DNA of 64,000 bases from Halogeometricum rufum (lineage in GTDB: Archaea > Halobacteriota > Halobacteria > Halobacteriales > Haloferacaceae), in the NCBI RefSeq assembly GCF_900112175.1, contig NZ_FOYT01000001.1, positions 744,001 to 808,000 of the forward strand, given 5' to 3'. The notes beneath the pieces were generated by a model. It did no database searches. It was not told the origin of the DNA and saw only the letters and a list, made by a program, of their open reading frames with translations. Position 1 is the first letter of the stretch. Every line of letters begins with the position of its first letter. Positions 1 to 64,000 of this stretch are shown piece after piece. A program made the translations under genes and the position numbers.

Positions 1-41
1 CGGTTTCGCTTGTAGTCCTTCAACGCGTCGCGCAGTTGCAT
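1..41 (-). CDS. 5' end of a divergent gene, cut by the window edge
   Basis: An ATG on the minus strand at 41-39 opens a frame reading MQLRDALKDYKRN before the window ends. A TATA-like element lies about 25-30 bases upstream, which fits a leaderless haloarchaeal transcript. It is divergent from the GH13 glucanase gene, so a carbohydrate-related function (for example a glucoamylase-type hydrolase) would fit the position, but only 13 codons are visible and this is inference. Confidence 0.4.
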   Translation of the reverse strand, partial: MQLRDALKDYKRN

Positions 42-63
42 TGTCCGCCACTCGACGGTCGGG

Positions 64-76
64 GGTAATAACTTTT
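64..76 (-). promoter_or_regulatory. TATA-like element of the divergent gene at the left edge
   Basis: Read on the minus strand this is an A-rich BRE-like stretch followed by GTTATTA, about 25-30 bases before the minus-strand ATG at 41. The surrounding 42-145 interval is noticeably AT-richer than its neighbours and is the shared promoter region for the divergent pair. Confidence 0.4.
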
Positions 77-145
77 GGTGTAATTGTCGTTCACAGATTT
101 CTGCTTCTCCGAAACAGTCAAACGACTGGCCCCGTCTCTGGGCGT

Positions 146-2248
146 ATGCACCATCCCGGACCGCCCCGGTTCACGCACGTGGGCGACGCCGTCGAACTCG
201 CGCCGCGGGACCCCGACCCGGCCGAGACGTACCGCTGGCGGGTCGTCGAACGCCCCGCCGACAGCGACCTGACCGTCGGCGACGCGCCCGTCGTCCACCT
301 CGCGCCGGACGTGCCCGGCGTCTACCGCCTCGAACTCGACGCCCCAGACGGGACCCACCGGCAGACCGTCCGCGCGTTCCCCGACCCCCGGCGTCCGGTG
401 CAGTTTCGGGTGGACGCGGCGGCCGTCGACGCGGCCCCCGACGCCGTCGAACGCGTCTCCGTCATCGGCCCGTTCAACGACTTCGAGATGGGGCTGACGC
501 GGGCGACGTTCGACGGCGACGCCTGGACCGCGGCGGCGAGACTCCCGCCGGGCACGCACGAGGCCATCTTCGCGTTCGACGACGCCTTCGACCCGTACGC
601 CCGCACCGAGGTGACCGTCGAGGGACCGGGCCGCCCCCGCGTCCGACTCGACGCCGACCGGCGGGGCGACGAGGTGGTCGTCACGGCGGACGCCCGCCCC
701 GCACCCGACGGGGCCGACCCGTCGGTCGAGTTCTACCTCGACGGCCGCGACGAACTCACCGACGACGACGTGACCGTCTCGGGCGACGAACTCCGCCTCC
801 CCGCCGACGCCGTCGCCGGTCGGACGCGCGTCCACGCCGTCCCCGTCGCCGACCGCCACGGCCTCTCGGACACGGTCGAACTCGGACGCGAGGGCGGAGA
901 CGTGGCCGTCTCCCGCCCTGCCGACGCGCCCGCGTGGGTCGAGGACGCCACCATCTACCAGATATTCGTCCGCGAGTTCGCGGGCGAGACGGTGGACGCC
1001 ACGTTCGCGGAACTCGAACGCCGCGTCCCCTACCTCGAACACCTCGGCGTCGACACCATCTGGCTCACCCCCGTCTGCGAGAGTCCGACGCGCCACGGCT
1101 ACCACATCACCGACCTGTTCGACACGGCCGACGACCTCGGCACGAGAGCCGAGTTCGAGTCGCTGGTCGACCGACTCCACGAGGCGGGCGTCCGCGTCGT
1201 CTTCGACCTCGTGATAAATCACACCTCGCGCGACCACCCCGCGTACCAACTCCACGAGGCGGGCGTCCCGGAGTACGAGGACCTGTACGAGCGGATTCCG
1301 GCCGAACGGGACACCTCGGACGTGGACTGGTCGGCCGACGGCGCGCCCGGCGTCCTGTTCAACTGGTGGTCGATTCCGAACCTGAACTACGACTCCCTGC
1401 GCGTCCGCGAGTGGATGCTCGACGTGGTCGACGAGTGGGCGCCCGTCGTCGACGGCTTCCGGTGCGACGTCGCGTGGGGCGTCCCGCACGGTTTCTGGAA
1501 GGAGGTCCGAGACCGACTCAAGCGCGAGCAGGCCGACTTCCTCCTGTTGGACGAGACGGTCCCCCGTCGCCCCGCGTTCGCGGAGAACGAGTTCGACCTG
1601 CACTACGACACCGACCTCTACTACGCGCTCAGAGACGTGGGGACCGGCGAGGCGCCCGCGGAGGCCGTCTTCGACGCGCTCGCGGCGTCCGCTCACCGCG
1701 GCTACCCCGACGACGCGGTCCACATGCGGTACGTCGAGAACCACGACGAGGACCGCTACCTCGCCGAGTGCGGTCCCGACGCCCTCCGCGCGGCCGTCGC
1801 GGTGACGTTCACGTTCCCGGGCGTCCCTCTCGTATACTACGGGCAGGAACGCGGCGTCACCGAGCAACGCGGGCGGATGAAGTGGCACGACGGCGACGCC
1901 GACCTGACCGACTTCCACCGCCGCCTCGTCTCCCTCCGCGCCGCGGAACCCGCCCTGCGCGCCGGGTCGGTCGACCCCCTCTCTCCGACCGTCTCGGGTA
2001 CCGACGCGGCGAACGTCGCCGCCTACGAGCGAACGACCGACGAGGACCGCCTCCTCGTCGTCGTCAACTTCGGCGCAGAGGCGGCGACGGTGAGGTTCGA
2101 CGGCGGCGCGACGACGGCCGACGGCGCGGACCCGACGCTTCCCGGCGAGATGCAGACGGATAGGAAGGACCTCCTCTCCGGTGAGAACGTCGCGACGGGC
2201 GACGGCGGCGTTCGCGTCGAGGACTGCGTCGTCCTCCGTCTCTCCTGA
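146..2248 (+). CDS. malA: GH13-family alpha-amylase/cyclomaltodextrinase-like enzyme
   Basis: A 700-residue glycoside hydrolase of family 13, acting on alpha-1,4-glucans or maltodextrins. The first ~270 residues form beta-rich, E-set/CBM48-like domains, followed by the (beta/alpha)8 barrel. All four conserved GH13 regions are visible: DLVINHTS (region I), GFRCDVA with nucleophile D441 (II), LLDETV with acid/base E470 (III) and ENHDED with D534 (IV). A short C-terminal beta domain ends the protein. No signal peptide is visible, so it is probably cytoplasmic. The ATG at 146 is chosen because the upstream part of the open frame reads like non-coding sequence. The neighbouring trmB gene suggests sugar-responsive control. 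The exact specificity (alpha-amylase, neopullulanase or cyclomaltodextrinase) cannot be decided from sequence. Confidence 0.9.
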   Translation: MHHPGPPRFTHVGDAVELAPRDPDPAETYRWRVVERPADSDLTVGDAPVVHLAPDVPGVYRLELDAPDGTHRQTVRAFPDPRRPVQFRVDAAAVDAAPDAVERVSVIGPFNDFEMGLTRATFDGDAWTAAARLPPGTHEAIFAFDDAFDPYARTEVTVEGPGRPRVRLDADRRGDEVVVTADARPAPDGADPSVEFYLDGRDELTDDDVTVSGDELRLPADAVAGRTRVHAVPVADRHGLSDTVELGREGGDVAVSRPADAPAWVEDATIYQIFVREFAGETVDATFAELERRVPYLEHLGVDTIWLTPVCESPTRHGYHITDLFDTADDLGTRAEFESLVDRLHEAGVRVVFDLVINHTSRDHPAYQLHEAGVPEYEDLYERIPAERDTSDVDWSADGAPGVLFNWWSIPNLNYDSLRVREWMLDVVDEWAPVVDGFRCDVAWGVPHGFWKEVRDRLKREQADFLLLDETVPRRPAFAENEFDLHYDTDLYYALRDVGTGEAPAEAVFDALAASAHRGYPDDAVHMRYVENHDEDRYLAECGPDALRAAVAVTFTFPGVPLVYYGQERGVTEQRGRMKWHDGDADLTDFHRRLVSLRAAEPALRAGSVDPLSPTVSGTDAANVAAYERTTDEDRLLVVVNFGAEAATVRFDGGATTADGADPTLPGEMQTDRKDLLSGENVATGDGGVRVEDCVVLRLS

Positions 2249-2368
2249 CTCGTTCTGACCGACCCGACCGGACCTGCCCGACCAGTCGCGCCCCGACCTG
2301 ACTGCCGCCCTCGCGTCTCTGGCCCCTCGCCGCCCTCGTGGACCGCCGCCGGTGCGCGAAGCCACGTC

Positions 2369-2379
2369 AGTATAAGTGA
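2369..2379 (+). promoter_or_regulatory. TATA box of the trmB gene
   Basis: AGTATAAGTGA lies 27-30 bases before the ATG at 2401, the usual spacing for a leaderless haloarchaeal transcript. It gives trmB its own promoter rather than read-through from the amylase gene alone. Confidence 0.55.
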
Positions 2380-2400
2380 CCCTGTTCTGCATGTCTCACC

Positions 2401-3453
2401 ATGGAAGACGCCGCGCTCATCGAGTTGCTCCAGCGGTTCGGCTTCTCCGACAAGGAGATAGACACGTACCTCACCATTCTCGAACTCGGCGAGGCGAAGG
2501 CGAGCACCATCGCCGACGAGGCCGACGTCTCGAAGCGCTACGTCTACAGCATCGCGGAGACACTCGCGGACCGCGGCTTCGTCGAGGTGAACGACCACGC
2601 GGTGCCGACGACCATCCGCGCACGGCCGCCCGCGGACGTGGTCGAGTCGCTCACGTCGGACTTAGACGAGATGCGGCCGGCGCTCGAATCGCGGTTCTCC
2701 CAGGCGGCCCCCCGGTCGGAGCGGTTCGAGGTGGTGAAGTCGCGGGTGACGGTCATCAAGCGCATCAACGAACTCGTCGGACGCGCCGAGACGGAGGTGA
2801 CGCTGGGCGTCCCGTACTCGCTCGTGGACGACGTGGCCGACGAACTGCGCGACGCCGTCGACCGAGGCGTCCTCGTCCTCCTCATCGTCACCGGCGTCGG
2901 CCCGAACGACGACCTGCCCCTCTCGGGCCTCGCTTCGGTCGTCCGGGCGTGGGAGGAACCGATGCCGACCATGCTCACCGTCGACCAGGAGGCGGGACTG
3001 GTCGCGCCGACGGAGATGGTCACGCAGTCGAACAGCGCGGCGCAGGCCATCGTCTTCGCGCAGGAACAACTCGGCCCGGTCCTCGTCGGGTCGTTCCTCG
3101 GCAACTACTGGCCGATGGCCGCCGAGACGTACACCTGCGAACCCGACGACCTGCCGACGACGTACGGCGACTTCCGCCACGCCGTCCTGCAGGCGACGGT
3201 CCACGCGCGGACGGGGGGGACCGTCGTCGCACACGTCACGGGTCGGTGGGTCCACGTCGAGGACGGCCCCACCGAACTGACGGGCACCGTCGTCGACATC
3301 CGCCAGGGACTGCTCGAACCCTCGACCAACTCGTTCCCCGTGGAGAACACGCTCGTCGTCGAAACCGACGAGGGCACCTTCAGTATCGGCGGGCAGGGGG
3401 CCTTCGTCGAGGACTTCGAGGCAGAGACGGTCGAACTTCGCCCGCTAGGCTGA
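2401..3453 (+). CDS. trmB: TrmB-family sugar-sensing transcriptional regulator
   Basis: 350 residues with the TrmB layout: an N-terminal winged helix (about residues 5-75, beginning LQRFGFSDKEIDTYLTI, with a recognition helix around VSKRYVYS), a short linker, then the ~245-residue TrmB sugar-binding domain, which starts as a phospholipase-D-like fold and ends in a beta-rich part. Proteins of this family bind maltose, trehalose or glucose-type ligands and switch sugar uptake, glycolysis and gluconeogenesis genes. The position just downstream of the GH13 enzyme suggests it controls that gene and perhaps the gene at the left edge. The binding site itself was not identified. Confidence 0.9.
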   Translation: MEDAALIELLQRFGFSDKEIDTYLTILELGEAKASTIADEADVSKRYVYSIAETLADRGFVEVNDHAVPTTIRARPPADVVESLTSDLDEMRPALESRFSQAAPRSERFEVVKSRVTVIKRINELVGRAETEVTLGVPYSLVDDVADELRDAVDRGVLVLLIVTGVGPNDDLPLSGLASVVRAWEEPMPTMLTVDQEAGLVAPTEMVTQSNSAAQAIVFAQEQLGPVLVGSFLGNYWPMAAETYTCEPDDLPTTYGDFRHAVLQATVHARTGGTVVAHVTGRWVHVEDGPTELTGTVVDIRQGLLEPSTNSFPVENTLVVETDEGTFSIGGQGAFVEDFEAETVELRPLG

Positions 3454-3694
3454 GAGCCGCGGCCGCGATGCCGCCTCCTGCGGGTCGACGCTTCTCCGGA
3501 ACGCTCGCGCCGAGAGAGACGTCTTCGCTGTGAGCGACTCGGCGTTCCGATTCGCGCCACTCACGATTTCGTATCGCGGTATCTGATTTATCGGTGATGA
3601 GGCGGCGCTTCGCCCGTCGCTCACGAACGGGTGGAAGACAGGCTGAGTCGTCGGTACGAGAGAGAAGGGTGGTATCGCCGCCGGAACGGGGCGG

Positions 3695-4606
3695 TCAGTC
3701 GGCGAACGCGCGAACCGACTCGAACTCGTTCGCCGCGACGGCGTCGCAGAGTGCCGACTCGTCCACGTCGTCGGGCATCGACCCCGGGTACTTCCGGCGG
3801 AAGTAGTCGAGGACGTTCTTCACGTCGCGTGCGAGGAGTTCCCGCGCGTTGTCGTGGTCGGTCGATACCGCCTGCGGCCAGTCGAAGACGGTCACGCCCT
3901 GTTCGCCGACGGCGACGTTGTACTCGCTCATGTCGGCGTGGACGTAGCCGGCGTCGTAGGCCGCCGCGATTTCGTGCAGGACCAGGTCGAGGACGCCGAT
4001 CACCTGACCGGCCTCGAGTTTCGCCCGGTCGAGTTCGACGCCCCCCAGTTTCTCCATCACGATGGCGTGGCGGTTCTGATCGATCGGTCGCGGAACCGAC
4101 ACGTCGGGGTAGAGGTCCTCCAGCACCTCGTACTCGCGTTCGGCCGCCTTCCGCGCGGTGTAGAGCCACGACACGTGCTGGTTCTCGGAGGTGTACTCGC
4201 GTTCGCGCATCACCTCGCGGAAGTTGGTGTACCCCTCGCGGTGGAACTTCAGCGCCAGCGGTTTGTACGACTGCACCTCGAACACGTCGCTCTCCTTCCC
4301 GACGCCGAGGGGGGCACCGACGCCCTGGATGGTGTCTCGCTTCGAGAACGTCCGCAGGGCGAGTGCGTCGTAGCCCTCGACGGCGAGTTTGTACCCCTCG
4401 TACTGGATGGTCTTGCGTTCGACCAGGTCGCGTCGCATGCACCGGTTCAGTCGGTACTCCACGTTCTCCGGGGTGAGACCCGAGAGGTCGGGGAGTTTGC
4501 CGCGGTTCACCCACTCGCCGAAGCGCATCCCCTGTTCGACGCCCGAGAGGAGGTAGAAGTCCTCGGCTTCGAGTTCGGCCATCACGCCCGCGACGTTCCG
4601 CACCAT
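3695..4606 (-). CDS. rio2: RIO-type serine/threonine kinase Rio2
   Basis: 303 residues, the usual length for archaeal Rio2. Residues 1-90 are the Rio2-specific winged helix. The kinase follows, with the flexible nucleotide loop GVGKESDVFEV in place of a normal glycine-rich loop, the catalytic loop HADMSEYNV and the metal-binding VFDWPQAV (RIO kinases use this DFG-like aspartate for autophosphorylation). In archaea and eukaryotes Rio2 acts in maturation of the small ribosomal subunit. The gene converges on trmB with a 241-base gap (3454-3694) in which nothing clear was seen. Confidence 0.95.
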   Translation of the reverse strand: MVRNVAGVMAELEAEDFYLLSGVEQGMRFGEWVNRGKLPDLSGLTPENVEYRLNRCMRRDLVERKTIQYEGYKLAVEGYDALALRTFSKRDTIQGVGAPLGVGKESDVFEVQSYKPLALKFHREGYTNFREVMREREYTSENQHVSWLYTARKAAEREYEVLEDLYPDVSVPRPIDQNRHAIVMEKLGGVELDRAKLEAGQVIGVLDLVLHEIAAAYDAGYVHADMSEYNVAVGEQGVTVFDWPQAVSTDHDNARELLARDVKNVLDYFRRKYPGSMPDDVDESALCDAVAANEFESVRAFAD

Positions 4607-4779
4607 ACCCGAAGGACGCCCGCGACACCTAAAAGGACCGCGAGTCGCGAGTGATAAACCATAAGGCGCGATATAAAATTGCGTTTCGCCGGTCCGGGTC
4701 GTGCCTCGGCGGTCTCCCTCGGTGCGATGGGTCGCCTCGAATCCCCAGCGTTTACGAATGTCATTCCGTTAGGACGTGT

Positions 4780-5475
4780 ATGGTCCCGCTCACGCGCCGA
4801 CGCCTCCTCCACGCCGCGGTCGCTCTCCTCGCGGGGACGGCCGGGTGCAACGCCTCCCAGAGCAGTTCGGTGACGGGAACGGCCGCGGCCGGTCCCGCCG
4901 GTCGCCCGGCCGACGCCGTCGTCCCCGAGCACCACTCCCTCCGGAACCCGGCGGACGCACCGCCCGTGTGGCTCCGACCGGCGGACGACGAGTCGACGTC
5001 GGCGTCGCCGTCGGCCACGCCCCGACCGTCGCAAGCGCAGGGCTTCGTCGCGTCGGCGGAGACGGCAGACCGCCTCGCGTTCGCGGACGTGAACGGCGCG
5101 GCGGCGGCGCGGCGGTTCGTGTCGAACACCGACTTCGCGTCGGAGACGCTCCTCCTCGAGACGCAGAGCGTCGAGGCCTGCCACACGCTCTCGCTCTGTC
5201 ACGTCTCGTGGACCGACAGCAGTATCGACACCGCCTACGGGAGCACCTACCGGGACGCCGACGTGGACTGCGACGCCGGCGACAGCGACAGCGTCTCGAT
5301 GCTGATTCGCATTCCCGAGGTGCTGGACCCCGACGCCATCAGGAGTCGCGGGTCGAGTTGGGGGAGTGGCGGGTGCGACAGACGCCGCCCGCGGGAGGGC
5401 GAACCGACGACCGAACCGCCGAACTACGGGCCGAAGTCGCCGACGAACGCCACGGCGACCGGAGAAGAGGAATGA
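4780..5475 (+). CDS. Tat-exported lipoprotein of unknown function
   Basis: 231 residues. The N-terminus PLTRRRLLHAAVALLAG followed by TAGC is a twin-arginine signal with a haloarchaeal lipobox, so the mature protein should be lipid-anchored at Cys24 or so on the outer face of the membrane. A Ser/Thr/Ala-rich linker follows, then a compact domain with several cysteines (CHTLSLCHVSW and a later C-D-C-D segment) that could form disulfides outside the cell. No family was recognised. It overlaps the next lipoprotein gene by four bases (ATGA), implying coupled translation and a shared role. The ATG at 4780 is chosen because it places the twin-arginine motif at the start. Confidence 0.75.
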   Translation: MVPLTRRRLLHAAVALLAGTAGCNASQSSSVTGTAAAGPAGRPADAVVPEHHSLRNPADAPPVWLRPADDESTSASPSATPRPSQAQGFVASAETADRLAFADVNGAAAARRFVSNTDFASETLLLETQSVEACHTLSLCHVSWTDSSIDTAYGSTYRDADVDCDAGDSDSVSMLIRIPEVLDPDAIRSRGSSWGSGGCDRRRPREGEPTTEPPNYGPKSPTNATATGEEE

Positions 5476-6803
5476 CCGACGACCCCTTCCGGGCGACCCG
5501 TCGCGGGTTCGTCGCGCTGGCGGGGACCGTCGCACTCGCCGGCTGCGGCGGCCTGAACCCGCTCTCCGAACCCGAACCGACGACGATAGACGGGTCGGCG
5601 CTGCGCGAGGCGGCGTCGGGCGACCCGCCGACAGTGCCGCCGGCGGTGCCGATAGCGGTAGAACAAGCGTACGTAGACGCGGGCGTCGAGACGGTCCGCG
5701 ACACCCTCGCGTCCGTCCCGGCGCCGTTCGACGAGCGCGAGGTGCCGAACGGCATGATTCGGCGCGAACTCGGGGAGATGCACGAACGGGCGACCGACGC
5801 CCTCGAAGACGTCTCCGAGGCGCCGTCGCCCGCCGAAGCGCTGGGGTCGCTTCGGTACGCTCGCGAGTCCGCCACCGCGGTGGCGACGGCGTGGCGGGCC
5901 ATCGACGGGGACGTCGCCTTCGACGACGTGCGCGAGACGGCCTCGGCGGTCCGAGGCGAGATAGACGACTTCCGCGGGCGCTGGCGCTACGTCGGCGACG
6001 ACCCGGTCCGGGCGGTGCTCGCCCACGCCGAAGTCGAGGACCGCGTCGCCACCGCCGGCCGCAGGCTCTCCGGCGCGGTCGACCGGTCGCGGTACGTCGC
6101 CGAGAACCCCGTCGTAATCGGCGAGATGGCCGGCGACGTCGCCGCCGCGCGGGCGTCGCTGACGCACGGTGCCTACCTGTACGACCGGTTCGTCGCCTCG
6201 CTGGCGGCGACGCGGCCGATGGGCCCGGTGTTCCGCGCGGCGGGCGAGTCGCTGACCGCGACGATGAACGACCGGCGAGAGGAACTCCCGGCCGCGGACG
6301 GGTCACCGTCGTCGTACGCCGGGGGCGACGCCGCGGAGGCGCCCGTGGGGTCCGCGCTGGTCGAACTCCGCGACGGCATCGAGTACGCCGACCGAATCGA
6401 CGACGAACGAGCGACCGGCCAACGGGCGAACGTCGTCCTCTCGGCGTTCTGGACGCTGGTTCGTATCCGGGCGTTCGAGCGTCTCCGCGAACGCGTCGAG
6501 CGCGGGGACTACGTGACCGTCGAGAGCGCCGCGGACGTGCGGCGGATGCGCGAGTCGGCGTTTCGGGCGGTGGAGTCCGCGCTGGCGTCTGACGCGCCTC
6601 CGCGTCTCGCCCGTCACGTGCTCCAGACGGTCGGCGCGCTGGAGTACGTCGCGAAGCGACTGCACGAGTACGAGGACGACGACGAGGTACACGTCGACTG
6701 GCTCGGCCGGGAACTCGGCCGGTACGTCTCCGTCGAGGCGATGGCGCGGGCGACGCCGGAGACGACGAAATCCGTCGCCGACGCGATTCGGTCCGCGCGC
6801 TGA
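5472..6803 (+). CDS. Tat-exported, helix-rich lipoprotein of unknown function
   Basis: 443 residues beginning with a twin-arginine signal (RATRRGFVALAG) and lipobox LAGC at about residue 25. The mature part is alpha-helical and repetitive in feel, with many Ala/Glu/Arg heptad-like stretches, and no known catalytic motif was found. It is translationally coupled (ATGA overlap) to the lipoprotein upstream, so the two probably form an exported pair at the cell surface. Confidence 0.75.
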   Translation: MTDDPFRATRRGFVALAGTVALAGCGGLNPLSEPEPTTIDGSALREAASGDPPTVPPAVPIAVEQAYVDAGVETVRDTLASVPAPFDEREVPNGMIRRELGEMHERATDALEDVSEAPSPAEALGSLRYARESATAVATAWRAIDGDVAFDDVRETASAVRGEIDDFRGRWRYVGDDPVRAVLAHAEVEDRVATAGRRLSGAVDRSRYVAENPVVIGEMAGDVAAARASLTHGAYLYDRFVASLAATRPMGPVFRAAGESLTATMNDRREELPAADGSPSSYAGGDAAEAPVGSALVELRDGIEYADRIDDERATGQRANVVLSAFWTLVRIRAFERLRERVERGDYVTVESAADVRRMRESAFRAVESALASDAPPRLARHVLQTVGALEYVAKRLHEYEDDDEVHVDWLGRELGRYVSVEAMARATPETTKSVADAIRSAR

Positions 6804-6848
6804 CCGGGTCGCCAATCTTCTTGGCGCCGCGCCGCGACGTTCGCCCGA

Positions 6849-7544
6849 ATGCCCGCCCGTCACCGACTCCTCCTCGCCCTCGTCCTCGTCAGCGTCGTCG
6901 GAACCGCCGTCGCCGCTCCGGCGGCCGCCCGCGAACCGCCCCGCGCCGCCTGCGCCGTCTGCACCGACGCTCTCGACGACGCCGCCGCCGCGGCGGGAGT
7001 CACGCTCGACCCCGGCGACTCGACGATGGTCGTTACGGTCGCGGAGAACGGGTCGACGCGGTGGACGGCGCGGGTCGCCCTCGCGTCGGGCGCGGATCGA
7101 CTGGCGAACGACTCGCTCCGGTCGGCAGTCGTCGCCGACGCGATGGACCAGGGGCGACCCGCGGCGACGCCCGAGGACGTGTCGAGTCGCCTCGACGGCG
7201 ACACGCTGGTCGTCAGCTACCGCGACACCGACGCCGTCGAATCGGAGGTGGGCGTCCTGTTGTTCACCGCCTTCCACGCGTCGGACCCCGTCCGGCCGTT
7301 CGTCGCCGGCGGCGAGGGCACCGTCTTCGTCGGCGCGGACGAACTCGTCGTCCGCGCGCCCGAGGGCTACGCGGTCAGCGGTCGATACGGCGGCGCGGCG
7401 GTGACGGCCGACGCGGTCCGATGGACGGGCGACGCGGCGGGCGAGTCGTCGATAGACCGCTCGACGGCCGTCGCGTTCGTCCCCGACGGCGCGTGGTTCC
7501 CCCGGGTTCGCGCGACGCTGGCACGTCTGCTCGTCGGGCTCTGA
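6849..7544 (+). CDS. Secreted or membrane-attached conserved haloarchaeal protein
   Basis: 231 residues with a Sec-type signal peptide (hydrophobic LLLALVLVSVVGTAVAAPAAA, residues 6-26). The mature protein has a CAVC pair near its start, then a beta-rich body with the repeated theme of Thr/Val strands and GYAVSGRYGG. The C-terminal helix is short. No enzymatic signature is visible. It lies 45 bases after the lipoprotein pair on the same strand and may belong with them. Confidence 0.7.
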   Translation: MPARHRLLLALVLVSVVGTAVAAPAAAREPPRAACAVCTDALDDAAAAAGVTLDPGDSTMVVTVAENGSTRWTARVALASGADRLANDSLRSAVVADAMDQGRPAATPEDVSSRLDGDTLVVSYRDTDAVESEVGVLLFTAFHASDPVRPFVAGGEGTVFVGADELVVRAPEGYAVSGRYGGAAVTADAVRWTGDAAGESSIDRSTAVAFVPDGAWFPRVRATLARLLVGL

Positions 7545-7623
7545 ACGGTGCCGCGGCTCCGACTCGGTAGTGCTCGGATGCGATGCGACGCCGGGTCGGA
7601 CGCGGACCCGGCCGCCGGCGTCG

Positions 7624-8094
7624 TTACTCCACGTCGATGATGACGGGGCCGTCGTCCCCGTCGTCGCCCTCGTCCATGCCGGCGAGTTCGTCCTCGAAGT
7701 CGAGTTCGTCGGTCAGGTCCGACAGCGCCATCTCGATGTTCCACTTGTTCGCCTTCCACACCGCGTCGAACAGCGTCCCGACGTACGGAATCGCGCCGCC
7801 CGCGGTGTCGATGACGACGTTCGCGAGCATCGCCAACAGCGTCTTGTAGGAGACGCCGAGGCGCGCCGACTCGGCCACGATGTACAGCGAGAACGCCGCG
7901 CTCACCACGTCGCCGACGACGGGAATCGAGCCGAGAATCGGGTCGAGGCCGACCCGGCTGTTCGTCCCCGGAATCCCCACCAGGTCGTCGAAGACGTACG
8001 CGACGGTACGCATCCGCTCGACGGCGGCCCGGTCGACGCTCTCGGGAATCTCTCCGCCGTAGCCGTCTAGTTCGTCTGCGATGTCTCGCTTCAT
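7624..8094 (-). CDS. DUF4112 family membrane protein
   Basis: 156 residues matching the DUF4112 pattern: GLDPILGSIPVVGDVVS, a hydrophobic segment, then a second segment around IPYVGTLFDAVWKANKWN. Two to three membrane-associated helices are expected, with an acidic tail of Asp/Glu/Gly at the C-terminus. The function of the family is not established. The ATG at 8094 is taken because upstream codons in this frame look non-coding. It is divergent from the small gene at 8338. Confidence 0.85.
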   Translation of the reverse strand: MKRDIADELDGYGGEIPESVDRAAVERMRTVAYVFDDLVGIPGTNSRVGLDPILGSIPVVGDVVSAAFSLYIVAESARLGVSYKTLLAMLANVVIDTAGGAIPYVGTLFDAVWKANKWNIEMALSDLTDELDFEDELAGMDEGDDGDDGPVIIDVE

Positions 8095-8307
8095 AGGCAC
8101 GCGTAGTCGGTGACGACGCAAAAGTCCGCTGGCTGACTGTATCGGCGGTCTGTCACTCTCTGCCGACCGAACGTACGGTTCGCCGACGGGTGGCGAACCG
8201 GCAACCGACCGCGGGGAACGACCGGCCCGCCCTCGGGTCGTCCCCGCTTCCCTTCCGCCTCGCGTCGGCTCACTGTCTCGCCGCCGCCTCGCCGCGACGG
8301 GGCCACG

Positions 8308-8315
8308 TTTATACC
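8308..8315 (+). promoter_or_regulatory. TATA box before the gene at 8338
   Basis: TTTATACC centred 27 bases before the ATG, preceded by a C/G-rich BRE-like context. The spacing predicts a leaderless transcript. The rest of the 243-base divergent gap (8095-8337) shows nothing clear. Confidence 0.55.
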
Positions 8316-8337
8316 GCCCGTCGAAAATCATCGCACG

Positions 8338-8697
8338 ATGGTGGACGGAATCGAGGTCAGGGAAGACCAACTGCGAGCGAAGGTGAAGGGCGAACGCGCC
8401 GGGGCGAACGTCGCCGGGATGCAGTACATCGGCTACGAAATCGGCCTCACCGAGAACAGCCTGCACGTCTACGGGAAGCACTGCAACGCCGACATCGCCG
8501 ACGAGGACTACCGCTACATGGTCGTCCCCCTCACCAGCGTCCGCGCGGTCAAGATGGCCGACGTGAAGGACCGCGGCCGGTCCGTCGAGATTCACCTCGG
8601 CGAGGAGGACGACATCGTCCTCTACAGCGAGGGCCAGACGACCCTCGGGAAGAACCTCCGACGCCTGTTCCTCCTCGTCTCCCGCCTCCTCTCGTGA
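8338..8697 (+). CDS. Small conserved haloarchaeal protein
   Basis: 119 residues, no signal peptide and no membrane segment. The sequence is beta-rich with a conserved-looking core (MQYIGYEIGLTENSLHVYG, then VVPLTSVRAVKMADV) and ends with a Leu-rich helix (LRRLFLLVSRLLS). The pattern resembles a small PH-like or beta-barrel fold but no family was recognised. It has its own TATA box and is followed after 54 bases by the SDR gene on the same strand. Confidence 0.7.
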   Translation: MVDGIEVREDQLRAKVKGERAGANVAGMQYIGYEIGLTENSLHVYGKHCNADIADEDYRYMVVPLTSVRAVKMADVKDRGRSVEIHLGEEDDIVLYSEGQTTLGKNLRRLFLLVSRLLS

Positions 8698-8751
8698 CCC
8701 GTCGCGCCCGAGACCGAGGTCGTTTCCGACTCGACCGCCACCGACCGACTG

Positions 8752-9501
8752 ATGTCGCCCGCGGCCGTCTCCGCCGACGTGACACGAACTGCCGTCGTCG
8801 TCGGCGCGTCGTCCGGTATCGGCCGCGCCCTCGCCCGCGAACTCGCCGAGGGAGGGTACGAAGTCGGACTCGCGGCCCGACGCCTGTCGGAACTCGAATC
8901 GCTCGGCGACTCCCTCCCCACGAAGTCCTTCGTCGCGCGGATGGACGTGTCGAACCCCGACGAGGCCCGCGACCGGATGGACCGCCTCGCCGACGCGATG
9001 GGGGGCGTCGACCTCGTCGTCCTCTCGGCGGGCGTCGGCTTCGAGAACCGGGAGTTGGCGTGGGACCCCGAACGCGACACCGTGGACGTGAACGCCCGCG
9101 GGTTCGTCGCCCTCGCGACGTGGGCGATGGGTCACTTCGAGTCGCGCGGCGCGGGCCACCTCGTCGGCATCTCCTCGGTCGCGGAGTTCTTCGGGAACTC
9201 CGTCGCGCCCGCGTACAACGCCTCGAAGGCGTTCGTCTCGCGCTACCTCGACGGTCTGCGCGCCCGCGCCGCCGCCGCGGACGCGGACGTGACCGTGACC
9301 GACGTGATTCCAGGGTTCGTCGACACGGAGATGGCGATGGGCGAGACGTTCTGGATGGCGTCGCCCGAGACGGCGGCCGCGCAGATCCACGCGGCGATTC
9401 GCGCCGGCCGGAGTCGCGTCTACGTCACCCGGCGGTGGCGACTCGTCGCCCTCCTCGTGCGTCTCCTCCCCGAGTTCGTGACTCGCCGCGCGTTCGACTG
9501 A
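8752..9501 (+). CDS. Short-chain dehydrogenase/reductase (SDR)
   Basis: 249 residues with the classical SDR arrangement: cofactor-binding GASSGIG at residues 18-24, LSAGVG near 92-96, the catalytic serine in ISS at 141-142 and YNASK with Y155 and K159. The C-terminal ~40 residues are basic and hydrophobic (RRWRLVALLVRLLPEFV), suggesting attachment to the membrane surface, as in some lipid-active SDRs. NAD(P)-dependent oxidoreductase; the substrate is unknown. No operon partner is evident. Confidence 0.9.
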   Translation: MSPAAVSADVTRTAVVVGASSGIGRALARELAEGGYEVGLAARRLSELESLGDSLPTKSFVARMDVSNPDEARDRMDRLADAMGGVDLVVLSAGVGFENRELAWDPERDTVDVNARGFVALATWAMGHFESRGAGHLVGISSVAEFFGNSVAPAYNASKAFVSRYLDGLRARAAAADADVTVTDVIPGFVDTEMAMGETFWMASPETAAAQIHAAIRAGRSRVYVTRRWRLVALLVRLLPEFVTRRAFD

Positions 9502-9538
9502 CGAAACCGCTTTCCGCGGTTCCGCCGTACCCCGTCAC

Positions 9539-10366
9539 ATGACCGACGACGGCGCGCGCGGCCCGCTTGCCGACCGGGAGTGGCGACTGATACGCGAGGA
9601 GGCCAGAGACGGCCCGATGCAGATGGCGCTCGACGAGATTGCCGCCGAGACGGCCGCGGCCGGCGGCCCGCGAACGGTGCGGGTCTACCGTTGGGAACCC
9701 AGCACGCTCTCGTTGGGCTACCACCAGGACCCCGAGACGGTCGACTGGGACCACTGCGAACGCGAGGGCGTCACCGTCACCCGTCGGCAGACCGGCGGCG
9801 GCGGCATCTACCACGACTACGACGGCGACGTCTCCTACTCCATCGTCGCGCCGAAGGACGAACTGCCCGGCGACCTGATGGAGAGCTACCACCTGCTGTG
9901 CGCGCCGATTCTCGACGCGTTCGACCGCCTCGGCGTCGACGCCGACTACGTGTCGGAGTCGGTGCCGGAGATATGGCACCCGGCGTGTTACCTGCGGGAA
10001 CTCCACCCGGCGCACGACGTGGTGGCCGGGGGGAAGAAGGTGAGCGGCAACGCCCAGTACCGCCGGCACGACGCCGTCGTCCAGCACGGCTCTCTCACGT
10101 ACGTCGTGAAGGCCGCGGCGCACCTCGACGTGTTCGCGGGCCACGACGTGACGCCCGAGGAGTTCGAGTCCCGCGTCGGCGGCATCGCAGCGTTCGCGGA
10201 CGTGACGCGCGAGGAGGCGGTCGCGGCGGTCGAGTCCGCCCTCGCCGACTGGGCCGACGCGACGGTCGGCGAGTGGACGGACGACGAACTGTCCCGCGCG
10301 CGCGAACGCGCCGCGGAGAAGTACGCCGCCGACGACTGGGTCCGCCGGGACCCCCGGGAGCGCTAG
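9539..10366 (+). CDS. lplA: Lipoate-protein ligase A / octanoyltransferase family protein
   Basis: 275 residues of the BPL/LplA fold. The adenylate/lipoyl pocket is recognisable as RRQTGGGGIYHD and the catalytic-lysine segment as GGKKVSGNAQYRR. Members attach lipoate (or octanoate) to 2-oxoacid dehydrogenase E2 subunits and glycine cleavage H protein. A C-terminal ~60-residue helical domain is present, but whether this enzyme acts alone as a ligase or as a LipM/LipL-like transferase cannot be told. Its last four bases overlap the convergent redoxin gene. Confidence 0.85.
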   Translation: MTDDGARGPLADREWRLIREEARDGPMQMALDEIAAETAAAGGPRTVRVYRWEPSTLSLGYHQDPETVDWDHCEREGVTVTRRQTGGGGIYHDYDGDVSYSIVAPKDELPGDLMESYHLLCAPILDAFDRLGVDADYVSESVPEIWHPACYLRELHPAHDVVAGGKKVSGNAQYRRHDAVVQHGSLTYVVKAAAHLDVFAGHDVTPEEFESRVGGIAAFADVTREEAVAAVESALADWADATVGEWTDDELSRARERAAEKYAADDWVRRDPRER

Positions 10367-10893
10367 AACCCGAACGTCTCCGTCTCCGCGAGACCCAACT
10401 CGTCGACGATGGCCTCGTGAATCTCGCCGACCGGCGGCGTGTCGCGCGTCGGGTCCAGCCAGTGGTTTCCGACCCACTTGTACCGAACCGTCATCTCCCC
10501 GTCGACGAGGAAGCATGACCGCCGCGCGCGGGTGGAGACGCGGAACGCTTCGTACCGCACGCCGAACGCGTCGGCGAGACGGAGGTCGGTGTCGGCGAAG
10601 AGCGGGAACCCGAGGTCGAACTGGCTGATGAACTTTCGGTGGAACCGCTGTCCCGACTTGCTCGCACCGACGACCCGTACGTCCTCGCCGCTTGCGAACC
10701 AGTCGAAGTCGCGGAACTCGCACCACTCGGAGATGCAGTCGGGGCTGAAGTCTGCCGTGTAAAAGTTCAGTAACACCGGTTTCTCCGCGGCGAGTTCCGA
10801 CAGCGGCACCGTCTCCGTCCGCCCGTCGGGCCGAACCAATGCCTGTCGCACGTCCGGAACCGTCTCCCCCACCGCGAGTCCCACCTCAGACAT
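10363..10893 (-). CDS. Redoxin (AhpC/TSA-like peroxiredoxin family)
   Basis: 176 residues. The N-terminal half shows a thioredoxin fold with TADFSPDCISEWCEF: the first Cys sits where the peroxidatic cysteine is expected and a second Cys follows five residues later. A further Cys lies in RARRSCFLVDG. It probably reduces peroxides or acts as a thiol-disulfide protein in the cytoplasm, as no signal peptide is seen. Convergent with lplA (four-base overlap of the stop codons) and divergent from the endonuclease IV gene. Confidence 0.8.
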   Translation of the reverse strand: MSEVGLAVGETVPDVRQALVRPDGRTETVPLSELAAEKPVLLNFYTADFSPDCISEWCEFRDFDWFASGEDVRVVGASKSGQRFHRKFISQFDLGFPLFADTDLRLADAFGVRYEAFRVSTRARRSCFLVDGEMTVRYKWVGNHWLDPTRDTPPVGEIHEAIVDELGLAETETFGF

Positions 10894-11016
10894 GCTTCTT
10901 CGGTGGCGGGGGCGCGTTAATAACGTTTCTAGCTCCCGCGGCGGTTCGACGCGGCCGCGACCAACCGGCCGTCGCCGTCCGAAGTCACTATAGGCGACTA
11001 CTCCCTGCGGTCTGTC

Positions 11017-11892
11017 ATGCGAGTCGGAGCACACGTCTCGATGTCGAGTTCGAAAGTCTCCTCGGACGAGGAGACGCCACCGCACGGAAACGTCGCCAAC
11101 GCCGTCCACAGACAGGTCGCCTTCGGCGGCAACTGCGGGCAGATATTCACCACCTCGCCGCAGGTGTGGCGGGACCCCGACATCTCCGACGACGAGGCCG
11201 AACTGTTCAGACGGGAGACGGCCGACAAACTCGACGGCCCGTGGGTCATCCACTCGTCGTACCTCGTGAACCTCTGCACGCCGAAGGACGACCTGCGGCG
11301 GAAGTCCCTGGACTCCATGCAGACGGAGGTCGACATGGCCGACACGCTCGACATCGAGTACGTCAACGTCCACCTCGGCGCGCACACCGGCGCGGGCGAA
11401 CAGCAGGGCCTCGACAACGCCGTCTCCGTCCTCGACGAACTCGATATCCCGGACGGCGTCACCGTCCTCATCGAGTCCGACGCGGGTAGCGGGACGAAGA
11501 TGGGCGACGACTTCGAACACCTCGCGTACGTCCTCGAACAGTCCGAACAGGACCTCGAAATCTGCCTCGACACCGCGCACGCGTTCGCCGCCGGCTACGA
11601 CCTGTCGACGGCGGACGCCGTCGAGGAGACGGTCGCGGAACTGGACGACGTGGTCGGCCTCGAACACCTCCGGTGCGTCCACCTGAACGACTCCAAGCAC
11701 GAGTGCGGGACGAACAAGGACGAACACGCCCTCATCGGCGAGGGACTCATCGGCGAGGAGGGGATGCGCGCGTTCGTCAACCACCCGGACCTCGCGGACG
11801 TACCCATGGTGCTGGAGACGCCCACCGAGGACGGCAAGGGCTTCGCGTGGAACATCGCCCGCGTGAAGGAACTCCGCGAAGACGAGCCCTGA
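11017..11892 (+). CDS. nfo: Endonuclease IV (AP endonuclease)
   Basis: 291 residues of the TIM-barrel AP endonuclease family, which cut abasic sites in DNA using a trinuclear zinc centre. Zinc-ligand segments can be followed along the chain: [59 protein letters not shown] with H in [10 protein letters not shown], and LETP. A CACTATAGG element about 27 bases before the ATG fits a leaderless promoter. Single gene in its own transcription unit. Confidence 0.95.
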
Positions 11893-11983
11893 ACGGGTCC
11901 GACGCGGCCGGAGCGCTCCGGTCGCCGGACGTTCGCACCGGAACGCACGAAGGTTCATACCCGGGAAGGCGCAACCTCGCCAC

Positions 11984-13528
11984 GTGACCTCCCGCGACAG
12001 TCCCGCCCGCACCCGCCGTGCGGTCCTCTCTCGCCGGTCCGCCCTCCGCGCCGGCGTCGCCGCCGGCCTCGGCCTCACCCTGCCGTCTCCCGCCGGCGCG
12101 GCCGACCCGTCCGCGACCGAATCGCCCGGAACCGAACCCCCCGGGACCGACCGCGCCGCCGTCGGCCCGACGGCGTCCGCGGAACTCACCGTCGCCACGT
12201 ACAATCTCGGCCTCGGCGCGAACCTGTTCTCGCTGTTTCTCGTGTCTTCGACCGACGAACTCGCGCGGACCGTCGGCGACCTGTACGCCGACATCGAACG
12301 GAGCGCACCCGCCGCTCGGATGGCCGCCGTCGCCGCGGAACTCGCTCGGACGCGCCCCGACGTGGTCGGCGTTCAGGAGGCCGCACTCGTCCGGACCGGC
12401 CCGCCCGACGACGGCGGTGCCGCCTCCGAACCCGACGCCGACGCCGTCGCGTTCGACTTCCTCGCGTCTCTCACGGACGCCCTCGACGACGCCGGCGCGT
12501 CCTACGAGGTGGCGCAGGTGACGACGAACGCCGACGCGGAGTTCCCCGGCGTCGTCGACGGCGACCGGACGAGCGTGCGCCTCACCGACCGCGACGCCGT
12601 CCTGGTTCGCGCGGACGCCGACGTCGAGGTGACGGACGCGTCGGCGACGGCGTTCGACGAGACCACGACCGTCCCCGCGGGCGACCGAACGCTCGACGTC
12701 GAACGCGGGTACGGCGTCGTCGCCGCGACGGCGGGCGACGCGGCGTTCACCGTCGTCAACACCCACCTCGAATCCGCCTCCGAGAGCGTCCGCGGCGCGC
12801 AGGCCGACGAACTCGCCGCGGCCCTCGCCGCCCTCGACGGCCCGACGGTCCTCCTCGGCGACCTGAACGACGGGCCGGCGTTCGGGGGCGGCGCCTACGA
12901 GACGCTCGCGGCGGACCTGACCGACGCGTGGGACGCGGCCCGCCCGGACGCCGACGGCTTCACCTGCTGTCGGGCGACGACGCTGGACGGCCCGGGGTCG
13001 ATGGACGAGCGTCTGGACCACGTCCTCGTCGACGGGTTCGCCGCGACGGACGCGCGGTTGGTCGGCGCCGACGCCGAGAGCCGTCTGACCGCCACCGTCG
13101 ACGGCGACGCGCGGGAACTGTGGCCCTCCGACCACGCCGGCGTCGTCGCCACGCTCCGGTCGACGGCGGGCGGGGAGACGGCGGCCGACTCCCGAGCGAA
13201 CGAGACCGGCACGGGCGGCGAGACGGCGGGGACGGCGACGGCGCCCGGAGAGACGACGACCGGAGCGGAGTCGGCGTCGAACGGGACGGCGAACGGCACC
13301 GGAACCGGGTCTGGCGGGGTCGGGTCGGCGAACGGGACGGCGGCCGGCGCGAACGAGTCGGCGGGTGCGGTCGACGCGAACGGCTCCGACCCGGCGGCGA
13401 CGGGGAACGGGTCGCCGCGTGCCTCCCCCGGCGAGTCGACTCCGACGGACGCCCCGGGGTTCGGCCCCCTCGCGGCCGCCGTCGGCGTCCTCGGCGGCGT
13501 CGCCGAACTCCTCCGGCGGCGCGGTTGA
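11984..13528 (+). CDS. Tat-exported endonuclease/exonuclease/phosphatase-family protein with PGF-CTERM anchor
   Basis: 514 residues. A long twin-arginine signal (SRRSALRAGVAAGLGLTLPS) is followed by an EEP (DNase I-like) catalytic domain: ATYNLGLG at its start, metal ligand Glu in VGVQEA, LGDLNDGP, and SDHAGVVATL with the catalytic Asp-His near residue 385. A ~100-residue Thr/Gly/Asn/Ala-rich linker with many N-x-T/S sites leads to PGFGPLAAAVGVLGG and a terminal RRRG, the PGF-CTERM signal processed by archaeosortase A. The enzyme should therefore sit on the cell surface and hydrolyse phosphodiesters outside the cell, such as DNA, nucleotides or phospholipid head groups. GTG start at 11984, 30 bases after the TATA-like GGTTCATACCC. 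Confidence 0.85.
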   Translation: MTSRDSPARTRRAVLSRRSALRAGVAAGLGLTLPSPAGAADPSATESPGTEPPGTDRAAVGPTASAELTVATYNLGLGANLFSLFLVSSTDELARTVGDLYADIERSAPAARMAAVAAELARTRPDVVGVQEAALVRTGPPDDGGAASEPDADAVAFDFLASLTDALDDAGASYEVAQVTTNADAEFPGVVDGDRTSVRLTDRDAVLVRADADVEVTDASATAFDETTTVPAGDRTLDVERGYGVVAATAGDAAFTVVNTHLESASESVRGAQADELAAALAALDGPTVLLGDLNDGPAFGGGAYETLAADLTDAWDAARPDADGFTCCRATTLDGPGSMDERLDHVLVDGFAATDARLVGADAESRLTATVDGDARELWPSDHAGVVATLRSTAGGETAADSRANETGTGGETAGTATAPGETTTGAESASNGTANGTGTGSGGVGSANGTAAGANESAGAVDANGSDPAATGNGSPRASPGESTPTDAPGFGPLAAAVGVLGGVAELLRRRG

Positions 13529-13573
13529 GCGCCGACCCGCGCCGCTTTTGTCCGTCGGCCGAGAACGCCGACC

Positions 13574-14377
13574 GTGCGGAAGTTCTCGCCCGAATACCTG
13601 CGGCGGACGCGCGAGGGGATGTGGGACGACTCCCGCGAGGCCCTGCAGGACCTCTCGCTGTCCGACCGGTCGCGCGTCCTCGACGTCGGGTGCGGCACCG
13701 GCGAACTGTCGGCGGTACTGGACGCGGAGTCGCCCGGTGAAGTGGTCTGTCTGGACGCCGACCCCGAACTCCTCCGCGTCGCGCGCGAGGCGACGGGCCT
13801 CCCCGTCGTCGCCGGCGACGCCACGCGTCTGCCGTTCCCGGACGACGCGTTCGACCTCGTGGTGTGTCAGGCGTTGCTGGTGAACCTGCCGGACCCGGCG
13901 GCCGCCGTCGAGTCGTTCGCGCGCGTCTCCGACGACTTGGTCGCCGCCGTCGAACCCGACAACGCCGCCGTCGGCGTCGATTCGACCGTCTCCGCGGAGG
14001 TGGCGCTAGAGCGCTCCGTCCGGGAGTCGTACATGGCGGGCGTCCGGACGGACGTGGCACTCGGCGACCGACTGCCCGACATCTTCGAGGCGGCGGGCCT
14101 GCGCGACGTGCGGACGCGCCGGTACTTCCACCGGAAGGTGACCGAACCGCCGTACGACGAACTCGAACTGGAGGACGCGGCGCGGAAAGCCAGCGGTGCG
14201 GGGTTGGCGTCGCACGAGACCGAACTCCGGCGGACGCTGTCCGACGACGAGTACGACGCGCTCTACCGCGACTGGCGCGAGATGGGCCGGTCCGTCGTCG
14301 AACAGATGCAGGAGCGTCGATACCGGCGGGCCGAAGTCGTCCCGTTCGACGTGGTCGTCGGACGGGTCACCGACTGA
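13574..14377 (+). CDS. Class I SAM-dependent methyltransferase
   Basis: 267 residues. SAM-binding motif I reads VLDVGCGTGEL (about residues 40-50), followed by the acidic end of beta 2 (CLDADPE), motif II GDATRLPFPDDAFDLV and LVNLPDP. The C-terminal third is helical and probably forms the substrate cap. The substrate is unknown; the fold resembles UbiE/Coq5- and phospholipid-type methyltransferases. GTG start, 45 bases after the preceding gene. Confidence 0.85.
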   Translation: MRKFSPEYLRRTREGMWDDSREALQDLSLSDRSRVLDVGCGTGELSAVLDAESPGEVVCLDADPELLRVAREATGLPVVAGDATRLPFPDDAFDLVVCQALLVNLPDPAAAVESFARVSDDLVAAVEPDNAAVGVDSTVSAEVALERSVRESYMAGVRTDVALGDRLPDIFEAAGLRDVRTRRYFHRKVTEPPYDELELEDAARKASGAGLASHETELRRTLSDDEYDALYRDWREMGRSVVEQMQERRYRRAEVVPFDVVVGRVTD

Positions 14378-14410
14378 CTGCCTGCGGGGACCGTCCCGCG
14401 GACAGGCCGA

Positions 14411-14626
14411 CTACCCGAGGAACAGGTCCGCGAGGTTGCCGCTGGAACTCCGTCGATACAGTTCCGAGTAGCCGCAGTTCGCGCACGTCACGACCGTGAA
14501 GCTCCGGTTCTGTACGTCGAAGAACTTCGACAGGCCGGTTCCGCTGGTCGCGATGCTGTCCATCTCCGTCTCGGTGTGACCGCACTTCGGACATCCGCGG
14601 TCACCGTCGCGGGGTTCGTGGCTCAT
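14411..14626 (-). CDS. Small zinc-ribbon nucleic-acid-binding protein
   Basis: 71 residues with two CxxC knuckles (CPKCG near residue 12 and CANCG near 48) on either side of GLSKFFDVQNRSFTVV, the arrangement of the zinc-ribbon family once named DUF2082. Binding of nucleic acid is suggested for the family but not shown here. The gene converges on the methyltransferase gene. Confidence 0.8.
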   Translation of the reverse strand: MSHEPRDGDRGCPKCGHTETEMDSIATSGTGLSKFFDVQNRSFTVVTCANCGYSELYRRSSSGNLADLFLG

Positions 14627-14752
14627 GCAGTCTCACGCTGACGCGGCGACGACGTGTAATTTTCCGGGTTAGTCACTCGAATATCGTGACAACTGGGACG
14701 GACGGGATACTCGCGGGGTAACGCTGAGGCGTCCGGGGGCCGTGGGTCGCGT

Positions 14753-14917
14753 ATGGTCACGGAAGCCGCGTTCGTCGTCGTGTTCGCCCTCCTCGCACTC
14801 GGCGCGCCGTTGGTGCTGTACGCCCTCATCGAGGACGAGACGAACGACCCCGAGACGATGGACCGCGCGACGGCAGAGCGCACCGCACAGGAGGAGGGCC
14901 GCCGCCGCCGTCGGTAG
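14753..14917 (+). CDS. Small single-pass membrane protein
   Basis: 54 codons from ATG at 14753: one hydrophobic helix (residues 6-25, AAFVVVFALLALGAPLVLYA) and a charged tail that begins acidic (IEDETNDPE) and ends RRRRR. The composition and third-position bias are those of the neighbouring genes. Proteins of this kind are common in haloarchaea and have no assigned role. No start or stop ambiguity is seen. Confidence 0.6.
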   Translation: MVTEAAFVVVFALLALGAPLVLYALIEDETNDPETMDRATAERTAQEEGRRRRR

Positions 14918-14944
14918 CGCGACTCGCCGCCGGCGCGCCCGTTC

Positions 14945-15589
14945 TCACACCACGTCGCCGCGAACCGTCGCACCCGTCTGGGAGGCGCGGTAGTCGCGGA
15001 CGGCGTCGGCCGCCACCGACGCGGACTCCTCCTCCATCCCCAGCATCTCCAACGCCTCCGGGAGCGTCGGGAAGACGAGTTCGCCCGTGCGGAGTTTCTC
15101 CAGCGCGGACTCCGAGCGCTGGCCGTCGGCGTACAGACAGACGCCGCGCGGGTCGAGAATCTGCTCGTACGCGTCCCGGTCGATAGCGCCCTTCAACCGC
15201 TGTCGGACGTTGTCCTCGAAGGAGGCGTTGCACACTTCGAGGTGGACGGGTTCCTCCTCGGGCAGGAGGTGCGCGGCCAGACACTTCTCGGGGGCGGCGT
15301 AGCCGTTCGCGTTCGCGCGGAGGTGTTCGGAGTGGGCGTCGGCCCACTCGGCGGAGACGCTCTTGCCGACGCCCTTCACGCCGTGAGACGTCCGGAACCG
15401 CTCGCCGGCCTCGGCGTCGCCGCGCATGAGGAGGTCCTTCGTGACGTACACGTCGAGTCGTTCGATGGGGTCGAGTCCGAGGGCGACGTCGCCGTACACC
15501 CACACCTCGCGGACGGGGACGGGCATCGGGTCGGACTCGACGGCGTCGAGAATCGCCTCCACTCGGTCGATGGCGCGGGCGCGTTCCAT
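14945..15589 (-). CDS. Conserved haloarchaeal protein of unknown function
   Basis: 214 residues, soluble and acidic. Notable segments are VPVREVWVYGDVALGLDPIERLDVYVTKD at the start (strand-loop-strand resembling a nucleotidyltransferase-type beta sheet, although the GS-D-x-D signature is absent) and a Cys in LEVCNASFEDN. It shares a divergent promoter region with ncsA, so co-regulation with tRNA thiolation is possible. No family name is claimed. Confidence 0.7.
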   Translation of the reverse strand: MERARAIDRVEAILDAVESDPMPVPVREVWVYGDVALGLDPIERLDVYVTKDLLMRGDAEAGERFRTSHGVKGVGKSVSAEWADAHSEHLRANANGYAAPEKCLAAHLLPEEEPVHLEVCNASFEDNVRQRLKGAIDRDAYEQILDPRGVCLYADGQRSESALEKLRTGELVFPTLPEALEMLGMEEESASVAADAVRDYRASQTGATVRGDVV

Positions 15590-15616
15590 ACCCCCGACTC
15601 CGCCTTCGGGAGACAA

Positions 15617-15664
15617 ACGGGTTTCGACAGGGCGAGCGAAGGGCGACCGAGAGACGAAACCCGT
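15617..15664. promoter_or_regulatory. Inverted repeat formed by two back-to-back core promoters
   Basis: ACGGGTTTCG (15617-15626) and CGAAACCCGT (15655-15664) are perfect inverted copies 28 bases apart. Read outward on each strand, CGAAA is a good haloarchaeal BRE and is followed by a TATA-like stretch (GTATTCG for ncsA, GTTTGTC for the gene at 15589). Each lies 25-30 bases from its ATG. The repeat is thus explained by matched divergent promoters, although a dimeric regulator site is also possible. Confidence 0.5.
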
Positions 15665-15692
15665 ATTCGTTCCGGCGGGTAAGCGTGTGGTG

Positions 15693-16661
15693 ATGGAGTG
15701 CGACAAGTGCGACCGGGACGCGGTGATGCACGCGGGGTACTCCGGGGCCCACCTCTGCGAGAACCACTTCTGCGCCTCGGTGGAGAAGCGCGTCCGCGGT
15801 CGGATTCGCAAGGACAGCCTCGTCCCGCGGGACGCGACGCCCGAGGACCCCGAACACTGGGTCATCGGCCTCTCCGGCGGGAAGGACAGCGTCGTACTCA
15901 CCCACATCCTCGACGAGACGTTCGGCAAGGACCCGCGCATCGAGATGATGGCGCTGACCATCCACGAGGGAATCGAGGGCTACCGCGACGAGAGCGTCGA
16001 CGCCTGCGTCGAACTCGCCGCGGACCTGCAGATGCGCCACGAACTCGTCACCTACGAGGAGGAGTTCGGCGTCCGCATGGACGACGTGGCGCGAGAGGAC
16101 CCCGAGAACATGGCTCCCTGCGCGTACTGCGGCGTCTTCCGGCGGGACCTGTTGGAGAACTACGCCGAGGAGTTCGGCGCGGACAAACTGCTCACGGGCC
16201 ACAACCTCGACGACGAGGCGGAGACGGCCCTGATGAACGTCCTCGAAGGCGACGTCAAGCAGATGGCCAAGCACTTCGACGCGAGTCTCGGCCCGTTCGA
16301 CGAACGCAACCCCACGGACGACTTCGTCCCGCGGGCGAAACCCCTCCGCGACATCCCCGAGAAGGAAGTCGCCCTGTACGCGCACCTGAAGGACCTCCCG
16401 GCGCACATCACGGAGTGCCCGCACGCCTCCGAGGCGTTCCGCGGCGAGATTCAGGAACTGATGCTCGACCTGGAGGACCGCCACCCCGGTACCCGCCACT
16501 CCATCATGTCGGGGTACGAGGAGGTGGCGGAGATGGCCGCCGACCGCTACCGCGGCGGCGACGACGACGTGGACCTGAACGACTGCGAACGCTGCGGGTC
16601 GAAGACGGCGCGCGACGTCTGCCGGAAGTGCCGGCTACTCGAGTCGATTCGGGCCGTCTGA
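15693..16661 (+). CDS. ncsA: tRNA 2-thiouridine synthesis protein NcsA (Ncs6/TtcA family)
   Basis: 322 residues. An N-terminal zinc ribbon (CDKCDRDAVMH.. LCENHFC, residues 3-28), the PP-loop SGGKDS at about residue 64, the CAYCG catalytic or cluster-binding pair, a GHNLDDEAET motif and a C-terminal zinc ribbon (CERCG...CRKCR). Archaeal NcsA thiolates the wobble uridine of tRNA Lys/Gln/Glu with the SAMP ubiquitin-like sulfur carriers. Its neighbour ftsZ2 is convergent, an arrangement also known from Haloferax. ATG at 15693 chosen; it directly precedes the zinc ribbon. Confidence 0.9.
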   Translation: MECDKCDRDAVMHAGYSGAHLCENHFCASVEKRVRGRIRKDSLVPRDATPEDPEHWVIGLSGGKDSVVLTHILDETFGKDPRIEMMALTIHEGIEGYRDESVDACVELAADLQMRHELVTYEEEFGVRMDDVAREDPENMAPCAYCGVFRRDLLENYAEEFGADKLLTGHNLDDEAETALMNVLEGDVKQMAKHFDASLGPFDERNPTDDFVPRAKPLRDIPEKEVALYAHLKDLPAHITECPHASEAFRGEIQELMLDLEDRHPGTRHSIMSGYEEVAEMAADRYRGGDDDVDLNDCERCGSKTARDVCRKCRLLESIRAV

Positions 16662-16693
16662 CGGCGGTGCGTTCGCCGCCGCTCGAAGACGTG

Positions 16694-16699
16694 AAAAAA
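16694..16699 (-). terminator. Oligo-T terminator after ftsZ2
   Basis: Six consecutive T on the minus strand, about 55 bases past the ftsZ2 stop, in the gap to the convergent ncsA gene. Archaeal RNA polymerase terminates at such T runs. A GC-rich hairpin (CGGCGG...CCGCCG) lies just beyond, near the ncsA stop. Confidence 0.5.
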
Positions 16700-16752
16700 G
16701 ACCGAAGTGGAGATACACGGTTCGAGGCGAGCGGAAACCGCCCGCGCTTCGT

Positions 16753-17958
16753 CTACCGGATGACGTCGAGACCGTTGTTCTTCTGTTCGGACTGGTCGCG
16801 GCCGCCGTCGGACTGCCACGACCCGTTGACCGAAGACGTGCTCTGCTGCGAACGACTCTGCCCGCTCCCGCCGGAGTCGAAGCTCGACGGCGCGCCCTCG
16901 ATGCTCTGACGCGACTTGTCCGCCTGCTTCTGCGTCGAGGGGCCGAGCACCTGTGCCGACTGGACGCCCGTCATGATGGCCATGACGCGGACTTTCCCCT
17001 TGTACTCGTCCTGGATGCGAGCGCCCCAGATGACGTTCGCGGAGGCTTCGAGCCGTTCGGTGATGTTGTTCGCGATGCCCTCGGCCTCTTTCAGCGTGAG
17101 GTCGGGGCCGCCCGTAATGTGAACGAGGCCGCCGGACGCGCCGCGGTAGTCCACGTCGAGGAGCGGGTGGTTCATCGCGTCGTTCACCACCTCCTGTGTC
17201 TTGTTCTTGTCCTGCGTCTCGCCGACGAGCATCACCGCGACGCCGCCCTGGTTCATGATGGTAGACATGTCGGCGTAGTCGAGGTTGATGAGCGACGGCT
17301 GGGTGATGGTCTCGGAGATGCCCTTCACCGTCTCCGCGATGATCTGGTCCATCACGGAGAACGCCTTCCCGATGGGGAGGTTGGGCACGTAGTCGAGCAG
17401 ACGGTTGTTGTCGAGGACGATGATGGAGTCCGCTTCGTTACGGAGTTTCTCCAGCCCTTCCTCGGCTTTCACCGTCCGCGCGCGCTCGACGTTGAACGGG
17501 GTCGAGACCATGCCGACGACGATGGCGCCCTGCTCTTTGGCTATCTTCGAGACGACGGGTGCCGCACCGGTCCCCGTCCCGCCGCCCATGCCGGCGGTGA
17601 CGAACACGAGGTCGGCGTTGCCGAGGACCTCTTTGACGGTCCCCTGCGCCATCTCGGTGGCGCGCTCGCCCATCGACGGGTCGCCACCGGCACCGAGTCC
17701 CTGCGTGAGAGACTTGCCGACCAGAATCTTCGTGTCGGCTTCGATCATCTTCAGGTGCTGTTTGTCGGTGTTGATGGCCACCGTCTCCGCACCGTCGACG
17801 CCGATGTTGTAGAGGCGGTTGACGGTGTTGTTGCCGGCGCCGCCGGCGCCGACGATGACGATTCGGGGGTTCCCGAACTCGTCCTCGTCGCCTTTCGCCT
17901 CGGCGTCGCGCTTCTCGGCCTCGTCGCGCTCCATGGCCTCTCGGACGATATCCTGCAT
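16753..17958 (-). CDS. ftsZ2: Cell division GTPase FtsZ2
   Basis: 401 residues of tubulin-type FtsZ. A charged 28-residue N-terminal tail precedes VGAGGAGNN (residues 36-44), the tubulin signature GGGTGTG is at 125-131, and the T7/synergy-loop region ([15 protein letters not shown]) supplies the acidic residues for GTP hydrolysis between subunits. The C-terminal 50 residues are a Ser/Gln/Gly-rich linker ending in GLDVIR, a short conserved tail for partner binding. It is assigned as FtsZ2, the constriction-specific paralogue, because it follows cdrS with a four-base gap, the arrangement described for haloarchaeal cdrS-ftsZ2. The ATG is preceded by one GTCTTAC motif overlapping the cdrS stop. 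Confidence 0.93.
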
Positions 17959-17962
17959 CGTC

Positions 17963-18142
17963 TTACACCTTGGCCCAGCCGCGCTTGGTAGAGGACTCGC
18001 GCCCCTCGACCTGTTGCTCGTTCAACATCTCACGCACGGCGGACCGAATCGCTTCGGACCGGTTCGGGAACTCCCCGGTTTCGACCATGCGCTCGACTTC
18101 CTCGATCTGCTGCTTCGGAATTCGTAGTGTCACACGCTCCAT
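17963..18142 (-). CDS. cdrS: Ribbon-helix-helix regulator CdrS
   Basis: 59 residues, essentially one ribbon-helix-helix DNA-binding domain: the beta strand ERVTLRIPK followed by two helices ending in [14 protein letters not shown]. The C-terminal tail is short and basic. In Halobacterium and Haloferax this protein is co-transcribed with ftsZ2 and controls cell division genes (established knowledge). The ATG at 18142 is chosen because it starts immediately before the RHH strand; an upstream open extension to 18196 looks non-coding. The 5' leader carries GTAAGAC motifs described separately. Confidence 0.9.
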
Positions 18143-18156
18143 TGTGCATTCCCCCG

Positions 18157-18311
18157 GTAAGACGGCGCGCACGATTCGTGCGAGCGTCTTACACACCGAA
18201 ATCGCCGGACAGAGGCGACATCACCCCCCTCCGAACGGTGTGTAAGACAACCGTCTTACGCGAGAGTTACCACAGAGCGACATGATATAAATGTAACGGC
18301 GGGTGTAAGAC
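18157..18311 (-). promoter_or_regulatory. cdrS-ftsZ2 control region with repeated GTAAGAC/GTCTTAC motifs
   Basis: Five copies of a 7-base motif occur here: GTAAGAC at 18157-18163, GTCTTAC at 18186-18192, GTAAGAC at 18242-18248, GTCTTAC at 18253-18259 and GTAAGAC at 18305-18311. A sixth, GTCTTAC at 17960-17966, overlaps the cdrS stop. Copies 3 and 4 form an 18-base inverted repeat with a 4-base spacer, and copies 1 and 2 bracket a CGCACGATTCGTGCG palindrome. A minus-strand TATA box (TTTATAT, about 18287-18293) predicts a start point close to the central inverted repeat, so one pair sits at the start site and another in the ~115-base 5' leader. The arrangement is that of an operator set for a dimeric regulator such as CdrS or CdrL. 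Confidence 0.65.
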
Positions 18312-18348
18312 ACTGACCGCATCTCCCGCATACGGACGCTTCGAGCGG

Positions 18349-18978
18349 TCAGCTTCGTTCGAGCACGTCCGCGGCCGACGTCCGACGACCGCACCCGGGG
18401 CAGAACGCCCAGTCCGAACGCACCTCGTCGCCGCACTCACAGAAGACGCGGTGCGTCGCCTTCTCGCCGCAGTTCGCGCAGTACACGTCGTCTGCGTCCA
18501 GTTCCTCGCCGCACTTCTCGCAGGACTTGTCCTGCGTATGCGCGTCCGCGGCCGCCGTCTCCTCTCGTGTCTTACGAACGGCGGACTCGCGCCGAGACTG
18601 CTCTTCGGCCGCGTTTACGGCCGTCTCGTCCGTCGACCCCTCGACGGAGATGTTGACGTTTACGTCGCGCGCCGGTGCGGGCGCGGACCGTCCGACTGCG
18701 CCGAACCGGTCCGCGAGGAGGGCGTCGACGCGTTCGGTGACGAGTTCGTCCACCCGTGACTGTAACACGTCGTCGATGGTGTCTCCCTCGCCGGCTTCGG
18801 CCGTTTCGCCGGCTTCGCTCGTTTCGTCGGCTTCGCTGGCGTCGTCCGTTTCGGTCGAACGCTCCGCTTCGTCGAGGTAGACGCGCAGTGCGTCGCGCAT
18901 CACCTCGCTCTTGGAGGTGTCCAGTCCCTCCAGTCGCTCGACGAGTTCGTCGTCGGCGCGGAACGTTATCTTACTCAT
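18349..18978 (-). CDS. cdrL: Ribbon-helix-helix and double zinc-ribbon regulator CdrL
   Basis: 209 residues. The N-terminal ~40 residues are a ribbon-helix-helix domain (SKITFRADDELVERLEGL then SKSEVMRDALRVYL). A long Glu/Thr/Ala-rich acidic stretch and a helical segment (VDELVTERVDALLADRFGAV) follow, and the C-terminus has two zinc-binding units (CEKCG...CANCG and CECGDEVRSDWAFCPGCG). This long RHH protein upstream of cdrS matches the described CdrL, which binds the cdrS-ftsZ2 promoter. The ATG at 18978 is preferred to the GTG three bases upstream. A TATA-like AT-rich block (18990-19010) precedes it. Confidence 0.85.
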   Translation of the reverse strand: MSKITFRADDELVERLEGLDTSKSEVMRDALRVYLDEAERSTETDDASEADETSEAGETAEAGEGDTIDDVLQSRVDELVTERVDALLADRFGAVGRSAPAPARDVNVNISVEGSTDETAVNAAEEQSRRESAVRKTREETAAADAHTQDKSCEKCGEELDADDVYCANCGEKATHRVFCECGDEVRSDWAFCPGCGRRTSAADVLERS

Positions 18979-19049
18979 CACCTACATATTTTCACAGGTC
19001 TATTTTAATCTTCCCACGCGTCTGACGCTCGTGCCCCGCGATACGAATT

Positions 19050-19066
19050 GATAATTCTTAAACCGG
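19050..19066 (+). promoter_or_regulatory. AT-rich promoter element before tRNA-Tyr
   Basis: TGATAATTCTTAAACC contains two TATA-like blocks 25-40 bases before the tRNA 5' end at 19089. Context and spacing fit a tRNA promoter. The surrounding bases are GC-rich, so the block stands out. Confidence 0.45.
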
Positions 19067-19088
19067 GCGGTAGGCTACGATTGAGTGA

Positions 19089-19162
19089 CCGCTCTTAGCT
19101 CAGCCTGGTAGAGCAGCCGACTGTAGATCGGCTTGCCCCCCGTTCAAATCGGGGAGAGCGGA
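19089..19162 (+). tRNA. tRNA-Tyr (anticodon GTA)
   Basis: A 74-base cloverleaf: acceptor CCGCTCT (19089-19095) pairs with AGAGCGG (19155-19161), the discriminator is A, the D arm is GCTC-AGCCTGGTA-GAGC, the anticodon stem GCCGA/TCGGC encloses the loop CTGTAGA with anticodon GTA, and the T arm is CCCCG-TTCAAAT-CGGGG. The C1:G72 pair is the hallmark of archaeal and eukaryotic tRNA-Tyr. No intron is present and CCA is not encoded. Confidence 0.97.
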
Positions 19163-19191
19163 CTTTCTCACTGTCTCGACACCGGGAGATT

Positions 19192-19286
19192 TCGGCTTGT
19201 CCCCCGCTCCCGTGAGCGAAGCGAACGGGAGGCAGCGAGGCGAGCGAAGCGAGTCTCCCTCGCTTCAAATCGGGGAGAGCGGACTT
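19192..19286 (+). repeat. Broken duplicate of the tRNA-Tyr 3' half with a 57-base insert
   Basis: 19192-19206 repeats tRNA positions 19128-19142 (TCGGCTTGCCCCCCG) with one C-to-T change, and 19264-19286 repeats 19143-19165 exactly (23 bases, T arm through acceptor and three flanking bases). Between the two halves lies a 57-base segment (19207-19263) built of two hairpins: CTCCCGT/ACGGGAG (19207-19213, 19225-19231) and GCGAGG/CCTCGC (19235-19240, 19258-19263), each with GAGCGAAGCGA in its loop. The pattern suggests an old integration or excision scar at the tRNA gene that later took up a small palindromic repeat. Confidence 0.75.
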
Positions 19287-19345
19287 CCTTCCCTATCTCG
19301 ACTCGATTCCGTCACCGACGCCCGCCGTCGCTCCCGTGCGCGAAG

Positions 19346-19350
19346 AAAAA
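19346..19350 (-). terminator. Possible oligo-T terminator after the TOBE gene
   Basis: Five T on the minus strand followed by an AT-rich stretch (ATAATTCTATATTTTT read on that strand), about 65 bases beyond the stop of the TOBE gene. It lies between that gene and tRNA-Tyr. Confidence 0.35.
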
Positions 19351-19412
19351 TATAGAATTATCTGACTGTATCTGTCCCGGGTCAGTGTCGGACGCCGGTC
19401 TGCTGTGAGGGT

Positions 19413-19619
19413 CTACTTCTCGATCATCACTTCGGTCGCCTTCACGACGGCGTCCACCTCGTCGCCCGCCTCGATACCGAGTCGCTCGACCGACCCGCTG
19501 GTGATTATCGCCGTCACGGACTGGCCGTCGCCGACTTCGACGACGACTTCGGCCATCAGGCCGTCCGTCTCGACCGACTGTACCGTTCCGTGCAGGTTGT
19601 TGCGTGCGCTCAGCGCCAT
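19413..19619 (-). CDS. TOBE/Mop-domain molybdate-binding protein
   Basis: 68 residues, a single Mop domain. The start MALSARNNLHGTV is the family hallmark (SARN-hL-G-V), followed by two beta segments ending VVKATEVMIEK. Such proteins bind molybdate or tungstate as oligomers and store it or assist its delivery. They also occur as the C-terminal part of ModE and ModC. Stand-alone here, 92 bases after the redoxin gene on the same strand, with no transporter nearby. Confidence 0.9.
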   Translation of the reverse strand: MALSARNNLHGTVQSVETDGLMAEVVVEVGDGQSVTAIITSGSVERLGIEAGDEVDAVVKATEVMIEK

Positions 19620-19711
19620 GCACTCCTCTACGCACGGTGACACGATAGCTGCGTCGTTAGCCGTGGTCACTCGTCGCTCGCGCGAAGGCGTCGGCGGGTC
19701 GCCGCGCGCGT

Positions 19712-20194
19712 TCAGTTCGCGAACGGGTCCTCGAAGTTTTGTCGGACGAAGTAGCGGATCCAGTTTCCGTACGTCCGGTCGGCCGGGTGGTCTGCGACCT
19801 GCTCGTACCGTACGACGCCGTCCTCGTCTACGACGTACGTCGCGGCGACGCCCGTCAGCCCGTGGCTCGTCCGTTCGGTTCCGCTGTACGCCTCGGCCAC
19901 GTCGCCGTCCGGGTCGGCCAGCAGCTGCACGTCGAGGTCGTACCGGTCGCGCATCTCCGTCACCGGTCCGAGGGAGTCGGTGACCACGGGGAGGACGTCC
20001 ACGCCGTCGTGAAACCAGAGGTCGTAGGCCACCTCCGAGAACGTCTGCAACTGTTCGGCGCAGAAACTGCACCAGTGGCCGCGGTTGACGAGGACGACGG
20101 TCGGACCCGAGTCGAGGGTGTCCGACAGCGTTCGCTCCTCGCCGTCCGTACTCTGCAGCGTGAAATCCGGGGCTTCGGTGCCTTCCATATTCAT
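19712..20194 (-). CDS. Redoxin / thioredoxin-fold peroxiredoxin-like protein
   Basis: 160 residues. It begins MNMEGTEAPDFTLQ, typical of AhpC/TSA proteins, and has a redox motif WCSFC near residue 40, which is a thioredoxin-type CxxC rather than the single peroxidatic Cys of a true peroxiredoxin. Cis-proline region GVAATYVVDEDG and C-terminal helix follow. It is likely a thiol-disulfide oxidoreductase of the Prx-like2 or TlpA type; no signal peptide is seen. A second ATG six bases inside is an alternative start. Confidence 0.8.
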   Translation of the reverse strand: MNMEGTEAPDFTLQSTDGEERTLSDTLDSGPTVVLVNRGHWCSFCAEQLQTFSEVAYDLWFHDGVDVLPVVTDSLGPVTEMRDRYDLDVQLLADPDGDVAEAYSGTERTSHGLTGVAATYVVDEDGVVRYEQVADHPADRTYGNWIRYFVRQNFEDPFAN

Positions 20195-20306
20195 GCACTC
20201 CGTCGGACGCGGGGTTCGCGGATAACCGTACGGCGGTCCGACGGCGGGCGCACACGACGGGGAAACGCCCATCACGCCTTTCCGCGCTCCGACCCCACGC
20301 TCACCC

Positions 20307-20747
20307 ATGCCGAGCGACGAACGCGACCTCGACCGCGCGTCGGACCGCAAGCACGAACGCGCCGAACACGTCGAGAGCATCCTCGACGAGACGGAGTCGC
20401 TCGTGCGCGACGAGCAGAAGTTCCCCGTCCGCTCCGAGGAACTCGCCGAGGAGTACGCCGACCAACCGCTCGACATGCCGAACGAGACGGAGTCGCTCGG
20501 GTCCGTGTTCGACCGCCTCGAAGACGAGGCGGAGTACGAGAACCCCGAGCAGGTTCGAGAGGCCGTCTACGGCGCGGTGACCGGTGACGCGGGCGGCGAC
20601 GAGGAGTACAACGAGGAACGCGACCTCGGGGCACTCGACCGCGCGGAGGGCGACGCCCCCCGGAACGACGTGGACGGAGAGGCCATCATGGACGACGTGG
20701 CGGCGGACGACGACGCGGAACGGCGCGACCCGCCCGAGGAGCGATAG
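20307..20747 (+). CDS. Acidic haloarchaeal protein, probably DUF5789 family
   Basis: 146 residues, extremely acidic and hydrophilic, without membrane segments. A central block (ETESLGSVFDRLEDEAEYENPEQV, quoted in part: SLGSVFDRLEDEAEYENP) resembles the DUF5789 helix-turn motif and the rest looks disordered. The function is unknown. It lies between convergent and co-directional genes with no operon evidence. Confidence 0.6.
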   Translation: MPSDERDLDRASDRKHERAEHVESILDETESLVRDEQKFPVRSEELAEEYADQPLDMPNETESLGSVFDRLEDEAEYENPEQVREAVYGAVTGDAGGDEEYNEERDLGALDRAEGDAPRNDVDGEAIMDDVAADDDAERRDPPEER

Positions 20748-20839
20748 GCCGAGTCCGCCCGGTCGCCGTCCGCGAGTCACTCCACCACGCGACTGGCCGC
20801 CTCCTGAGGAATAAAGGTGATAGAACCGCGTCTTGCGGT

Positions 20840-22039
20840 ATGGCAACGAAACTTCCTCCATCGGAGTTCTCGACGCGTCTCGACGCGATTCGCGGCCGAC
20901 TGGCCGACACCGACGCGGACGCGGCCGTCTGGTTCGACGCGACCAGCATCGAGTACCTCACCGGCTTCCACCACATCCAGACCGAACGCCCCGTCGTCCT
21001 CGCCGTCACCGACGGCCGCGTGGAGATAACGGTCCCCCGTCTGGAGGTCGAACGCGTGCAGGAGAACCCCCGCATCGACGCCGTCCACCACTACTTCGAC
21101 TACCCCGGCGGCGACCCCATCCGGACGGCGGCGGCGATGCTCGACGAACGCGGCGTCGACGCCGTCGTCGCCGACGCCGACGGCGCGCCGGGCGTGATGG
21201 GCTACGAGGGGCCGGCGCTCTCCGAGTTCGTCGAGGTGGAGACGCAGGCGTGGGTGACGCGCATGCGCTGGGAGAAGACGGACGCCGAGGTGGACCTGAT
21301 ACGCGAGTCGGCCAAGTGGGCCAACCTCGGCCACCGGTACCTCGCAGACTACACCGAGGCGGGCGCGCACCCGGCGACCGTCTCCCAACGCGCCTCGACG
21401 GAGGCGTCGCGCGCGATGCTCGACACCCTCGGCGACCGCTACTCCGTCCGCGTTCGCGGTAGCGGCCCGGTCAACGCGGGATACATCAGCGGCGAGGAGA
21501 CGGCCCTCCCGCACGGCCACACGCCGAACGAACGGCTCTCGGAGGGCGACGTCATCGTCACCGGCGCGACGGCCAACGTCGACGGCTACCACTCCGAACT
21601 CGAGCGCACGATGTTCGTCGGCGACCCCTCGCCGGACGACGCCCACTACTTCGAGGTGATGCTGGAGGCGCAGACCATCGCCATCGACGCCCTCGGTCCC
21701 GGCGTCGAAATCGCCTACGTCGACGAACAGGTGAACGACTACTTCGAGGAACAGGGCGTCGCCGACCTGGCGCAACACCACGTCGGGCACAACATCGGCC
21801 TCGGCGGCCACGAACCGCCGTACATCGACACCGGGTGGGCCGACCACTGCGGGTCCGACCACACCGAGATGACCGAGGCGGACGCGACGATGGCGCCCGG
21901 GCACGTCTACACCATCGAACCCGGCCTCTACACCGAGGAGGCGGGCTACCGCCACTCCGACACCGTCGCCGTCACCGACACCGGCACGGAGATGCTGACG
22001 TTCTACCCGCGCGACCTGGAGTCGAACGTCATCAGGTAG
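20840..22039 (+). CDS. M24-fold (Xaa-Pro peptidase-like) protein with altered metal site
   Basis: 399 residues with the creatinase N-terminal domain (1-140) and pita-bread catalytic domain. Compared with E. coli PepP, whose five metal ligands are D260, D271, H354, E383 and E406, this protein keeps the histidine (H317 in GHNIGLGGHEPP) and the EPG glutamate (E360), but has G242 for the first Asp, E253 for the second (YHSELERT) and S373 for the last Glu (RHSDT). It may therefore be a metal-independent hydrolase like creatinase, or an ectoine/amide hydrolase, rather than a prolidase. It is commonly annotated as Xaa-Pro peptidase. TATA-like element just upstream; single gene. Confidence 0.85.
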   Translation: MATKLPPSEFSTRLDAIRGRLADTDADAAVWFDATSIEYLTGFHHIQTERPVVLAVTDGRVEITVPRLEVERVQENPRIDAVHHYFDYPGGDPIRTAAAMLDERGVDAVVADADGAPGVMGYEGPALSEFVEVETQAWVTRMRWEKTDAEVDLIRESAKWANLGHRYLADYTEAGAHPATVSQRASTEASRAMLDTLGDRYSVRVRGSGPVNAGYISGEETALPHGHTPNERLSEGDVIVTGATANVDGYHSELERTMFVGDPSPDDAHYFEVMLEAQTIAIDALGPGVEIAYVDEQVNDYFEEQGVADLAQHHVGHNIGLGGHEPPYIDTGWADHCGSDHTEMTEADATMAPGHVYTIEPGLYTEEAGYRHSDTVAVTDTGTEMLTFYPRDLESNVIR

Positions 22040-22146
22040 GCCGTCCAGTAGGGTCGGTCGCCGTCTAACGTCCTGCCGGTCGTCACCGTCCCGCGCCGGC
22101 TTCACTTTCGCCGCTCCCTTCACTTTCACTCCGCCCTTGGCCGAGG

Positions 22147-22156
22147 TTCATACCCG
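22147..22156 (+). promoter_or_regulatory. TATA box before the DNA glycosylase gene
   Basis: GTTCATACCC centred about 28 bases before the ATG. The same ten-base element precedes the EEP-family gene at 11952-11961 with a similar distance. Just upstream, CTTCACTTTC occurs twice (near 22100 and 22119). Confidence 0.45.
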
Positions 22157-22175
22157 CGCTCTCCCACCGGCCGGT

Positions 22176-23087
22176 ATGTCACTCACCGCGGACACGACGC
22201 TCGTCCTCCCGGCGACGGCGCCGTTCGAGTTCTCCCTGTCGGCGGCGTTCCTCGACTGCGGTGCGCCCTGTGCGGCGGGGTCGCGCCGTCGCGACGGCGG
22301 CGTCGTCACCGGCGGGTTCGCGCCCGAACCGTTCGTCGCCACCGTCTCCGCCGACGGCCCGGACGCGGTTCGCGCGCACGTCGACTGGCTGGACGCGCCG
22401 GGCGACGGCTACGCCGTCGCGGACCACCTCGACGCCCGCCTGTCGCTCTCGGACGACCTCGGCCCGATGTACGAGACTGCGTCGGGCGACGAGGCGATGG
22501 CCGACGTCGTCGCGGACCTGTTCGGTCACCACCCGGTCCGCTTTCCGACCCCGTTCGCGGCGGCGTGCTGGGCGGCCCTCTCGCGGCGCGGGCCGCGGTC
22601 CGTCGCCGCCCGCCGCCGGGATGCGCTCGTCCGCGCTCTCGGTCGCGTCGCGGCCGTCGACGGCGCGCGCGTCTCGCTGTTTCCGACGCCCGCGATGGTC
22701 CGCAGTCGACCGGAGGCCGTCGGCGACGCCGTGGTCGACGACCGGAGCGCCGAGTCGGTGCTCGCCGCCGCCGACGCGTTCCTCTCCGCGGACCTGCGCG
22801 AACGCCCGACGGACGCGTTGCGGACTCGACTCGAAGCCGTCCCGGGGTTCGGTCCGCGGTCGGCGGCGTTCGTCACGCTCCGCGGGTTCGGCCGGCCGTC
22901 CGTCCTGCCGGCGGCCGACCCCCGACTCCGGACCGCCGTCGGCGACGCGTACGGCCTCGCCGACCCGACGGCCGAGGACGTGCGCCGACTGGCCGACCGC
23001 TACGGCGACTACCGGGGGTACTGGGCGCACTACCTCCGCGTGCGGGCGGCCCTGCGCGGCGACCGCGAGACGGCGGCGGCCGACTGA
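22176..23087 (+). CDS. HhH-GPD DNA glycosylase (AlkA-like)
   Basis: 303 residues. The N-terminal ~110 residues match the beta-rich domain of AlkA and OGG-type enzymes. The helix-hairpin-helix reads VPGFGPRSAAFVTLRGFG and is followed by LPAADPRLR, where the aspartate is the catalytic residue of the GPD motif. A single family member such as this removes alkylated or oxidised bases; the closest call is 3-methyladenine glycosylase II. Unusually rich in Ala/Arg, in line with its local base composition. Confidence 0.8.
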   Translation: MSLTADTTLVLPATAPFEFSLSAAFLDCGAPCAAGSRRRDGGVVTGGFAPEPFVATVSADGPDAVRAHVDWLDAPGDGYAVADHLDARLSLSDDLGPMYETASGDEAMADVVADLFGHHPVRFPTPFAAACWAALSRRGPRSVAARRRDALVRALGRVAAVDGARVSLFPTPAMVRSRPEAVGDAVVDDRSAESVLAAADAFLSADLRERPTDALRTRLEAVPGFGPRSAAFVTLRGFGRPSVLPAADPRLRTAVGDAYGLADPTAEDVRRLADRYGDYRGYWAHYLRVRAALRGDRETAAAD

Positions 23088-23100
23088 GGGCGGGCGTCCG

Positions 23101-23112
23101 GCATATTCAAGT
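23101..23112 (+). promoter_or_regulatory. Promoter of the cobalamin operon
   Basis: GCATATTCAAGT lies about 28 bases upstream of the GTG start at 23136, with no intervening gene. It is the only clear promoter for the seven overlapping genes that follow. No B12 riboswitch-like structure was recognised in the 48-base gap. Confidence 0.45.
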
Positions 23113-23135
23113 CTACTTTCACCGATCCAAGCGTA

Positions 23136-23795
23136 GTGGCAACCTCGTTCGACCTGTTCGGAACGCTCGTCGCCGTGGACCGCCCGGCGGACCCCGCGGC
23201 GGCCGTCGGGGACGAACTCCGCGACAGAGGCGTCGCCGTCCCGGACGACTGGGCGGCCGCCTACGCGGAGACGCACGTGGAAGCGCCCGCCGGCGCCGAG
23301 GTGCCCCTCCCGGCGCACGTCTCGGCCGCCCTCCGTTCCCGCGGCGTCGACGCCCCGGCGAACGCCCCCCGCCGCGCCGTCGTCGCGGCGTTCGACCCCG
23401 CGGTTCGGACTCGTCCGGGCGCCGTCGCCGCCGTGACCGCCGCCGCCGACCGGGGGCCCGTCGGCCTCCTCTCGAACTGTTCGGTCCCCGAACTCGTCGC
23501 GCGGACGCTCATCCGCTCGGACCTCGACCGGGGCGCGTTCGACGCGACGGTGTCCAGCGTCGCCTGCGGGTGGCGCAAACCCCACCCCGAGGCGTTCGAG
23601 ACGCTCGCCGGTCACCTCGCCGTCGACGCCGCGTCCCTCGTCCACGTCGGCGACGACCCGGCGACGGACGGCGGCGTCGCCGACGTGGGCGGCCGGTTCG
23701 TCGACGTGACCGAGGCGGGCCTCGACGCCGTCGCCGACGCGCTTCGACGCGGAGAGTCGCTCGGCGACCTGTCGGAGGACGGGCCGTGCCCCTGA
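23136..23795 (+). CDS. HAD-family phosphatase at the head of the cobalamin operon
   Basis: 219 residues with the four HAD motifs: nucleophile D6 in FDLFGTL, LLSNCS (motif II), the lysine in GWRKPHPE (III) and HVGDDPATD (IV). A helical cap fills residues ~20-90. It overlaps cbiB by ten bases, so the two are translated together. Enzymes of this type remove phosphate from small molecules. In this context it is a candidate for adenosylcobalamin-5'-phosphate phosphatase, since neither a CobC- nor a CobZ-type enzyme is present in the cluster (inference). GTG start at 23136. Confidence 0.8.
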   Translation: MATSFDLFGTLVAVDRPADPAAAVGDELRDRGVAVPDDWAAAYAETHVEAPAGAEVPLPAHVSAALRSRGVDAPANAPRRAVVAAFDPAVRTRPGAVAAVTAAADRGPVGLLSNCSVPELVARTLIRSDLDRGAFDATVSSVACGWRKPHPEAFETLAGHLAVDAASLVHVGDDPATDGGVADVGGRFVDVTEAGLDAVADALRRGESLGDLSEDGPCP

Positions 23796-24709
23796 CCGCC
23801 GCCGTCGCCGTCGCCGTCGCGGCCGGACTGGACCTCGCCGTCGCGGAACCGCCGGCGCGCGTCCACCCCGTCGCCCTCCTCGGACGCCTCCTCTCGCACG
23901 CGGACCGGTCGTGGTCGCACCCGCGACTCGTCGGCGTCGCACTCGCCGGTCTCGTCCCCCTCGGGTTCGCGGGCCTCGCGGCCGGCGTCGTCGCCGCCGG
24001 CGCGACGCTCTCGCCGTGGGGCGGTGCGCTCCTCGCGGGTCTCGTCCTCTTCTCGACGACCAGCCTCCGGATGCTGCTCGACGCCGTCCGCGAGGTGACC
24101 CGCGCGGCCGAGACGGACCTCGACGCCGCCCGCGAGGCGTTGCGCGCACTCGCCGGGCGCGACGCGTCGACGCTCGACGCCGCGCACGTCCGCTCGGCGG
24201 CCGTCGAGAGCGCCGCGGAGAACCTCGCGGACGGACTGGTCGCTCCGCTCGCCGCCTTCGCCGTCTGCGCGCCCGTCTCCGTCCCCCTCGCCGCGGCGGC
24301 CGCGGCGTGGGTGAAGGGCGTGAACACGCTCGACTCGATGTTCGGCTACCGGACGAACCCGGTCGGGTGGGCGCCCGCCCGACTGGACGACGCCGTGATG
24401 TGGCTCCCGGCGCGACTGGCGGCGGCGCTCCTGGCCGTCGCCGTCGCCGAGTTCTCCCTGCCGCTCTCCCCGCGGGTTCGGACGCTCGCGCACCGCCCGC
24501 CGTCGCCGAACTCCGGGTGGCCGATGGCGACGATGGCGGCGGTGCTGCCGGCGCGACTCGTCAAGCCGGGCGTCTACGACCTCGACCCGGCCTCGGACGC
24601 GGCGGACACGCGCCTGCCGACCACCGCCGACGCGATGCAGGCCGTCCGGGTGACGAACCGGGCCGGACTGCTCGCGTTCGCCCTCGCGGGGGTGGTCGCG
24701 TGGTCCTGA
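23786..24709 (+). CDS. cbiB: Adenosylcobinamide-phosphate synthase
   Basis: 307 residues, integral membrane enzyme that joins adenosylcobyric acid with aminopropanol phosphate (the CobD product). Start LTAAVAVAVAAGLDLAVAEPP is the first of about five hydrophobic segments. The family signature NTLDSMFGYRT and the helical AAVESAAENLADGLVAP block are present. GTG start inside the HAD gene; its end overlaps cobS by ten bases. Confidence 0.92.
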   Translation: MPLTAAVAVAVAAGLDLAVAEPPARVHPVALLGRLLSHADRSWSHPRLVGVALAGLVPLGFAGLAAGVVAAGATLSPWGGALLAGLVLFSTTSLRMLLDAVREVTRAAETDLDAAREALRALAGRDASTLDAAHVRSAAVESAAENLADGLVAPLAAFAVCAPVSVPLAAAAAAWVKGVNTLDSMFGYRTNPVGWAPARLDDAVMWLPARLAAALLAVAVAEFSLPLSPRVRTLAHRPPSPNSGWPMATMAAVLPARLVKPGVYDLDPASDAADTRLPTTADAMQAVRVTNRAGLLAFALAGVVAWS

Positions 24710-25452
24710 CCGCACTCCGCGGCGGCGTCGTCTTCCTCACCCGACTCCCCGTCGGCGGCGGCGACGCGTCGTGGGAGGCGTTCCGACGCACGCCGCTGGC
24801 GTTCACGCTCGTCGGCTACCTCGTCGGTGGCCTCGCCGCCCTCCCCCTCCTGCTCCCCCTGCCCGTTCCCTCGGCGGCCGCGCTGTATCTCGCGACGCTG
24901 TACCTCCTCACGGGCGTCACGCACGCCGACGGCCTCGCTGACGTGGGCGACGCGGCGGCCGTCCACGGCGACGCCGAGGCGCGGCGCTCGGTGCTGAAGG
25001 ACTCCCAGACCGGCGTGGGCGGCGCGCTCGCACTCGGCGTCTCGCTGGTCGTCCTCGGACTGGGCGCCCTCGGCATCGCGGGGACGCTCCCCCGAACCGC
25101 GTTCGCCCTCGCGCTGGCGGCCGAAGTCGGCGCGAAGACGGGGATGGCGACGCTCGTCTGCACGGGCGAGAGCGCCCACGAGGGGATGGGGTCGGCGCTG
25201 CTCGACGTGAACGACGCGTCGAACCTGCTCCCCGTCGCCGTCGCCCTCCTCCCTCTCCTCCTCGTCGCGCCCGTCACGGGCGTCGCGGCCGTCGTCGCCG
25301 CGGCACTCGCGCCCGTCGGCGCGGCGCGACTGGTCGGTCGGTGGAGCGAGAACCACCTCGGGGGCGTCAGCGGCGACGTCCTCGGCGCGGCGAACGAACT
25401 CGGACGCGTCGCCGGCGTCCACGCGGGGGTGGTGGCGTGGACGCTCTTCTGA
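24700..25452 (+). CDS. cobS: Adenosylcobinamide-GDP ribazoletransferase (cobalamin synthase)
   Basis: 250 residues, mostly hydrophobic with about six to seven membrane helices. The catalytic acidic motif THADGLADVGDA follows the second hydrophobic block. The enzyme couples adenosylcobinamide-GDP to alpha-ribazole (phosphate), giving adenosylcobalamin (phosphate), at the membrane. GTG start at 24700 within the end of cbiB; the cobY GTG start lies inside its end. Confidence 0.92.
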   Translation: MVLTALRGGVVFLTRLPVGGGDASWEAFRRTPLAFTLVGYLVGGLAALPLLLPLPVPSAAALYLATLYLLTGVTHADGLADVGDAAAVHGDAEARRSVLKDSQTGVGGALALGVSLVVLGLGALGIAGTLPRTAFALALAAEVGAKTGMATLVCTGESAHEGMGSALLDVNDASNLLPVAVALLPLLLVAPVTGVAAVVAAALAPVGAARLVGRWSENHLGGVSGDVLGAANELGRVAGVHAGVVAWTLF

Positions 25453-26012
25453 TGTGCGGCGGCCGGGGGTCCCGCCTCGGCGGCGAGGCCGAGAAACCGC
25501 TCGTGCGCGTCTGCGGCGACCCGATGGTGGACCGCGTCGCCGCGGCGCTCGCGGCCAGTCGCGTCGAGACGGTCCACGCCGTCGTCTCCCCCGCGGCGCC
25601 CGAGACGGCGCGGCACGTCCGCGAGCGAGGCCTCTCCGTCGTCGAGACGGCCGGCGAGGGCTACGTCGCGGACCTGACCGACGCGCTCGAAGCGGTCGGG
25701 CGACCGGTCGTCACCGTCGCCGCCGACGTGCCGCACCTCGCACCGGACCACGTGGACGCGGCCGTCGACGAAGCGACGGCGGCGGCGGACGACGCCGTCT
25801 CCGTCACCGTCTGCGTCCCCGCGTCCCTGAAGCGTCGCCTCGGCGTCTCCGTGGACACGTCGTTCGAACGCGACGGCGAGGAACTCGCGCCGACCGGACT
25901 GAACGTCGTCGCCGGCGACCGCGACACCGTGCAGTTGACGTTCGACGACCGCCTCGCTGTGAACGTGAACCGACCGACGGACCTCGAACGCGCGGAGGCG
26001 CTGTGCGACTGA
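25437..26012 (+). CDS. cobY: GTP:adenosylcobinamide-phosphate guanylyltransferase
   Basis: 191 residues of the archaeal CobY family (the non-homologous replacement for bacterial CobU). It begins MDALLMCGGRGSRLGG, very like the start of characterised methanogen CobY, followed by EKPLVRVCG and the Asp in VAADVPHL. GTG at 25437 is chosen over the ATG at 25452, because the later start would remove the first beta strand of the nucleotide-binding fold. It transfers GMP from GTP to adenosylcobinamide phosphate. It overlaps cobS by 16 bases and cobT by 10. Confidence 0.92.
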   Translation: MDALLMCGGRGSRLGGEAEKPLVRVCGDPMVDRVAAALAASRVETVHAVVSPAAPETARHVRERGLSVVETAGEGYVADLTDALEAVGRPVVTVAADVPHLAPDHVDAAVDEATAAADDAVSVTVCVPASLKRRLGVSVDTSFERDGEELAPTGLNVVAGDRDTVQLTFDDRLAVNVNRPTDLERAEALCD

Positions 26013-26989
26013 TACTCGTCGCGGGGACGACCCGCACGGCGGAGCGAGACGGTATCAGCGCCGCCGGCGCGACGCGTGACCTCCTGCTCCACACGCCGAG
26101 CGCGGACGCCGAGATTCTGGTGTACGGCGACACCGTCCGCGCGCCGGTCACGCCCGTCAGTCCGTCCGGGTGTCCGACGCCCGCCGCCGTCACCCGCGCC
26201 GCCCGCGAACTGGTCGGCTTCGAGGTGACCGTCGTGGACGGCGGCCTCGCCCGACCGACGGGCGCGCCGACCGTCTCCGTGGGCGCGACACCCGGCCGCG
26301 ACATCGCCGAGGCGGACCCGGTGCAGACCGCCCCCGGCGCGTTCGCCGCCGCCCGCGAGTACGGCCGCGCGATTCCCGACGCCGAACTCGTCGTCGGCGA
26401 GACCATCCCCGGCGGGACGACGACGGCGATGGCCGTCCTCCGCGCCCTCGGCGAGGAGTGGCCCACCTCGTCGTCGCTGCCGGAGAACCCCGTCGAACTG
26501 AAGGAACGGGTGGTTGAGGCGGCGTTCGAGTCCTCGGAGATAGCGCCGGGGCAGGCGGCGCACACGCCCGAACTCGCCGTCCGGTTCGTCGGCGACCCGG
26601 TGTTGGCCGCCGCGAGCGGACTCGTCGCGGGCGCCGTCGAATCCGGGACGGCCGTGACGCTCGGCGGCGGGACGCAGATGCTCGCCGTCGCCGCCCTCGT
26701 CCGGCACGCGGGCGTCCTCGGTCCACTCACGCTCGCGACCACCTCCTACCTCGCGGCGGACGTGCCCGAACTCCGCGACGCGACGGACGCCCACGACGTG
26801 GCCCTCGTCGTCACCGACCCCGGCTTCGACGACGCAGGCCCGCTCTCGGCGTTCGCCGACGGCGTCGCCAAGGAGGGGGCGGCGATGGGCGGCGCACTCC
26901 ACCTCGCCGACCGGGCGGGGTCGCTGGCGGACGTGACGGAGGGAACGCTTGATGTGCTCTCCCGACTCCGAGGAGACTATGGACCCTGA
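26003..26989 (+). CDS. cobT: CobT-like nicotinate-nucleotide phosphoribosyltransferase (TIGR00303 family)
   Basis: 328 residues. Glycine-rich phosphate-binding segments are VVGETIPGGTTTAMAVL and TLGGGTQMLAVAAL. Family members transfer ribose phosphate from nicotinate mononucleotide to the lower-ligand base to make alpha-ribazole phosphate, although the archaeal branch is distant from bacterial CobT and its base specificity is not settled. GTG start at 26003. It overlaps cobD by 11 bases. Confidence 0.85.
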   Translation: MRLILVAGTTRTAERDGISAAGATRDLLLHTPSADAEILVYGDTVRAPVTPVSPSGCPTPAAVTRAARELVGFEVTVVDGGLARPTGAPTVSVGATPGRDIAEADPVQTAPGAFAAAREYGRAIPDAELVVGETIPGGTTTAMAVLRALGEEWPTSSSLPENPVELKERVVEAAFESSEIAPGQAAHTPELAVRFVGDPVLAAASGLVAGAVESGTAVTLGGGTQMLAVAALVRHAGVLGPLTLATTSYLAADVPELRDATDAHDVALVVTDPGFDDAGPLSAFADGVAKEGAAMGGALHLADRAGSLADVTEGTLDVLSRLRGDYGP

Positions 26990-28004
26990 CGCCGTCGCGG
27001 AGGTGTCGCGCGTCCCGCACGGCAGTTCCGACGACGTGAACCTCGTGGACTTCAGCGCCAACACGAACCCCGAACGCCCGCCTGGCGCGGCGTGTGCGTA
27101 CGAGTCGGCGTTCGCCGCCGCCGGCCGCTACCCGCCCGACGACTACACCGACTTCCGCGTCGCCGCCGGCGAGTACGTCGACTGCGACCCCCACCACGTC
27201 ACGCCGACGGCGGGCGGGATGGCCGCCCTCCGCCTCGCGTTCGGCGTCACCGTCGGCCCGGGCGACGACGTCCTCCTCCCCGAACCGAGTTTCGGCGAGT
27301 ACGACCGCGAGGTCAGACTGCAGGGCGCGACGCCCGTCGCCGTCGCCCACGACGAACTACTGGCGACGGACCCCGCCGACTACGCCGCCGTCGTCGTCTG
27401 CAACCCGAACAACCCGACGGGCGAGGCGTCCGACCCCGACGAACTCCGCGCGTACCTCGCGGACTGCCGCGCCGCGGACACCGTCCTCGTCGCCGACGAG
27501 GCGTTCCTCGACTTCACCGACTACCCGAGTCTCGCGGGCGAACCCGGCGTCGTCGTCGCCCGGTCGCTGACGAAGATGTTCGGGCTCCCGGGCCTCCGCG
27601 CGGGGTTCGCCGTCGCCACCGGCGAACTCGCGGACAGACTGGACGCCGCGCGGCCGCCGTGGGGGCTCTCGACGCCCGCCGCGGACGTGGGCGCCCACTG
27701 CATGCGCCAGTCCGAGTTCGTGGCGGAGACGAAGGCGCGCGTCCGGCGGGAACGCGAACGGATGCGCGACCGACTCTCGGCCGGGTTCGAGGTGTTCCCG
27801 TCGGACGCGCCGTTCCTCCTCCTCGGCGTGACCGGCGAGGGGGCGGCCGGCGACGCGGACGCCCTCCTCCGTCACGCCCGCGAACGCGGGTTCGCCCTCC
27901 GCGACGCGCGCACGTTCGAGACGCTCGACTCGCACGTCCGGGTGGCCGTCCGCCGCCCCGACGAGAACGACGACCTGGTGGAGGCGCTCCTGTCGTTCCC
28001 GTGA
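26979..28004 (+). CDS. cobD: L-threonine-O-3-phosphate decarboxylase (class I/II aminotransferase fold)
   Basis: 341 residues of fold-type I PLP enzyme. Visible motifs: [12 protein letters not shown] near the start, [17 protein letters not shown] with the aspartate facing the PLP nitrogen, and the PLP lysine in [15 protein letters not shown]. CobD makes (R)-1-amino-2-propanol phosphate, the substrate of CbiB. The upstream ATG at 26952 is possible, but the start at 26979 follows a better-looking coding stretch. Overlaps the cobT end and shares a GTGA junction with cbiZ. Confidence 0.88.
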
Positions 28005-28780
28005 CCGACCCCGTCTTCGAGTCGACCGTCCGCGACGGCGTCCTGCGACTCGCCCGCCCGGAGACGCGGTGGCTCTCGACGGGTCACGCCGGCGGCGCGT
28101 CGGTCGGACCCGTCGCGTACAACGTGAGCGTCCCCGAGGGCTGGGACGAGATGGACGTGGACGGCTACGTCGAACGCCGCCTCGACGCCGCGGGATTCGA
28201 CGAACGGGGCCCGACCCTCCTCACGGGCGTCTCGATGCGGCACGCCCGCCGCGCCCGCCTCGGCCCCGTCGAAGCCGTCGTCACCGCCGGCGTGTCGAAC
28301 CCCGCGGCGCTTCCGGTGGCCGAGTCCGCGCGGGACGCGCCGGTCCGCGCCGTCGACCCGACCGACGACGGTCCCGACGCGACCGAGGATGGCCCGCACG
28401 CGGGGACGGTGAACGTGTTCGTCGGCACGACGCGCGCCCTCGACGCGGGCGCACTCGCCAACCTCGTCGCCGTCGCCGCGGAGGCGAAGGCGGCGACCCT
28501 CCTCTCGCGGACGGGCTTTCCGGGGACGACGACGGACGCCGTCGTCGCCGCCTGCGACCCGGCGGGCGAGGCGACGCCGTACTCCGGAAGCGCCACGGAG
28601 GTCGGGTCGGCGGTCCGCGCGTGCGTCCGCGACGCCCTCTGCGCGTCGCTCGACGCCCGCTACGGAGCGTCGGACGACGCGGTTCCGGACTCCGTCGCCG
28701 ACGCCGCGCACGGCGTCGTCACCGACGACAGCGCGGCCGTCTCGATTCTCACCGACGAGAACGACGGCGAAGCGCTTTAG
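28001..28780 (+). CDS. cbiZ: Adenosylcobinamide amidohydrolase (corrinoid salvage)
   Basis: 259 residues of the CbiZ family, which cleaves the aminopropanol tail from scavenged (pseudo)cobinamides to return cobyric acid to the pathway. Conserved segments are [28 protein letters not shown] and [12 protein letters not shown]. It lets the cell rebuild environmental corrinoids into its own cobamide. GTG start, four-base overlap with cobD. Confidence 0.9.
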
Positions 28781-28804
28781 CGGCGACGCGACGAGGGGCG
28801 GACG

Positions 28805-30142
28805 ATGACCGACGCACCGGTGCCGGCCGACCTGCCCGGCGTCGTCCTCGCCGGGACGGCCTCCGGCGTGGGCAAGACCGTCGCCACGCTCGCGGTCTGT
28901 CGCGCCCTCGAACGCGAGGGGCGCACGCCCGTCGCGGCGAAGGCCGGCCCCGACTTCATCGACCCCAGTCACCACGCCGCGACTCTGGAGACGCCGTCGC
29001 GCACGCTCGACCCGTGGTTGGCCGACGACGACGGCCTGAAGCGGACGTACGCCCGCGGCGCGCGCGACGGCGACGTCTGCGTCGTCGAGGGGATGATGGG
29101 GCTGTACGACGGCGACGTGAGCACCGCCGCCGTCGCCGCGAAACTCGACCTGCCGGTGGTCCTCGTCGTCGACGCCGCCGCCGGGATGGAGAGCGTCGCG
29201 GCGACGGCGCTGGGGTTCCGCGCCTACGCCGACCGGATGGACTACGACGTCGACGTGGCGGGCCTCCTCGCCGCCCGCGCCCGCGGCGGCAGGCACGAAC
29301 AGGGCATCGCGGACGCCATCCCGGTCGAGATGCACTACGTCGGCCGGACGCCGCCGCTGGACGGCCTCGAAGTTCCGGAGCGACACCTCGGCCTCCACGG
29401 CGGCGACGAGGCCCCGGTGGACGAGGACGCCCTCGACGCGGCGGCGCGACACGTCGACACCGCCGAACTCCTTCGCCTCGCCCGCCGGCCGCGCGTGGAC
29501 GCGCCGCCGGACCGCCCCGCCGACCCGACGGACGTCACCGTCGCCGTCGCCACCGACGACGCCTTCAAGTTCGTCTACCCGTCGGTCCGCGAACGCCTCG
29601 CCGCGCGGGCGACGGTCGAACCGTTCGCCCCCGTCGCGGGCGACGACCTGCCCGACTGCGACGCCGTCTACCTCCCCGGCGGCTACCCCGAACGCCACGC
29701 CGCCGCCATCGCCGACGCGCCCGCCCTCTCGTCCATCGCCGACCGGGCGGCCGAGGGCCTGCCGGTGGTCGGCGAGTGCGGCGGCACGATGGTCCTCGGC
29801 GAGACGCTGACGACGGCCGACGGCGACGACCACGAGATGGCGGGCGTCCTCCCCGTCTCGACGACCCTCACGGACCGGCCCGTCGCCCTCGACCACGTGG
29901 GACTCCGCGCCCGCCGGGACTCGCCGGTCGCATCCGCGGGGGAGACGGTCCGCGGCCACGAGTTCCACTACTCGGCGGCGACGGCCGCCCCCGACGCCCG
30001 CTACGCGTTCGAGGTGGTCCGCGGCGCGGGCGTCGACGGCGCGAACGACGGCCTCCTCGAACATCGGACGGTCGGCACCTACGCGCACTTCCACGCCGAG
30101 TCCGGCGCGTTCGACGCGTTCGTCGAGTCGGCGCGGCGGTAG
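28805..30142 (+). CDS. cbiA: Cobyrinate a,c-diamide synthase
   Basis: 445 residues. An N-terminal ATPase/amidoligase domain with P-loop GTASGVGKT at residues 16-25 and [13 protein letters not shown], and a C-terminal class-I-like glutamine amidotransferase domain ([11 protein letters not shown], nucleophile in GECGGTM, HEFHYS). It amidates carboxylates a and c of cobyrinic acid using glutamine and ATP. Twenty-four bases after cbiZ, so in the same transcription unit. Confidence 0.92.
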
Positions 30143-30177
30143 TCGGTCCGTCCGGCGGTCGCTCGCTCTTGTCGCCG

Positions 30178-31511
30178 CTAGTTCGACTCGCCGGCGCGTT
30201 CGACCGCGAACTCGTACGCCGTCCCGTCGATGCGGAGTCGCCGCGTCGTCGACTCGTGCCCCACGACGCCGTCGGCGGCGTGGTCGTCCGTCCGGAGGAC
30301 GACGCGTTCGACGCCGGACTCGAAGAACGGCACCGTGTTCCGTATCCCGCGCAGGCCGCCGGCGAACCCGCCCGACTGCATCACCTGTTCGACCAGTCGG
30401 ACCGTCTCCGCGGCGTCGACGCGCGTCGCCGTCACCGTCGCGTCGGGCGGGTGTTCGTCGTCGCCGTACCGCGGCGACGTGACCGTCACCGTCGCCCCGT
30501 CGCGTTCGGCCGTCACGTCGGCCGTCGGTTCGACCGACGCGGGGGCGGCGTCTATCTCGACCAGTGCGGCGGTGGCGTCCGTCTCGTCGCCGTAGCCGGC
30601 GACCATCGCGTACCGGCCGCCGCCGAGGTGCCCCGCGTCGAGGCCCTCGTCGTCGCACGGGACGGCGGCCCCGTGGAACGCCCGGAGCGGGAACGACTTC
30701 GTCGCCCCCGGCGGGAGGACGCGGCAGTCGGAGGTGTGAATTCGCGGCGCGACGTGGAACCACTCGCCGTCGTGCAGTTTGTACAGGTTCCAGTGGCCGC
30801 ACTCGACGCGCCCCCGCGAGTGGTTCACGAACTCGAAGTCGACCCGTCCGGGGAGCGAGATGCGCTCCGCGCTCGGCCGGACGTACGTCGTCGTCGCCGC
30901 GTCCGCCTCGTGGAACCACCCGACGGACTCTCGGAGGGGCGGGACGGACGCGCCCGCGAACCGCGACTCGCCCTCGGGGCCGGGCGACTCGGCGTCCCAG
31001 ACGGTCAGGCCGAACCCGCCGTCGCGCCACGAGAAGTCGTACCGACCGGTCGGGCGGCCGTACCGCGTCCCCTCGGGGCGGCCCAACAGAACGTACTCGC
31101 CGCGAATCCACTCCCTCGGACCGAGGCGGAGACGTTCCGGGAGCCACACCTCCCGCTTCGGCGCGGCGAGTCGCCACGTCCCGTCGTCGGCGAGTTCGTA
31201 GTCGGGCACCCGGCGGACGACGTCGTGGTCCGCCGTCGGCGCCAGTACGAGGTCCGTCCGGTAGCCCGCGTCGCGGAGCGACTCGTCGTCGCTGCCCCGC
31301 GGCCCGCGGCCGATGCTCCCGCCGCGGCCGAACGGCGGCGTCTCGTCCAGTCGAAACGTGTTGCCGACGTCGCTCGCGTTCCGCAGGAGGAAGACGAGGC
31401 ACGCGGGGTGGTCGGGCGTCGCCGTCGCTCTCGTGGGACGCCGACGAACCGGTCCGGTTCGACAGCGTCTGAGAACTCGTCGCCTTCTTGTCCGCCCGCG
31501 CGAAGCGTCAC
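30178..31511 (-). CDS. Conserved haloarchaeal beta-rich protein, N-terminus unclear (possible frameshift)
   Basis: About 415 residues are confidently coding, from [15 protein letters not shown] (near 31420) to the end at ERAGESN. The body contains beta-sandwich-like segments ([31 protein letters not shown]), recalling exported adhesin-like or protease-inhibitor folds, but no signal peptide or family was found. No start codon lies in the first part of the coding frame except an ATG at 31515, which would give an Arg-rich, non-halophilic N-terminus and overlap the divergent cobA start. In another frame a GTG at 31511 gives an acidic, typical start ([20 protein letters not shown]). A one- or two-base indel near 31435 would join the two. 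Confidence 0.55.
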
Positions 31512-31513
31512 CC

Positions 31514-32221
31514 ATGAGCGACGGCACGAGCGACGAGCGACCCGACTCGCCCGCGGAGACGCGACGGAACACGCCCGGCGGCGGCGTCTCGCCCGCGGCG
31601 GCCGACATCGAACCCGCCGCGCCCGACGAGTTCGGTCTCGTGCAGGCGTGGTGGGGCGACGGCAAGGGCAAGACCACCGCCGCGCTGGGGATGGCGTTCC
31701 GCGCCGCGGGCCACGGCTACCGCGTCCACCTCCTCCAGTTCATGAAGGGCGGGGCCGACTCCGTCGAGGACGTGCGCGGCGAGTACAACGCCATCGCGGC
31801 CCTCCCCGGCATCTCCCACGAGAACACCGGTCACTACGGCTGGAAGGGCCTCATGGACGGCTCCGACGACGACGAACACGCGGCGAAGGCGCGCGCGGCG
31901 TTCGAGCGGACGACGGAACTGGTCGACGCCGCGGGCGAGGCGGACCTGACGGCACCGCTCCCCCTCGACGGCCCGCCGGAAGACGGCGTCCACATGCTGG
32001 TGCTGGACGAGGTGCTGTACGCCGTCGAGATGGGGCTGGTAGCCGAGGACGAACTCCTCGAACTGGTCGAATCGAAACCCGCCGACCTCGAACTCGTGCT
32101 GACCGGCGGCCACGAGGAGCCGACGTTCCTCCTCGACGCGGCCGACCTGGTGACCGAGGTGCGGAAGGTCAAGCACCCGTTCGACGCCGGGACGCGGGCG
32201 CGGAAGGGAACCGAGTACTGA
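31514..32221 (+). CDS. cobA: Cob(I)yrinic acid a,c-diamide adenosyltransferase (CobA type)
   Basis: 235 residues. A ~40-residue low-complexity, acidic N-terminal extension precedes the CobA/BtuR core, which has P-loop [39 protein letters not shown] and VLTGGHEEP. It adds the adenosyl group of ATP to cobalt(I) of corrinoids. It overlaps the cbiP start by one base (TGATG). Confidence 0.9.
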
Positions 32222-33894
32222 TGGGCGACGGCGCGTCCGGTTCGGAACGCGACGGAGACGAGGACGGCGACGCCGGCGGCGCGCGGACGCTCCTCGTCGC
32301 GGGCACGGCGAGTCACGTCGGCAAGAGCACCGTCGCTGCCGGCCTCTGCCGACTGCTCGCCGACCGGGGGGTGAGCGTCGCGCCGTTCAAGGCGCAGAAC
32401 ATGAGCAACAACGCCCGCGCGGTGCCCGTCGCGCCGGCCGTCGCCGGCGGCGGTCGTTCGGACCCGGACACGGACGCGGACGCCGCCGACACCGCGCGCA
32501 CCGGCGACGCGTTCGGCGAAATCGGCGTCTCCCAGTACGCGCAGGCCCGCGCCGCCCGCGTGACGCCGACGACGGACCACAACCCGGTCCTCCTGAAACC
32601 CCGCGGCGAGGGGGAGTCGCAGTTGGTCGTGAACGGCCGCCCCACCGGGAACCACGCCGCGAGCGACTACTACGAGGCTGGCTGGCACCGCGCCCGCGAC
32701 GCCGCCGCGGCGGCCCACGCGCGACTCGCCGAGCGACACGACGTGGTCGTCGCCGAGGGCGCGGGGTCCATCGCGGAGATAAACCTCCACGACCGCGACC
32801 TGGCGAACGTCGAGACGGCGCGCTTCGCCGACGCCGACGTGATTCTCGTCGCCGACATCGACCGCGGCGGCGCGTTCGCCTCGCTGGTCGGCACGCTCGA
32901 ACTCGTCCCCGAGGACGTGCGCGAACGCGTCGTCGGCGCGGTGGTGACGAAGTTCCGCGGCGACGAGTCGATTCTGACGCCCGGCCTCGACGCGTTCGCG
33001 GACCGGACGGGCGTCCCCGTCCTCGGCGTCCTTCCGTACGACGACCCCGGACTCCCCGAGGAGGACAGCGTCGCCCTCCCGACGGCGGGCGAACGGGCCG
33101 TCGCGGGGACCTCCGGAGACGCGTCCGGCGGCGGGGGCGGGACCGACGCCACAGTCACCGTCGCCGTCCCGCGCCTCCCCCGCGTCTCGAACGCGACGGA
33201 CCTCGAACCGCTGGCGGCCGAACCCGGCGTCCGCGTCGCGTACGTTCCGCTCGACGCCGACCTCGCGGACGCCGACGCCGTCGTCCTCCCGGGGTCGAAG
33301 AACACCGCCGACGACCTGCGCGCCTGCCGCGAGGCGGGCCTGCACGACCGACTCAGCGCCTTTTCGGGGCCGGTCGTCGGCCTCTGCGGCGGCTACCAAC
33401 TGCTCGGCGAACGCCTCCTGAACGTCGGCGCGGAGAGCGTCCGCGGGGGCGGCGAACGCCCCGGCTTCGGCCTGCTCCCGGTCGAGACGACGTTCGCCGA
33501 GGACAAGCGCGTCGCGCCCGTGGCGTGGCGGTTCGACGGCGTCGGACCGTTCGCCGGGTTCGAGGGCCGCGTCTCGGGCTACGAGATTCACACGGGCCGG
33601 ACGCGCGTCGTCGAGACGGCGAAGAACGGAGAGGAATCGGGGCTCACGACGCCGTTCGCCGCCGACGGCCGCGACGGCGCGTCGCTCGGCGTCGCCCGCG
33701 GCCGCGTCGTCGGGACGTACCTGCACGGCCTGTTCGAGAACGACGGCGTCAGGGACGCCTTCTGCGACCACCTGTTCGACGCCGCGGACTCACCGCGTCC
33801 CGAACGAGGCGGCGACGACGACTCGCCGTACGACCGCGCGGCCGCCCTCGTCGCCCGCCTCGACCTCGGACCGGTCGGCCTCGGCGACGGTTGA
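32221..33894 (+). CDS. cbiP: Adenosylcobyric acid synthase (glutamine-hydrolysing)
   Basis: 557 residues, somewhat longer than the usual ~490-510 because of a variable acidic N-terminus and two low-complexity loops (residues ~76-100 and ~295-315). P-loop [41 protein letters not shown] and the glutamine amidotransferase nucleophile in [11 protein letters not shown] are all present, with [10 protein letters not shown] near the end. It amidates carboxylates b, d, e and g. Directly follows cobA in one unit. Confidence 0.93.
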
Positions 33895-33905
33895 GGCGCG
33901 TCGGC

Positions 33906-35441
33906 TCAGAGCTTCGACTCGCACTGGCCGCTGGGACACCGCCCCTCGGCGTGCGCCTCGAACTCCGCCTCGAAGGCGGTCATCGCCGTCTCGACGGTCC
34001 GCGCCGCGCTCCGGCCGAAGTCGCAGGTGCTCGTCGTCCGCATCGTCCGCGTCAACTCGCGGACCACGTCGTCGTCGTAGTCGCCCGCGTAGATGTCGCG
34101 GAGCAGGTCGGTCAGCTGTTTCGTCCCCTCGCGACAGGGGACGCACCGCCCGCAGTTCTCCTCGGAGGCGAACCGGGCGCGCGACCCGACGGTGGCCAGC
34201 GCGCACCGGTCGTCGCCGAACAGTTCGACCACGCCCTCGGTGCCGAGGTTCGCGCCGTCGAGTGCGGGCGCGGACACCGCGTGGTCCAGTCGGCGCGTGA
34301 CGCCGCCGAACTGCCCGCCGACGATGGCCATCTTCGTCGTCTCGCGGTCGACGGCCGCCGCCGCGGTTCGGAGCGACGCGCCCGTGGGGAGTTCGACCGT
34401 CGCGGGCGCGTCCACCTCGCCGGTGACGGTGAGGAGGCGCGTCCCCGGGTCCGCGTCGTCGCCGTCGAAGTTCTCGGGGCGGAGCAGGGCCTCGCGAACC
34501 TGCAGGAGCGTCCGGGGGGTGTGAATCACGGTCGGCCGGCCGTGCAGACCGTGCGTCTCCGGTCCCGGCGGGCGGAGGCGCGCCTCCAGTCGGTCGTTGC
34601 CCTCCAGCGACTCCAGCGCCATCGTCGGTTCGCCCGCGATGTAGCGGTCGGGACCGACGGACATCTGGGGCGCCTCGCCGTGCTCGTCGCGGTAGCGCGA
34701 GACGGCCGCCGAGAGCCGTTCGGTCGCCAGCGACTCCTCGCCGGCGTAGACGACGACGTCCTCGGCGTCCAGCAGGTGGCCGACGGCCATCGCGGCGTCC
34801 ACGACGCCGCCGGCGTCGCCCTCGGTGAGCGTCCGGTCCGTCCGGTTTCGCTCGTCGGCGTCGTTGGCGTTCACCACCAGCACGCTGTCGCCCTCCGCCT
34901 CGCGGGCCGTCTCCCAACCGCCGGCGACCGGTTCGTCCGCGCGCGCGTCGCCCCGGCCGCGGCCGAGGAGGCCGAGGCGTCGCATCGCCGTCCGCGCCCC
35001 CTCGGGGTCGTCGCGCACCGTCTCTCGGAGCGACTCGGCGGGCGGGTCGGCCGGGTCGGCCCAGCCACACCGTCGGAGGGCGCGCCGCCGGCCGACGCTC
35101 AGCGGCCCGTCCTCGGGCGTCGGCAACGCCGACCCGTCTCCGTGGTCGGCCGCCGCGACGAACGCGTCCGCGCCGTCCGCGGCGGTGCCGTCCTCCGCGG
35201 CGGCGACGGCGTCCGCCACGGCGTCCGGCGACGGCCGGGCGTGGAACGCCGTCCCCTCCGCCGTCGTCACCAGCAGTAGCGGTTCGAGTGCCTCTGCGCC
35301 CGTCGGTCCGGTCTCACGAACGGTCGTCGTCTCGGCGGCCTCCCGCGCGGCCTCGGCGACGGCGCTCGCGTCGGCGCGGTGCGTCGACCCCGCGGCGACC
35401 CGAACGACCGGTCCGTCCGGCGCGTCCTGCGAAACTGTCAT
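33906..35441 (-). CDS. Divergent NuoF-like (SLBB and 4Fe-4S) protein, candidate corrinoid reductase
   Basis: 511 residues. The C-terminal part is NuoF-like: RYIAGEPTMALESLEG, the SLBB domain, and the 4Fe-4S ligands in ENCGRCVPCREG plus the later TSTCDFG. The FMN/NADH signatures expected upstream are eroded: GLLGRGRGDARAD replaces the GRGGAGFPTG loop and VVNANDADERNRTDR replaces the usual NADE-PG-KDR. A ~120-residue Asp/Ala-rich N-terminal region has no match. There are no complex I genes nearby. Its position facing cobA-cbiP suggests electron delivery to cobalt, as for PduS-type reductases, which share the NuoF/SLBB/Fe-S architecture (inference). Confidence 0.7.
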   Translation of the reverse strand: MTVSQDAPDGPVVRVAAGSTHRADASAVAEAAREAAETTTVRETGPTGAEALEPLLLVTTAEGTAFHARPSPDAVADAVAAAEDGTAADGADAFVAAADHGDGSALPTPEDGPLSVGRRRALRRCGWADPADPPAESLRETVRDDPEGARTAMRRLGLLGRGRGDARADEPVAGGWETAREAEGDSVLVVNANDADERNRTDRTLTEGDAGGVVDAAMAVGHLLDAEDVVVYAGEESLATERLSAAVSRYRDEHGEAPQMSVGPDRYIAGEPTMALESLEGNDRLEARLRPPGPETHGLHGRPTVIHTPRTLLQVREALLRPENFDGDDADPGTRLLTVTGEVDAPATVELPTGASLRTAAAAVDRETTKMAIVGGQFGGVTRRLDHAVSAPALDGANLGTEGVVELFGDDRCALATVGSRARFASEENCGRCVPCREGTKQLTDLLRDIYAGDYDDDVVRELTRTMRTTSTCDFGRSAARTVETAMTAFEAEFEAHAEGRCPSGQCESKL

Positions 35442-35547
35442 GCCAAAACGATACAGGGGGTCGATAGGAAAGGCTTGTTACGGCCGTCTGACGTGTTGTG
35501 TTTCACGCGGCGCGCGGTCACCGCGGTCGGTCGTCGGTCGCCGTCGC

Positions 35548-35751
35548 TCAGAACGGCGGCTCCGCCTCCTCGTCGTCGTCGCCGCGGGCGACGAGGTAGA
35601 CGGCGACGAACGCGAGGGCCGCGAGTGCGAGCATCAGCAGCCCGATGCTGCGGCCGCCGTCGGTGGCCTCCTCGACCGGGTCGTCGTCGTCCTCGATGGG
35701 GATGCGAACGGGTCCGCTGTCCTCGGAGTCGGCGTCGCTGTCGGTTGCCAT
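35548..35751 (-). CDS. Small single-pass membrane protein
   Basis: 67 residues: an acidic N-terminal half (residues 1-33), one transmembrane helix (IGLLMLALAALAFVAVYLVA) and an acidic tail DDDEEAEPPF. A promoter-like CTTTGTCTCC lies about 28 bases before the ATG at 35751. It sits between the NuoF-like gene and the divergent minD gene. Unknown function. Confidence 0.6.
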   Translation of the reverse strand: MATDSDADSEDSGPVRIPIEDDDDPVEEATDGGRSIGLLMLALAALAFVAVYLVARGDDDEEAEPPF

Positions 35752-35861
35752 GTCCGGAGGTTGGTCGGTCGGAGACAAAGGCGTTCGGGCGGCCGATTCG
35801 TCGGACTGACCGACCGTCTCCGCGACCGAACGTTTAACCGGCGGAACCGCGACGCGCGAGT

Positions 35862-36635
35862 ATGGTCGAAGCGTTCGCCGTCGCCAGTGGGAAGGGCGGC
35901 ACCGGGAAGACGACGAGCACGCTTGCGCTGGGGATGGCGCTCGCGGAGACGTACGACGTGACCGTCATCGACGCCGACACGGGGATGGCGAACCTCCTGT
36001 TTCACACCGGCCTCGACGACGCGGCCGTGACGCTCCACGACCTCCTGGTCGAGGACAGAGACGCCCGCGTCGAAGACGCCGTCTACGACCGCTTCGGGAT
36101 GTCGGTCGTCCCCTGCGGCACGAGTCTGGCGGCGTTCGAGGCGGCCGACCCGGCCCGCCTCCGCGAGGTGGTCGCCGAACTCGCCGCCGACACGGACGTC
36201 CTCCTCCTGGACTCGCCCGCCGCCCTCGGGTCGAAGAGCGCCGTCCTCCCCGTCGTCCTCGCCGACCGAGTGGTGGTCGTCCTCCAACCCACCGTCCCCT
36301 CCCTGTCGGACGGGCTGAAGGTGCAGGAGTACGCCCGCTCCTACGGCACCGAGACGGCGGGCGTCCTGTTCAACCGCGTCCGCCCCGACGAGGACACCGA
36401 GCGAATCGCCGACCAGGCGGCGCGCTACTTCGGCGGGACGACGCTGGCGTCGGTCCCCGAGAGCGACGCCGTCCGCGCGGCGCGGCGGGCGGGCGAACCG
36501 CTCCTCGCCCACGCGCCCGACGGCCCGGCGGCCGACGCGTTCCACGAGGCGGCGGCGCGTCTCGACGTGCGCGACGGCGACGCCGCGGGCGTGGCGGACC
36601 GCTTCAGGAGCGCCGTCCTCCCCGACCGGGTGTGA
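35862..36635 (+). CDS. minD: MinD/ParA-family P-loop ATPase
   Basis: 257 residues with the deviant Walker A motif SGKGGTGKTTSTLALG (residues 9-24), switch I DADTGMANL and Walker B VLLLDSPAALG. The C-terminus lacks the long amphipathic MinD helix seen in bacteria. Haloarchaea carry several MinD paralogues that place archaella, chemosensory arrays or other structures; which one this is cannot be decided. It is translationally coupled to the gene at 36632. Confidence 0.88.
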   Translation: MVEAFAVASGKGGTGKTTSTLALGMALAETYDVTVIDADTGMANLLFHTGLDDAAVTLHDLLVEDRDARVEDAVYDRFGMSVVPCGTSLAAFEAADPARLREVVAELAADTDVLLLDSPAALGSKSAVLPVVLADRVVVVLQPTVPSLSDGLKVQEYARSYGTETAGVLFNRVRPDEDTERIADQAARYFGGTTLASVPESDAVRAARRAGEPLLAHAPDGPAADAFHEAAARLDVRDGDAAGVADRFRSAVLPDRV

Positions 36636-37192
36636 CCGTGCGGTCCGACGCCCCGTTCCGGATACCCGCCGGCGACCTCCTGCGCTCCCGCGTGGTGAGC
36701 GACGCGAGCGAGACGCTCGCGGCCGTGCTGGACCGCGAACTCACCGGCTACGCCGTCTTCGAACCGCAGGGGTCGCTCCTCGGCGGCGGCGACGACGCCA
36801 CCGTCCTCACGTTCGAGGAGGGGATTCCCGTCCTCGCGTACGACGCCGCGACGGACCGGGGCGGTCCCGACGCCCTCGACGCTCTCGACGCCGCGGGACC
36901 GTATCGGGTGGAACTGTACGAACTCGCGGCCGGCGACGTCGCCGCCGCCCACCGCGACGAGACGTGCCGCGTCCCGCCCGCGCGCCCGGCCGACCGGGTG
37001 GCCGCCGACGCCGAACTCGCCGACCGGACGCGCGCGGCGGCGCCCGACCACCGACGGGCGGACGAACGGAGTTCCGTCGAGGAGTTTCTCGCCGACGCGG
37101 ACCGCATCGACGCCATCAGGGAGGAGGCGCGGCGCGAGGCGCAGTCGCGCGCCGCGGAGTGGGGGCTGACCGACCAACTCGACGACGGCTGA
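36632..37192 (+). CDS. Partner protein coupled to the MinD-like ATPase
   Basis: 186 residues starting at GTG 36632 with a four-base overlap (GTGA) of the minD gene. The first ~100 residues form an alpha/beta domain (GYAVFEPQGSLLG, VLTFEEGIPVLAYDAA) and the last ~55 are a charged helix (VEEFLADADRIDAIREEARR) that could be a coiled coil. No family was recognised. Strict coupling suggests it is a partner, activator or adaptor of the ATPase. Confidence 0.7.
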   Translation: MTVRSDAPFRIPAGDLLRSRVVSDASETLAAVLDRELTGYAVFEPQGSLLGGGDDATVLTFEEGIPVLAYDAATDRGGPDALDALDAAGPYRVELYELAAGDVAAAHRDETCRVPPARPADRVAADAELADRTRAAAPDHRRADERSSVEEFLADADRIDAIREEARREAQSRAAEWGLTDQLDDG

Positions 37193-37201
37193 CGCCGTCG
37201 G

Positions 37202-37210
37202 ATTATATAA
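37202..37210 (+). promoter_or_regulatory. TATA box before the gene at 37236
   Basis: ATTATATAA is one of the clearest TATA boxes in the window, 26-30 bases upstream of the GTG start, so the transcript should be leaderless. Confidence 0.65.
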
Positions 37211-37235
37211 ACGGAGGGCGGTCGAAGGGGGGTGT

Positions 37236-37976
37236 GTGACCGTTCTCGAACTCGTCCCGTTGCACACTCCCGCCGACTTCGCCGACTGGTTTCGACCCGG
37301 TGCGGACTACGTCGTCCGCGTGGCCGACGGGATGGGCTTTCCGACGGGCGACCTGCCCGCTCTCGCCGACGAGGCGGAGGCGGCGATGCGCGCGAACCGG
37401 ACCGGCCGCGACGTGGCCGTCGAAGTCGCCCGCACCATCGTCGCCGACTTGCTCGCCGACGCGGCGTACGGGCCGCCGTTTCTGGAGTGGACGCCGCTGT
37501 GGTACGAACTGTCGCTGACCGGCCCGACGTACTACGCGGGGTGGCGACTCCGCCGCGTCGCCCGCAAGTACGCCGACACGCTCGACCACGTCTCGGTCCC
37601 GCGGTTCAGCCGACCGCGGGACGTTCTCTACGAGGGCCGGCCGGCCATCCACCGCGTGTCGGGGTTCGCCGACACGTTCGCGTTCGCCGACGCCATCACC
37701 CACCTGGAGTGGTTCGACTACGTCGCCACCGAGTGCGGCCTGCCGGTGCCGCCCGAACTGGTCGCGCGGACGCGCGAGGAGACGGTCGCCTACTACGTCG
37801 GCGAGAAGGAGATGGAGGACCTGACGCCGACGGTGCGGCGGTTCCAGCACCTGCTGTTCACCGACGACGTGTGGGCGCGCGAGGTGAACCGCCGGTACGA
37901 CATCGACAGCGCCCTGTTCAGGCTGTGGGAGCGAATCTGCACCCGCGAGCGCCGCCGGTTCGACCCGCGAGGGTAG
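37236..37976 (+). CDS. Conserved haloarchaeal protein of unknown function
   Basis: 246 residues, soluble, helix-rich and unusually rich in aromatic residues (YELSLTGPTYYAGWRLRR, THLEWFDYVATECGLP, RRFQHLLFTDDVW). No catalytic signature was recognised. GTG at 37236 is chosen from three overlapping GTG triplets because it is the one in frame and matches the TATA spacing. Confidence 0.7.
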   Translation: MTVLELVPLHTPADFADWFRPGADYVVRVADGMGFPTGDLPALADEAEAAMRANRTGRDVAVEVARTIVADLLADAAYGPPFLEWTPLWYELSLTGPTYYAGWRLRRVARKYADTLDHVSVPRFSRPRDVLYEGRPAIHRVSGFADTFAFADAITHLEWFDYVATECGLPVPPELVARTREETVAYYVGEKEMEDLTPTVRRFQHLLFTDDVWAREVNRRYDIDSALFRLWERICTRERRRFDPRG

Positions 37977-37989
37977 GGAGGCCGACCGC

Positions 37990-38265
37990 TCAGTCGTCTC
38001 CGAGCGTCAACGACGCGAGGACGAACAGCAGTCCGCTGGAGACGACGACCCCCTGCACGACGGCCGCCGACAGGAAGGAGGTGTCGAACAGTCGGTAGAC
38101 GAGGCCCTCACAGACCGCGCCGACGCCGATGAACACGAAGCCGACCGAGACGTAGCGCATCGGGTCGCTCCCGGTCCGCCGGTAGCCGTGGTACGCGAGG
38201 TACGCGACGGCGAGGCTGAGGACGAGCGTGACCAGTTTGACGACGAGAAACGGCGCCTCGATCAT
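37990..38265 (-). CDS. Small membrane protein coupled to a winged-helix regulator
   Basis: 91 residues with three transmembrane helices (LVVKLVTLVLSLAVAYLAYHG; VSVGFVFIGVGAVCEGLVY; AAVVQGVVVSSGLLFVLASL). It overlaps the upstream winged-helix gene by four bases (ATGA). Pairs of a winged-helix protein and a small three-helix membrane protein recur in haloarchaea and may be membrane-sensing regulators, but no function is established. Confidence 0.75.
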   Translation of the reverse strand: MIEAPFLVVKLVTLVLSLAVAYLAYHGYRRTGSDPMRYVSVGFVFIGVGAVCEGLVYRLFDTSFLSAAVVQGVVVSSGLLFVLASLTLGDD

Positions 38266-38621
38266 GTGCTGTCACGGATGTTCTTCCAGAGGGCGCTGAA
38301 GTTGTCCGCGAGTTCGTCGCGCTTCTCGACGGACAGCGCGAGTTCGCCGTCGGAGAGTCGGACGTGGAGTTCTTCGAGCGTCGTCTCGAACTGCCGCCTG
38401 TGCGCGCCGTCGGACCCGACCGTCGACCGTTCCTCGATGAGGTCGTGGTCCTGTAGCGCGGCGACGCGGCGATACACCGTCGCGAGCGACGCGTCGCAGG
38501 CGTCGCTGAGGTCCTTCGCCGTCCGCGGTTCCTCGTCGGCCGCCAGCAGGATGCGCCGCGAGTAGTCGTCCGCGAGGAGGTCGAAGAGGGTCGCCGCGCT
38601 CTCGGGGTCGCCACGCGTCAT
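38262..38621 (-). CDS. ArsR-type winged-helix transcriptional regulator
   Basis: 119 residues. The winged helix covers residues 10-75 (LFDLLADDYSRRILLAA, TAKDLSDACDASLATVYRRVAAL as recognition helix region) and the C-terminal helix ends AKSEKRDELADNFSALW-like. No metal-binding Cys pair is present, so sensing is probably through its membrane partner. ATG at 38621 chosen. Divergent from the redox/metal cluster starting at 38788, which it may control. Confidence 0.8.
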   Translation of the reverse strand: MTRGDPESAATLFDLLADDYSRRILLAADEEPRTAKDLSDACDASLATVYRRVAALQDHDLIEERSTVGSDGAHRRQFETTLEELHVRLSDGELALSVEKRDELADNFSALWKNIRDST

Positions 38622-38787
38622 GCCCCCGCGTTGCGGCGCCGCCGTCAAAGGCGCGACGGTTCGGTTCGTCTGCGACCGGTCGTCGACGCCTCGCCACACG
38701 TCGCGCGAGTGAGGCCGTCTTCGCGGGTTTTGTCCGAGCGTGCAAAGAGACGGGCCGTTTTCCCCTCCGGACGGCGACGTGGCGGAC

Positions 38788-39231
38788 ATGGACGGTTTCC
38801 GAAAACGCCTCGCGAAGTCGGTGACGGCCGCCGTCGGCTCGTTCGTCCTCTTCGGCGTCGTCACGGACCTGATTCCGACCCCGCTCTACATCCGACAGGT
38901 GCCGCGGACCGAACTCGACTACCTGTTCCTCGTTCTCACCGCCGCCTTCCTCGGCCTCTACGTGTTCCAGCGAACGCCGGACCGGCGAAGCGACGACGGC
39001 ACGGCGACGACGGGCGCAGTCGTCGGGTTCCTCGCGTTCGGCTGTCCCATCTGCAACGCGTTCCTGCTCGCCCTCTTCAGCAGTTCCGCGCTGATGACGT
39101 ACCTCGACCCGCTCCGTCCGGTTCTGGGGGTGCTCAGCATCGCCCTGTTCGGAGGACTGCTCTACAGTCGGTCTCAGCGCGCGTGCGACTCCTGTGCGGA
39201 CGCCGAGCCGACGGGGTCGACGTCCGACTGA
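38788..39231 (+). CDS. Four-helix membrane protein with intramembrane GCPIC motif
   Basis: 147 residues, four predicted transmembrane helices. The third begins VVGFLAFGCPICNAFLLALF, placing a CxxC pair inside or at the edge of the membrane, and the soluble tail carries a second pair, CDSC. The helix order and the GCxxC position are shared with the protein at 39616-40164, suggesting common ancestry. A CGTTTTCCCC promoter-like stretch 25 bases upstream supports the ATG at 38788. Role probably in thiol, metal or disulfide handling (inference). Confidence 0.7.
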   Translation: MDGFRKRLAKSVTAAVGSFVLFGVVTDLIPTPLYIRQVPRTELDYLFLVLTAAFLGLYVFQRTPDRRSDDGTATTGAVVGFLAFGCPICNAFLLALFSSSALMTYLDPLRPVLGVLSIALFGGLLYSRSQRACDSCADAEPTGSTSD

Positions 39232-39232
39232 G

Positions 39233-39571
39233 ATGCCCGGCGCAGATTCGCCGGTCGATTCGGCGACCGGCGCGGGTTCGGCCGTCGGCGTCGATTCGGC
39301 AGATGACGCCGATTCAGCAGACGACCCGGAGTCGAGCGGTCGGTGGTCGCTCCTCGGCGTCGGCGGCGTCGTGAGCCTCTGCTGTCTGTTCGCCGCACCG
39401 GCGGCGACCGGGGCGGCGGCCGGCACCGTCGCGGGCGGCGCGACGGCGGCCCTCGGCGGCGGACTCGTCCGGATTCTCGTCTCCGCCGCGGCGGTCGGCT
39501 GTCTGGGCGTCGTGCTCCGACTCCGCGCCGACTCTCCGGCCTGTAGCGACTCGACGGACTGCGACGCGTAG
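39233..39571 (+). CDS. Small cysteine-rich membrane protein, MerF-like in outline
   Basis: 112 residues. An acidic Ser/Asp/Ala-rich N-terminus (1-42), then two hydrophobic helices. The first has a vicinal cysteine pair (VVSLCCLFAAP) as in MerT/MerF mercury transporters, and the short tail has ACSDSTDCDA. Its ATG follows the previous stop by one base, so it is in the same operon. Transport of thiol-seeking metals is a guess. Confidence 0.65.
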   Translation: MPGADSPVDSATGAGSAVGVDSADDADSADDPESSGRWSLLGVGGVVSLCCLFAAPAATGAAAGTVAGGATAALGGGLVRILVSAAAVGCLGVVLRLRADSPACSDSTDCDA

Positions 39572-39615
39572 CGCTCGACCGCTCCGCCTCGCTACCGGCG
39601 GCGCGATGCCGTCGG

Positions 39616-40164
39616 TCACTCGTCGCGTGCGCCCGATGGGACCGCGCAGCGACGCGGGTCGCCCGCGCGGGCGAGGTAGCCGAGGAGGAGGAGGAGTCCG
39701 CCCGCGCGCAGGAGGTTGCCGTGGAAGGGGAGCGCCGCCACCGCCCCCGCGAACCCGAGCAGTCCCAGCACGCCGGCACCGCAACTCGCACACCCCGAGG
39801 CGAGGAGCCCCGGAACGGCGCTCGACAGCCCGCTCGTTCCGGAGAGTCCGACCGCGCCGACCCGCCCCGCGACGTTCGTGACCGCGACGCCGGTCACGAC
39901 GGCATACGAGACGACCAGCCCGAGACCGACCGGTCCGACCGTCGCGTAGGTGTTCGCCGTGAGGGCGACCAGCGCGTCGTCGAGGTAGCCGACGCCGGCA
40001 CCGAGCATCTGAGCCGAGTAGGCGGGGAACGCGCTCAGCACGAGGAGCGCGTACGTCCCGGCGGCGACGCCCGCGAAGCAGAGGCTCCGGGACGTGGCGG
40101 TGAACGGGTAGACGAACGCCGCGCGAAGTCGGTCGGCGTGTCGGTCGAGAGCCCCGTCGCTCAC
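39616..40164 (-). CDS. Membrane protein with GCASC motif
   Basis: 182 residues with four to five transmembrane helices. The segment LLASGCASCGAGVLGLLGF matches, in position and surrounding pattern, the GCPIC helix of the protein at 38788. GTG start at 40164 overlaps the stop of the upstream DsbA-like gene by four bases (GTGA), so the two are co-translated. It may be the membrane redox partner of that thioredoxin. Confidence 0.7.
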   Translation of the reverse strand: MSDGALDRHADRLRAAFVYPFTATSRSLCFAGVAAGTYALLVLSAFPAYSAQMLGAGVGYLDDALVALTANTYATVGPVGLGLVVSYAVVTGVAVTNVAGRVGAVGLSGTSGLSSAVPGLLASGCASCGAGVLGLLGFAGAVAALPFHGNLLRAGGLLLLLGYLARAGDPRRCAVPSGARDE

Positions 40165-40898
40165 GCGTTCTGCACCCGGGTTATCGCCTCGTCGAAGCGG
40201 TCGAACGGCTGTGCGCCGGTTATCTTCCCGGCGACGTCCTCCTCCCGGTTGTACAGCACGAACGCCGGCGTCCCGCGAATATCGAACCGAGACGCTCGCT
40301 CCACGTCCTCCCGTATCGACGACTCGATTTCGCTCCGGCGCTCCCGCATGCAGTCGTCGACGGCGTTCGCGTCGACGCCCTCGACGCCGCGCGTGACGTC
40401 GAGGAGGTTGTCTCTCGACGCCCAGCCGGAGTTCTCCGACCCCTGCTCGTCGAACAGTGTGGCGTGCCACCGCCAGTACGCCCGGGGTCGCTCCGCCCGC
40501 ACCTGCCGCCAGACGCACCGGTCCACGACCGCCGCGGTCATCGACGACTTCCCGAGGTACGGGTACTGGACGAAGACCAGCCGAACCGTCCCCGACTGCA
40601 CGTGCGTCTCGACGAGTTTCGGGAGCGTGTTCCGCTCGAACCGACGGCAGAACGGGCACTGGTAGTCGCTCCAGTAGTAGACGTCGACCGGCGCGTCCAT
40701 CGACCCCGCGACGGGGTGCCCTCGCAGGTCGACGCCGGCGTCGGTCGTGTTCGAACTGCGGTGAAACGCCGCTTCGGGGAGGTCGGCCGACTCCGTCTCT
40801 CGCTGGGATGCGCCGTAGACGATGCCACCGCCGGCGACGACGGTACCGACGCCCGCGAGCAGAGCGCGACGGGTCGTCGGCGATTCGGGGAGGTCCAT
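40161..40898 (-). CDS. Tat-exported DsbA-like thioredoxin-fold protein
   Basis: 245 residues. A twin-arginine signal (TTRRALLAGVGTVVAGGG) is followed by a DsbA-type domain with active site YQCPFCRRF near residue 90, the inserted helical domain (residues ~120-200) and the cis-proline loop RGTPAFVLYN. It is expected to oxidise or exchange thiols outside the cytoplasmic membrane. ATG at 40898, with a GTTTACG TATA-like element about 25 bases upstream. Co-translated with the GCASC membrane protein. Confidence 0.88.
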   Translation of the reverse strand: MDLPESPTTRRALLAGVGTVVAGGGIVYGASQRETESADLPEAAFHRSSNTTDAGVDLRGHPVAGSMDAPVDVYYWSDYQCPFCRRFERNTLPKLVETHVQSGTVRLVFVQYPYLGKSSMTAAVVDRCVWRQVRAERPRAYWRWHATLFDEQGSENSGWASRDNLLDVTRGVEGVDANAVDDCMRERRSEIESSIREDVERASRFDIRGTPAFVLYNREEDVAGKITGAQPFDRFDEAITRVQNA

Positions 40899-41259
40899 GT
40901 CTTCCGCTGGACGGACCGCACGTAAACCGGTCCCGGCGTTGTTCCGACTCTGCAAACTCGCGACTCACCGGCGGACGGCGGCGCGGTCCGTTCGGTCAGT
41001 ACGACTCGCGCAGCACCTGTTCCGGCCGGACTCGTTCCCCGTCGCGTCGGATTCGCTCGTGCTGTGCCGTTCGCCCTCCGGCGGCGAGTAACGTGGGGCT
41101 CAGGTGTGACCCGACGCTCCGCCGCCGCGACGGAGGCCGAACCGACGGCCACGGGCGTCGCGGTATCGGACGAATACCGTCGGTAAGGTGTCGTTGCGTC
41201 AGCGTCTTCGGAACAATACTCTTGGCACGGACACCGTAGATTGCAGTCAAGTGGTTGAC
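40899..41259. other. 361-base intergenic region with a 6-7-6 inverted repeat
   Basis: The region holds the divergent promoters of the DsbA-like gene (TTTACG about 25 bases from 40898) and of the gene at 41260 (ACAATACTCTTGG, 41212-41224). A perfect inverted repeat, CGGTAT-7-ATACCG, is at 41161-41179. On the minus strand, 41100-40996 reads as a plausible C-terminal coding fragment (ending ERVRPEQVLRESY) with no usable start, perhaps a gene remnant. Confidence 0.4.
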
Positions 41260-41583
41260 ATGGAACGAGAAGACGCGTGGGAGACGCTCGTCCGCGCTCT
41301 CGACGACGTGAGCCGACGACGCCTGCTGGTCGCACTGTTGGAACGCTCCGCTTCGGACGATGCCGTGCGCGTCCCCGAGGACGTCCACCGCGGTGACCGG
41401 GAGTTGGAGGCGCTGAAGTTCGACCTCTATCACGTCCACCTCCCCCTCTTAGAGAGTGCCGACTACGTCCGGTGGGACAGGGAGACGCACGAGGTCGAAC
41501 GCGGCGACGCGTTCGACGAGATTCGCCCGGTGCTCCGGGTGTTGCACGACAACCGGGACGATTTCCCCGACGGCTGGGTGTGA
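41260..41583 (+). CDS. DUF7344 winged-helix protein
   Basis: 107 residues. The helix-turn-helix spans residues 6-75: WETLVRALDDVSRRRLLVALL, then DLYHVHLPLLESADYVRWD with the wing in DRETHEVERG. This is the small haloarchaeal winged-helix family often found beside signalling genes. A paralogue lies at 61652-61987, also next to a Bat-type HTH gene. It converges on the receiver gene at 41611. Confidence 0.78.
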   Translation: MEREDAWETLVRALDDVSRRRLLVALLERSASDDAVRVPEDVHRGDRELEALKFDLYHVHLPLLESADYVRWDRETHEVERGDAFDEIRPVLRVLHDNRDDFPDGWV

Positions 41584-41610
41584 GTCGGTTCGGTCGGAGC
41601 CGGCGCCGTC

Positions 41611-41982
41611 TCACCGAAGGTGCGTCGAGAGAACCGCGGCGAGCGACTCGCACTTGACGGGTTTCAGCAGGTACTCGTCGACGCAGTCCTCGTTCAGTCC
41701 GCCGTCGGGGCGGGACGCGCTCAGGACGACGACGGCCCCCGAGAACGTCGTCTCGTGCAGTCTGTCGACCACCTCGTCGCCGGTGAGTTTCGGCATGTCG
41801 CGGTCCAGCACGACGACGTCGACGGCGGCGTCGAGGCTCGCGACCGCCTCTCGCCCGTCCGCGGCCTCGCGGACGGTCCAGTCCGTCCGCTGGGTCAGCC
41901 AGTACGCGAACGACTCGCGCAGGACGCCGTTGTCGTCCGCGAGGAGGACGGTAGCGGGTGCCGCGTGCGGTCCGCTCGCCAT
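41611..41982 (-). CDS. Receiver-only response regulator
   Basis: 123 residues, one CheY-like receiver: acidic pocket D16-D17 (LLADDN), phospho-acceptor D60 in VVVLDRDMP and the lysine K107 in YLLKPV. There is no output domain. It probably relays phosphate to another protein or acts by protein contact. ATG at 41982 preferred; a GTG at 42003 would add seven residues. Confidence 0.85.
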   Translation of the reverse strand: MASGPHAAPATVLLADDNGVLRESFAYWLTQRTDWTVREAADGREAVASLDAAVDVVVLDRDMPKLTGDEVVDRLHETTFSGAVVVLSASRPDGGLNEDCVDEYLLKPVKCESLAAVLSTHLR

Positions 41983-42265
41983 CGGGTTCGGTTTCGAGGT
42001 CACCGGTCGGTCACGCGACCCCAGAAGTTACGACGTATCGCCGCACCGGTCCCGAGACCGAACGCTCGTCTCCGACTCGCCGACGACCGCGGAGTCGGTG
42101 GCTACGCACGCGAACGACCCCCTCCACGCGCTGTCGGCCGCCGGTCGCGCCCTCGGTGGGAGTGACCGGGGCCTCGACCGACTCAGCGGGGACGATAGCT
42201 GTCTCAATCACGTACGGGACCACTCACTCTGACCGGATAGAGACGGGGACGGATATGTCCGCGTT

Positions 42266-42940
42266 TTAAATACCCTTCTCGGGTTCGTCGTCGGGCGGCG
42301 TGGTCGCGAGTGCGTTCCCGACCAGCCTGTGATGCGCGCGGCGCAGCAACTGGCCGGCGGACTGCTTCGCGATGCCGAGTTCGTCGGCCACGTCTTCGAG
42401 GGTGGCCCGTCGGGGCGTCTCGAAGTAGCCCGCCCGCCAGGCCGTCGTGAGCGCGTCGGCCTGCTTCTCCGTGAGTCCGAACTGCGAGCCCTGGTGTCCC
42501 TCCGTCTCGTCGAACAGTTGCTTCAGTTCGAACTCGATGCCGTTCGCCTGGCAGTACTCGTTGAAGTCCTGCAGGCTGTGATAGTTCTCGAACCGGACCC
42601 GGAGCGACCACCCGTCGCGTCGCCCCGTCGCCTCCAGGATGACCGCGTTGACCTCCCTGTAGACGAAGAGGATGGCCTCCGTCTGCTCGGTCCACTCGCC
42701 CCTGAACAGCCCCGCGTCCTCGAACGTGTCCAGTCGGCGCACGTTCTGTATCGACGGGTCTTCGTCGACGGCGCGTTCGAACGCCGCGAGGTCGCAGTCC
42801 GAGACCCAGAAGTACGGCGTCAGCGTCGTCCGCATCGACACGACGCGTTCGACCTCGATGACCGCGTCGGGAACGGACTGCAGCGTCGCCGTCAGCGGGA
42901 ACATCTCCGCCGTGACGTGGAACTTTCCGATGATGGTCAT
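42266..42940 (-). CDS. Bat-type helix-turn-helix transcriptional regulator
   Basis: 224 residues. A ~150-residue N-terminal sensor-like domain of the bacterio-opsin-activator-associated type (from FHVTAEMFPLTATL to FNEYCQANGIEFEL) precedes the HTH_10 domain (FGLTEKQADALTTAWRAGYF, TLEDVADELGIAKQSAGQLLRRA). Family members regulate transcription in haloarchaea. It is upstream of the receiver gene on the same strand but 283 bases away, so the operon link is weak. Confidence 0.85.
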   Translation of the reverse strand: MTIIGKFHVTAEMFPLTATLQSVPDAVIEVERVVSMRTTLTPYFWVSDCDLAAFERAVDEDPSIQNVRRLDTFEDAGLFRGEWTEQTEAILFVYREVNAVILEATGRRDGWSLRVRFENYHSLQDFNEYCQANGIEFELKQLFDETEGHQGSQFGLTEKQADALTTAWRAGYFETPRRATLEDVADELGIAKQSAGQLLRRAHHRLVGNALATTPPDDEPEKGI

Positions 42941-43008
42941 TGGGAACTCCAGTACCGTAGAGCACTGCGATACGCGGTAAATACGTTCGTACTCGCGGTC
43001 GCCCCGAG

Positions 43009-43524
43009 TCACACCGCCCGGACGACCACCGTCGCGTTCGTTCGCTCGTCGGGTGCGACGACGGCGAGGTCGAACGCCGCGGCGACGACGGCCGTCTCGT
43101 TGCCGCGTCGTTGCACCACCACGCCGTCCCGGACCGTACAGTCCCCGAACGCTCTCCCCCGGCCCCCGGGGCAGTTGCGTGCGGCCCACCCCGTCGCCTC
43201 GCTCCCGTTGTACGAGACGACGAGCGACTGGTCGCCGGCGGCCGCGGCGTCCTCGACGCGCGCGACGTCGTCGGTCAGGTCGGCCCTGACGGCCGCCACC
43301 GCCGCCGCTCGCTCGTCCCAGTCGTACTCCCCGTCCGTCTCGACGACGGCTCCGGTGAACGACGCCGAGAGCGCCCGTCTGGCGTCGTCGACGCCGGGGG
43401 CCGAGGCGGCGTCGTCGCTCCCGCCCTCGTAGCCGAGTTGCGCGTACGCGAGGGCCATCGGCACGAGAGCGACGGCGACGACGACGGCCGCGAGGAGGAC
43501 GACCTGTCCCCTGTCGCGGGTCAC
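43009..43524 (-). CDS. Pilin-like protein, last gene of the pilus operon
   Basis: 171 residues. A very short N-terminal peptide ending DRGQ is followed by the hydrophobic helix VVLLAAVVVAVALVPMALAYA, the arrangement of type IV pilin-like proteins cut by a prepilin peptidase. The rest is an exported beta-rich domain with two cysteines (NCPGGRGRAFGDC). GTG at 43524 gives a four-base overlap with the preceding gene; an in-frame GTG nine bases earlier is an alternative. Confidence 0.72.
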   Translation of the reverse strand: MTRDRGQVVLLAAVVVAVALVPMALAYAQLGYEGGSDDAASAPGVDDARRALSASFTGAVVETDGEYDWDERAAAVAAVRADLTDDVARVEDAAAAGDQSLVVSYNGSEATGWAARNCPGGRGRAFGDCTVRDGVVVQRRGNETAVVAAAFDLAVVAPDERTNATVVVRAV

Positions 43525-43928
43525 GCGGACCACACCCTGAGCGTCACCGTACAGCCGTCGGTCGTCAGCGACGCCGCGCCGGTCGGCAGACCGGACGGTA
43601 GCGGCTGTCCAACGGCTCCGTGCGGCGTCTCAAGCCGGTACGAGAGGGGGGTCGGAAGCATCGCGCGCAGTCGCCGGTCGAGCGCGTCGGATTCGGTGTC
43701 GAACGCCGACGGCGACCGGCAGGCGGCGGTGAGCCGGTCCGTCCCCGTCCCGACCGGCGGTTCGACGGCCAGCACCGAGAGCGCGTCCGCCGCCGTCCGG
43801 TCCAGCGTCGGCGCGTCGTCCGTCTCGACGGGGACGACTGCGAACCCCAGCGAGACGGCGAGGACGAGGAGGATTCCAACGGTCACCTCGACCAGCGGCG
43901 TCGCCAGTTGCGCTCGGTCCTCACGCAC
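43521..43928 (-). CDS. Pilin-like protein of the pilus operon
   Basis: 135 residues. REDRAQLATPLVEVTVG leads into a single hydrophobic helix (GILLVLAVSLGFAVV). The remainder is extracellular with two cysteines (LTAACRSP, TTDGCTVTL) that may pair. It overlaps the preceding gene by eight bases and the next by four. No enzymatic motif. Confidence 0.72.
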   Translation of the reverse strand: MREDRAQLATPLVEVTVGILLVLAVSLGFAVVPVETDDAPTLDRTAADALSVLAVEPPVGTGTDRLTAACRSPSAFDTESDALDRRLRAMLPTPLSYRLETPHGAVGQPLPSGLPTGAASLTTDGCTVTLRVWSA

Positions 43929-44595
43929 CGACGGTCACCTCCAGCGGTTCGACCGTCGCGTTCGTCGCCGTCCAGCGGATTCTGACGACGCCGTCGACGC
44001 CGTCGTCCGTCGCGAACGAGAGGTGCGGCGGGCCGACGCGCGTCACACGGAACTCGTAGGTGCCCGAGAGGCCGTGCGGGTCCCGGAGCACGATGCGGTC
44101 GTGCGCGCGGACGGCGGTCAGCGTCGTGGTCCCGTCGGTCGTGACGTCGAGTTCGACCGTCCGCGTTCGGTTCGGCAGCGTCACCGTCCGACGCCCCGAG
44201 AGGTTCACCGTCGTCGTCCGTCGGTCCGTCCGCTCGACCCTGACGAGTCGACGGACGGTGACCCCGTCGGGGTCGCCGCGTTCGACGAGGGTCCGGTCGC
44301 CCAGTCGGACGCGCACCTCGCGGCCGCGGACCGACGGTGCGATGCGGTCCACCGCGGTGGCGTTCAGCGACCGGACCGCGTCCCATTCGACGGCGTTCGC
44401 CCGTCGGGTGTGGGCGGCGTCGGCGGCGACGAGGCGGTCCGCGAGGGTCTCGCCGGCGTGCCGGGCGGCGGGGTCGGTGTCGGCGTCCGCGAGGGCGACG
44501 CCGGCGAGGACGACGCTGCCCGTCGTCACCGCGGTGAGGAGGACGAGGGCGGCGGCCAGACCGACGAGGTTCGCCTGTCCGCGGGCGGCGGTCAC
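43921..44595 (-). CDS. Pilin-like protein of the pilus operon
   Basis: 224 residues from GTG 44595. The start TAARGQANLVG is followed by the helix LAAALVLLTAVTTGSVVLAGVAL; the exported part is long, beta-rich, and rich in Thr/Arg/Val (RRTVTLPNRTRTVELDV). Four-base GTGA overlap with the preceding gene. The open frame continues upstream but reads as Arg-rich non-coding sequence, so the GTG is preferred. Confidence 0.72.
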   Translation of the reverse strand: MTAARGQANLVGLAAALVLLTAVTTGSVVLAGVALADADTDPAARHAGETLADRLVAADAAHTRRANAVEWDAVRSLNATAVDRIAPSVRGREVRVRLGDRTLVERGDPDGVTVRRLVRVERTDRRTTTVNLSGRRTVTLPNRTRTVELDVTTDGTTTLTAVRAHDRIVLRDPHGLSGTYEFRVTRVGPPHLSFATDDGVDGVVRIRWTATNATVEPLEVTVGA

Positions 44596-45188
44596 GGCTG
44601 CCCCCCGTGAGCGCTCGGACGCCGGGCGGCCGACGCCTCGACGCGGCCAGCGGTCGCCCCGTCGTTCGCGGCCGGGGTCCCGTTCGACAGCGTCACGGCC
44701 ACGTGCCCCCCGTCGCCGCGGACGACGACCCACGACTCGCTCACGCTCCGCCACGTCCCGGACACGTTCGCGCCGCGCGCCGGGAACGAGAGCGTCACTC
44801 GGCCGCCGACGCCGTCGTCCGGGTGGTCGAGGACCAACTCGGCCGCGCTCCCGTTCGCCGCCGGGACGGCGCGGACCCGGTACGGGTCGCCTCGAATCGT
44901 CGCCGGGAGCGAGACGGCGACGCGGCGGTCGATGCGCGCCGTCCGCGACGGCACCGACGACTCGACGGACTCGGCGGCACCGACGAGGGCGCGTTCGCCC
45001 ACCTCGGCCGCGGCGGCGGTCCGGTAGTCGGGCACCACGTCGCCGTAGAACGTCGTCGTGAGGAGGGCGATGAACAGCACGACGATGCCGAGTTCGAGCG
45101 CTTTCCCGACGACCGGCGAGAGGGCGCGGTCGGCGCGCGACTCGCTCTCCCGGCCGAGCGGTCCGTCCCGTCGTCCCCGGTCGCTCAC
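44592..45188 (-). CDS. Pilin-like protein of the pilus operon
   Basis: 198 residues from GTG 45188. A 25-residue charged leader ends ADRALSPVVG, followed by the helix KALELGIVVLFIALLTTTFYG. The segment DRALSPVVG is the haloarchaeal pilin-type cleavage context. The exported part has strand-rich sequence with NGS/NGT glycosylation sites. Four-base overlaps at both ends. Confidence 0.75.
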   Translation of the reverse strand: MSDRGRRDGPLGRESESRADRALSPVVGKALELGIVVLFIALLTTTFYGDVVPDYRTAAAAEVGERALVGAAESVESSVPSRTARIDRRVAVSLPATIRGDPYRVRAVPAANGSAAELVLDHPDDGVGGRVTLSFPARGANVSGTWRSVSESWVVVRGDGGHVAVTLSNGTPAANDGATAGRVEASAARRPSAHGGQP

Positions 45189-45922
45189 GCCCCCACCTCC
45201 ATCCGCAGTCGCACGTCGTGGACGACGAGGTGGACGGTGCGACGGCCGGGGAACGCCGCGACGACGCTCGGCGTCCCGTCGCCGTCGAAGTCGCGCCGGG
45301 TCGTCGTCGCGTTCCGGTCGCGGAACGCCCGTTCCCACGCGCCGGGGGCCGCCGTCTCCACGGCGACGCGGTAGCGGTCCGTCGGGAGGAGTCGTCGCTC
45401 GTGCGTCGGCGCGGTTTCGAGTCGAACGGGCACCGTCGTCCCGCGCGCCGAGACGGCGTCCGTCCCGGAGGCGTTCAAGACGGGGACGCCGACGTACAGC
45501 GTCCCGTTCGCGGGCGCGATACTCGGCGGCGCGTCCAGTCGGCTTCGGTTCCCCTCGCCGACGGCGACGGCGCCCGCGACGGCCGACACCCGCCTGTCGC
45601 CGGACTCGTACACCAGCCCGCCCGCCGCGGCGGTCCAGACGACGCCGGAGTCGTTCAGCACGCGGACGCGCCGGTCGGCGACGCGAATCGTCCCGCCGGC
45701 GAGTCGGACCGTCGCGTCTCCCTCCGCGGCGGTGCCGGCGTCGAGAGCGTCGTCCAGTCCGTCGGCGACGCGGGCAGTCGCGGCCGTCGACGCTCCCTCC
45801 TGAATCGCCGTCCCCGCGGCGGCGGTGAGGACGCCGACGCCGACGACGGTGAGGCCGAGGAGGATGGCGACGCCGACGACGGCGGACTGAGCGCGGTCGG
45901 AGCGAGAGCCTTCGGCCGTCAT
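45185..45922 (-). CDS. Pilin-like protein of the pilus operon
   Basis: 245 residues. SDRAQSAVVG is followed by the helix VAILLGLTVVGVGVLTAAAGTA. The mature domain is beta-rich (GGTIRVADRRVRVLNDSG, GTLYVGVPVLNASG) with several possible N-glycosylation sites. It overlaps the PilC gene by four bases (ATGA). Likely a structural or initiating pilus subunit. Confidence 0.78.
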   Translation of the reverse strand: MTAEGSRSDRAQSAVVGVAILLGLTVVGVGVLTAAAGTAIQEGASTAATARVADGLDDALDAGTAAEGDATVRLAGGTIRVADRRVRVLNDSGVVWTAAAGGLVYESGDRRVSAVAGAVAVGEGNRSRLDAPPSIAPANGTLYVGVPVLNASGTDAVSARGTTVPVRLETAPTHERRLLPTDRYRVAVETAAPGAWERAFRDRNATTTRRDFDGDGTPSVVAAFPGRRTVHLVVHDVRLRMEVGA

Positions 45923-47829
45923 ATCAGTCCCGCCCCCGCGAAGACGGCGTGGCAGACGGCGACCAGCGCGCCGGAGTGAAGCAGCGCCTCGTACCGCCCC
46001 CTGCTGGCGACGCCGGCGAACCACCCCGAGGCGAGCATCGTCGCCTGCGTCGTCACGTAGATGCGGTACCGGTCGCGTTCGAGGTCCACGGCCTGCGGGT
46101 CGATTGCGACGCCTGAGAGGTCCGACATCGAGGAGAGTTGTGCGAAGCCGTCGAAGACCTGCGCGCCCGTGGCCACCGTGATGCCGACGACGAGGAGCGC
46201 CGTCGTCCACCCGACGGCGACGTACACGAGCATCCCCGACCGGAGCGCCCGCTTCTGGTGGTACAGTCTGCCGACTTCGGACTGCAGCGTCTCGAACACG
46301 GTGCCGGTGTCGCTGCCGGAGTCGAGTGCGCCGATGACGAGGCCGATGGTCTGCTCGGCCATCGGCGTCCCGACGCGTTCGACGAACCGGTCCAGGGCGG
46401 CGGTTCGCAGGTCCTCGTCCGTGCCGGTGTTCGGCGACGTGAGCCGGAGGTTGAGCGCCAAATCCGCCACGTCGCCAGAGAGGGGTCCCAACTCCACGTC
46501 GCGGGCGACGTGTTCGACCGCCTCGGGGAACGGACGGCCGAGGCTGACGTGCCCCGAGACGGCGTGGACGAAGTCCTTCAGTTCGCGGTCCTTCGCGCCG
46601 TCGAGGCGCGCGCGGCGGACGGCGACGACGCCGACGGGGACGGCGTAGACGACGTAGCCGGCGAGGGCGACGTCGACGAGCGTCGACCCCGCGACGGCGG
46701 CGACGACTGCGCCGACGACGCCGAGAGGGACGAACGCGAGCGTCGCGCTCGCGGGGTTGGTCGTCGCCGTCGCCAGCATGCCGAGCGTCGTGTCCGGGCG
46801 CGTGTACGTCACCGTCTGGTCCGGCGGTCGAATCGTCGCCACCAGCGACGCCGCGCCGAGGCCGACGGCGAGGATGAACGCGCCGCTGGCGTAGACGATG
46901 AGGCCGCGGAGCGTCGTCGCCCCGACGGGCGTCGGCACCGTCGACGACAGGCCGGGCGCGATGACGCTCATCACGGTCAGGATGATGACCAGGAGGGCGG
47001 GGAGGACGAGGAGGACGATGAATATCTCCGCGAGGAGTTCGAGGAAGCCCTCGGCCCGTCGGCGGGCGCGGTCCTGCTGGTGGCCGAGCATCCGACTCTC
47101 CATCCGGAGGTAGTTCCGTAGGGCGTCGGAGCCCTGGTCGGCGTGCTCTCTGAACTTCAGGAGGAAGGGGGCCAGCGTGTTCTCCGCCGGCGTGTCGCGA
47201 GCGACGCGGCGCAGGCCCTCGTTGACGTTGCCGGTCATCGCGGCGGTGTTGAGCGCCTTCCGGAGGGAGACGGCCGTCTCGCCGTAGGCGTCCGTGTCGG
47301 CGACGCGACGGAGCATCGCCCGTCGGCCGTCGCTGCCGGAGGCGAGGACGTGGAGGTAGCGCACTGCGCCCGGGAGCGTCCGGTCGATGTTCGCCCGGCG
47401 CGCGGCGGCGACCCACCGGAGGTACCGACCGCCGAGGGCGACGACGGCGCGCTTGACCGCGCCGCCGACGAGGAGTGCGCCGCAGACCCCGAGGAGTAGG
47501 CGCGGGACGCGCGGAACCGGGAGCCGTCCCGCGAGTGGGACGACGGACTCCGCGAACGCGACCCAGCCGTCGAGCGTCGCGGCCGGAAGCGCGAGGGCGG
47601 CGGCCGGGAGGGGCACCGCGACGAGGAGCATCGCGGCCCACGATGCGCCGTACACCCGCGCGAGGAACAGGTCGAAGCCCACGCGGAGGTCGGTGCCGCG
47701 GTAGGCGCGCCGGTCGCGTTCGTGCCGCGACGCGTCGGCGTGGCGGGCGAACAGGGCGTACAGCACGCGGTCGACGACGGAGATGGAGTCGTCGCGCGCG
47801 GTCGTCGGCCGGGTGGCCGTCTGGGTCAC
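45919..47829 (-). CDS. pilC: Type IV pilus inner-membrane protein PilC (T2SSF domains)
   Basis: 636 residues with two T2SSF/TadC modules: cytoplasmic helical bundles around LHVLASGSDGRRAMLRRVA and FVHAVSGHVSLGRPFPEAVEH, and about eight transmembrane helices in four groups. It is the platform that couples the PilB motor to the growing filament, as in archaellum FlaJ. GTG start at 47829. The 108 bases between pilB and pilC hold no gene. Confidence 0.9.
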   Translation of the reverse strand: MTQTATRPTTARDDSISVVDRVLYALFARHADASRHERDRRAYRGTDLRVGFDLFLARVYGASWAAMLLVAVPLPAAALALPAATLDGWVAFAESVVPLAGRLPVPRVPRLLLGVCGALLVGGAVKRAVVALGGRYLRWVAAARRANIDRTLPGAVRYLHVLASGSDGRRAMLRRVADTDAYGETAVSLRKALNTAAMTGNVNEGLRRVARDTPAENTLAPFLLKFREHADQGSDALRNYLRMESRMLGHQQDRARRRAEGFLELLAEIFIVLLVLPALLVIILTVMSVIAPGLSSTVPTPVGATTLRGLIVYASGAFILAVGLGAASLVATIRPPDQTVTYTRPDTTLGMLATATTNPASATLAFVPLGVVGAVVAAVAGSTLVDVALAGYVVYAVPVGVVAVRRARLDGAKDRELKDFVHAVSGHVSLGRPFPEAVEHVARDVELGPLSGDVADLALNLRLTSPNTGTDEDLRTAALDRFVERVGTPMAEQTIGLVIGALDSGSDTGTVFETLQSEVGRLYHQKRALRSGMLVYVAVGWTTALLVVGITVATGAQVFDGFAQLSSMSDLSGVAIDPQAVDLERDRYRIYVTTQATMLASGWFAGVASRGRYEALLHSGALVAVCHAVFAGAGLI

Positions 47830-47937
47830 CGCGGCACCTCGCGGTCGACGACGAAGGGTCGCCGTCGTCGGCGGAGCGCCGGCCCGAGGTGCGCCCGCCT
47901 CGTCGCACTCCGCTGTCCCGCTCGCACCGCCTCGGCG

Positions 47938-50193
47938 TCAGGCATCGGTCCGTCCCCCGTCTTCGGCCATCCGCCGTCGGACGCGTTCGACCGTCGCCGC
48001 CTCGTCCGTGCGGAGGTCCGAGAGGAAGCCGAACACGCGGTCGAACTCGGAGACGTCTTCGCGGACGAGGTACTCGACGTAGCCGCGCTTGCGGAGGAAC
48101 TCCGCCTCGACCGCCTCGACCTCTCTGTCCGTCGCGTGGGCGATGCGGTGGAACACGCGGTGGGAGAGGCGGTGGTGGTCGTCGCCGAGGCGCGGGTGGT
48201 CGTACGCCAGCGAGAACGACCCGTCCGTCTCGCGCCACAGGACGGTGTTCCAGTGGAGCGTCTCGCCGCCCTTCTCGACGGTGCCCTTCCGCGCCGTCGG
48301 CGGGAGCGCCTCGTAGCCCGCCTCGTCGACGAGTTCGACCACCTCGCCGACGTACCGGTCGCCGTCCGCGCGGTGCGGGAACACGACGAGGTCCAACTCC
48401 CGCAGGAGGTAGGCGGGAAGCCCCTGTTCGACGACGCGGTTCACCAGCGTCTCGACGTCCTCGGCGTGCGTCGTCCCGACGACGCCGTGGCCCGTGTTCA
48501 GCACCTCGGCGAACGTCTCGAACGAGGCGGGCGTGTTCACCTCGGCGATGACCTCGACGTCCGGATTGAGGTAGTTCGCCTCGGTCATCAGGTCCGCCAT
48601 CGAGACGCGCTTGAACTCGGACTCGTGGTCCCGCGTCGTCAGCGAGATGCCCGTCTCGTGCGGTAGGCGCACCTCGCGTGACCCTTCGTCGATGCTGACC
48701 GGGCGGTGGTCGTACGGGATGAACGGCATGTGCGCGTTCATCAGCGTCGTCTTCCCCACGCCCGTCGGCCCGGAGAACAGGACGACGCGGTGGTGTTCGT
48801 ACAACATCCACAGAAGGGCGACCAGCTCTATCGGGAGGGCGTCGAGGCGGACGAGGTCCACGGGCGTCATCGGCTCCGCGGACTGCTTGCGGATGGAGAC
48901 GTGCGGGCCGCCCTCGGAGATGACCGGCAGGGCGACGGCGCAGCGAATCGTCTCGTCGACGCCTTCGGGCCGGAGGTTCACCTTCGCCGACGGCCGGGAG
49001 GCGTTCAACTCCACGCCGTCGGCGGCGGCCAACTGGGTGACGACGTTGACGAAACTCGTCTCGTCGTCGAACGCGAGGTTCGTCGGGACCCGGCCGCCGC
49101 CGATGGCGGCGTCGTCGGCGACGCCCGCACGCGGGATGACCTTCACGCGTTCGCCGACGCGGTTGGCCTCGATGTCCTCCAAGTTGGGGTCGCGGATGGG
49201 GACGGTGAGGACGCCCTCGCCCACGTAGTCGCGGAGGACGTAGTAGACCAGGTCGTCCAGTCGGTCCTCGGCGAACCGGCGGTCGACGGGCGGGAGGGCC
49301 AGACCGTACTCGGCGAGGGCCGTCCGCACGCGGAACTGGGTGGCCTCGACCCACGCGCGGGTGTTCCGGGCCGTCAGGCGACGCGAGAGGAACTGCCGGG
49401 CGCGTTCGCGGACGAACGCGGCCCGGTCCTCCACGAGTTCGCCCGCGTTGGCCTCCCAGATGCGCTCTTTGCACTCGGCGATGAGAGCCTCGTCGCCCGG
49501 CAGCAGGTCGGGTTCGAGGACGGCGTACTTGGTGGTGAACCGGTCGTCGCCGAGGAGGTGGTCGCGGTGCAGGACCACGTCCACGTCGAACCCGCCGAAC
49601 GGGACGGTGTAGTGCCGCAGTCGCTCGCCCGCGACCCGGTCGGCGAACTCGGCGTCCGTCCGGTACGCCGTCGCCGCGGGCGCGTAGTTCTCCGTGTGGA
49701 CGACGAGCGTTCCGTCCTCGCCCTCGCGGCCCACGTCCACCACGTCGATGTGGTCGTCCAGCGCCAACGGCGTCACCTCGCCGAGCAGTCGCAACTCGCG
49801 GAGCGCGTAGTACTCGACGCGACGCCGGGCCGCGGGCGACACGTCGAGCAGACGGTCGAACACGCGGCGGTACTTCGGCGGCACGCCCTCGTCGGCGCGT
49901 TCGGCGGTCCCCTGCCTCGTCAGCGGTCGGCGACGGTTCACGACCGAGAAGTGGTCTCTGACCCGCGCTAAGGCCGCCTCCTCCCGCGGGCCGAGGCCCG
50001 GTTCGTCCACCTCGTAGCGGAAGCCGACGCCGTCGTCGTCGCGGACGGTGGCGACGACGCCCGGGACGACTTCGTACTGCGCGCGGACGTCCGGGGCGTA
50101 CCACGCGCTCCCGTCGTCCGGCGGAAGCGGCGACGGAACCGCCTCGACGACGCCCGCCGTCCCCGCGCCGCCGCCCCGCACTCGACCGCTCAT
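47938..50193 (-). CDS. pilB: Type IV pilus assembly ATPase PilB (type II/IV secretion family)
   Basis: 751 residues. A ~330-residue N-terminal region precedes the secretion ATPase core: Walker A SGPTGVGKTTLMNAH at about residue 470, SIDEGSREV (Asp box), Walker B region NPDVEVIAEVNT, and the histidine box VGTTHAEDVETLVNRV. It powers subunit assembly from the cytoplasmic side. It is the first gene of an operon of seven. ATG at 50193, with the TATA box about 60 bases upstream, so the transcript has a ~30-base leader. Confidence 0.92.
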   Translation of the reverse strand: MSGRVRGGGAGTAGVVEAVPSPLPPDDGSAWYAPDVRAQYEVVPGVVATVRDDDGVGFRYEVDEPGLGPREEAALARVRDHFSVVNRRRPLTRQGTAERADEGVPPKYRRVFDRLLDVSPAARRRVEYYALRELRLLGEVTPLALDDHIDVVDVGREGEDGTLVVHTENYAPAATAYRTDAEFADRVAGERLRHYTVPFGGFDVDVVLHRDHLLGDDRFTTKYAVLEPDLLPGDEALIAECKERIWEANAGELVEDRAAFVRERARQFLSRRLTARNTRAWVEATQFRVRTALAEYGLALPPVDRRFAEDRLDDLVYYVLRDYVGEGVLTVPIRDPNLEDIEANRVGERVKVIPRAGVADDAAIGGGRVPTNLAFDDETSFVNVVTQLAAADGVELNASRPSAKVNLRPEGVDETIRCAVALPVISEGGPHVSIRKQSAEPMTPVDLVRLDALPIELVALLWMLYEHHRVVLFSGPTGVGKTTLMNAHMPFIPYDHRPVSIDEGSREVRLPHETGISLTTRDHESEFKRVSMADLMTEANYLNPDVEVIAEVNTPASFETFAEVLNTGHGVVGTTHAEDVETLVNRVVEQGLPAYLLRELDLVVFPHRADGDRYVGEVVELVDEAGYEALPPTARKGTVEKGGETLHWNTVLWRETDGSFSLAYDHPRLGDDHHRLSHRVFHRIAHATDREVEAVEAEFLRKRGYVEYLVREDVSEFDRVFGFLSDLRTDEAATVERVRRRMAEDGGRTDA

Positions 50194-50657
50194 CGTCCGT
50201 CACCGACGAACACGTCACACAGCATTGGGACTGCGTTGCCCGGTTCCCGTATTTAATATTTGAGAATCAGGGAATCCGCACGTTCGTCGGCTGTCGGTCC
50301 GACAGACCGTGGCTAGATTCGCTCTTCACCGTTTCTACTCTCCTCTCCGCTCGGAATAGAAATAACTCCGCGCAGTAATCAAATCCGGGCGACAGCAAGA
50401 GTATCAATACTGGTATTCTGAACCCCACAGTCGACGCTCGATTCGGTCCGGACGAGTCGAACGACGGCGTCGGTCCGGCCGGGGAAACAGTCGTCCCCGC
50501 CGGGTCTGAACCGCGCGGGAGACGCCTCCGCGTCGCCGAACCGAGTCTCGATTCCCGACCTGTCGCTCTGCGCGTGTTAAATACAAGCTTCGGACACCTA
50601 GCCATTCCGCAATATTTGCCAAGACTTTACTAGGTCGACCGAGCATAGCAGTTCGTC
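50194..50657. other. 464-base AT-richer intergenic region between pilB and the subtilase gene
   Basis: No credible gene is seen; short open frames on the minus strand (for example 50267-50605) lack the coding bias of neighbours. The region has promoters at both ends and a 12-base palindrome, AGTATCAATACT, at 50400-50411. Its lower GC compared with both flanks suggests regulatory or acquired sequence. Confidence 0.45.
50252..50258 (-). promoter_or_regulatory. TATA box of the pilus operon
   Basis: TATTAAA on the minus strand within CAAATATTAAATACGG, about 60 bases before the pilB ATG. It is the only strong promoter in front of the seven-gene operon. Confidence 0.55.
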
Positions 50658-52139
50658 ATGCCTTCACTTAGCAGACGTGCGCTCCTGAAGGGAGTCGCGG
50701 GAAGCACAGTCGCCCTCGGTGCGATGGGTACCGCCAGCGCCGACGACGGCCGAGACCAGTTCGTCGTGACGGCCGGCGGAAACGGCGTCCGACGGAGACT
50801 CGAACGCGCGGGCGGCGAAGTCGTCGCCTCCATCGCGGACGACTCGGTTCACCTGGTCCTCGCGGAGTCGCAGTCCGCACTCGAAGGCGTCGGCGGCGTG
50901 AGCGCCGTCGAACCGAACGAGGGCTACCGACTGCTCGGGCCAGCGGAGACGGGGACGACGGCATCGACGGACGACGCGCTCGCCGACAAGCAGTGGGACA
51001 AACACGACGACACGACCGGCGCGTTCGAGGCGCACGACGCCGCGACGGGGGCCGATAGACGGGTCGCCGTCATCGACACCGGTATCGAACCCGACCACCC
51101 GGACGTGAACGCGGAGATGTCCGCGGGGAAACTGTTCCGCTCGGACGGCGCGTCGAGTCCGGACGGCAGTCCGACCGTCCCCGGCGACGAGGAAGTCGAG
51201 GTCCGCCTGCCTCCGTCGGGCGACACCATCGCGCCGTACACCTATCTCGGTGAACCGCAGACGAAGATGCGACGGGCCGCGGACGACGTGGACTCGCACG
51301 GCACCCACTGCGCCGGCATCGCGACGGGGAGCAACGCCGGTACGACCGGAATCGCCGGGATGGCGCCGGACGCGAAGGCCGTCCCGCTTCGGGTGTTCTA
51401 CTGGAAGGCGCTGTCGGGCTACCCGTACGACGAGGACGGCGACGGCGAGGAGGAGTCGGTCACCGTCACGACCCTGTGGACGACGGACTTCGACATCCTG
51501 AGCGCCATCGACTACGCGGGCGAGATAGGCGCGGACGCGGCGAACATGAGCCTCGGTGGCGGCGTCGTCAAGGGGTCCGCGCACAAGTCCGGCGACCACG
51601 TCGCCTACCAGACGGTCGTCCAGCGGGCCGTTCAGCGCGGTACCGTGGTCACCGCCAGTGCCGGCAACGCGTCCTCGAACCTCCAGCAGGGCGGCTACTA
51701 CACCCTGCCGAACAGCGTCCCCGGCGCGATGAGCGTCACGGCGACGGGGCCGACCAACGAACTGGCGTTCTACTCGAACTTCGGCACCAGCGACATCGAC
51801 GTCGGTGCGCCCGGCGGCGGCTACGAGACACTGGAGAAGACGCTCGCCACGGACACCGACTGGCCGTTCCCCACCAACCTCGTCCTCTCGTCGGTGCCGG
51901 CCGACCTGAACGACGGAAAACAGTACGACTGGTACGCCGGCACGTCGATGGCCGCCCCGCAGGTGGCCGGCCTCGTCGCACTCGTCCGCGAAGTCGCGCC
52001 CGGACTGAGCGCGAAGCAGGTTCAGAACGTCATCGAGCGGACTGCACGGTTCAGTAGCGGCAAGAGTAGTCCGACCATCGGCGCCGGCGTCGTCTACGCG
52101 CCCGACGCAGTCGCGGAAGCCGAGCGCTTCTCGAAGTAG
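50658..52139 (+). CDS. Tat-exported subtilisin-like serine protease (halolysin type)
   Basis: 493 residues. A twin-arginine signal (SRRALLKGVAGSTVALGAM) and an I9-type propeptide (residues ~35-95) precede the S8 domain. Catalytic residues are the Asp in VAVIDTGIEPDHPD, His in SHGTHCAG and Ser in GTSMAAPQVAG, with the oxyanion Asn in TASAGNASS. A ~60-residue acidic insertion lies between the Asp and His blocks. No C-terminal extension as in classical halolysins. Secreted protease; ACTTTACTAGG at 50624-50634 is a TATA-like promoter. Confidence 0.95.
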   Translation: MPSLSRRALLKGVAGSTVALGAMGTASADDGRDQFVVTAGGNGVRRRLERAGGEVVASIADDSVHLVLAESQSALEGVGGVSAVEPNEGYRLLGPAETGTTASTDDALADKQWDKHDDTTGAFEAHDAATGADRRVAVIDTGIEPDHPDVNAEMSAGKLFRSDGASSPDGSPTVPGDEEVEVRLPPSGDTIAPYTYLGEPQTKMRRAADDVDSHGTHCAGIATGSNAGTTGIAGMAPDAKAVPLRVFYWKALSGYPYDEDGDGEEESVTVTTLWTTDFDILSAIDYAGEIGADAANMSLGGGVVKGSAHKSGDHVAYQTVVQRAVQRGTVVTASAGNASSNLQQGGYYTLPNSVPGAMSVTATGPTNELAFYSNFGTSDIDVGAPGGGYETLEKTLATDTDWPFPTNLVLSSVPADLNDGKQYDWYAGTSMAAPQVAGLVALVREVAPGLSAKQVQNVIERTARFSSGKSSPTIGAGVVYAPDAVAEAERFSK

Positions 52140-52150
52140 CGAGGGCGCTC

Positions 52151-52200
52151 CGGCGTCTCGTTCTCGCGTCCGGCGTCACGTTCTCGCGTCCGGCGTCTCG
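52151..52200. repeat. 20-base tandem repeat, about 2.5 copies
   Basis: TTCTCGCGTCCGGCGTCACG (52161-52180) is repeated as TTCTCGCGTCCGGCGTCTCG (52181-52200), and the last ten bases of a further copy precede it. It lies in the non-coding gap just after the protease stop. Confidence 0.7.
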
Positions 52201-52363
52201 AGCCCGGTCGGAAACCGAGCGACACCCGGCCTCGACCGTTCCGACCGACGTCCCGCCGTCTCTAGATACCTAGACCGCCTCCGCTTCGACGCCCCGGAGT
52301 ATCGAGCGACTGGTTCCACCACGTGCGCTCCCCTCCGTCCAGATGCGGTTGGAGGAACGACCG

Positions 52364-52900
52364 ATGTTCGACCACGACACAGACGAGACGGTTTCGAGGC
52401 GCAGCGTGCTCAGAACGATCGGCGGTATCGCCGCCGGAACGACGATGCTGACGACGGCCGGCCGCGGGAGCGCCGAGACGGAGGAGGGACTCCGGATGGA
52501 GGTCCGCGAGCGGACCGCGGAGTACCTCGCCGTCGAGGTGTCGTTCCCGAGCGACACCTTCTCGGGCGACGAGGAGTTCCCGGACGACACGTTCGGCGAG
52601 GAGGCGTTCCCGGACGGCGTCTTCCTCGGCCACGCCGACCAGTTCGTGGTCCGCGAGGGCGGCGAGTGGGTGTCGCTCCCCGAGGAGACGGACCGACTCG
52701 CGCGTCCCGCCCACGCCGAGCGGATCAACGAACGGGGCGAGTGGCCGAAACGGTACGCGATGTACTTCACCGCCGCCAGCGTCGACGAGTTCCCGGAGGC
52801 GGACGGGGAGCACCGACTCGGACTCGGCGCGTTCGCAGAGCGGACCATCCCCGGCACCGAGTGGGACACCGCCGTCTGTCCCGGCCATCGGGACTACTAA
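52364..52900 (+). CDS. Tat-exported protein of unknown function
   Basis: 178 residues. The twin-arginine signal VSRRSVLRTIGGIAAGTTML is followed by a small acidic domain with internal near-repeats (FPSDTFSGDEEFPDDTFGEEAFPDG, quoted in part as DTFSGDEEFPDDTFGEE). A Shine-Dalgarno GGAGG eight bases before the ATG at 52364 decides this start over the ATG at 52343 and is unusual in this mostly leaderless genome. No family recognised. Confidence 0.72.
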   Translation: MFDHDTDETVSRRSVLRTIGGIAAGTTMLTTAGRGSAETEEGLRMEVRERTAEYLAVEVSFPSDTFSGDEEFPDDTFGEEAFPDGVFLGHADQFVVREGGEWVSLPEETDRLARPAHAERINERGEWPKRYAMYFTAASVDEFPEADGEHRLGLGAFAERTIPGTEWDTAVCPGHRDY

Positions 52901-53005
52901 ATTCGTCGGGACTCGACCCGAACCCCCGTCGACGCTCCGTCGAAGCCCTCCGGAGCGAACCCGTGCGGTCACGCTCGTCGTTCGGGAGCCCCTTCGGCAG
53001 CCGCC

Positions 53006-53575
53006 TCAGCCCCCGCGGGAGATGGCCGTGAACGTCTCGACCATCTCCTCGAAGTTCTCCGTGGAGACGGCCAGCTCCTCGCGGAGTTCGTCGCTCCGGC
53101 GGCGCATCCGGACGTACTCGCTCGCCTCCGCCAGTTGCTCGGGCGAGCGCTCCGATTCGAGAACGGCGAGTTTGGCGGTGAGACTGAAGAACTCCGTCAG
53201 CGGATCGTCGTAGGAGGCGGCTTCGAGCTGCTGGTCCACCGCGGCGAACAGGTCCTCCTTGCCGATCGGTTTGCAGAGGTAGTCGTCGAACGGCATGTCG
53301 GCGATACCGAACCCCGGGTCGATAGCGGTCACCATGATGACGCGGCAGTCGTATCCTCGGTCCCGGAGTTCCCGCAGCACCTCGTCGCCGGAGAACGGCA
53401 TCCGCCGGTCCAACAACACCACGTCGACCGCGTCGTCCATCGCCGTCAGCGCCTCCTCGCCCCCGTACGCCGTCCGCACGTCACCGTACCGCTGACGCAG
53501 TCTGAGCGCGTACGCGTCGGTCACCTCCCGCTCGTCGTCCACCACCAGAACGGTTCCGTCTCTCGCCTGTGCCAT
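53006..53575 (-). CDS. Response regulator with receiver and HalX domain
   Basis: 189 residues. Receiver domain: D13-D14, phospho-acceptor D56 in VVLLDRRMP, T83, K102. The HalX domain follows (residues ~125-189, LTEFFSLTAKLAVLESE onward), a helical haloarchaeal output of unknown mechanism. It is divergent from the membrane histidine kinase at 53697, a likely cognate partner. ATG at 53575 with TATA-like CTATAAC upstream. Confidence 0.9.
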   Translation of the reverse strand: MAQARDGTVLVVDDEREVTDAYALRLRQRYGDVRTAYGGEEALTAMDDAVDVVLLDRRMPFSGDEVLRELRDRGYDCRVIMVTAIDPGFGIADMPFDDYLCKPIGKEDLFAAVDQQLEAASYDDPLTEFFSLTAKLAVLESERSPEQLAEASEYVRMRRRSDELREELAVSTENFEEMVETFTAISRGG

Positions 53576-53667
53576 GCTACCACTGCCCGAACAAAGGTTG
53601 GTCGGTATCCGTGTTATAGCTTCGTGCGGGGCGTCCCGACGACCGGTCGACGCCGCGCCACGAACGC

Positions 53668-53686
53668 TTATCACGTGGTTTGATAA
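53668..53686 (+). promoter_or_regulatory. 6-7-6 inverted repeat at the histidine kinase promoter
   Basis: TTATCA-7-TGATAA is a perfect inverted repeat overlapping the TATA-like region, 11-29 bases before the ATG at 53697. Possibly the operator of the kinase/response-regulator pair. Confidence 0.45.
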
Positions 53687-53696
53687 CGAATGACGT

Positions 53697-55409
53697 ATGA
53701 GGCTGCGGACGAAGTTCGCCGTCGCGTTCGTCGTCGTCACGCTCGTGTTGAGCGCCTCGGTCGTCGCGGCCGTCGAGTTCTACAAGCGCGACGCCGTCGG
53801 CGAGTCGCGCGCGGACGTCGACGAGACGGCGACGCGCGTGGCCGACCAGATAGACGCCTCGATCCGGGACCGACGCGACTACGTTGGACTCGTCGCCTCT
53901 CGGCCGCAGGCGCGCCAGTTCGACGGCGACGGTCGGTTCCTCGAGGCGTTCCTCGCCAACTCCCGATTTTACGCCGCGCAGGTCGTCGCCGCCAACGGCA
54001 CCGTCGTCGACTTCCGGGGCGACGTCACGGACGCACAGCGCTCGGCCGTCCTCGGGTCGGATCGGAGCGACGCCGCGTACGTCGAGGCGGCACTCGAGGG
54101 CCGGACGTACGTCGGCGAGGCCGAACGTCTCGACGGCACCGACGAGTACGTCCTCGTGTTCGCCGCGCCGATATTCGAACGGGGAGCGGTGAAAGGCGTC
54201 CTCGCGGGTGCGATCTACCTCGACACCCGGACGACGTTCGACGCGTTGCCACCCCTCGACACCAGCAGACAGACGGTGACCGTCGTCGACGACGGGGCGG
54301 AACTCCACGGCGGGGACCGCCGCTTCGAATCGTCCGTCGAGGGCGTCGCGACCGTCGAATCGACGGGGTGGACGGTGACCGTCTCGCAGGACCGGTCGGC
54401 GCTTGACGCCAGACTGCGCACGCTGGCGCTGTTTCAGGCCGGCCAGTTGGGGCTCGTCGTGCTGGTGATGGCCGGGTTCGGCTACTGGCAGTACGCCACG
54501 AGCCTCCGACAGACCGACCGACTGCTCGACGCGTTCGCCGACCTCGGCGCGGGCGACTACGACCGGTCGGTGTCGCTCCGCGGCGGCGCCGAGTGGGAAC
54601 AGATCGGCGACGGGTTCAACGACCTCGCGTCGACGCTTCGAGCGCGCGAAGCCGCCCTCCGCGAGCGAACGCAGCGGCTCGAAGTGATGTACCGCGTCCT
54701 CCGACACAACCTGCGGAACCAGTTGACGGTCGTCCTGACCTACGCCGAGGTCGTCGCGGACGTCGCCGCCGACGACCGGGTAGCCGGAGCGGGCCGGTCG
54801 ATTCTCGACGCCGGCCGGACGCTCGCCAACCTCAGCGACCGCGTCAGACAGATCGAGACCGCCCTCGAAGCCGACCAGTCGCCGACCCGCGTCGAGGTGG
54901 TCGGCGTCGTCTCCGACGTCGTCACGGACCTCCGAGAGTCGTATCCGACCGTCGAACTCGAGGCGTCGCTGCCCGACGCCGCGCCGGCCGTCGCCCTGCC
55001 GTCGCTCCGACTCGCCGTCGAGAACGTCTGCGAGAACGCCTGCGAACACAACGACGCCGACGACCCGCGGGTGGACGTGTCCGTCTCGACCGTCAGTCGG
55101 TCGCCGGCGGAGGCCGTCGCGGACGACTGCGCCGACGCCGGTTCGCAGTGGGTTCGCGTCGCGGTCACCGACAACGGTCCCGGCATCCCCGAACAGGAAC
55201 GCAGAGCGATCCGCGAGGGCAGAGAGACCGCCCTCGAACACGCGAGCAGCCTCGGCCTCTGGCTGACCTACTGGATCGTCGACGGGTCGGGCGGCGACCT
55301 GCGGTTCGCGGACGCCGACCCCCGCGGCACGACGGTCGAACTGCTCCTCCCGGCGGCCGGGTCGGCCGCCGGCGCGCCGTCACCCGCGTCGACGCGCGGC
55401 GAGCAGTGA
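53697..55409 (+). CDS. Membrane sensor histidine kinase with extracellular sensor and HAMP domain
   Basis: 570 residues. Transmembrane helix 1 (residues 5-27), an extracytoplasmic sensor of ~220 residues resembling a Cache-type domain, transmembrane helix 2 (~245-265), HAMP, then the kinase: phospho-histidine H337 in VLRHNLRNQLTV, N box ENVCENACEHN and G1 DNGPGIPE. The ATPase end is RGTTVELLLP. A short Ser/Ala tail overlaps the convergent gene by 30 bases. Probably senses an extracellular signal and phosphorylates the HalX regulator upstream. Confidence 0.92.
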   Translation: MRLRTKFAVAFVVVTLVLSASVVAAVEFYKRDAVGESRADVDETATRVADQIDASIRDRRDYVGLVASRPQARQFDGDGRFLEAFLANSRFYAAQVVAANGTVVDFRGDVTDAQRSAVLGSDRSDAAYVEAALEGRTYVGEAERLDGTDEYVLVFAAPIFERGAVKGVLAGAIYLDTRTTFDALPPLDTSRQTVTVVDDGAELHGGDRRFESSVEGVATVESTGWTVTVSQDRSALDARLRTLALFQAGQLGLVVLVMAGFGYWQYATSLRQTDRLLDAFADLGAGDYDRSVSLRGGAEWEQIGDGFNDLASTLRAREAALRERTQRLEVMYRVLRHNLRNQLTVVLTYAEVVADVAADDRVAGAGRSILDAGRTLANLSDRVRQIETALEADQSPTRVEVVGVVSDVVTDLRESYPTVELEASLPDAAPAVALPSLRLAVENVCENACEHNDADDPRVDVSVSTVSRSPAEAVADDCADAGSQWVRVAVTDNGPGIPEQERRAIREGRETALEHASSLGLWLTYWIVDGSGGDLRFADADPRGTTVELLLPAAGSAAGAPSPASTRGEQ

Positions 55410-56762
55410 GGCCACGGCGAGGACGGCCAGCCCGGCCGCCGGGAATCCGAACCCCGGGACCGACTCGCCGGTGTCCGCGGCGCCCGCTTCGGTCGTCTCG
55501 CTCGGCGCGGCGGCGGCCGCCGTGGTCGCCGCCGATTCGACCGTGACGGTGCCGACGAACCGCTCGTTGACGAACACCTCGTAGGTCCCCGGTTCGCCGA
55601 ACGAGCGCTCGAACGTCGCCTGTCGGGACCCGTTCGGCGCGATGGACAGTTCCCGGCGGTCGACCACCTCGTCGCCGAGGAGCAACGCCACCGCGTAGGT
55701 GCCGTCCGCGCCGCCGACGTTCCGCACGCGGACGAACACCTCCGTTCCCTCGTCGGTGCGAATCCGCGTGACGGTCACGACGGCGTCCGTGATGCGGAAC
55801 CGCGCCTGCTTGACGCCCGTCGCGAAGTCCGACAGCCCCGGCGCGCGAGCCTCGAAGAAGTGGTGCGTGTCGCCCGCGCCGACGACCCGCGTCGGGAGTT
55901 CGGTCCACGTTCCGTTCACGTGCCGGTAGAGGGCGACGTCCTCGGGGTCGGTCTCGTTTCCGGCCAGCACGTCCCGTCGCACGCGGAACCGCACCGTGAC
56001 GTTCCGGACGTTCTCGTTGGCGATGCTGTGCCGGACGCGGAGATATCCGGCCGACTCGGTCCCGTCGGCGAGGGCGAACGCGGGCACGTCGGCGAACCGG
56101 CTCTCGTTCGTGGCGACGCTGAGCGTGACGTTCCCGTCGCGTTCGGGAGTGAACGACAGCGCGTCGATGGCGAACCGGTCGTCGCGCGTCAGCGGCCACG
56201 AGAGGTTGAGCGACTGCGTCGTGTTCGCCTCGGCGTTCCGGACGCTCGCGTTCACCAGCGTCTTCGTCGCCAGCACGCGCGACGGCGACACGTCGGCGAC
56301 GGTCCGGGTGTTCGTGAGCCACACGTTCCGCTGCGGTTCGTCGGGGTCGTCGCTCATCACGTGCACGGTGGCGAACCGGGGGCGGCCGTCACCGCCCGCG
56401 AACGAGACGGAGACGTTCAGACGCTCGCCCGGGTCGAGCGTGACCGGGCCGTCGAACCCGGTGTCGAAGGACGACCGGTCGGGACCGACGACGACCACCG
56501 ATCGGACCGTCAGGGTGGCGTCGCCGACGTTACCGACGGTGAGCGTCCGTTCGGCCGACGAGCGCTCGTTCGGAAACCGGAGCGTCACCGGCCGGACGAC
56601 GACGTCCGGCGCCGCCGCCTGCGCTTGCTCGACGGAGTCGGCCTCGTCGACGGCGTCGACGTTGCCGGACGCCGCGGGCCGTGTCCCCGCGACGACCGGC
56701 GCGACCATCGCCGAGGCGACGAGCATCGCGACGACTGCCCACGCAGGAACGTTCGGTCTCAT
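55380..56762 (-). CDS. Surface protein with PGF-pre-PGF-type domain and PGF-CTERM anchor
   Basis: 460 residues. A Sec signal peptide (AVVAMLVASAMVAPVVAG) is followed by repeated beta-sandwich modules (VVVRPVTLRFPNERSSAERT, a CARDB/abnormal-spindle-like module; then FRVRRDVLAGNETDPEDVAL typical of PGF-pre-PGF proteins), many N-x-T/S sites, a Thr/Ala linker and SVPGFGFPAAGLAVLAVASLL-ARRRG. The PGF-CTERM tail is cut by archaeosortase A and the protein attached to membrane lipid. It probably belongs to the S-layer-associated surface proteins. Confidence 0.88.
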   Translation of the reverse strand: MRPNVPAWAVVAMLVASAMVAPVVAGTRPAASGNVDAVDEADSVEQAQAAAPDVVVRPVTLRFPNERSSAERTLTVGNVGDATLTVRSVVVVGPDRSSFDTGFDGPVTLDPGERLNVSVSFAGGDGRPRFATVHVMSDDPDEPQRNVWLTNTRTVADVSPSRVLATKTLVNASVRNAEANTTQSLNLSWPLTRDDRFAIDALSFTPERDGNVTLSVATNESRFADVPAFALADGTESAGYLRVRHSIANENVRNVTVRFRVRRDVLAGNETDPEDVALYRHVNGTWTELPTRVVGAGDTHHFFEARAPGLSDFATGVKQARFRITDAVVTVTRIRTDEGTEVFVRVRNVGGADGTYAVALLLGDEVVDRRELSIAPNGSRQATFERSFGEPGTYEVFVNERFVGTVTVESAATTAAAAAPSETTEAGAADTGESVPGFGFPAAGLAVLAVASLLAARRRG

Positions 56763-56835
56763 CGTCGGTCCTCACAGTGTGTGGTACGAAGTAACACAGT
56801 ATAGAAGTTGACGGTGAGAGCGTCCCGCGACGAAC

Positions 56836-57147
56836 TCAGTACGGGTCCATGTCTTGACCGAGTGCGTAGGGGTCCATGTCTTGACCGAGTGCGCTCACGG
56901 GCACCGGTGCCTGCTGTGCGGACGGGCTCACCGAGACGTTGTCGATGGGGAACGCGAGGAACGTCGCGTTGTCGATGGGGAACGCGAACACCTGTACTCC
57001 GTCGACTGCGGCCGTATCGACGCCGACCGTGCCGGCCTGCGTCGCGACCGGTGCGAGACCGAGTGTGCCGACCAGACCGCCCGCGAGGACGATACCGGCC
57101 AGCAGGAGTTTGACTTCGATTCCATCGGCGATGTGGGCGTCTTCCAT
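56836..57147 (-). CDS. Small exported protein with internal peptide repeats
   Basis: 103 residues from ATG 57147 (two further ATGs lie just upstream at 57153 and 57150). A hydrophobic segment (VKLLLAGIVLAGGLVGTLGL) is followed by a mature part with two repeated units: FPIDNATFLAFPIDN and, at the very C-terminus, ALGQDMDPYALGQDMDPY. These correspond to 27-base and 30-base DNA repeats. It precedes the PGF-CTERM protein gene on the same strand by 73 bases. Function unknown; possibly a small secreted or surface peptide. Confidence 0.62.
   Translation of the reverse strand: MEDAHIADGIEVKLLLAGIVLAGGLVGTLGLAPVATQAGTVGVDTAAVDGVQVFAFPIDNATFLAFPIDNVSVSPSAQQAPVPVSALGQDMDPYALGQDMDPY
56839..56892. repeat. 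Two 27-base direct repeats inside a coding region
   Basis: TACGGGTCCATGTCTTGACC continuing through GAGTGCG (56839-56865) is followed by TAGGGGTCCATGTCTTGACC through GAGTGCG (56866-56892), with one base different. Each encodes ALGQDMDPY on the minus strand. Confidence 0.85.
56937..56987. repeat. 21-base direct repeat, period 30 bases, inside a coding region
   Basis: CGTTGTCGATGGGGAACGCG followed by A occurs at 56937-56957 and again at 56967-56987. Both copies encode the FPIDN peptide of the same small exported protein. Confidence 0.85.
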
Positions 57148-57352
57148 CATCACAGGTAGCCGTCGGACCGGTGCGACGATGGCGATAGACGCTCAGTATG
57201 CGGGGCGGCGGCCGAACGACCGACCCGGAGTATCTAGAGGCGCCCCGCCGTCGCCTCGTCCCGATAGTTCGCAACGGGTTCCACGGGAGAGGCGGTGCGA
57301 CTGACAACTGTCGTTCACCGGGCGGACGCCCGGAGACGGACGGTGACCACAG

Positions 57353-57514
57353 ATGACTTCGACCAACGACGGACCCGAACCGACCGACTCGCACCGCACT
57401 GCCGACCGAACCGGCCTCCTCCACGCGGCGGAGGGCGTCGTCATCTACGACCGAGAGAACCCCTCGGGGTGGATCCAGTCCGCCGACGCCGTCTCGCTGG
57501 CGGACCGGTGCTGA
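57353..57514 (+). CDS. Small protein, probably DUF7331 family
   Basis: 53 residues from ATG 57353. The core EGVVIYDRENPSGWIQSADAV fits a widespread family of tiny haloarchaeal proteins with a conserved YDR-N--AWIQSD motif. The N-terminal half is polar and disordered. Function unknown. It is 66 bases upstream of the PAS-GAF regulator gene on the same strand. Confidence 0.6.
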   Translation: MTSTNDGPEPTDSHRTADRTGLLHAAEGVVIYDRENPSGWIQSADAVSLADRC

Positions 57515-57550
57515 TACTTCGACGCACGTCCCCGACCTCCCGTGCGAACC

Positions 57551-57564
57551 TTAACGTATGTTAA
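57551..57564 (+). promoter_or_regulatory. TTAAC inverted repeat at the promoter of the PAS-GAF-Bat gene
   Basis: TTAAC-GTAT-GTTAA is a perfect 5-4-5 inverted repeat, 17-30 bases before the ATG at 57581, in the TATA box position. It could be the TATA element itself or an operator overlapping it. Confidence 0.5.
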
Positions 57565-57580
57565 CGAACATCACGACACT

Positions 57581-59194
57581 ATGGACGACGTTCTCGACGG
57601 CATCGGCGGGGGGGTGATGGTCGTCGACGCCGACTGGCGCGTCACGAGAGCGAACGAGGCTGCGGCCGGACTGTTCGGTCGCGCAGACGCGAACCTGGTC
57701 GGTGCCGACGTCCGCGACGCGTTCCCGGAGTCGGTCGAATCGACCTTCGCGGGTCACTTCGGGGGCGCGGACGCGTCGCCGTCGGCCGTCGCCTTCGAGG
57801 ACTACTTTCCGGCGCTCGAGACGTGGCTCGCCGTCCGGACGGCCCCGGTCGACGACGGCATGGTCGTCTCCCTCCGCGACGTCACCGAACGGCGGCGGCT
57901 GGAGCGGACGCTGGCCGACCGTGAGGCCGAACTGGAGCGACTCAATCGAATCAACGCAATCATCCAGGAGATAATCCGGGAACTGGTGGGGGCGACCACC
58001 CGCGAGGAGATAGAGGAGACGGTCTGTGAACGACTGGCGGCGAGCGACCTCTACGAGTTCACGTGGGTCGGCGAGCGCGAGGCGACGAGCGACCGGGTCG
58101 CCAGCCGAACCGCCGCCGGCGACTCCGACGGACTCCTCGAACTCGTCGACGACGACTCGCCCGACGCGCCCGAGACGCCCGAGCGCGCGGTCCTGCGCTC
58201 GGGGGAGACGCGCATCGTCCGCCGACTCGTCGAGGACGAGGCGGTGCCGGAGTCGGTCCGGCGCGTGGCGTTCGCCCGCGGGTTGCAGTCGGCCATCGCC
58301 GTCCCTCTCCGCTACGGAACCACGACGTACGGCGTCCTCGGCGTGTACGCGACTCGTCCGGACGCGTTCAGCGACCGTGAACGCGAGAGCTTGGAGACGC
58401 TCGGCGTCGCCACCGGGTTCGTCATCAACGCCGCCCGGCAGCGCAACCTCCTCCTGTCGGACACCGTCGTCGAACTGACGTTCCGCGTGACCGACGCGGC
58501 GGACGTTCTCGTCGCCGCGTCGGCGCGGTTCGACTGCTCGCTCTCGGTCGCCGGCGTCGTCCCCCTCGGCGAGGGAACGCTCCTCTGCTACGTCGCGGTT
58601 CGGGACGCCGACCCGCGAGCGGTCCTCGACGCCGCGGCGTCCCGAGACGGCGTCGAGGGCGGCCGCCTGGTCCACGAGACCGGCGACGACGAGGACGCGC
58701 AGGGGGGGCTCTTCGAGGTGACGCTGACGGACGCGTCCCCGTTGCTGTCGCTGACGGAACTCGGCGCGACGGTCCGGACGGCGACGTTCGAGGACGGGGC
58801 CGGCCGACTGGTCGCGGAGGTCGCACCCGACGAGGACGTCAGAGCCGTCGTCGAGGCCGTGAGCGCGTCGTTCGTCGGGACCGAACTCCTCGCCAAGCGG
58901 GAGCGCCACCGGTCGGTCGAGACCGCACAGGAGTTCCGGAGTTCGCTCCACGAGCGCCTCACGGCCCGGCAGCGGACCGCCCTGCGCGTCGCCTACCACG
59001 GGGGCTACTTCCAGTCTCCCAGGGACAGCACGGCCGAGGAACTGGCCGACGGACTTGGCATCTCCTCGTCCACGCTGCACTACCACCTGCGTGCCGCGCA
59101 GTGGAAACTGGTCGACGCGTTCCTGCGGGGGGACGACTCGGAGCGACGCCGCGGCGAGACGGCCGAGTGGCACGGCGGGTCGGAGGCGCGATGA
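57581..59194 (+). CDS. PAS-GAF sensor with Bat-type HTH output (bacterio-opsin activator family)
   Basis: 537 residues. PAS (about 1-110, GVMVVDADWRVTRANEAA), a coiled linker, GAF (about 125-290, SAIAVPLRYGTTTYGVLGV), a Bat-associated domain and a C-terminal HTH_10 (LTARQRTALRVAYHGGYF; LADGLGISSSTLHYHLRAAQ). Such proteins respond to redox or light and activate transcription. The ATG at 57581 is chosen by its spacing to the promoter. It is coupled (ATGA) to the histidine kinase that follows. Confidence 0.9.
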   Translation: MDDVLDGIGGGVMVVDADWRVTRANEAAAGLFGRADANLVGADVRDAFPESVESTFAGHFGGADASPSAVAFEDYFPALETWLAVRTAPVDDGMVVSLRDVTERRRLERTLADREAELERLNRINAIIQEIIRELVGATTREEIEETVCERLAASDLYEFTWVGEREATSDRVASRTAAGDSDGLLELVDDDSPDAPETPERAVLRSGETRIVRRLVEDEAVPESVRRVAFARGLQSAIAVPLRYGTTTYGVLGVYATRPDAFSDRERESLETLGVATGFVINAARQRNLLLSDTVVELTFRVTDAADVLVAASARFDCSLSVAGVVPLGEGTLLCYVAVRDADPRAVLDAAASRDGVEGGRLVHETGDDEDAQGGLFEVTLTDASPLLSLTELGATVRTATFEDGAGRLVAEVAPDEDVRAVVEAVSASFVGTELLAKRERHRSVETAQEFRSSLHERLTARQRTALRVAYHGGYFQSPRDSTAEELADGLGISSSTLHYHLRAAQWKLVDAFLRGDDSERRRGETAEWHGGSEAR

Positions 59195-60363
59195 CGGGCG
59201 CGGACGGGGACCGCTCGGACGACGACCGGCCGCCGACGACGCTGTTCGAGTCCCTCCCCGACCCGGTTCTCGCCTGCGAGCGAACGAGCGACCCGGACGG
59301 CGACGGGCGCGTCGTCCGCGACGTCAATCCCGCCTTCGCGGCGGCGTTCGCCGTCGAGCGAGACGGCGTCGTCGGGACCCCGCTGGACGACGTGGCGTTG
59401 ACCGGGGTCTCCGACGCGGGAGGGGACGACGCGCGCGGACGCGAGGTGTCGGACCCCCCCACCGCCGGTTCGCTTCTCGGCCGCGCCCGCGACGGCGACG
59501 CGCCCGTGGTTCCGTACCGACGCGAGGCCGGGGACGAGGCGCGGCGGTTCCGCGTCCGGTCGGTCTCGGACGAGTCGGTGCCCGGGCGCGGCTACCTCGT
59601 GTTCGACGACGTCACCGCGCTGGAACGGCGACGAGCGGAGGTCGCCGCGGCGCTCGCGGACCTCGAACGCGTCGCGAGCGTCGCGAGCCACGACATCCGG
59701 AACCCGCTGGAGGTGGCGAACATCCGGCTCGAAGCGGCGCGAGAGACGGGCGAAGACGTCCACTTCGAGAAGGTCGCGGGCGCGCTGGACCGCGTCGACA
59801 CCCTCGTCCGGGACGTACTCGCGGTCGGTGGAGAGGGCGTCGACCCGACCGATGCCGTCGCTCTCGGCGCCGTCGCCGCCGCCGCGTGGGACACCGTCGA
59901 GACGGGCGACGCCGTCCTCGTCGTCGACGAGGAGTTGCCGACGGTCCGCGGCGACGCCGACCGCCTCCGACGACTGTTCGAGAACCTGTTTCGGAACTCC
60001 GTGGAACACGGTTCCACGAGCAGTCGGGCTTCGGCCGACGACACCGCCGAGCGCGCCGACGGCGCCGTCACCGTGACCGTCGCGCCCGACGCCGACGGCT
60101 TCGTCGTCGCGGACGACGGTCCCGGCGTCCCGGCGAACGCGCGCGAACGCGTCTTCGAGGCGGGGTACTCGACGGGGTCGGAGAACAGCGGGCTCGGACT
60201 CTCCATCGTCAGGCGAATCGCCCGCGGACACGGCTGGCGCGTCACCGTCGCGGACGACGGCGACGGTGGTGCCCGATTCCGGTTCACCGGCGTCGAACGC
60301 CTTGCGGGCGACGACGCGGACGAGTCGGGGGTCGGCGACCCGTCGGACGGCGCGGGCGAGTAG
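59191..60363 (+). CDS. Soluble PAS histidine kinase
   Basis: 390 residues, no membrane segment. A PAS-like domain (residues ~15-145), dimerisation helix with H167 in SVASHDIRNPLEV, the N box ENLFRNSVEHG, G1 DDGPGVPANARERVF and G2 GSENSGLGLSIV. A four-base overlap with the PAS-GAF-Bat gene indicates that the two work in one signalling module. No response regulator lies adjacent. Confidence 0.92.
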   Translation: MTGADGDRSDDDRPPTTLFESLPDPVLACERTSDPDGDGRVVRDVNPAFAAAFAVERDGVVGTPLDDVALTGVSDAGGDDARGREVSDPPTAGSLLGRARDGDAPVVPYRREAGDEARRFRVRSVSDESVPGRGYLVFDDVTALERRRAEVAAALADLERVASVASHDIRNPLEVANIRLEAARETGEDVHFEKVAGALDRVDTLVRDVLAVGGEGVDPTDAVALGAVAAAAWDTVETGDAVLVVDEELPTVRGDADRLRRLFENLFRNSVEHGSTSSRASADDTAERADGAVTVTVAPDADGFVVADDGPGVPANARERVFEAGYSTGSENSGLGLSIVRRIARGHGWRVTVADDGDGGARFRFTGVERLAGDDADESGVGDPSDGAGE

Positions 60364-60406
60364 TCCACGAGCGCCGTCGCGGCCGCGCGCGGTCCGCGGC
60401 GGTCGG

Positions 60407-61465
60407 TCACAGTCGTCGAACGCCGAGTCGTCGCAGGACCGCGCGAACGGCGCGGGCCAACGCGGGCGACGCGGTCGGAGCGAGGACGACCCCGGCGACG
60501 GCAGCCGAGGCGGCCGCAACGAACCAGCGCGAGGCGCGTGCGACGGTCCCGCCGGGCGCTTCGGTGAGTAGCACGGCGATCCACCACGCGCACTCCCGCC
60601 CGAGGACGAGCGCCCCGAACCAGCACAGTTCGACGAGCGGACCGACGGCCGCGGTGAGCGTCGCGATGCCCGGCGCGTAGCGGTCGGCGAGTCGGTCGAG
60701 CGTCTCGTCGACGAGACTCTTCAGGACGCGGTTTATCCGCCGGTGGTCCGCGTACTTCGCGCGACGGTCGTCGCCGACGCCGAGCTCGCAGAGCGCGAAG
60801 GCGAGGTCGAACGCGACGTGCGCGTTGACGCCGAGGGCGGCGTGCTGCAGCACGAGCGTCCCGTCGCGCTCGGCGGCCCGGAAGGCGACCCGCCACGCCG
60901 TGGGCAACGCCGCTTCCCGGCCGGTCTCGAAGGCGAGCGCGGCGCGGCGGTAGTGGTTCGCGAACTCGACGAGGTAGTCGGCGACCCACTCGGGGTCCTC
61001 GAACGCGCCGCGGCCGACGGCGGCGGCGACTTCCTCTGTGACGCGCGCGTAGACGGTGAGAAACACCGCCCGCCCGTCGCCGCGGTCCCGGAAGTACCGC
61101 TCCAGTCCGCGCAGCCGGATACGAGCGTCTTCGACCGTCTCGTACGGCTCCGCGAGGAGCGATAGCGCCCCGGGGTCGGCCTCGCGGGGCGGGCGAGTCG
61201 CGTCGACGGCCCGACGGCGTCGCTCCGTCCGGGGTCGCGGTCGCGCCGCTCTCCCGACCCCGTCGCCGCCGGGAACGGGTGCGCCGACGACGGCGAAGAG
61301 ACAGACCGCATCGGTGACCGACACCGCCGAGACCGACGCGAGACTGGCGACGCCGGCGAGAACGGCGAGCACGCCGGTGAGGCGCCGGCGCCCGGAGCGG
61401 TCGGCTCCGCTCTCGTTCGTCCGCGCGGTCCGCCTCCGGTCGGAGCGTCGTTCGATTCTGGACAT
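60407..61465 (-). CDS. DUF5995 family protein with extra membrane helices
   Basis: 352 residues. An N-terminal hydrophobic hairpin (LTGVLAVLAGVASLASVSAVS, then DAVCLFAVVGAPV) precedes a DUF5995 domain of ~230 residues (FANHYRRAALAFETGR; LVLQHAALGVNAHVAFDLAFA is its signature), and a C-terminal hydrophobic helix follows (FVAAASAAVAGVVLAPT). The domain's function is not known. Minus strand, convergent with the kinase gene. Confidence 0.8.
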   Translation of the reverse strand: MSRIERRSDRRRTARTNESGADRSGRRRLTGVLAVLAGVASLASVSAVSVTDAVCLFAVVGAPVPGGDGVGRAARPRPRTERRRRAVDATRPPREADPGALSLLAEPYETVEDARIRLRGLERYFRDRGDGRAVFLTVYARVTEEVAAAVGRGAFEDPEWVADYLVEFANHYRRAALAFETGREAALPTAWRVAFRAAERDGTLVLQHAALGVNAHVAFDLAFALCELGVGDDRRAKYADHRRINRVLKSLVDETLDRLADRYAPGIATLTAAVGPLVELCWFGALVLGRECAWWIAVLLTEAPGGTVARASRWFVAAASAAVAGVVLAPTASPALARAVRAVLRRLGVRRL

Positions 61466-61651
61466 GGCGTCGTGCTCCCGCGGCGCACCGGTCGATCGGC
61501 GCGCCACGTCAGACGAACGGCTCCGAACGGGATTGGATGGGAGTTCTCGATACTCCGAGGCGACCGAGCGCACAGACTCTAGATACGACGAGAGAACGTC
61601 GACCGGCGCGGAGAACGGGAGGCCGGTCCGAGAGCCAGGGTCGCCGCCCGG

Positions 61652-61987
61652 TCAGTTTCGCGCGGACGACGACTCGCTTTTGGCCGCTTCGAGGGCGTCG
61701 AGCACCGGTTCGACCTCGTCGAACCGCGGCCCCCGCGAGAGGGCGTCTCGCTCTCGGTCCCACTCGACGAGTCCGGCGGCTTCGAGCTTCGGGAAGTGGA
61801 CGTGTCGGAGTTCGAGTTCCAGCACGTCCGGTTCGTCACCGTCCGCCATGCTCGGCCTGACCGGCGGTGTCCGGTCGCCGGAGTCGGCGAGTGCCAGCAG
61901 AATTCGTCGCCTGTACTCGTGGTCGAGGACGCCCAGCAGTTCGTCCAACCGACCGTCTGCGTCGACGTTGTGGTCTGTCGATGACAT
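61652..61987 (-). CDS. DUF7344 winged-helix protein (second copy)
   Basis: 111 residues with the same layout as the gene at 41260: LDELLGVLDHEYRRRILLALA, then LELRHVHFPKLEAAGLVEWD and DRERDALSRG. Located divergent from a Bat-type HTH regulator, as at the other locus. Likely DNA-binding. Confidence 0.78.
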   Translation of the reverse strand: MSSTDHNVDADGRLDELLGVLDHEYRRRILLALADSGDRTPPVRPSMADGDEPDVLELELRHVHFPKLEAAGLVEWDRERDALSRGPRFDEVEPVLDALEAAKSESSSARN

Positions 61988-62129
61988 AGTAGCTCCCCTC
62001 ACACCGCGTCTCGTCCGGGCCCCGCCCGCGAACGAGGACGGCTCCGGGTCCCCTCCGCACGACGCGTGTGATGTGCACCCACGTATCGTTTGGACGCCCG
62101 ACAGATTACTCTGGAGCCGGTTTATTCCG

Positions 62130-62141
62130 GCATTTTAAATA
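62130..62141 (+). promoter_or_regulatory. Promoter of the Bat-type regulator at 62182
   Basis: CATTTTAAATAC is a strong TATA element in the divergent gap 61988-62181, 41-52 bases before the ATG, predicting a short leader. Confidence 0.5.
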
Positions 62142-62181
62142 CACCCGTCGCCTCCGGCGTCCTGACGAACGCTCGAAACCG

Positions 62182-62823
62182 ATGTTACTCGCCGAACTCA
62201 CGCTCCAACACCCGATTCTCCTGGAAACGCTCGGTCGGGTCCCCGACATCGAAGTCGTCTGGCAGGAGACGCACAGACACGAGGACAGACCGACGCAGAT
62301 GCTCTGTTGGATACTGGCCGACGACTTCGACGCGGTGGCGAGTGCGATGGCCGACGACCCGTCGGTGCGGGACTCCACCGTCGTCGCCGCCCTCGACGGC
62401 CGCCGCCTGTTCCGCGTCGATTTCACGGACCCCACCGCCACCGTCGACGTCGTCCCGCAGTTGGTCGCCGTCGGCGCCGTCGTCGACGAAGCCGTCGGGA
62501 CCGCCGCGGGATGGTGGCTCCGGATACAGTTCCCCGACCGAGACGCCGTCGAGTCCGTCTACGAGTTCTGCCGAGACCACGACATCCCCGTCACCGTCGA
62601 GCGACTGTACGAGCAGACCGACTGGGAGATGCAGCACGTGCCGGCGCTGACCGACTCGCAGCGGGAGCTACTGTGCGAGGCGCTCGCGTCGGGCTACCTC
62701 GAAATCCCGCGGCGGTGCTCGCTCGCGGAACTCGCCGCCGAACTCGGCATCTCCGAGAGCGCGGCGTCGGAGCGCTTCCGCCGCGGCGTGCGCGGACTCG
62801 TCGAACAGACGTTGGGCACGTAG
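62182..62823 (+). CDS. Bat-type helix-turn-helix regulator
   Basis: 213 residues. An N-terminal ~140-residue Bat-associated domain (LLAELTLQHPILLETL to VTVERLYEQT) and C-terminal HTH_10 (LTDSQRELLCEALASGYLEI; LAAELGISESAASERFRRG). Same class as the gene at 42266. Its divergent DUF7344 partner repeats the arrangement there. Confidence 0.85.
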   Translation: MLLAELTLQHPILLETLGRVPDIEVVWQETHRHEDRPTQMLCWILADDFDAVASAMADDPSVRDSTVVAALDGRRLFRVDFTDPTATVDVVPQLVAVGAVVDEAVGTAAGWWLRIQFPDRDAVESVYEFCRDHDIPVTVERLYEQTDWEMQHVPALTDSQRELLCEALASGYLEIPRRCSLAELAAELGISESAASERFRRGVRGLVEQTLGT

Positions 62824-62917
62824 CCGGTCCGCAGGAGTGGACCTCGCGTGCGTGACGCACTGTCGACCGCCGACGTGGGTCGCCGTCGCGCGGGTCACCG
62901 TCGACCGCCGACGTGGG

Positions 62918-63568
62918 TCACCCGCGCATGAGGTTCATCACCTCGTCGCTCACGGCCGGTTCGGTGGCGACGAGGTAGGAGCTGCCGGCCTCCAGTCGCG
63001 TGTCGGAGCCGGCGATGCGGTGTCCCTCGGCGTCGGAGACGACGATGGCCCCGCGGGGGAACGTGACTTCGGTCAGTGACTTGCCCGCGACGGGAGCGCC
63101 CTCGGCGACGCGGATTTCCACGACGTCGATGGTCCCGGTGACGTCTTCCAGCGACCGCACTTCCCGTTCGACGGCGTTCGCGGTCGCCCGCGCACTCGCG
63201 GCGGCCGTGAACACCACCTCGTCGACGAACGGAGCGTACTCGTCGCCCACGTCGACTTCGCTCCGCATCACCGTCTCCACGTCTGGCGCGAGGTGGGTCG
63301 CCGCCATGCAGATTGCGAGGTTGGTGCCCGTCTCGCCCGTCAACGCGGCGACGACGTCCGTCCGTTCGAGACCCGCCTGTTCGAGGATTGACGGGCGCGT
63401 CGCGTCTCCGCGGATGACCGTCGCGAAGTACTCGTCCGCTATCTCGTCGACCACGTCGCCGTCCTCCTCGACGACGACCACGTCCTGTCCTCGGTCGTCG
63501 AGCACTCTGGCGGTGTTTCGGCCGACGCGACCGCCGCCCGCCACGACCGTTCGCTGTGTTCCCGGCAT
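62918..63568 (-). CDS. trkA: TrkA-type RCK domain protein
   Basis: 216 residues: RCK_N with nucleotide-binding GGGRVGRN (residues 12-19) and the acidic end of beta 2 (VVEEDGD), then RCK_C (VVEIRVAEGAPVAGKSLTEV). Such proteins gate cation or amino-acid transporters in response to NAD(H) or ATP/ADP. It starts two bases after the stop of the APC permease gene, so it is probably that permease's regulatory subunit. Confidence 0.9.
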   Translation of the reverse strand: MPGTQRTVVAGGGRVGRNTARVLDDRGQDVVVVEEDGDVVDEIADEYFATVIRGDATRPSILEQAGLERTDVVAALTGETGTNLAICMAATHLAPDVETVMRSEVDVGDEYAPFVDEVVFTAAASARATANAVEREVRSLEDVTGTIDVVEIRVAEGAPVAGKSLTEVTFPRGAIVVSDAEGHRIAGSDTRLEAGSSYLVATEPAVSDEVMNLMRG

Positions 63569-63570
63569 AG

Positions 63571-64000
63571 CTAGTCGTCTTCCGCCTCTCCCTTATCAAC
63601 CCCCGTCCCGGCACCGACGCTCGACGGCGCGGTTCCGTCGCCGTCGGCGGTCGCTGCGCCGTCGGCAGACCCGTCGCCGGGGACGTCTCCGGTATCGGCC
63701 GTCTCCGCCGCCTCGACCGCCTCCGTCCGTCGGTAGCGCCGGCGAGCGTAGTACGCGACCACGCCGAGGACGATCCAGGCCGCGCTCAGACCGAGCGCCA
63801 GCGGGTCCGTCCGCGAGAGGTACTCGACCAGAACCGCGGTCAGGACGAGGTTCAGGACGATGCCGAGTATCGGAGGTATCGGGTAGTAGGGTATCTCGTA
63901 CGGGCGGTTCATGTTCGGCCGCTCCCGTCGGAGTTTGATGACCGCGCCGTTGACGACGACGAACGAGAGGAGGAAGAACAGACTCGACATGTTGCCGGCG
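63571..64000 (-). CDS. APC-family amino-acid permease, C-terminal part
   Basis: The frame enters from beyond the window and ends at 63571. Visible: part of a transmembrane helix (AGNMSSLFFLLSFVVVNGAV), RRERPNMNRPYEIPYYP (a typical APC cytoplasmic loop), two further helices (ILGIVLNLVLTAVLVEYL; LALGLSAAWIVLGVVAYYARR) and a ~60-residue acidic Asp/Gly/Ala tail. It imports amino acids or related solutes; substrate unknown. Followed directly by an RCK protein. Confidence 0.85.
   Translation of the reverse strand, partial: AGNMSSLFFLLSFVVVNGAVIKLRRERPNMNRPYEIPYYPIPPILGIVLNLVLTAVLVEYLSRTDPLALGLSAAWIVLGVVAYYARRRYRRTEAVEAAETADTGDVPGDGSADGAATADGDGTAPSSVGAGTGVDKGEAEDD

Follow-up and report, generated by a model that had tools for sequence, protein, structure and literature searches.

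Archaeal integrases of the SNJ2, pNOB8 and SSV types use the 3' end of a tRNA gene as recombination core and leave a partial copy of the tRNA, at sites that flank kilobase elements carrying the integrase (PMC8371274). Casposons overlap only 4-7 distal tRNA bases, and possess terminal inverted repeats together with cas1 and polB. Haloarchaea also harbor short, transposase-free elements with palindromes or inverted repeats, the PATEs, SMRs and MITEs of Haloquadratum, among which PATEs and SMRs lack target duplication and PATEs have near-terminal palindromes related to IS605-type ends (PMC3119063). Single-stranded sites are known from integrons, where each unit of a tandem array downstream of a fixed site ends at its 3' side in an imperfect palindrome, attC, that folds strand-specifically and is conserved in structure but variable in sequence (PMC2727003); and from CTX-phi, a phage integrated as ssDNA by host XerC, whose attP consists of two inverted partial target copies that fold on one strand and mimic a double-stranded site (PMC5357621).

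Here we analyze a tRNA-Tyr locus of Halogeometricum rufum within a 64-kb stretch of DNA (hereafter the window, meaning the whole stretch analyzed), in which the 3' half of the tRNA gene is echoed downstream and split by hairpins. We tentatively interpret this locus as belonging to a family of gene-less, palindromic miniature cassettes that occurs across the class and is restricted to tRNA tails, and for which recombination would take place at the T-loop through a folded single strand; we rate this explanation as having somewhat less than an even chance of being correct.

Results

Structure of the tRNA-Tyr locus

The features of the locus are listed in Table 1. The 23-mer TTCAAATCGGGGAGAGCGGACTT is perfect in both core copies, spaced 121 bp apart (64 + 57), while the 5' part of the echo, CGGCTTGTCCCCCG, differs from the tRNA at one position. 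The copy of the tRNA 3' half is split by a 57-bp insert (19207-19263) consisting of a double hairpin. An earlier note on this DNA, made from the letters alone, had described just this arrangement, a split 3'-half copy with a perfect 23-base match, a 64-base offset and a 57-base double-hairpin insert, and its measurements are exact. GAGCGAAGCGA occurs once in each mini-hairpin (at 19214-19224 in the first), and these are its sole sites in the window, where shuffled sequence predicts 0.16; both hairpins can be sketched as a stem topped by a GA/GA pair and by GC on either side of a GAA loop.

Table 1. Features of the tRNA-Tyr locus and its echo (window coordinates)
Feature	Position	Strand	Basis
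tRNA-Tyr (GTA), echoed host gene	19089-19162 (end 19162/63)	+	ARAGORN; Rfam RF00005, 60.9 bits
Core copy 1, T-loop to 3' end plus flank, TTCAAATCGGGGAGAGCGGACTT	19143-19165	+	sequence
Spacer after the tRNA, variable	19166-19192	+	differs among genera
Echo, 5' part: copy of tRNA variable region and 5' T-stem strand, CGGCTTGTCCCCCG	19193-19206	+	sequence
Mini-hairpin 1, CTCCCGT-GA-GC-GAA-GC-GA-ACGGGAG	19207-19231	+	sequence; position kept in tRNA-Tyr, -Phe and -Pro echoes
Mini-hairpin 2 around GAGCGAAGCGA (19242-19252), slightly decayed	19235-19263	+	sequence
Core copy 2, the echo: direct copy of tRNA 3' end	19264-19286	+	identical to 19143-19165

The window unit is found again behind the second tRNA-Tyr of the genome (C5:236139-236255), 97% identical and inserted behind another, different unit; mini-hairpin 2 is intact on this copy (GCGAGGC-GA-GC-GAA-GC-GA-GTCTCGC). 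Among 148 family genomes searched, tRNA-Tyr genes of several other genera are followed by the window unit at 80-91% identity, and the 5' parts of the echoes at loci L093, L094 and L097 are longer, extending into the anticodon arm. Elsewhere in the window, ARAGORN calls a 98-base tRNA-Thr (CGT) at 33482-33579 that is absent from the Rfam tRNA search of the genome; a second tRNA-Thr (CGT) is located at C1:1161759, and the window call is probably a false positive.

Anatomy and folding of the units

A survey of all 47 tRNA genes of the genome identified a second, commoner form of unit, type A. Units of both types are bounded by successive copies of the tRNA T-loop/3'-end core, measure ~80-160 bp and are gene-less. 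Type A reads as tRNA 3' end, hairpin 1, inverted T-arm copy, inner hairpin and direct T-loop-to-3'-end copy, and is often found in tandem; type B, the form at the window locus, is a tRNA 3' half whose T-loop has the double hairpin immediately on its 5' side. Mean identity of echo to tRNA, taken across 73 tRNAs, climbs from background to 0.86 at position 53 and remains between 0.82 and 1.0 from T54 to the end, so the duplicated stretch starts at G53/T54, fading 2-5 bases past the end of the tRNA. The inverted arm matches its own tRNA better than other tRNAs (z = 10, 0/20000 permutations); a retroviral primer-binding-site-like reading of this arm was discarded, its best match being in the T-loop and not at the acceptor end.

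Covariation in the stems is strong. In a sub-family defined by the motif AGTCGCA...CCGTCT, stem P2, which lies outside the motif, is paired at 133/180 positions versus 59.8 +/- 6.3 after permutation (0/20000; 23 distinct arms), and the inner-loop pair is GC in 37 instances, AT in 7 and mismatched in 1, with G-C to A-T changes made jointly in 7/8 cases. Hairpin tips show tandem G-A pairs around a 2-bp stem, closed by triloops that are mostly GNA or tetraloops that are mostly GNNA, with few GNRA. GA/GA hairpins are strongly oriented, with 120 on the downstream sense strand, 32 downstream antisense, and 5 and 3 upstream, while hairpins having other dinucleotides in place of GA/GA number 1-19. The sense strand is predicted to fold better than the antisense strand in 62 of 78 units. 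By folding potential and covariation, a strand-specific folded palindromic site is predicted at each unit end.

Distribution across tRNA genes and genomes

In the H. rufum genome, 25 of 47 tRNA genes are followed within 350 bp by a direct copy of the stretch from T-loop to discriminator that forms their own 3' end, compared with two upstream copies (2/47), both due to duplicated neighboring tRNAs. Four genomes from three other haloarchaeal families range from 27 to 62%: 16/26 tRNAs downstream versus 1 upstream (G148), 12/25 versus 1 (G149), 11/24 versus 0 (G150) and 6/22 versus 0 (G152); a fifth genome, of which five tRNAs were sampled, has a downstream copy at one (G151, 1/5). The 3' ends of other tRNAs, sought as a control within those tails, were found in 28/4068 trials. 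Across named genomes of the haloarchaeal class, from Haloferax to Halorutilus, tRNA-Tyr has a copy downstream in 45/103 cases and upstream in 2/103. All direct tRNA-Tyr copies lie within 340 bp, except at one locus containing an inserted element (an integrase remnant in the array), and searches behind tRNA-Tyr found no gene-bearing (ORF) cassettes.

The pattern fades outside the class and outside tRNA genes. In seven genomes from other archaeal groups of the phylum, 1 of 45 tRNAs has a downstream copy, the sole case among these controls being a perfect 18-base copy of a tRNA-Ala 3' end 121 bp downstream (L347, in the non-haloarchaeal genome G155). No such hairpins were detected behind 17 5S and 13 SRP RNA genes; two 5S hits fall at sites where a second 5S copy probably follows.

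GAGCGNAGCGA has 83 genomic sites versus 90 for the reversed control pattern and was accordingly rejected as a genome-wide repeat. It is enriched only behind tRNAs, where 25 of the 83 sites lie within 450 bp downstream (0.4 expected, ~60-fold) and the remaining 58 lie elsewhere; the hairpin form of AGTCGCA..CCGTCT was found in this genome, by inspection, only behind tRNAs (3/3 hairpin-forming hits). A general intergenic repeat was dismissed on these two observations. Two tandem arrays with periods of ~78 and ~90 bp that contain GAGCGAAGCGA/GAGCGGAGCGA are located away from tRNA genes (G000:C1:580969-581213 and C2:95983-96173).

Turnover and sharing of units

Closely related genomes reveal how units change. 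At the two tRNA-Tyr loci of Haloferax the flanks are kept, while units between the tRNA and the distal echo come, go or replace one another, and the tRNA core marks the borders of these changes. At one and the same tRNA-Tyr locus, the unit is U1 in H. denitrificans and U2 in H. sulfurifontis; in strain Q22 both loci contain U1+U2; H. massiliensis contains an 83-bp unit twice in tandem; H. larsenii combines U2 with a type B unit; and H. elongans has type B at one locus. Tandem duplication of units is seen at L120. In one Haloferax array the middle core has a variant in common with the distal core and not with the tRNA. Unit bodies are shared between different isotypes, in 60 pairs within one genome and 119 pairs between families, with ends that match the local tRNA. 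In L173, L175 and L188 (Haloferax gibbonsii, H. prahovense) a doubled tRNA-Tyr is joined by a single N at a unit border, likely a scaffolding artefact from these repeats.

Integrase-bearing elements at the same cores

The same cores are occupied by larger elements. In G059 a ~9.9-kb element with an integrase gene sits between tRNA-Phe and its type B echo (L216/L217, C1 ~853300-863200), with a 34-bp att core, GAGCTGTCCCCCGTTCAAATCGGGGAGGCGGCAT; in G124 an integrase gene adjoins the tRNA-Tyr core. Because both att cores are plain T-arm and acceptor sequence, free of hairpins, the units are not simply the ends of integrative elements even though they have the core in common, and in neither of the two elements inspected do the joined ends correspond to a unit. 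In Halopiger djelfimassiliensis (L155:100-2330), a ~1.75-kb element with an integrase remnant lies between two identical 103-bp units behind tRNA-Tyr. The H. rufum genome contains 11 tyrosine-recombinase genes, none of them in the window. A tyrosine recombinase gene (G000:C1:676069-676551) is located just behind a tRNA-Asn/Met pair (C1:675384-675637) and likely marks an integrated element.

Searches against known families

Searches of Rfam 15 with the window locus and 7 further loci returned tRNA matches only, others falling far below gathering scores. Comparison with phage records and viral contigs gave no phage match and no exact viral-contig match to units, and plasmid matches were to tRNA or to short fragments, none relevant. 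We found no description of these tRNA-tail units in open-access papers, and the class-wide tRNA-echo pattern provisionally appears to be undescribed so far.

Discussion

The units are bound to tRNA genes, oriented, structured, matched to the isotype and cassette-like; they are gained and lost, occur as tandem duplicates, and are traded from one paralogous tRNA locus to another, the borders of these changes falling within the core. In the mechanism that we propose, the sense strand would fold when single-stranded, and its folded stem, in which the direct core pairs with the imperfect inverted copy, may mimic the double-stranded 3' end of a tRNA gene. A putative recombinase recognizing the nearly universal T-loop box GTTCRA would then join the folded unit to a tRNA or to an existing echo. 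Such an insertion would restore an intact tRNA and push the displaced 3' end downstream, where it would constitute the echo, and selection for a working tRNA may keep the core isotype-specific. It is possible, though doubtful, that these units represent a new kind of mobile DNA, namely gene-less, strand-folding cassettes that colonize the tRNA genes of a whole archaeal class, contain direct and inverted copies of the host tRNA end, and recombine single-stranded at the T-loop in an integron-like manner.

These conclusions must be tempered by several observations. Identical tRNA genes could have produced the swaps by recombining homologously or by gene conversion; the Haloferax middle-core variant fits target copying better than a plain crossover; the excess of G-T over A-C wobbles in the outer arm (44:9) could mean that the active form is RNA; and the analysis neither linked a recombinase to the units nor turned up an excised circle or, in contrast to integrons, a cassette carrying a gene behind tRNA-Tyr.

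Two rivals deserve serious consideration. The units may act as RNA, in which case hairpins would form in the trailing part of the tRNA transcript, with the inverted T-arm paired to the echo or to the tRNA, and the structure would serve termination, 3' processing, pre-tRNA stability or as a decoy, with turnover reflecting drift under structural constraint. The strong stem covariation, the sense-strand orientation and better sense-strand folding of the hairpins, the outer-arm wobbles and the strictly downstream placement are all consistent with this explanation, which we nonetheless consider unlikely. Units are lacking behind a third to three quarters of the tRNAs of each genome, and have no Rfam match; a conserved trailer would not be expected to show type B forms, tandem copies or the exact swapping of cassettes. 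The wobble evidence is mixed: two recurrent positions account for most of the outer-arm excess, and the inner stems are unbiased (12:8 and 10:10). Because haloarchaeal tRNA acceptor stems themselves contain only 3.3% G-T, low G-T in the units cannot separate RNA from DNA. GNA and GNNA loops on G-C stems form extraordinarily stable DNA mini-hairpins (PMC4686876), and since the units have such loops and few GNRA tetraloops, we lean toward DNA as the active form. Alternatively, a local mutational process may be responsible, whereby stable mini-hairpins behind tRNA genes under strong transcription provoke slippage or template switching on an exposed non-template strand, the tRNA end is thereby copied in both orientations, and the resulting copies spread through gene conversion, the cells being polyploid. 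This would account for the copying of its own tRNA by every unit, for tandem duplications such as that at L120, for arms that remain complementary and for an orientation that follows the tRNA, which would make the sense strand the one exposed by transcription. It seems improbable, given that a single body is found behind more than one isotype and in more than one family, that conservation extends to a specific apical tandem-GA/GNA motif and to the AGTCGCA/CCGTCT inner loop, that the borders of the duplication do not vary, lying at G53 and shortly after the end of the tRNA, and that tRNAs of other archaeal classes almost never have units and the 5S and SRP genes have none.

Derivation from known mobile elements is less probable still. 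A TnpA-like enzyme of an IS200/IS605-type transposon, inserting at the T-loop, could generate hairpin-rich, gene-less units through its strand-specific single-stranded chemistry, much as in haloarchaeal PATEs or bacterial REP/BIME pairs. We regard this origin as quite unlikely: each unit is flanked by a duplication of the tRNA end, most contain an inverted tRNA copy, and we found no related autonomous element. The earlier note had interpreted the locus as an attachment-site scar of one integrated element, since lost and later invaded by a small palindromic repeat. Part of this survives, in that the T-loop-to-3'-end stretch does act as a recombination border, with Haloferax units swapped whole between core copies, and integrases are indeed encountered at these tRNA cores (G059, G124 and L155). 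A single scar, on the other hand, was rejected on the genus, family and class surveys, which find like arrangements with isotype-specific ends, and no element between, behind half of the tRNA genes of this genome and throughout the class. The two outcomes that the note itself held would count against a scar, presence in relatives with no element and a match belonging to a general repeat, both largely obtain, the repeat being one of tRNA tails. Late invasion by a palindrome likewise finds no support, the double hairpin keeping its place in the echoes of tRNA-Tyr, -Phe and -Pro throughout many genera, and the plain att cores of the two inspected elements argue against integrated-element ends as the source of the hairpins. 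Even a broader version, in which the units are the attachment-site scars of many lost proviruses or plasmids, is very unlikely, as random internal deletions would not be expected to yield units that are small and uniform in size, have tandem-GA hairpins and inverted arms specific to the isotype, and share their bodies, and units match neither phages nor viral contigs.

If the cassette explanation is true, haloarchaeal tRNA genes head small, fast-turning hairpin arrays that annotation has missed and that would lend themselves to the study of site-specific recombination of single strands in Archaea, of why tRNA 3' ends attract integration and of how tRNA genes stay intact as DNA joins them. Even under its rivals, a class-specific tRNA-tail feature with strong covariation needs a function or a mutational mechanism, and the units would confound att-site calling and tRNA-fragment annotation in haloarchaeal genomes.

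Comparison with known systems

The units carry re-encoded copies of the end of their own host gene. Like archaeal integrase sites they have the tRNA 3' end as core and a partial tRNA copy, but at ~80-160 bp, and behind up to 62% of the sampled tRNAs of a genome, they are far from kilobase elements with an integrase. Casposons, defined by cas1, polB and terminal inverted repeats, differ from units of this size that carry no genes. With the PATEs, SMRs and MITEs they have in common a haloarchaeal host, small size, palindromic or inverted repeats and the lack of a transposase; these elements, however, are not described as tRNA-bound or as having tRNA-specific, target-matching ends, and the duplicated tRNA end that flanks the units has no counterpart in PATEs and SMRs. 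Integrons and CTX-phi serve us as working analogies, membership not being claimed because no linked integrase was seen and the units carry no genes. The resemblance to integrons lies in the tandem array downstream of a fixed site, the imperfect palindrome with which each unit closes on its 3' side and strand-specific folding with structure conserved over sequence; the differences are that the units examined are without genes or an integrase seen adjoining the array, that the target is a tRNA gene, and that the core is identical to the host tRNA. The resemblance to CTX-phi attP lies in two inverted partial target copies predicted to fold on one strand into a likeness of the double-stranded site; the arms of CTX-phi belong to a whole phage genome, whereas a unit is little more than the hairpin itself, both arms of which are together after insertion.
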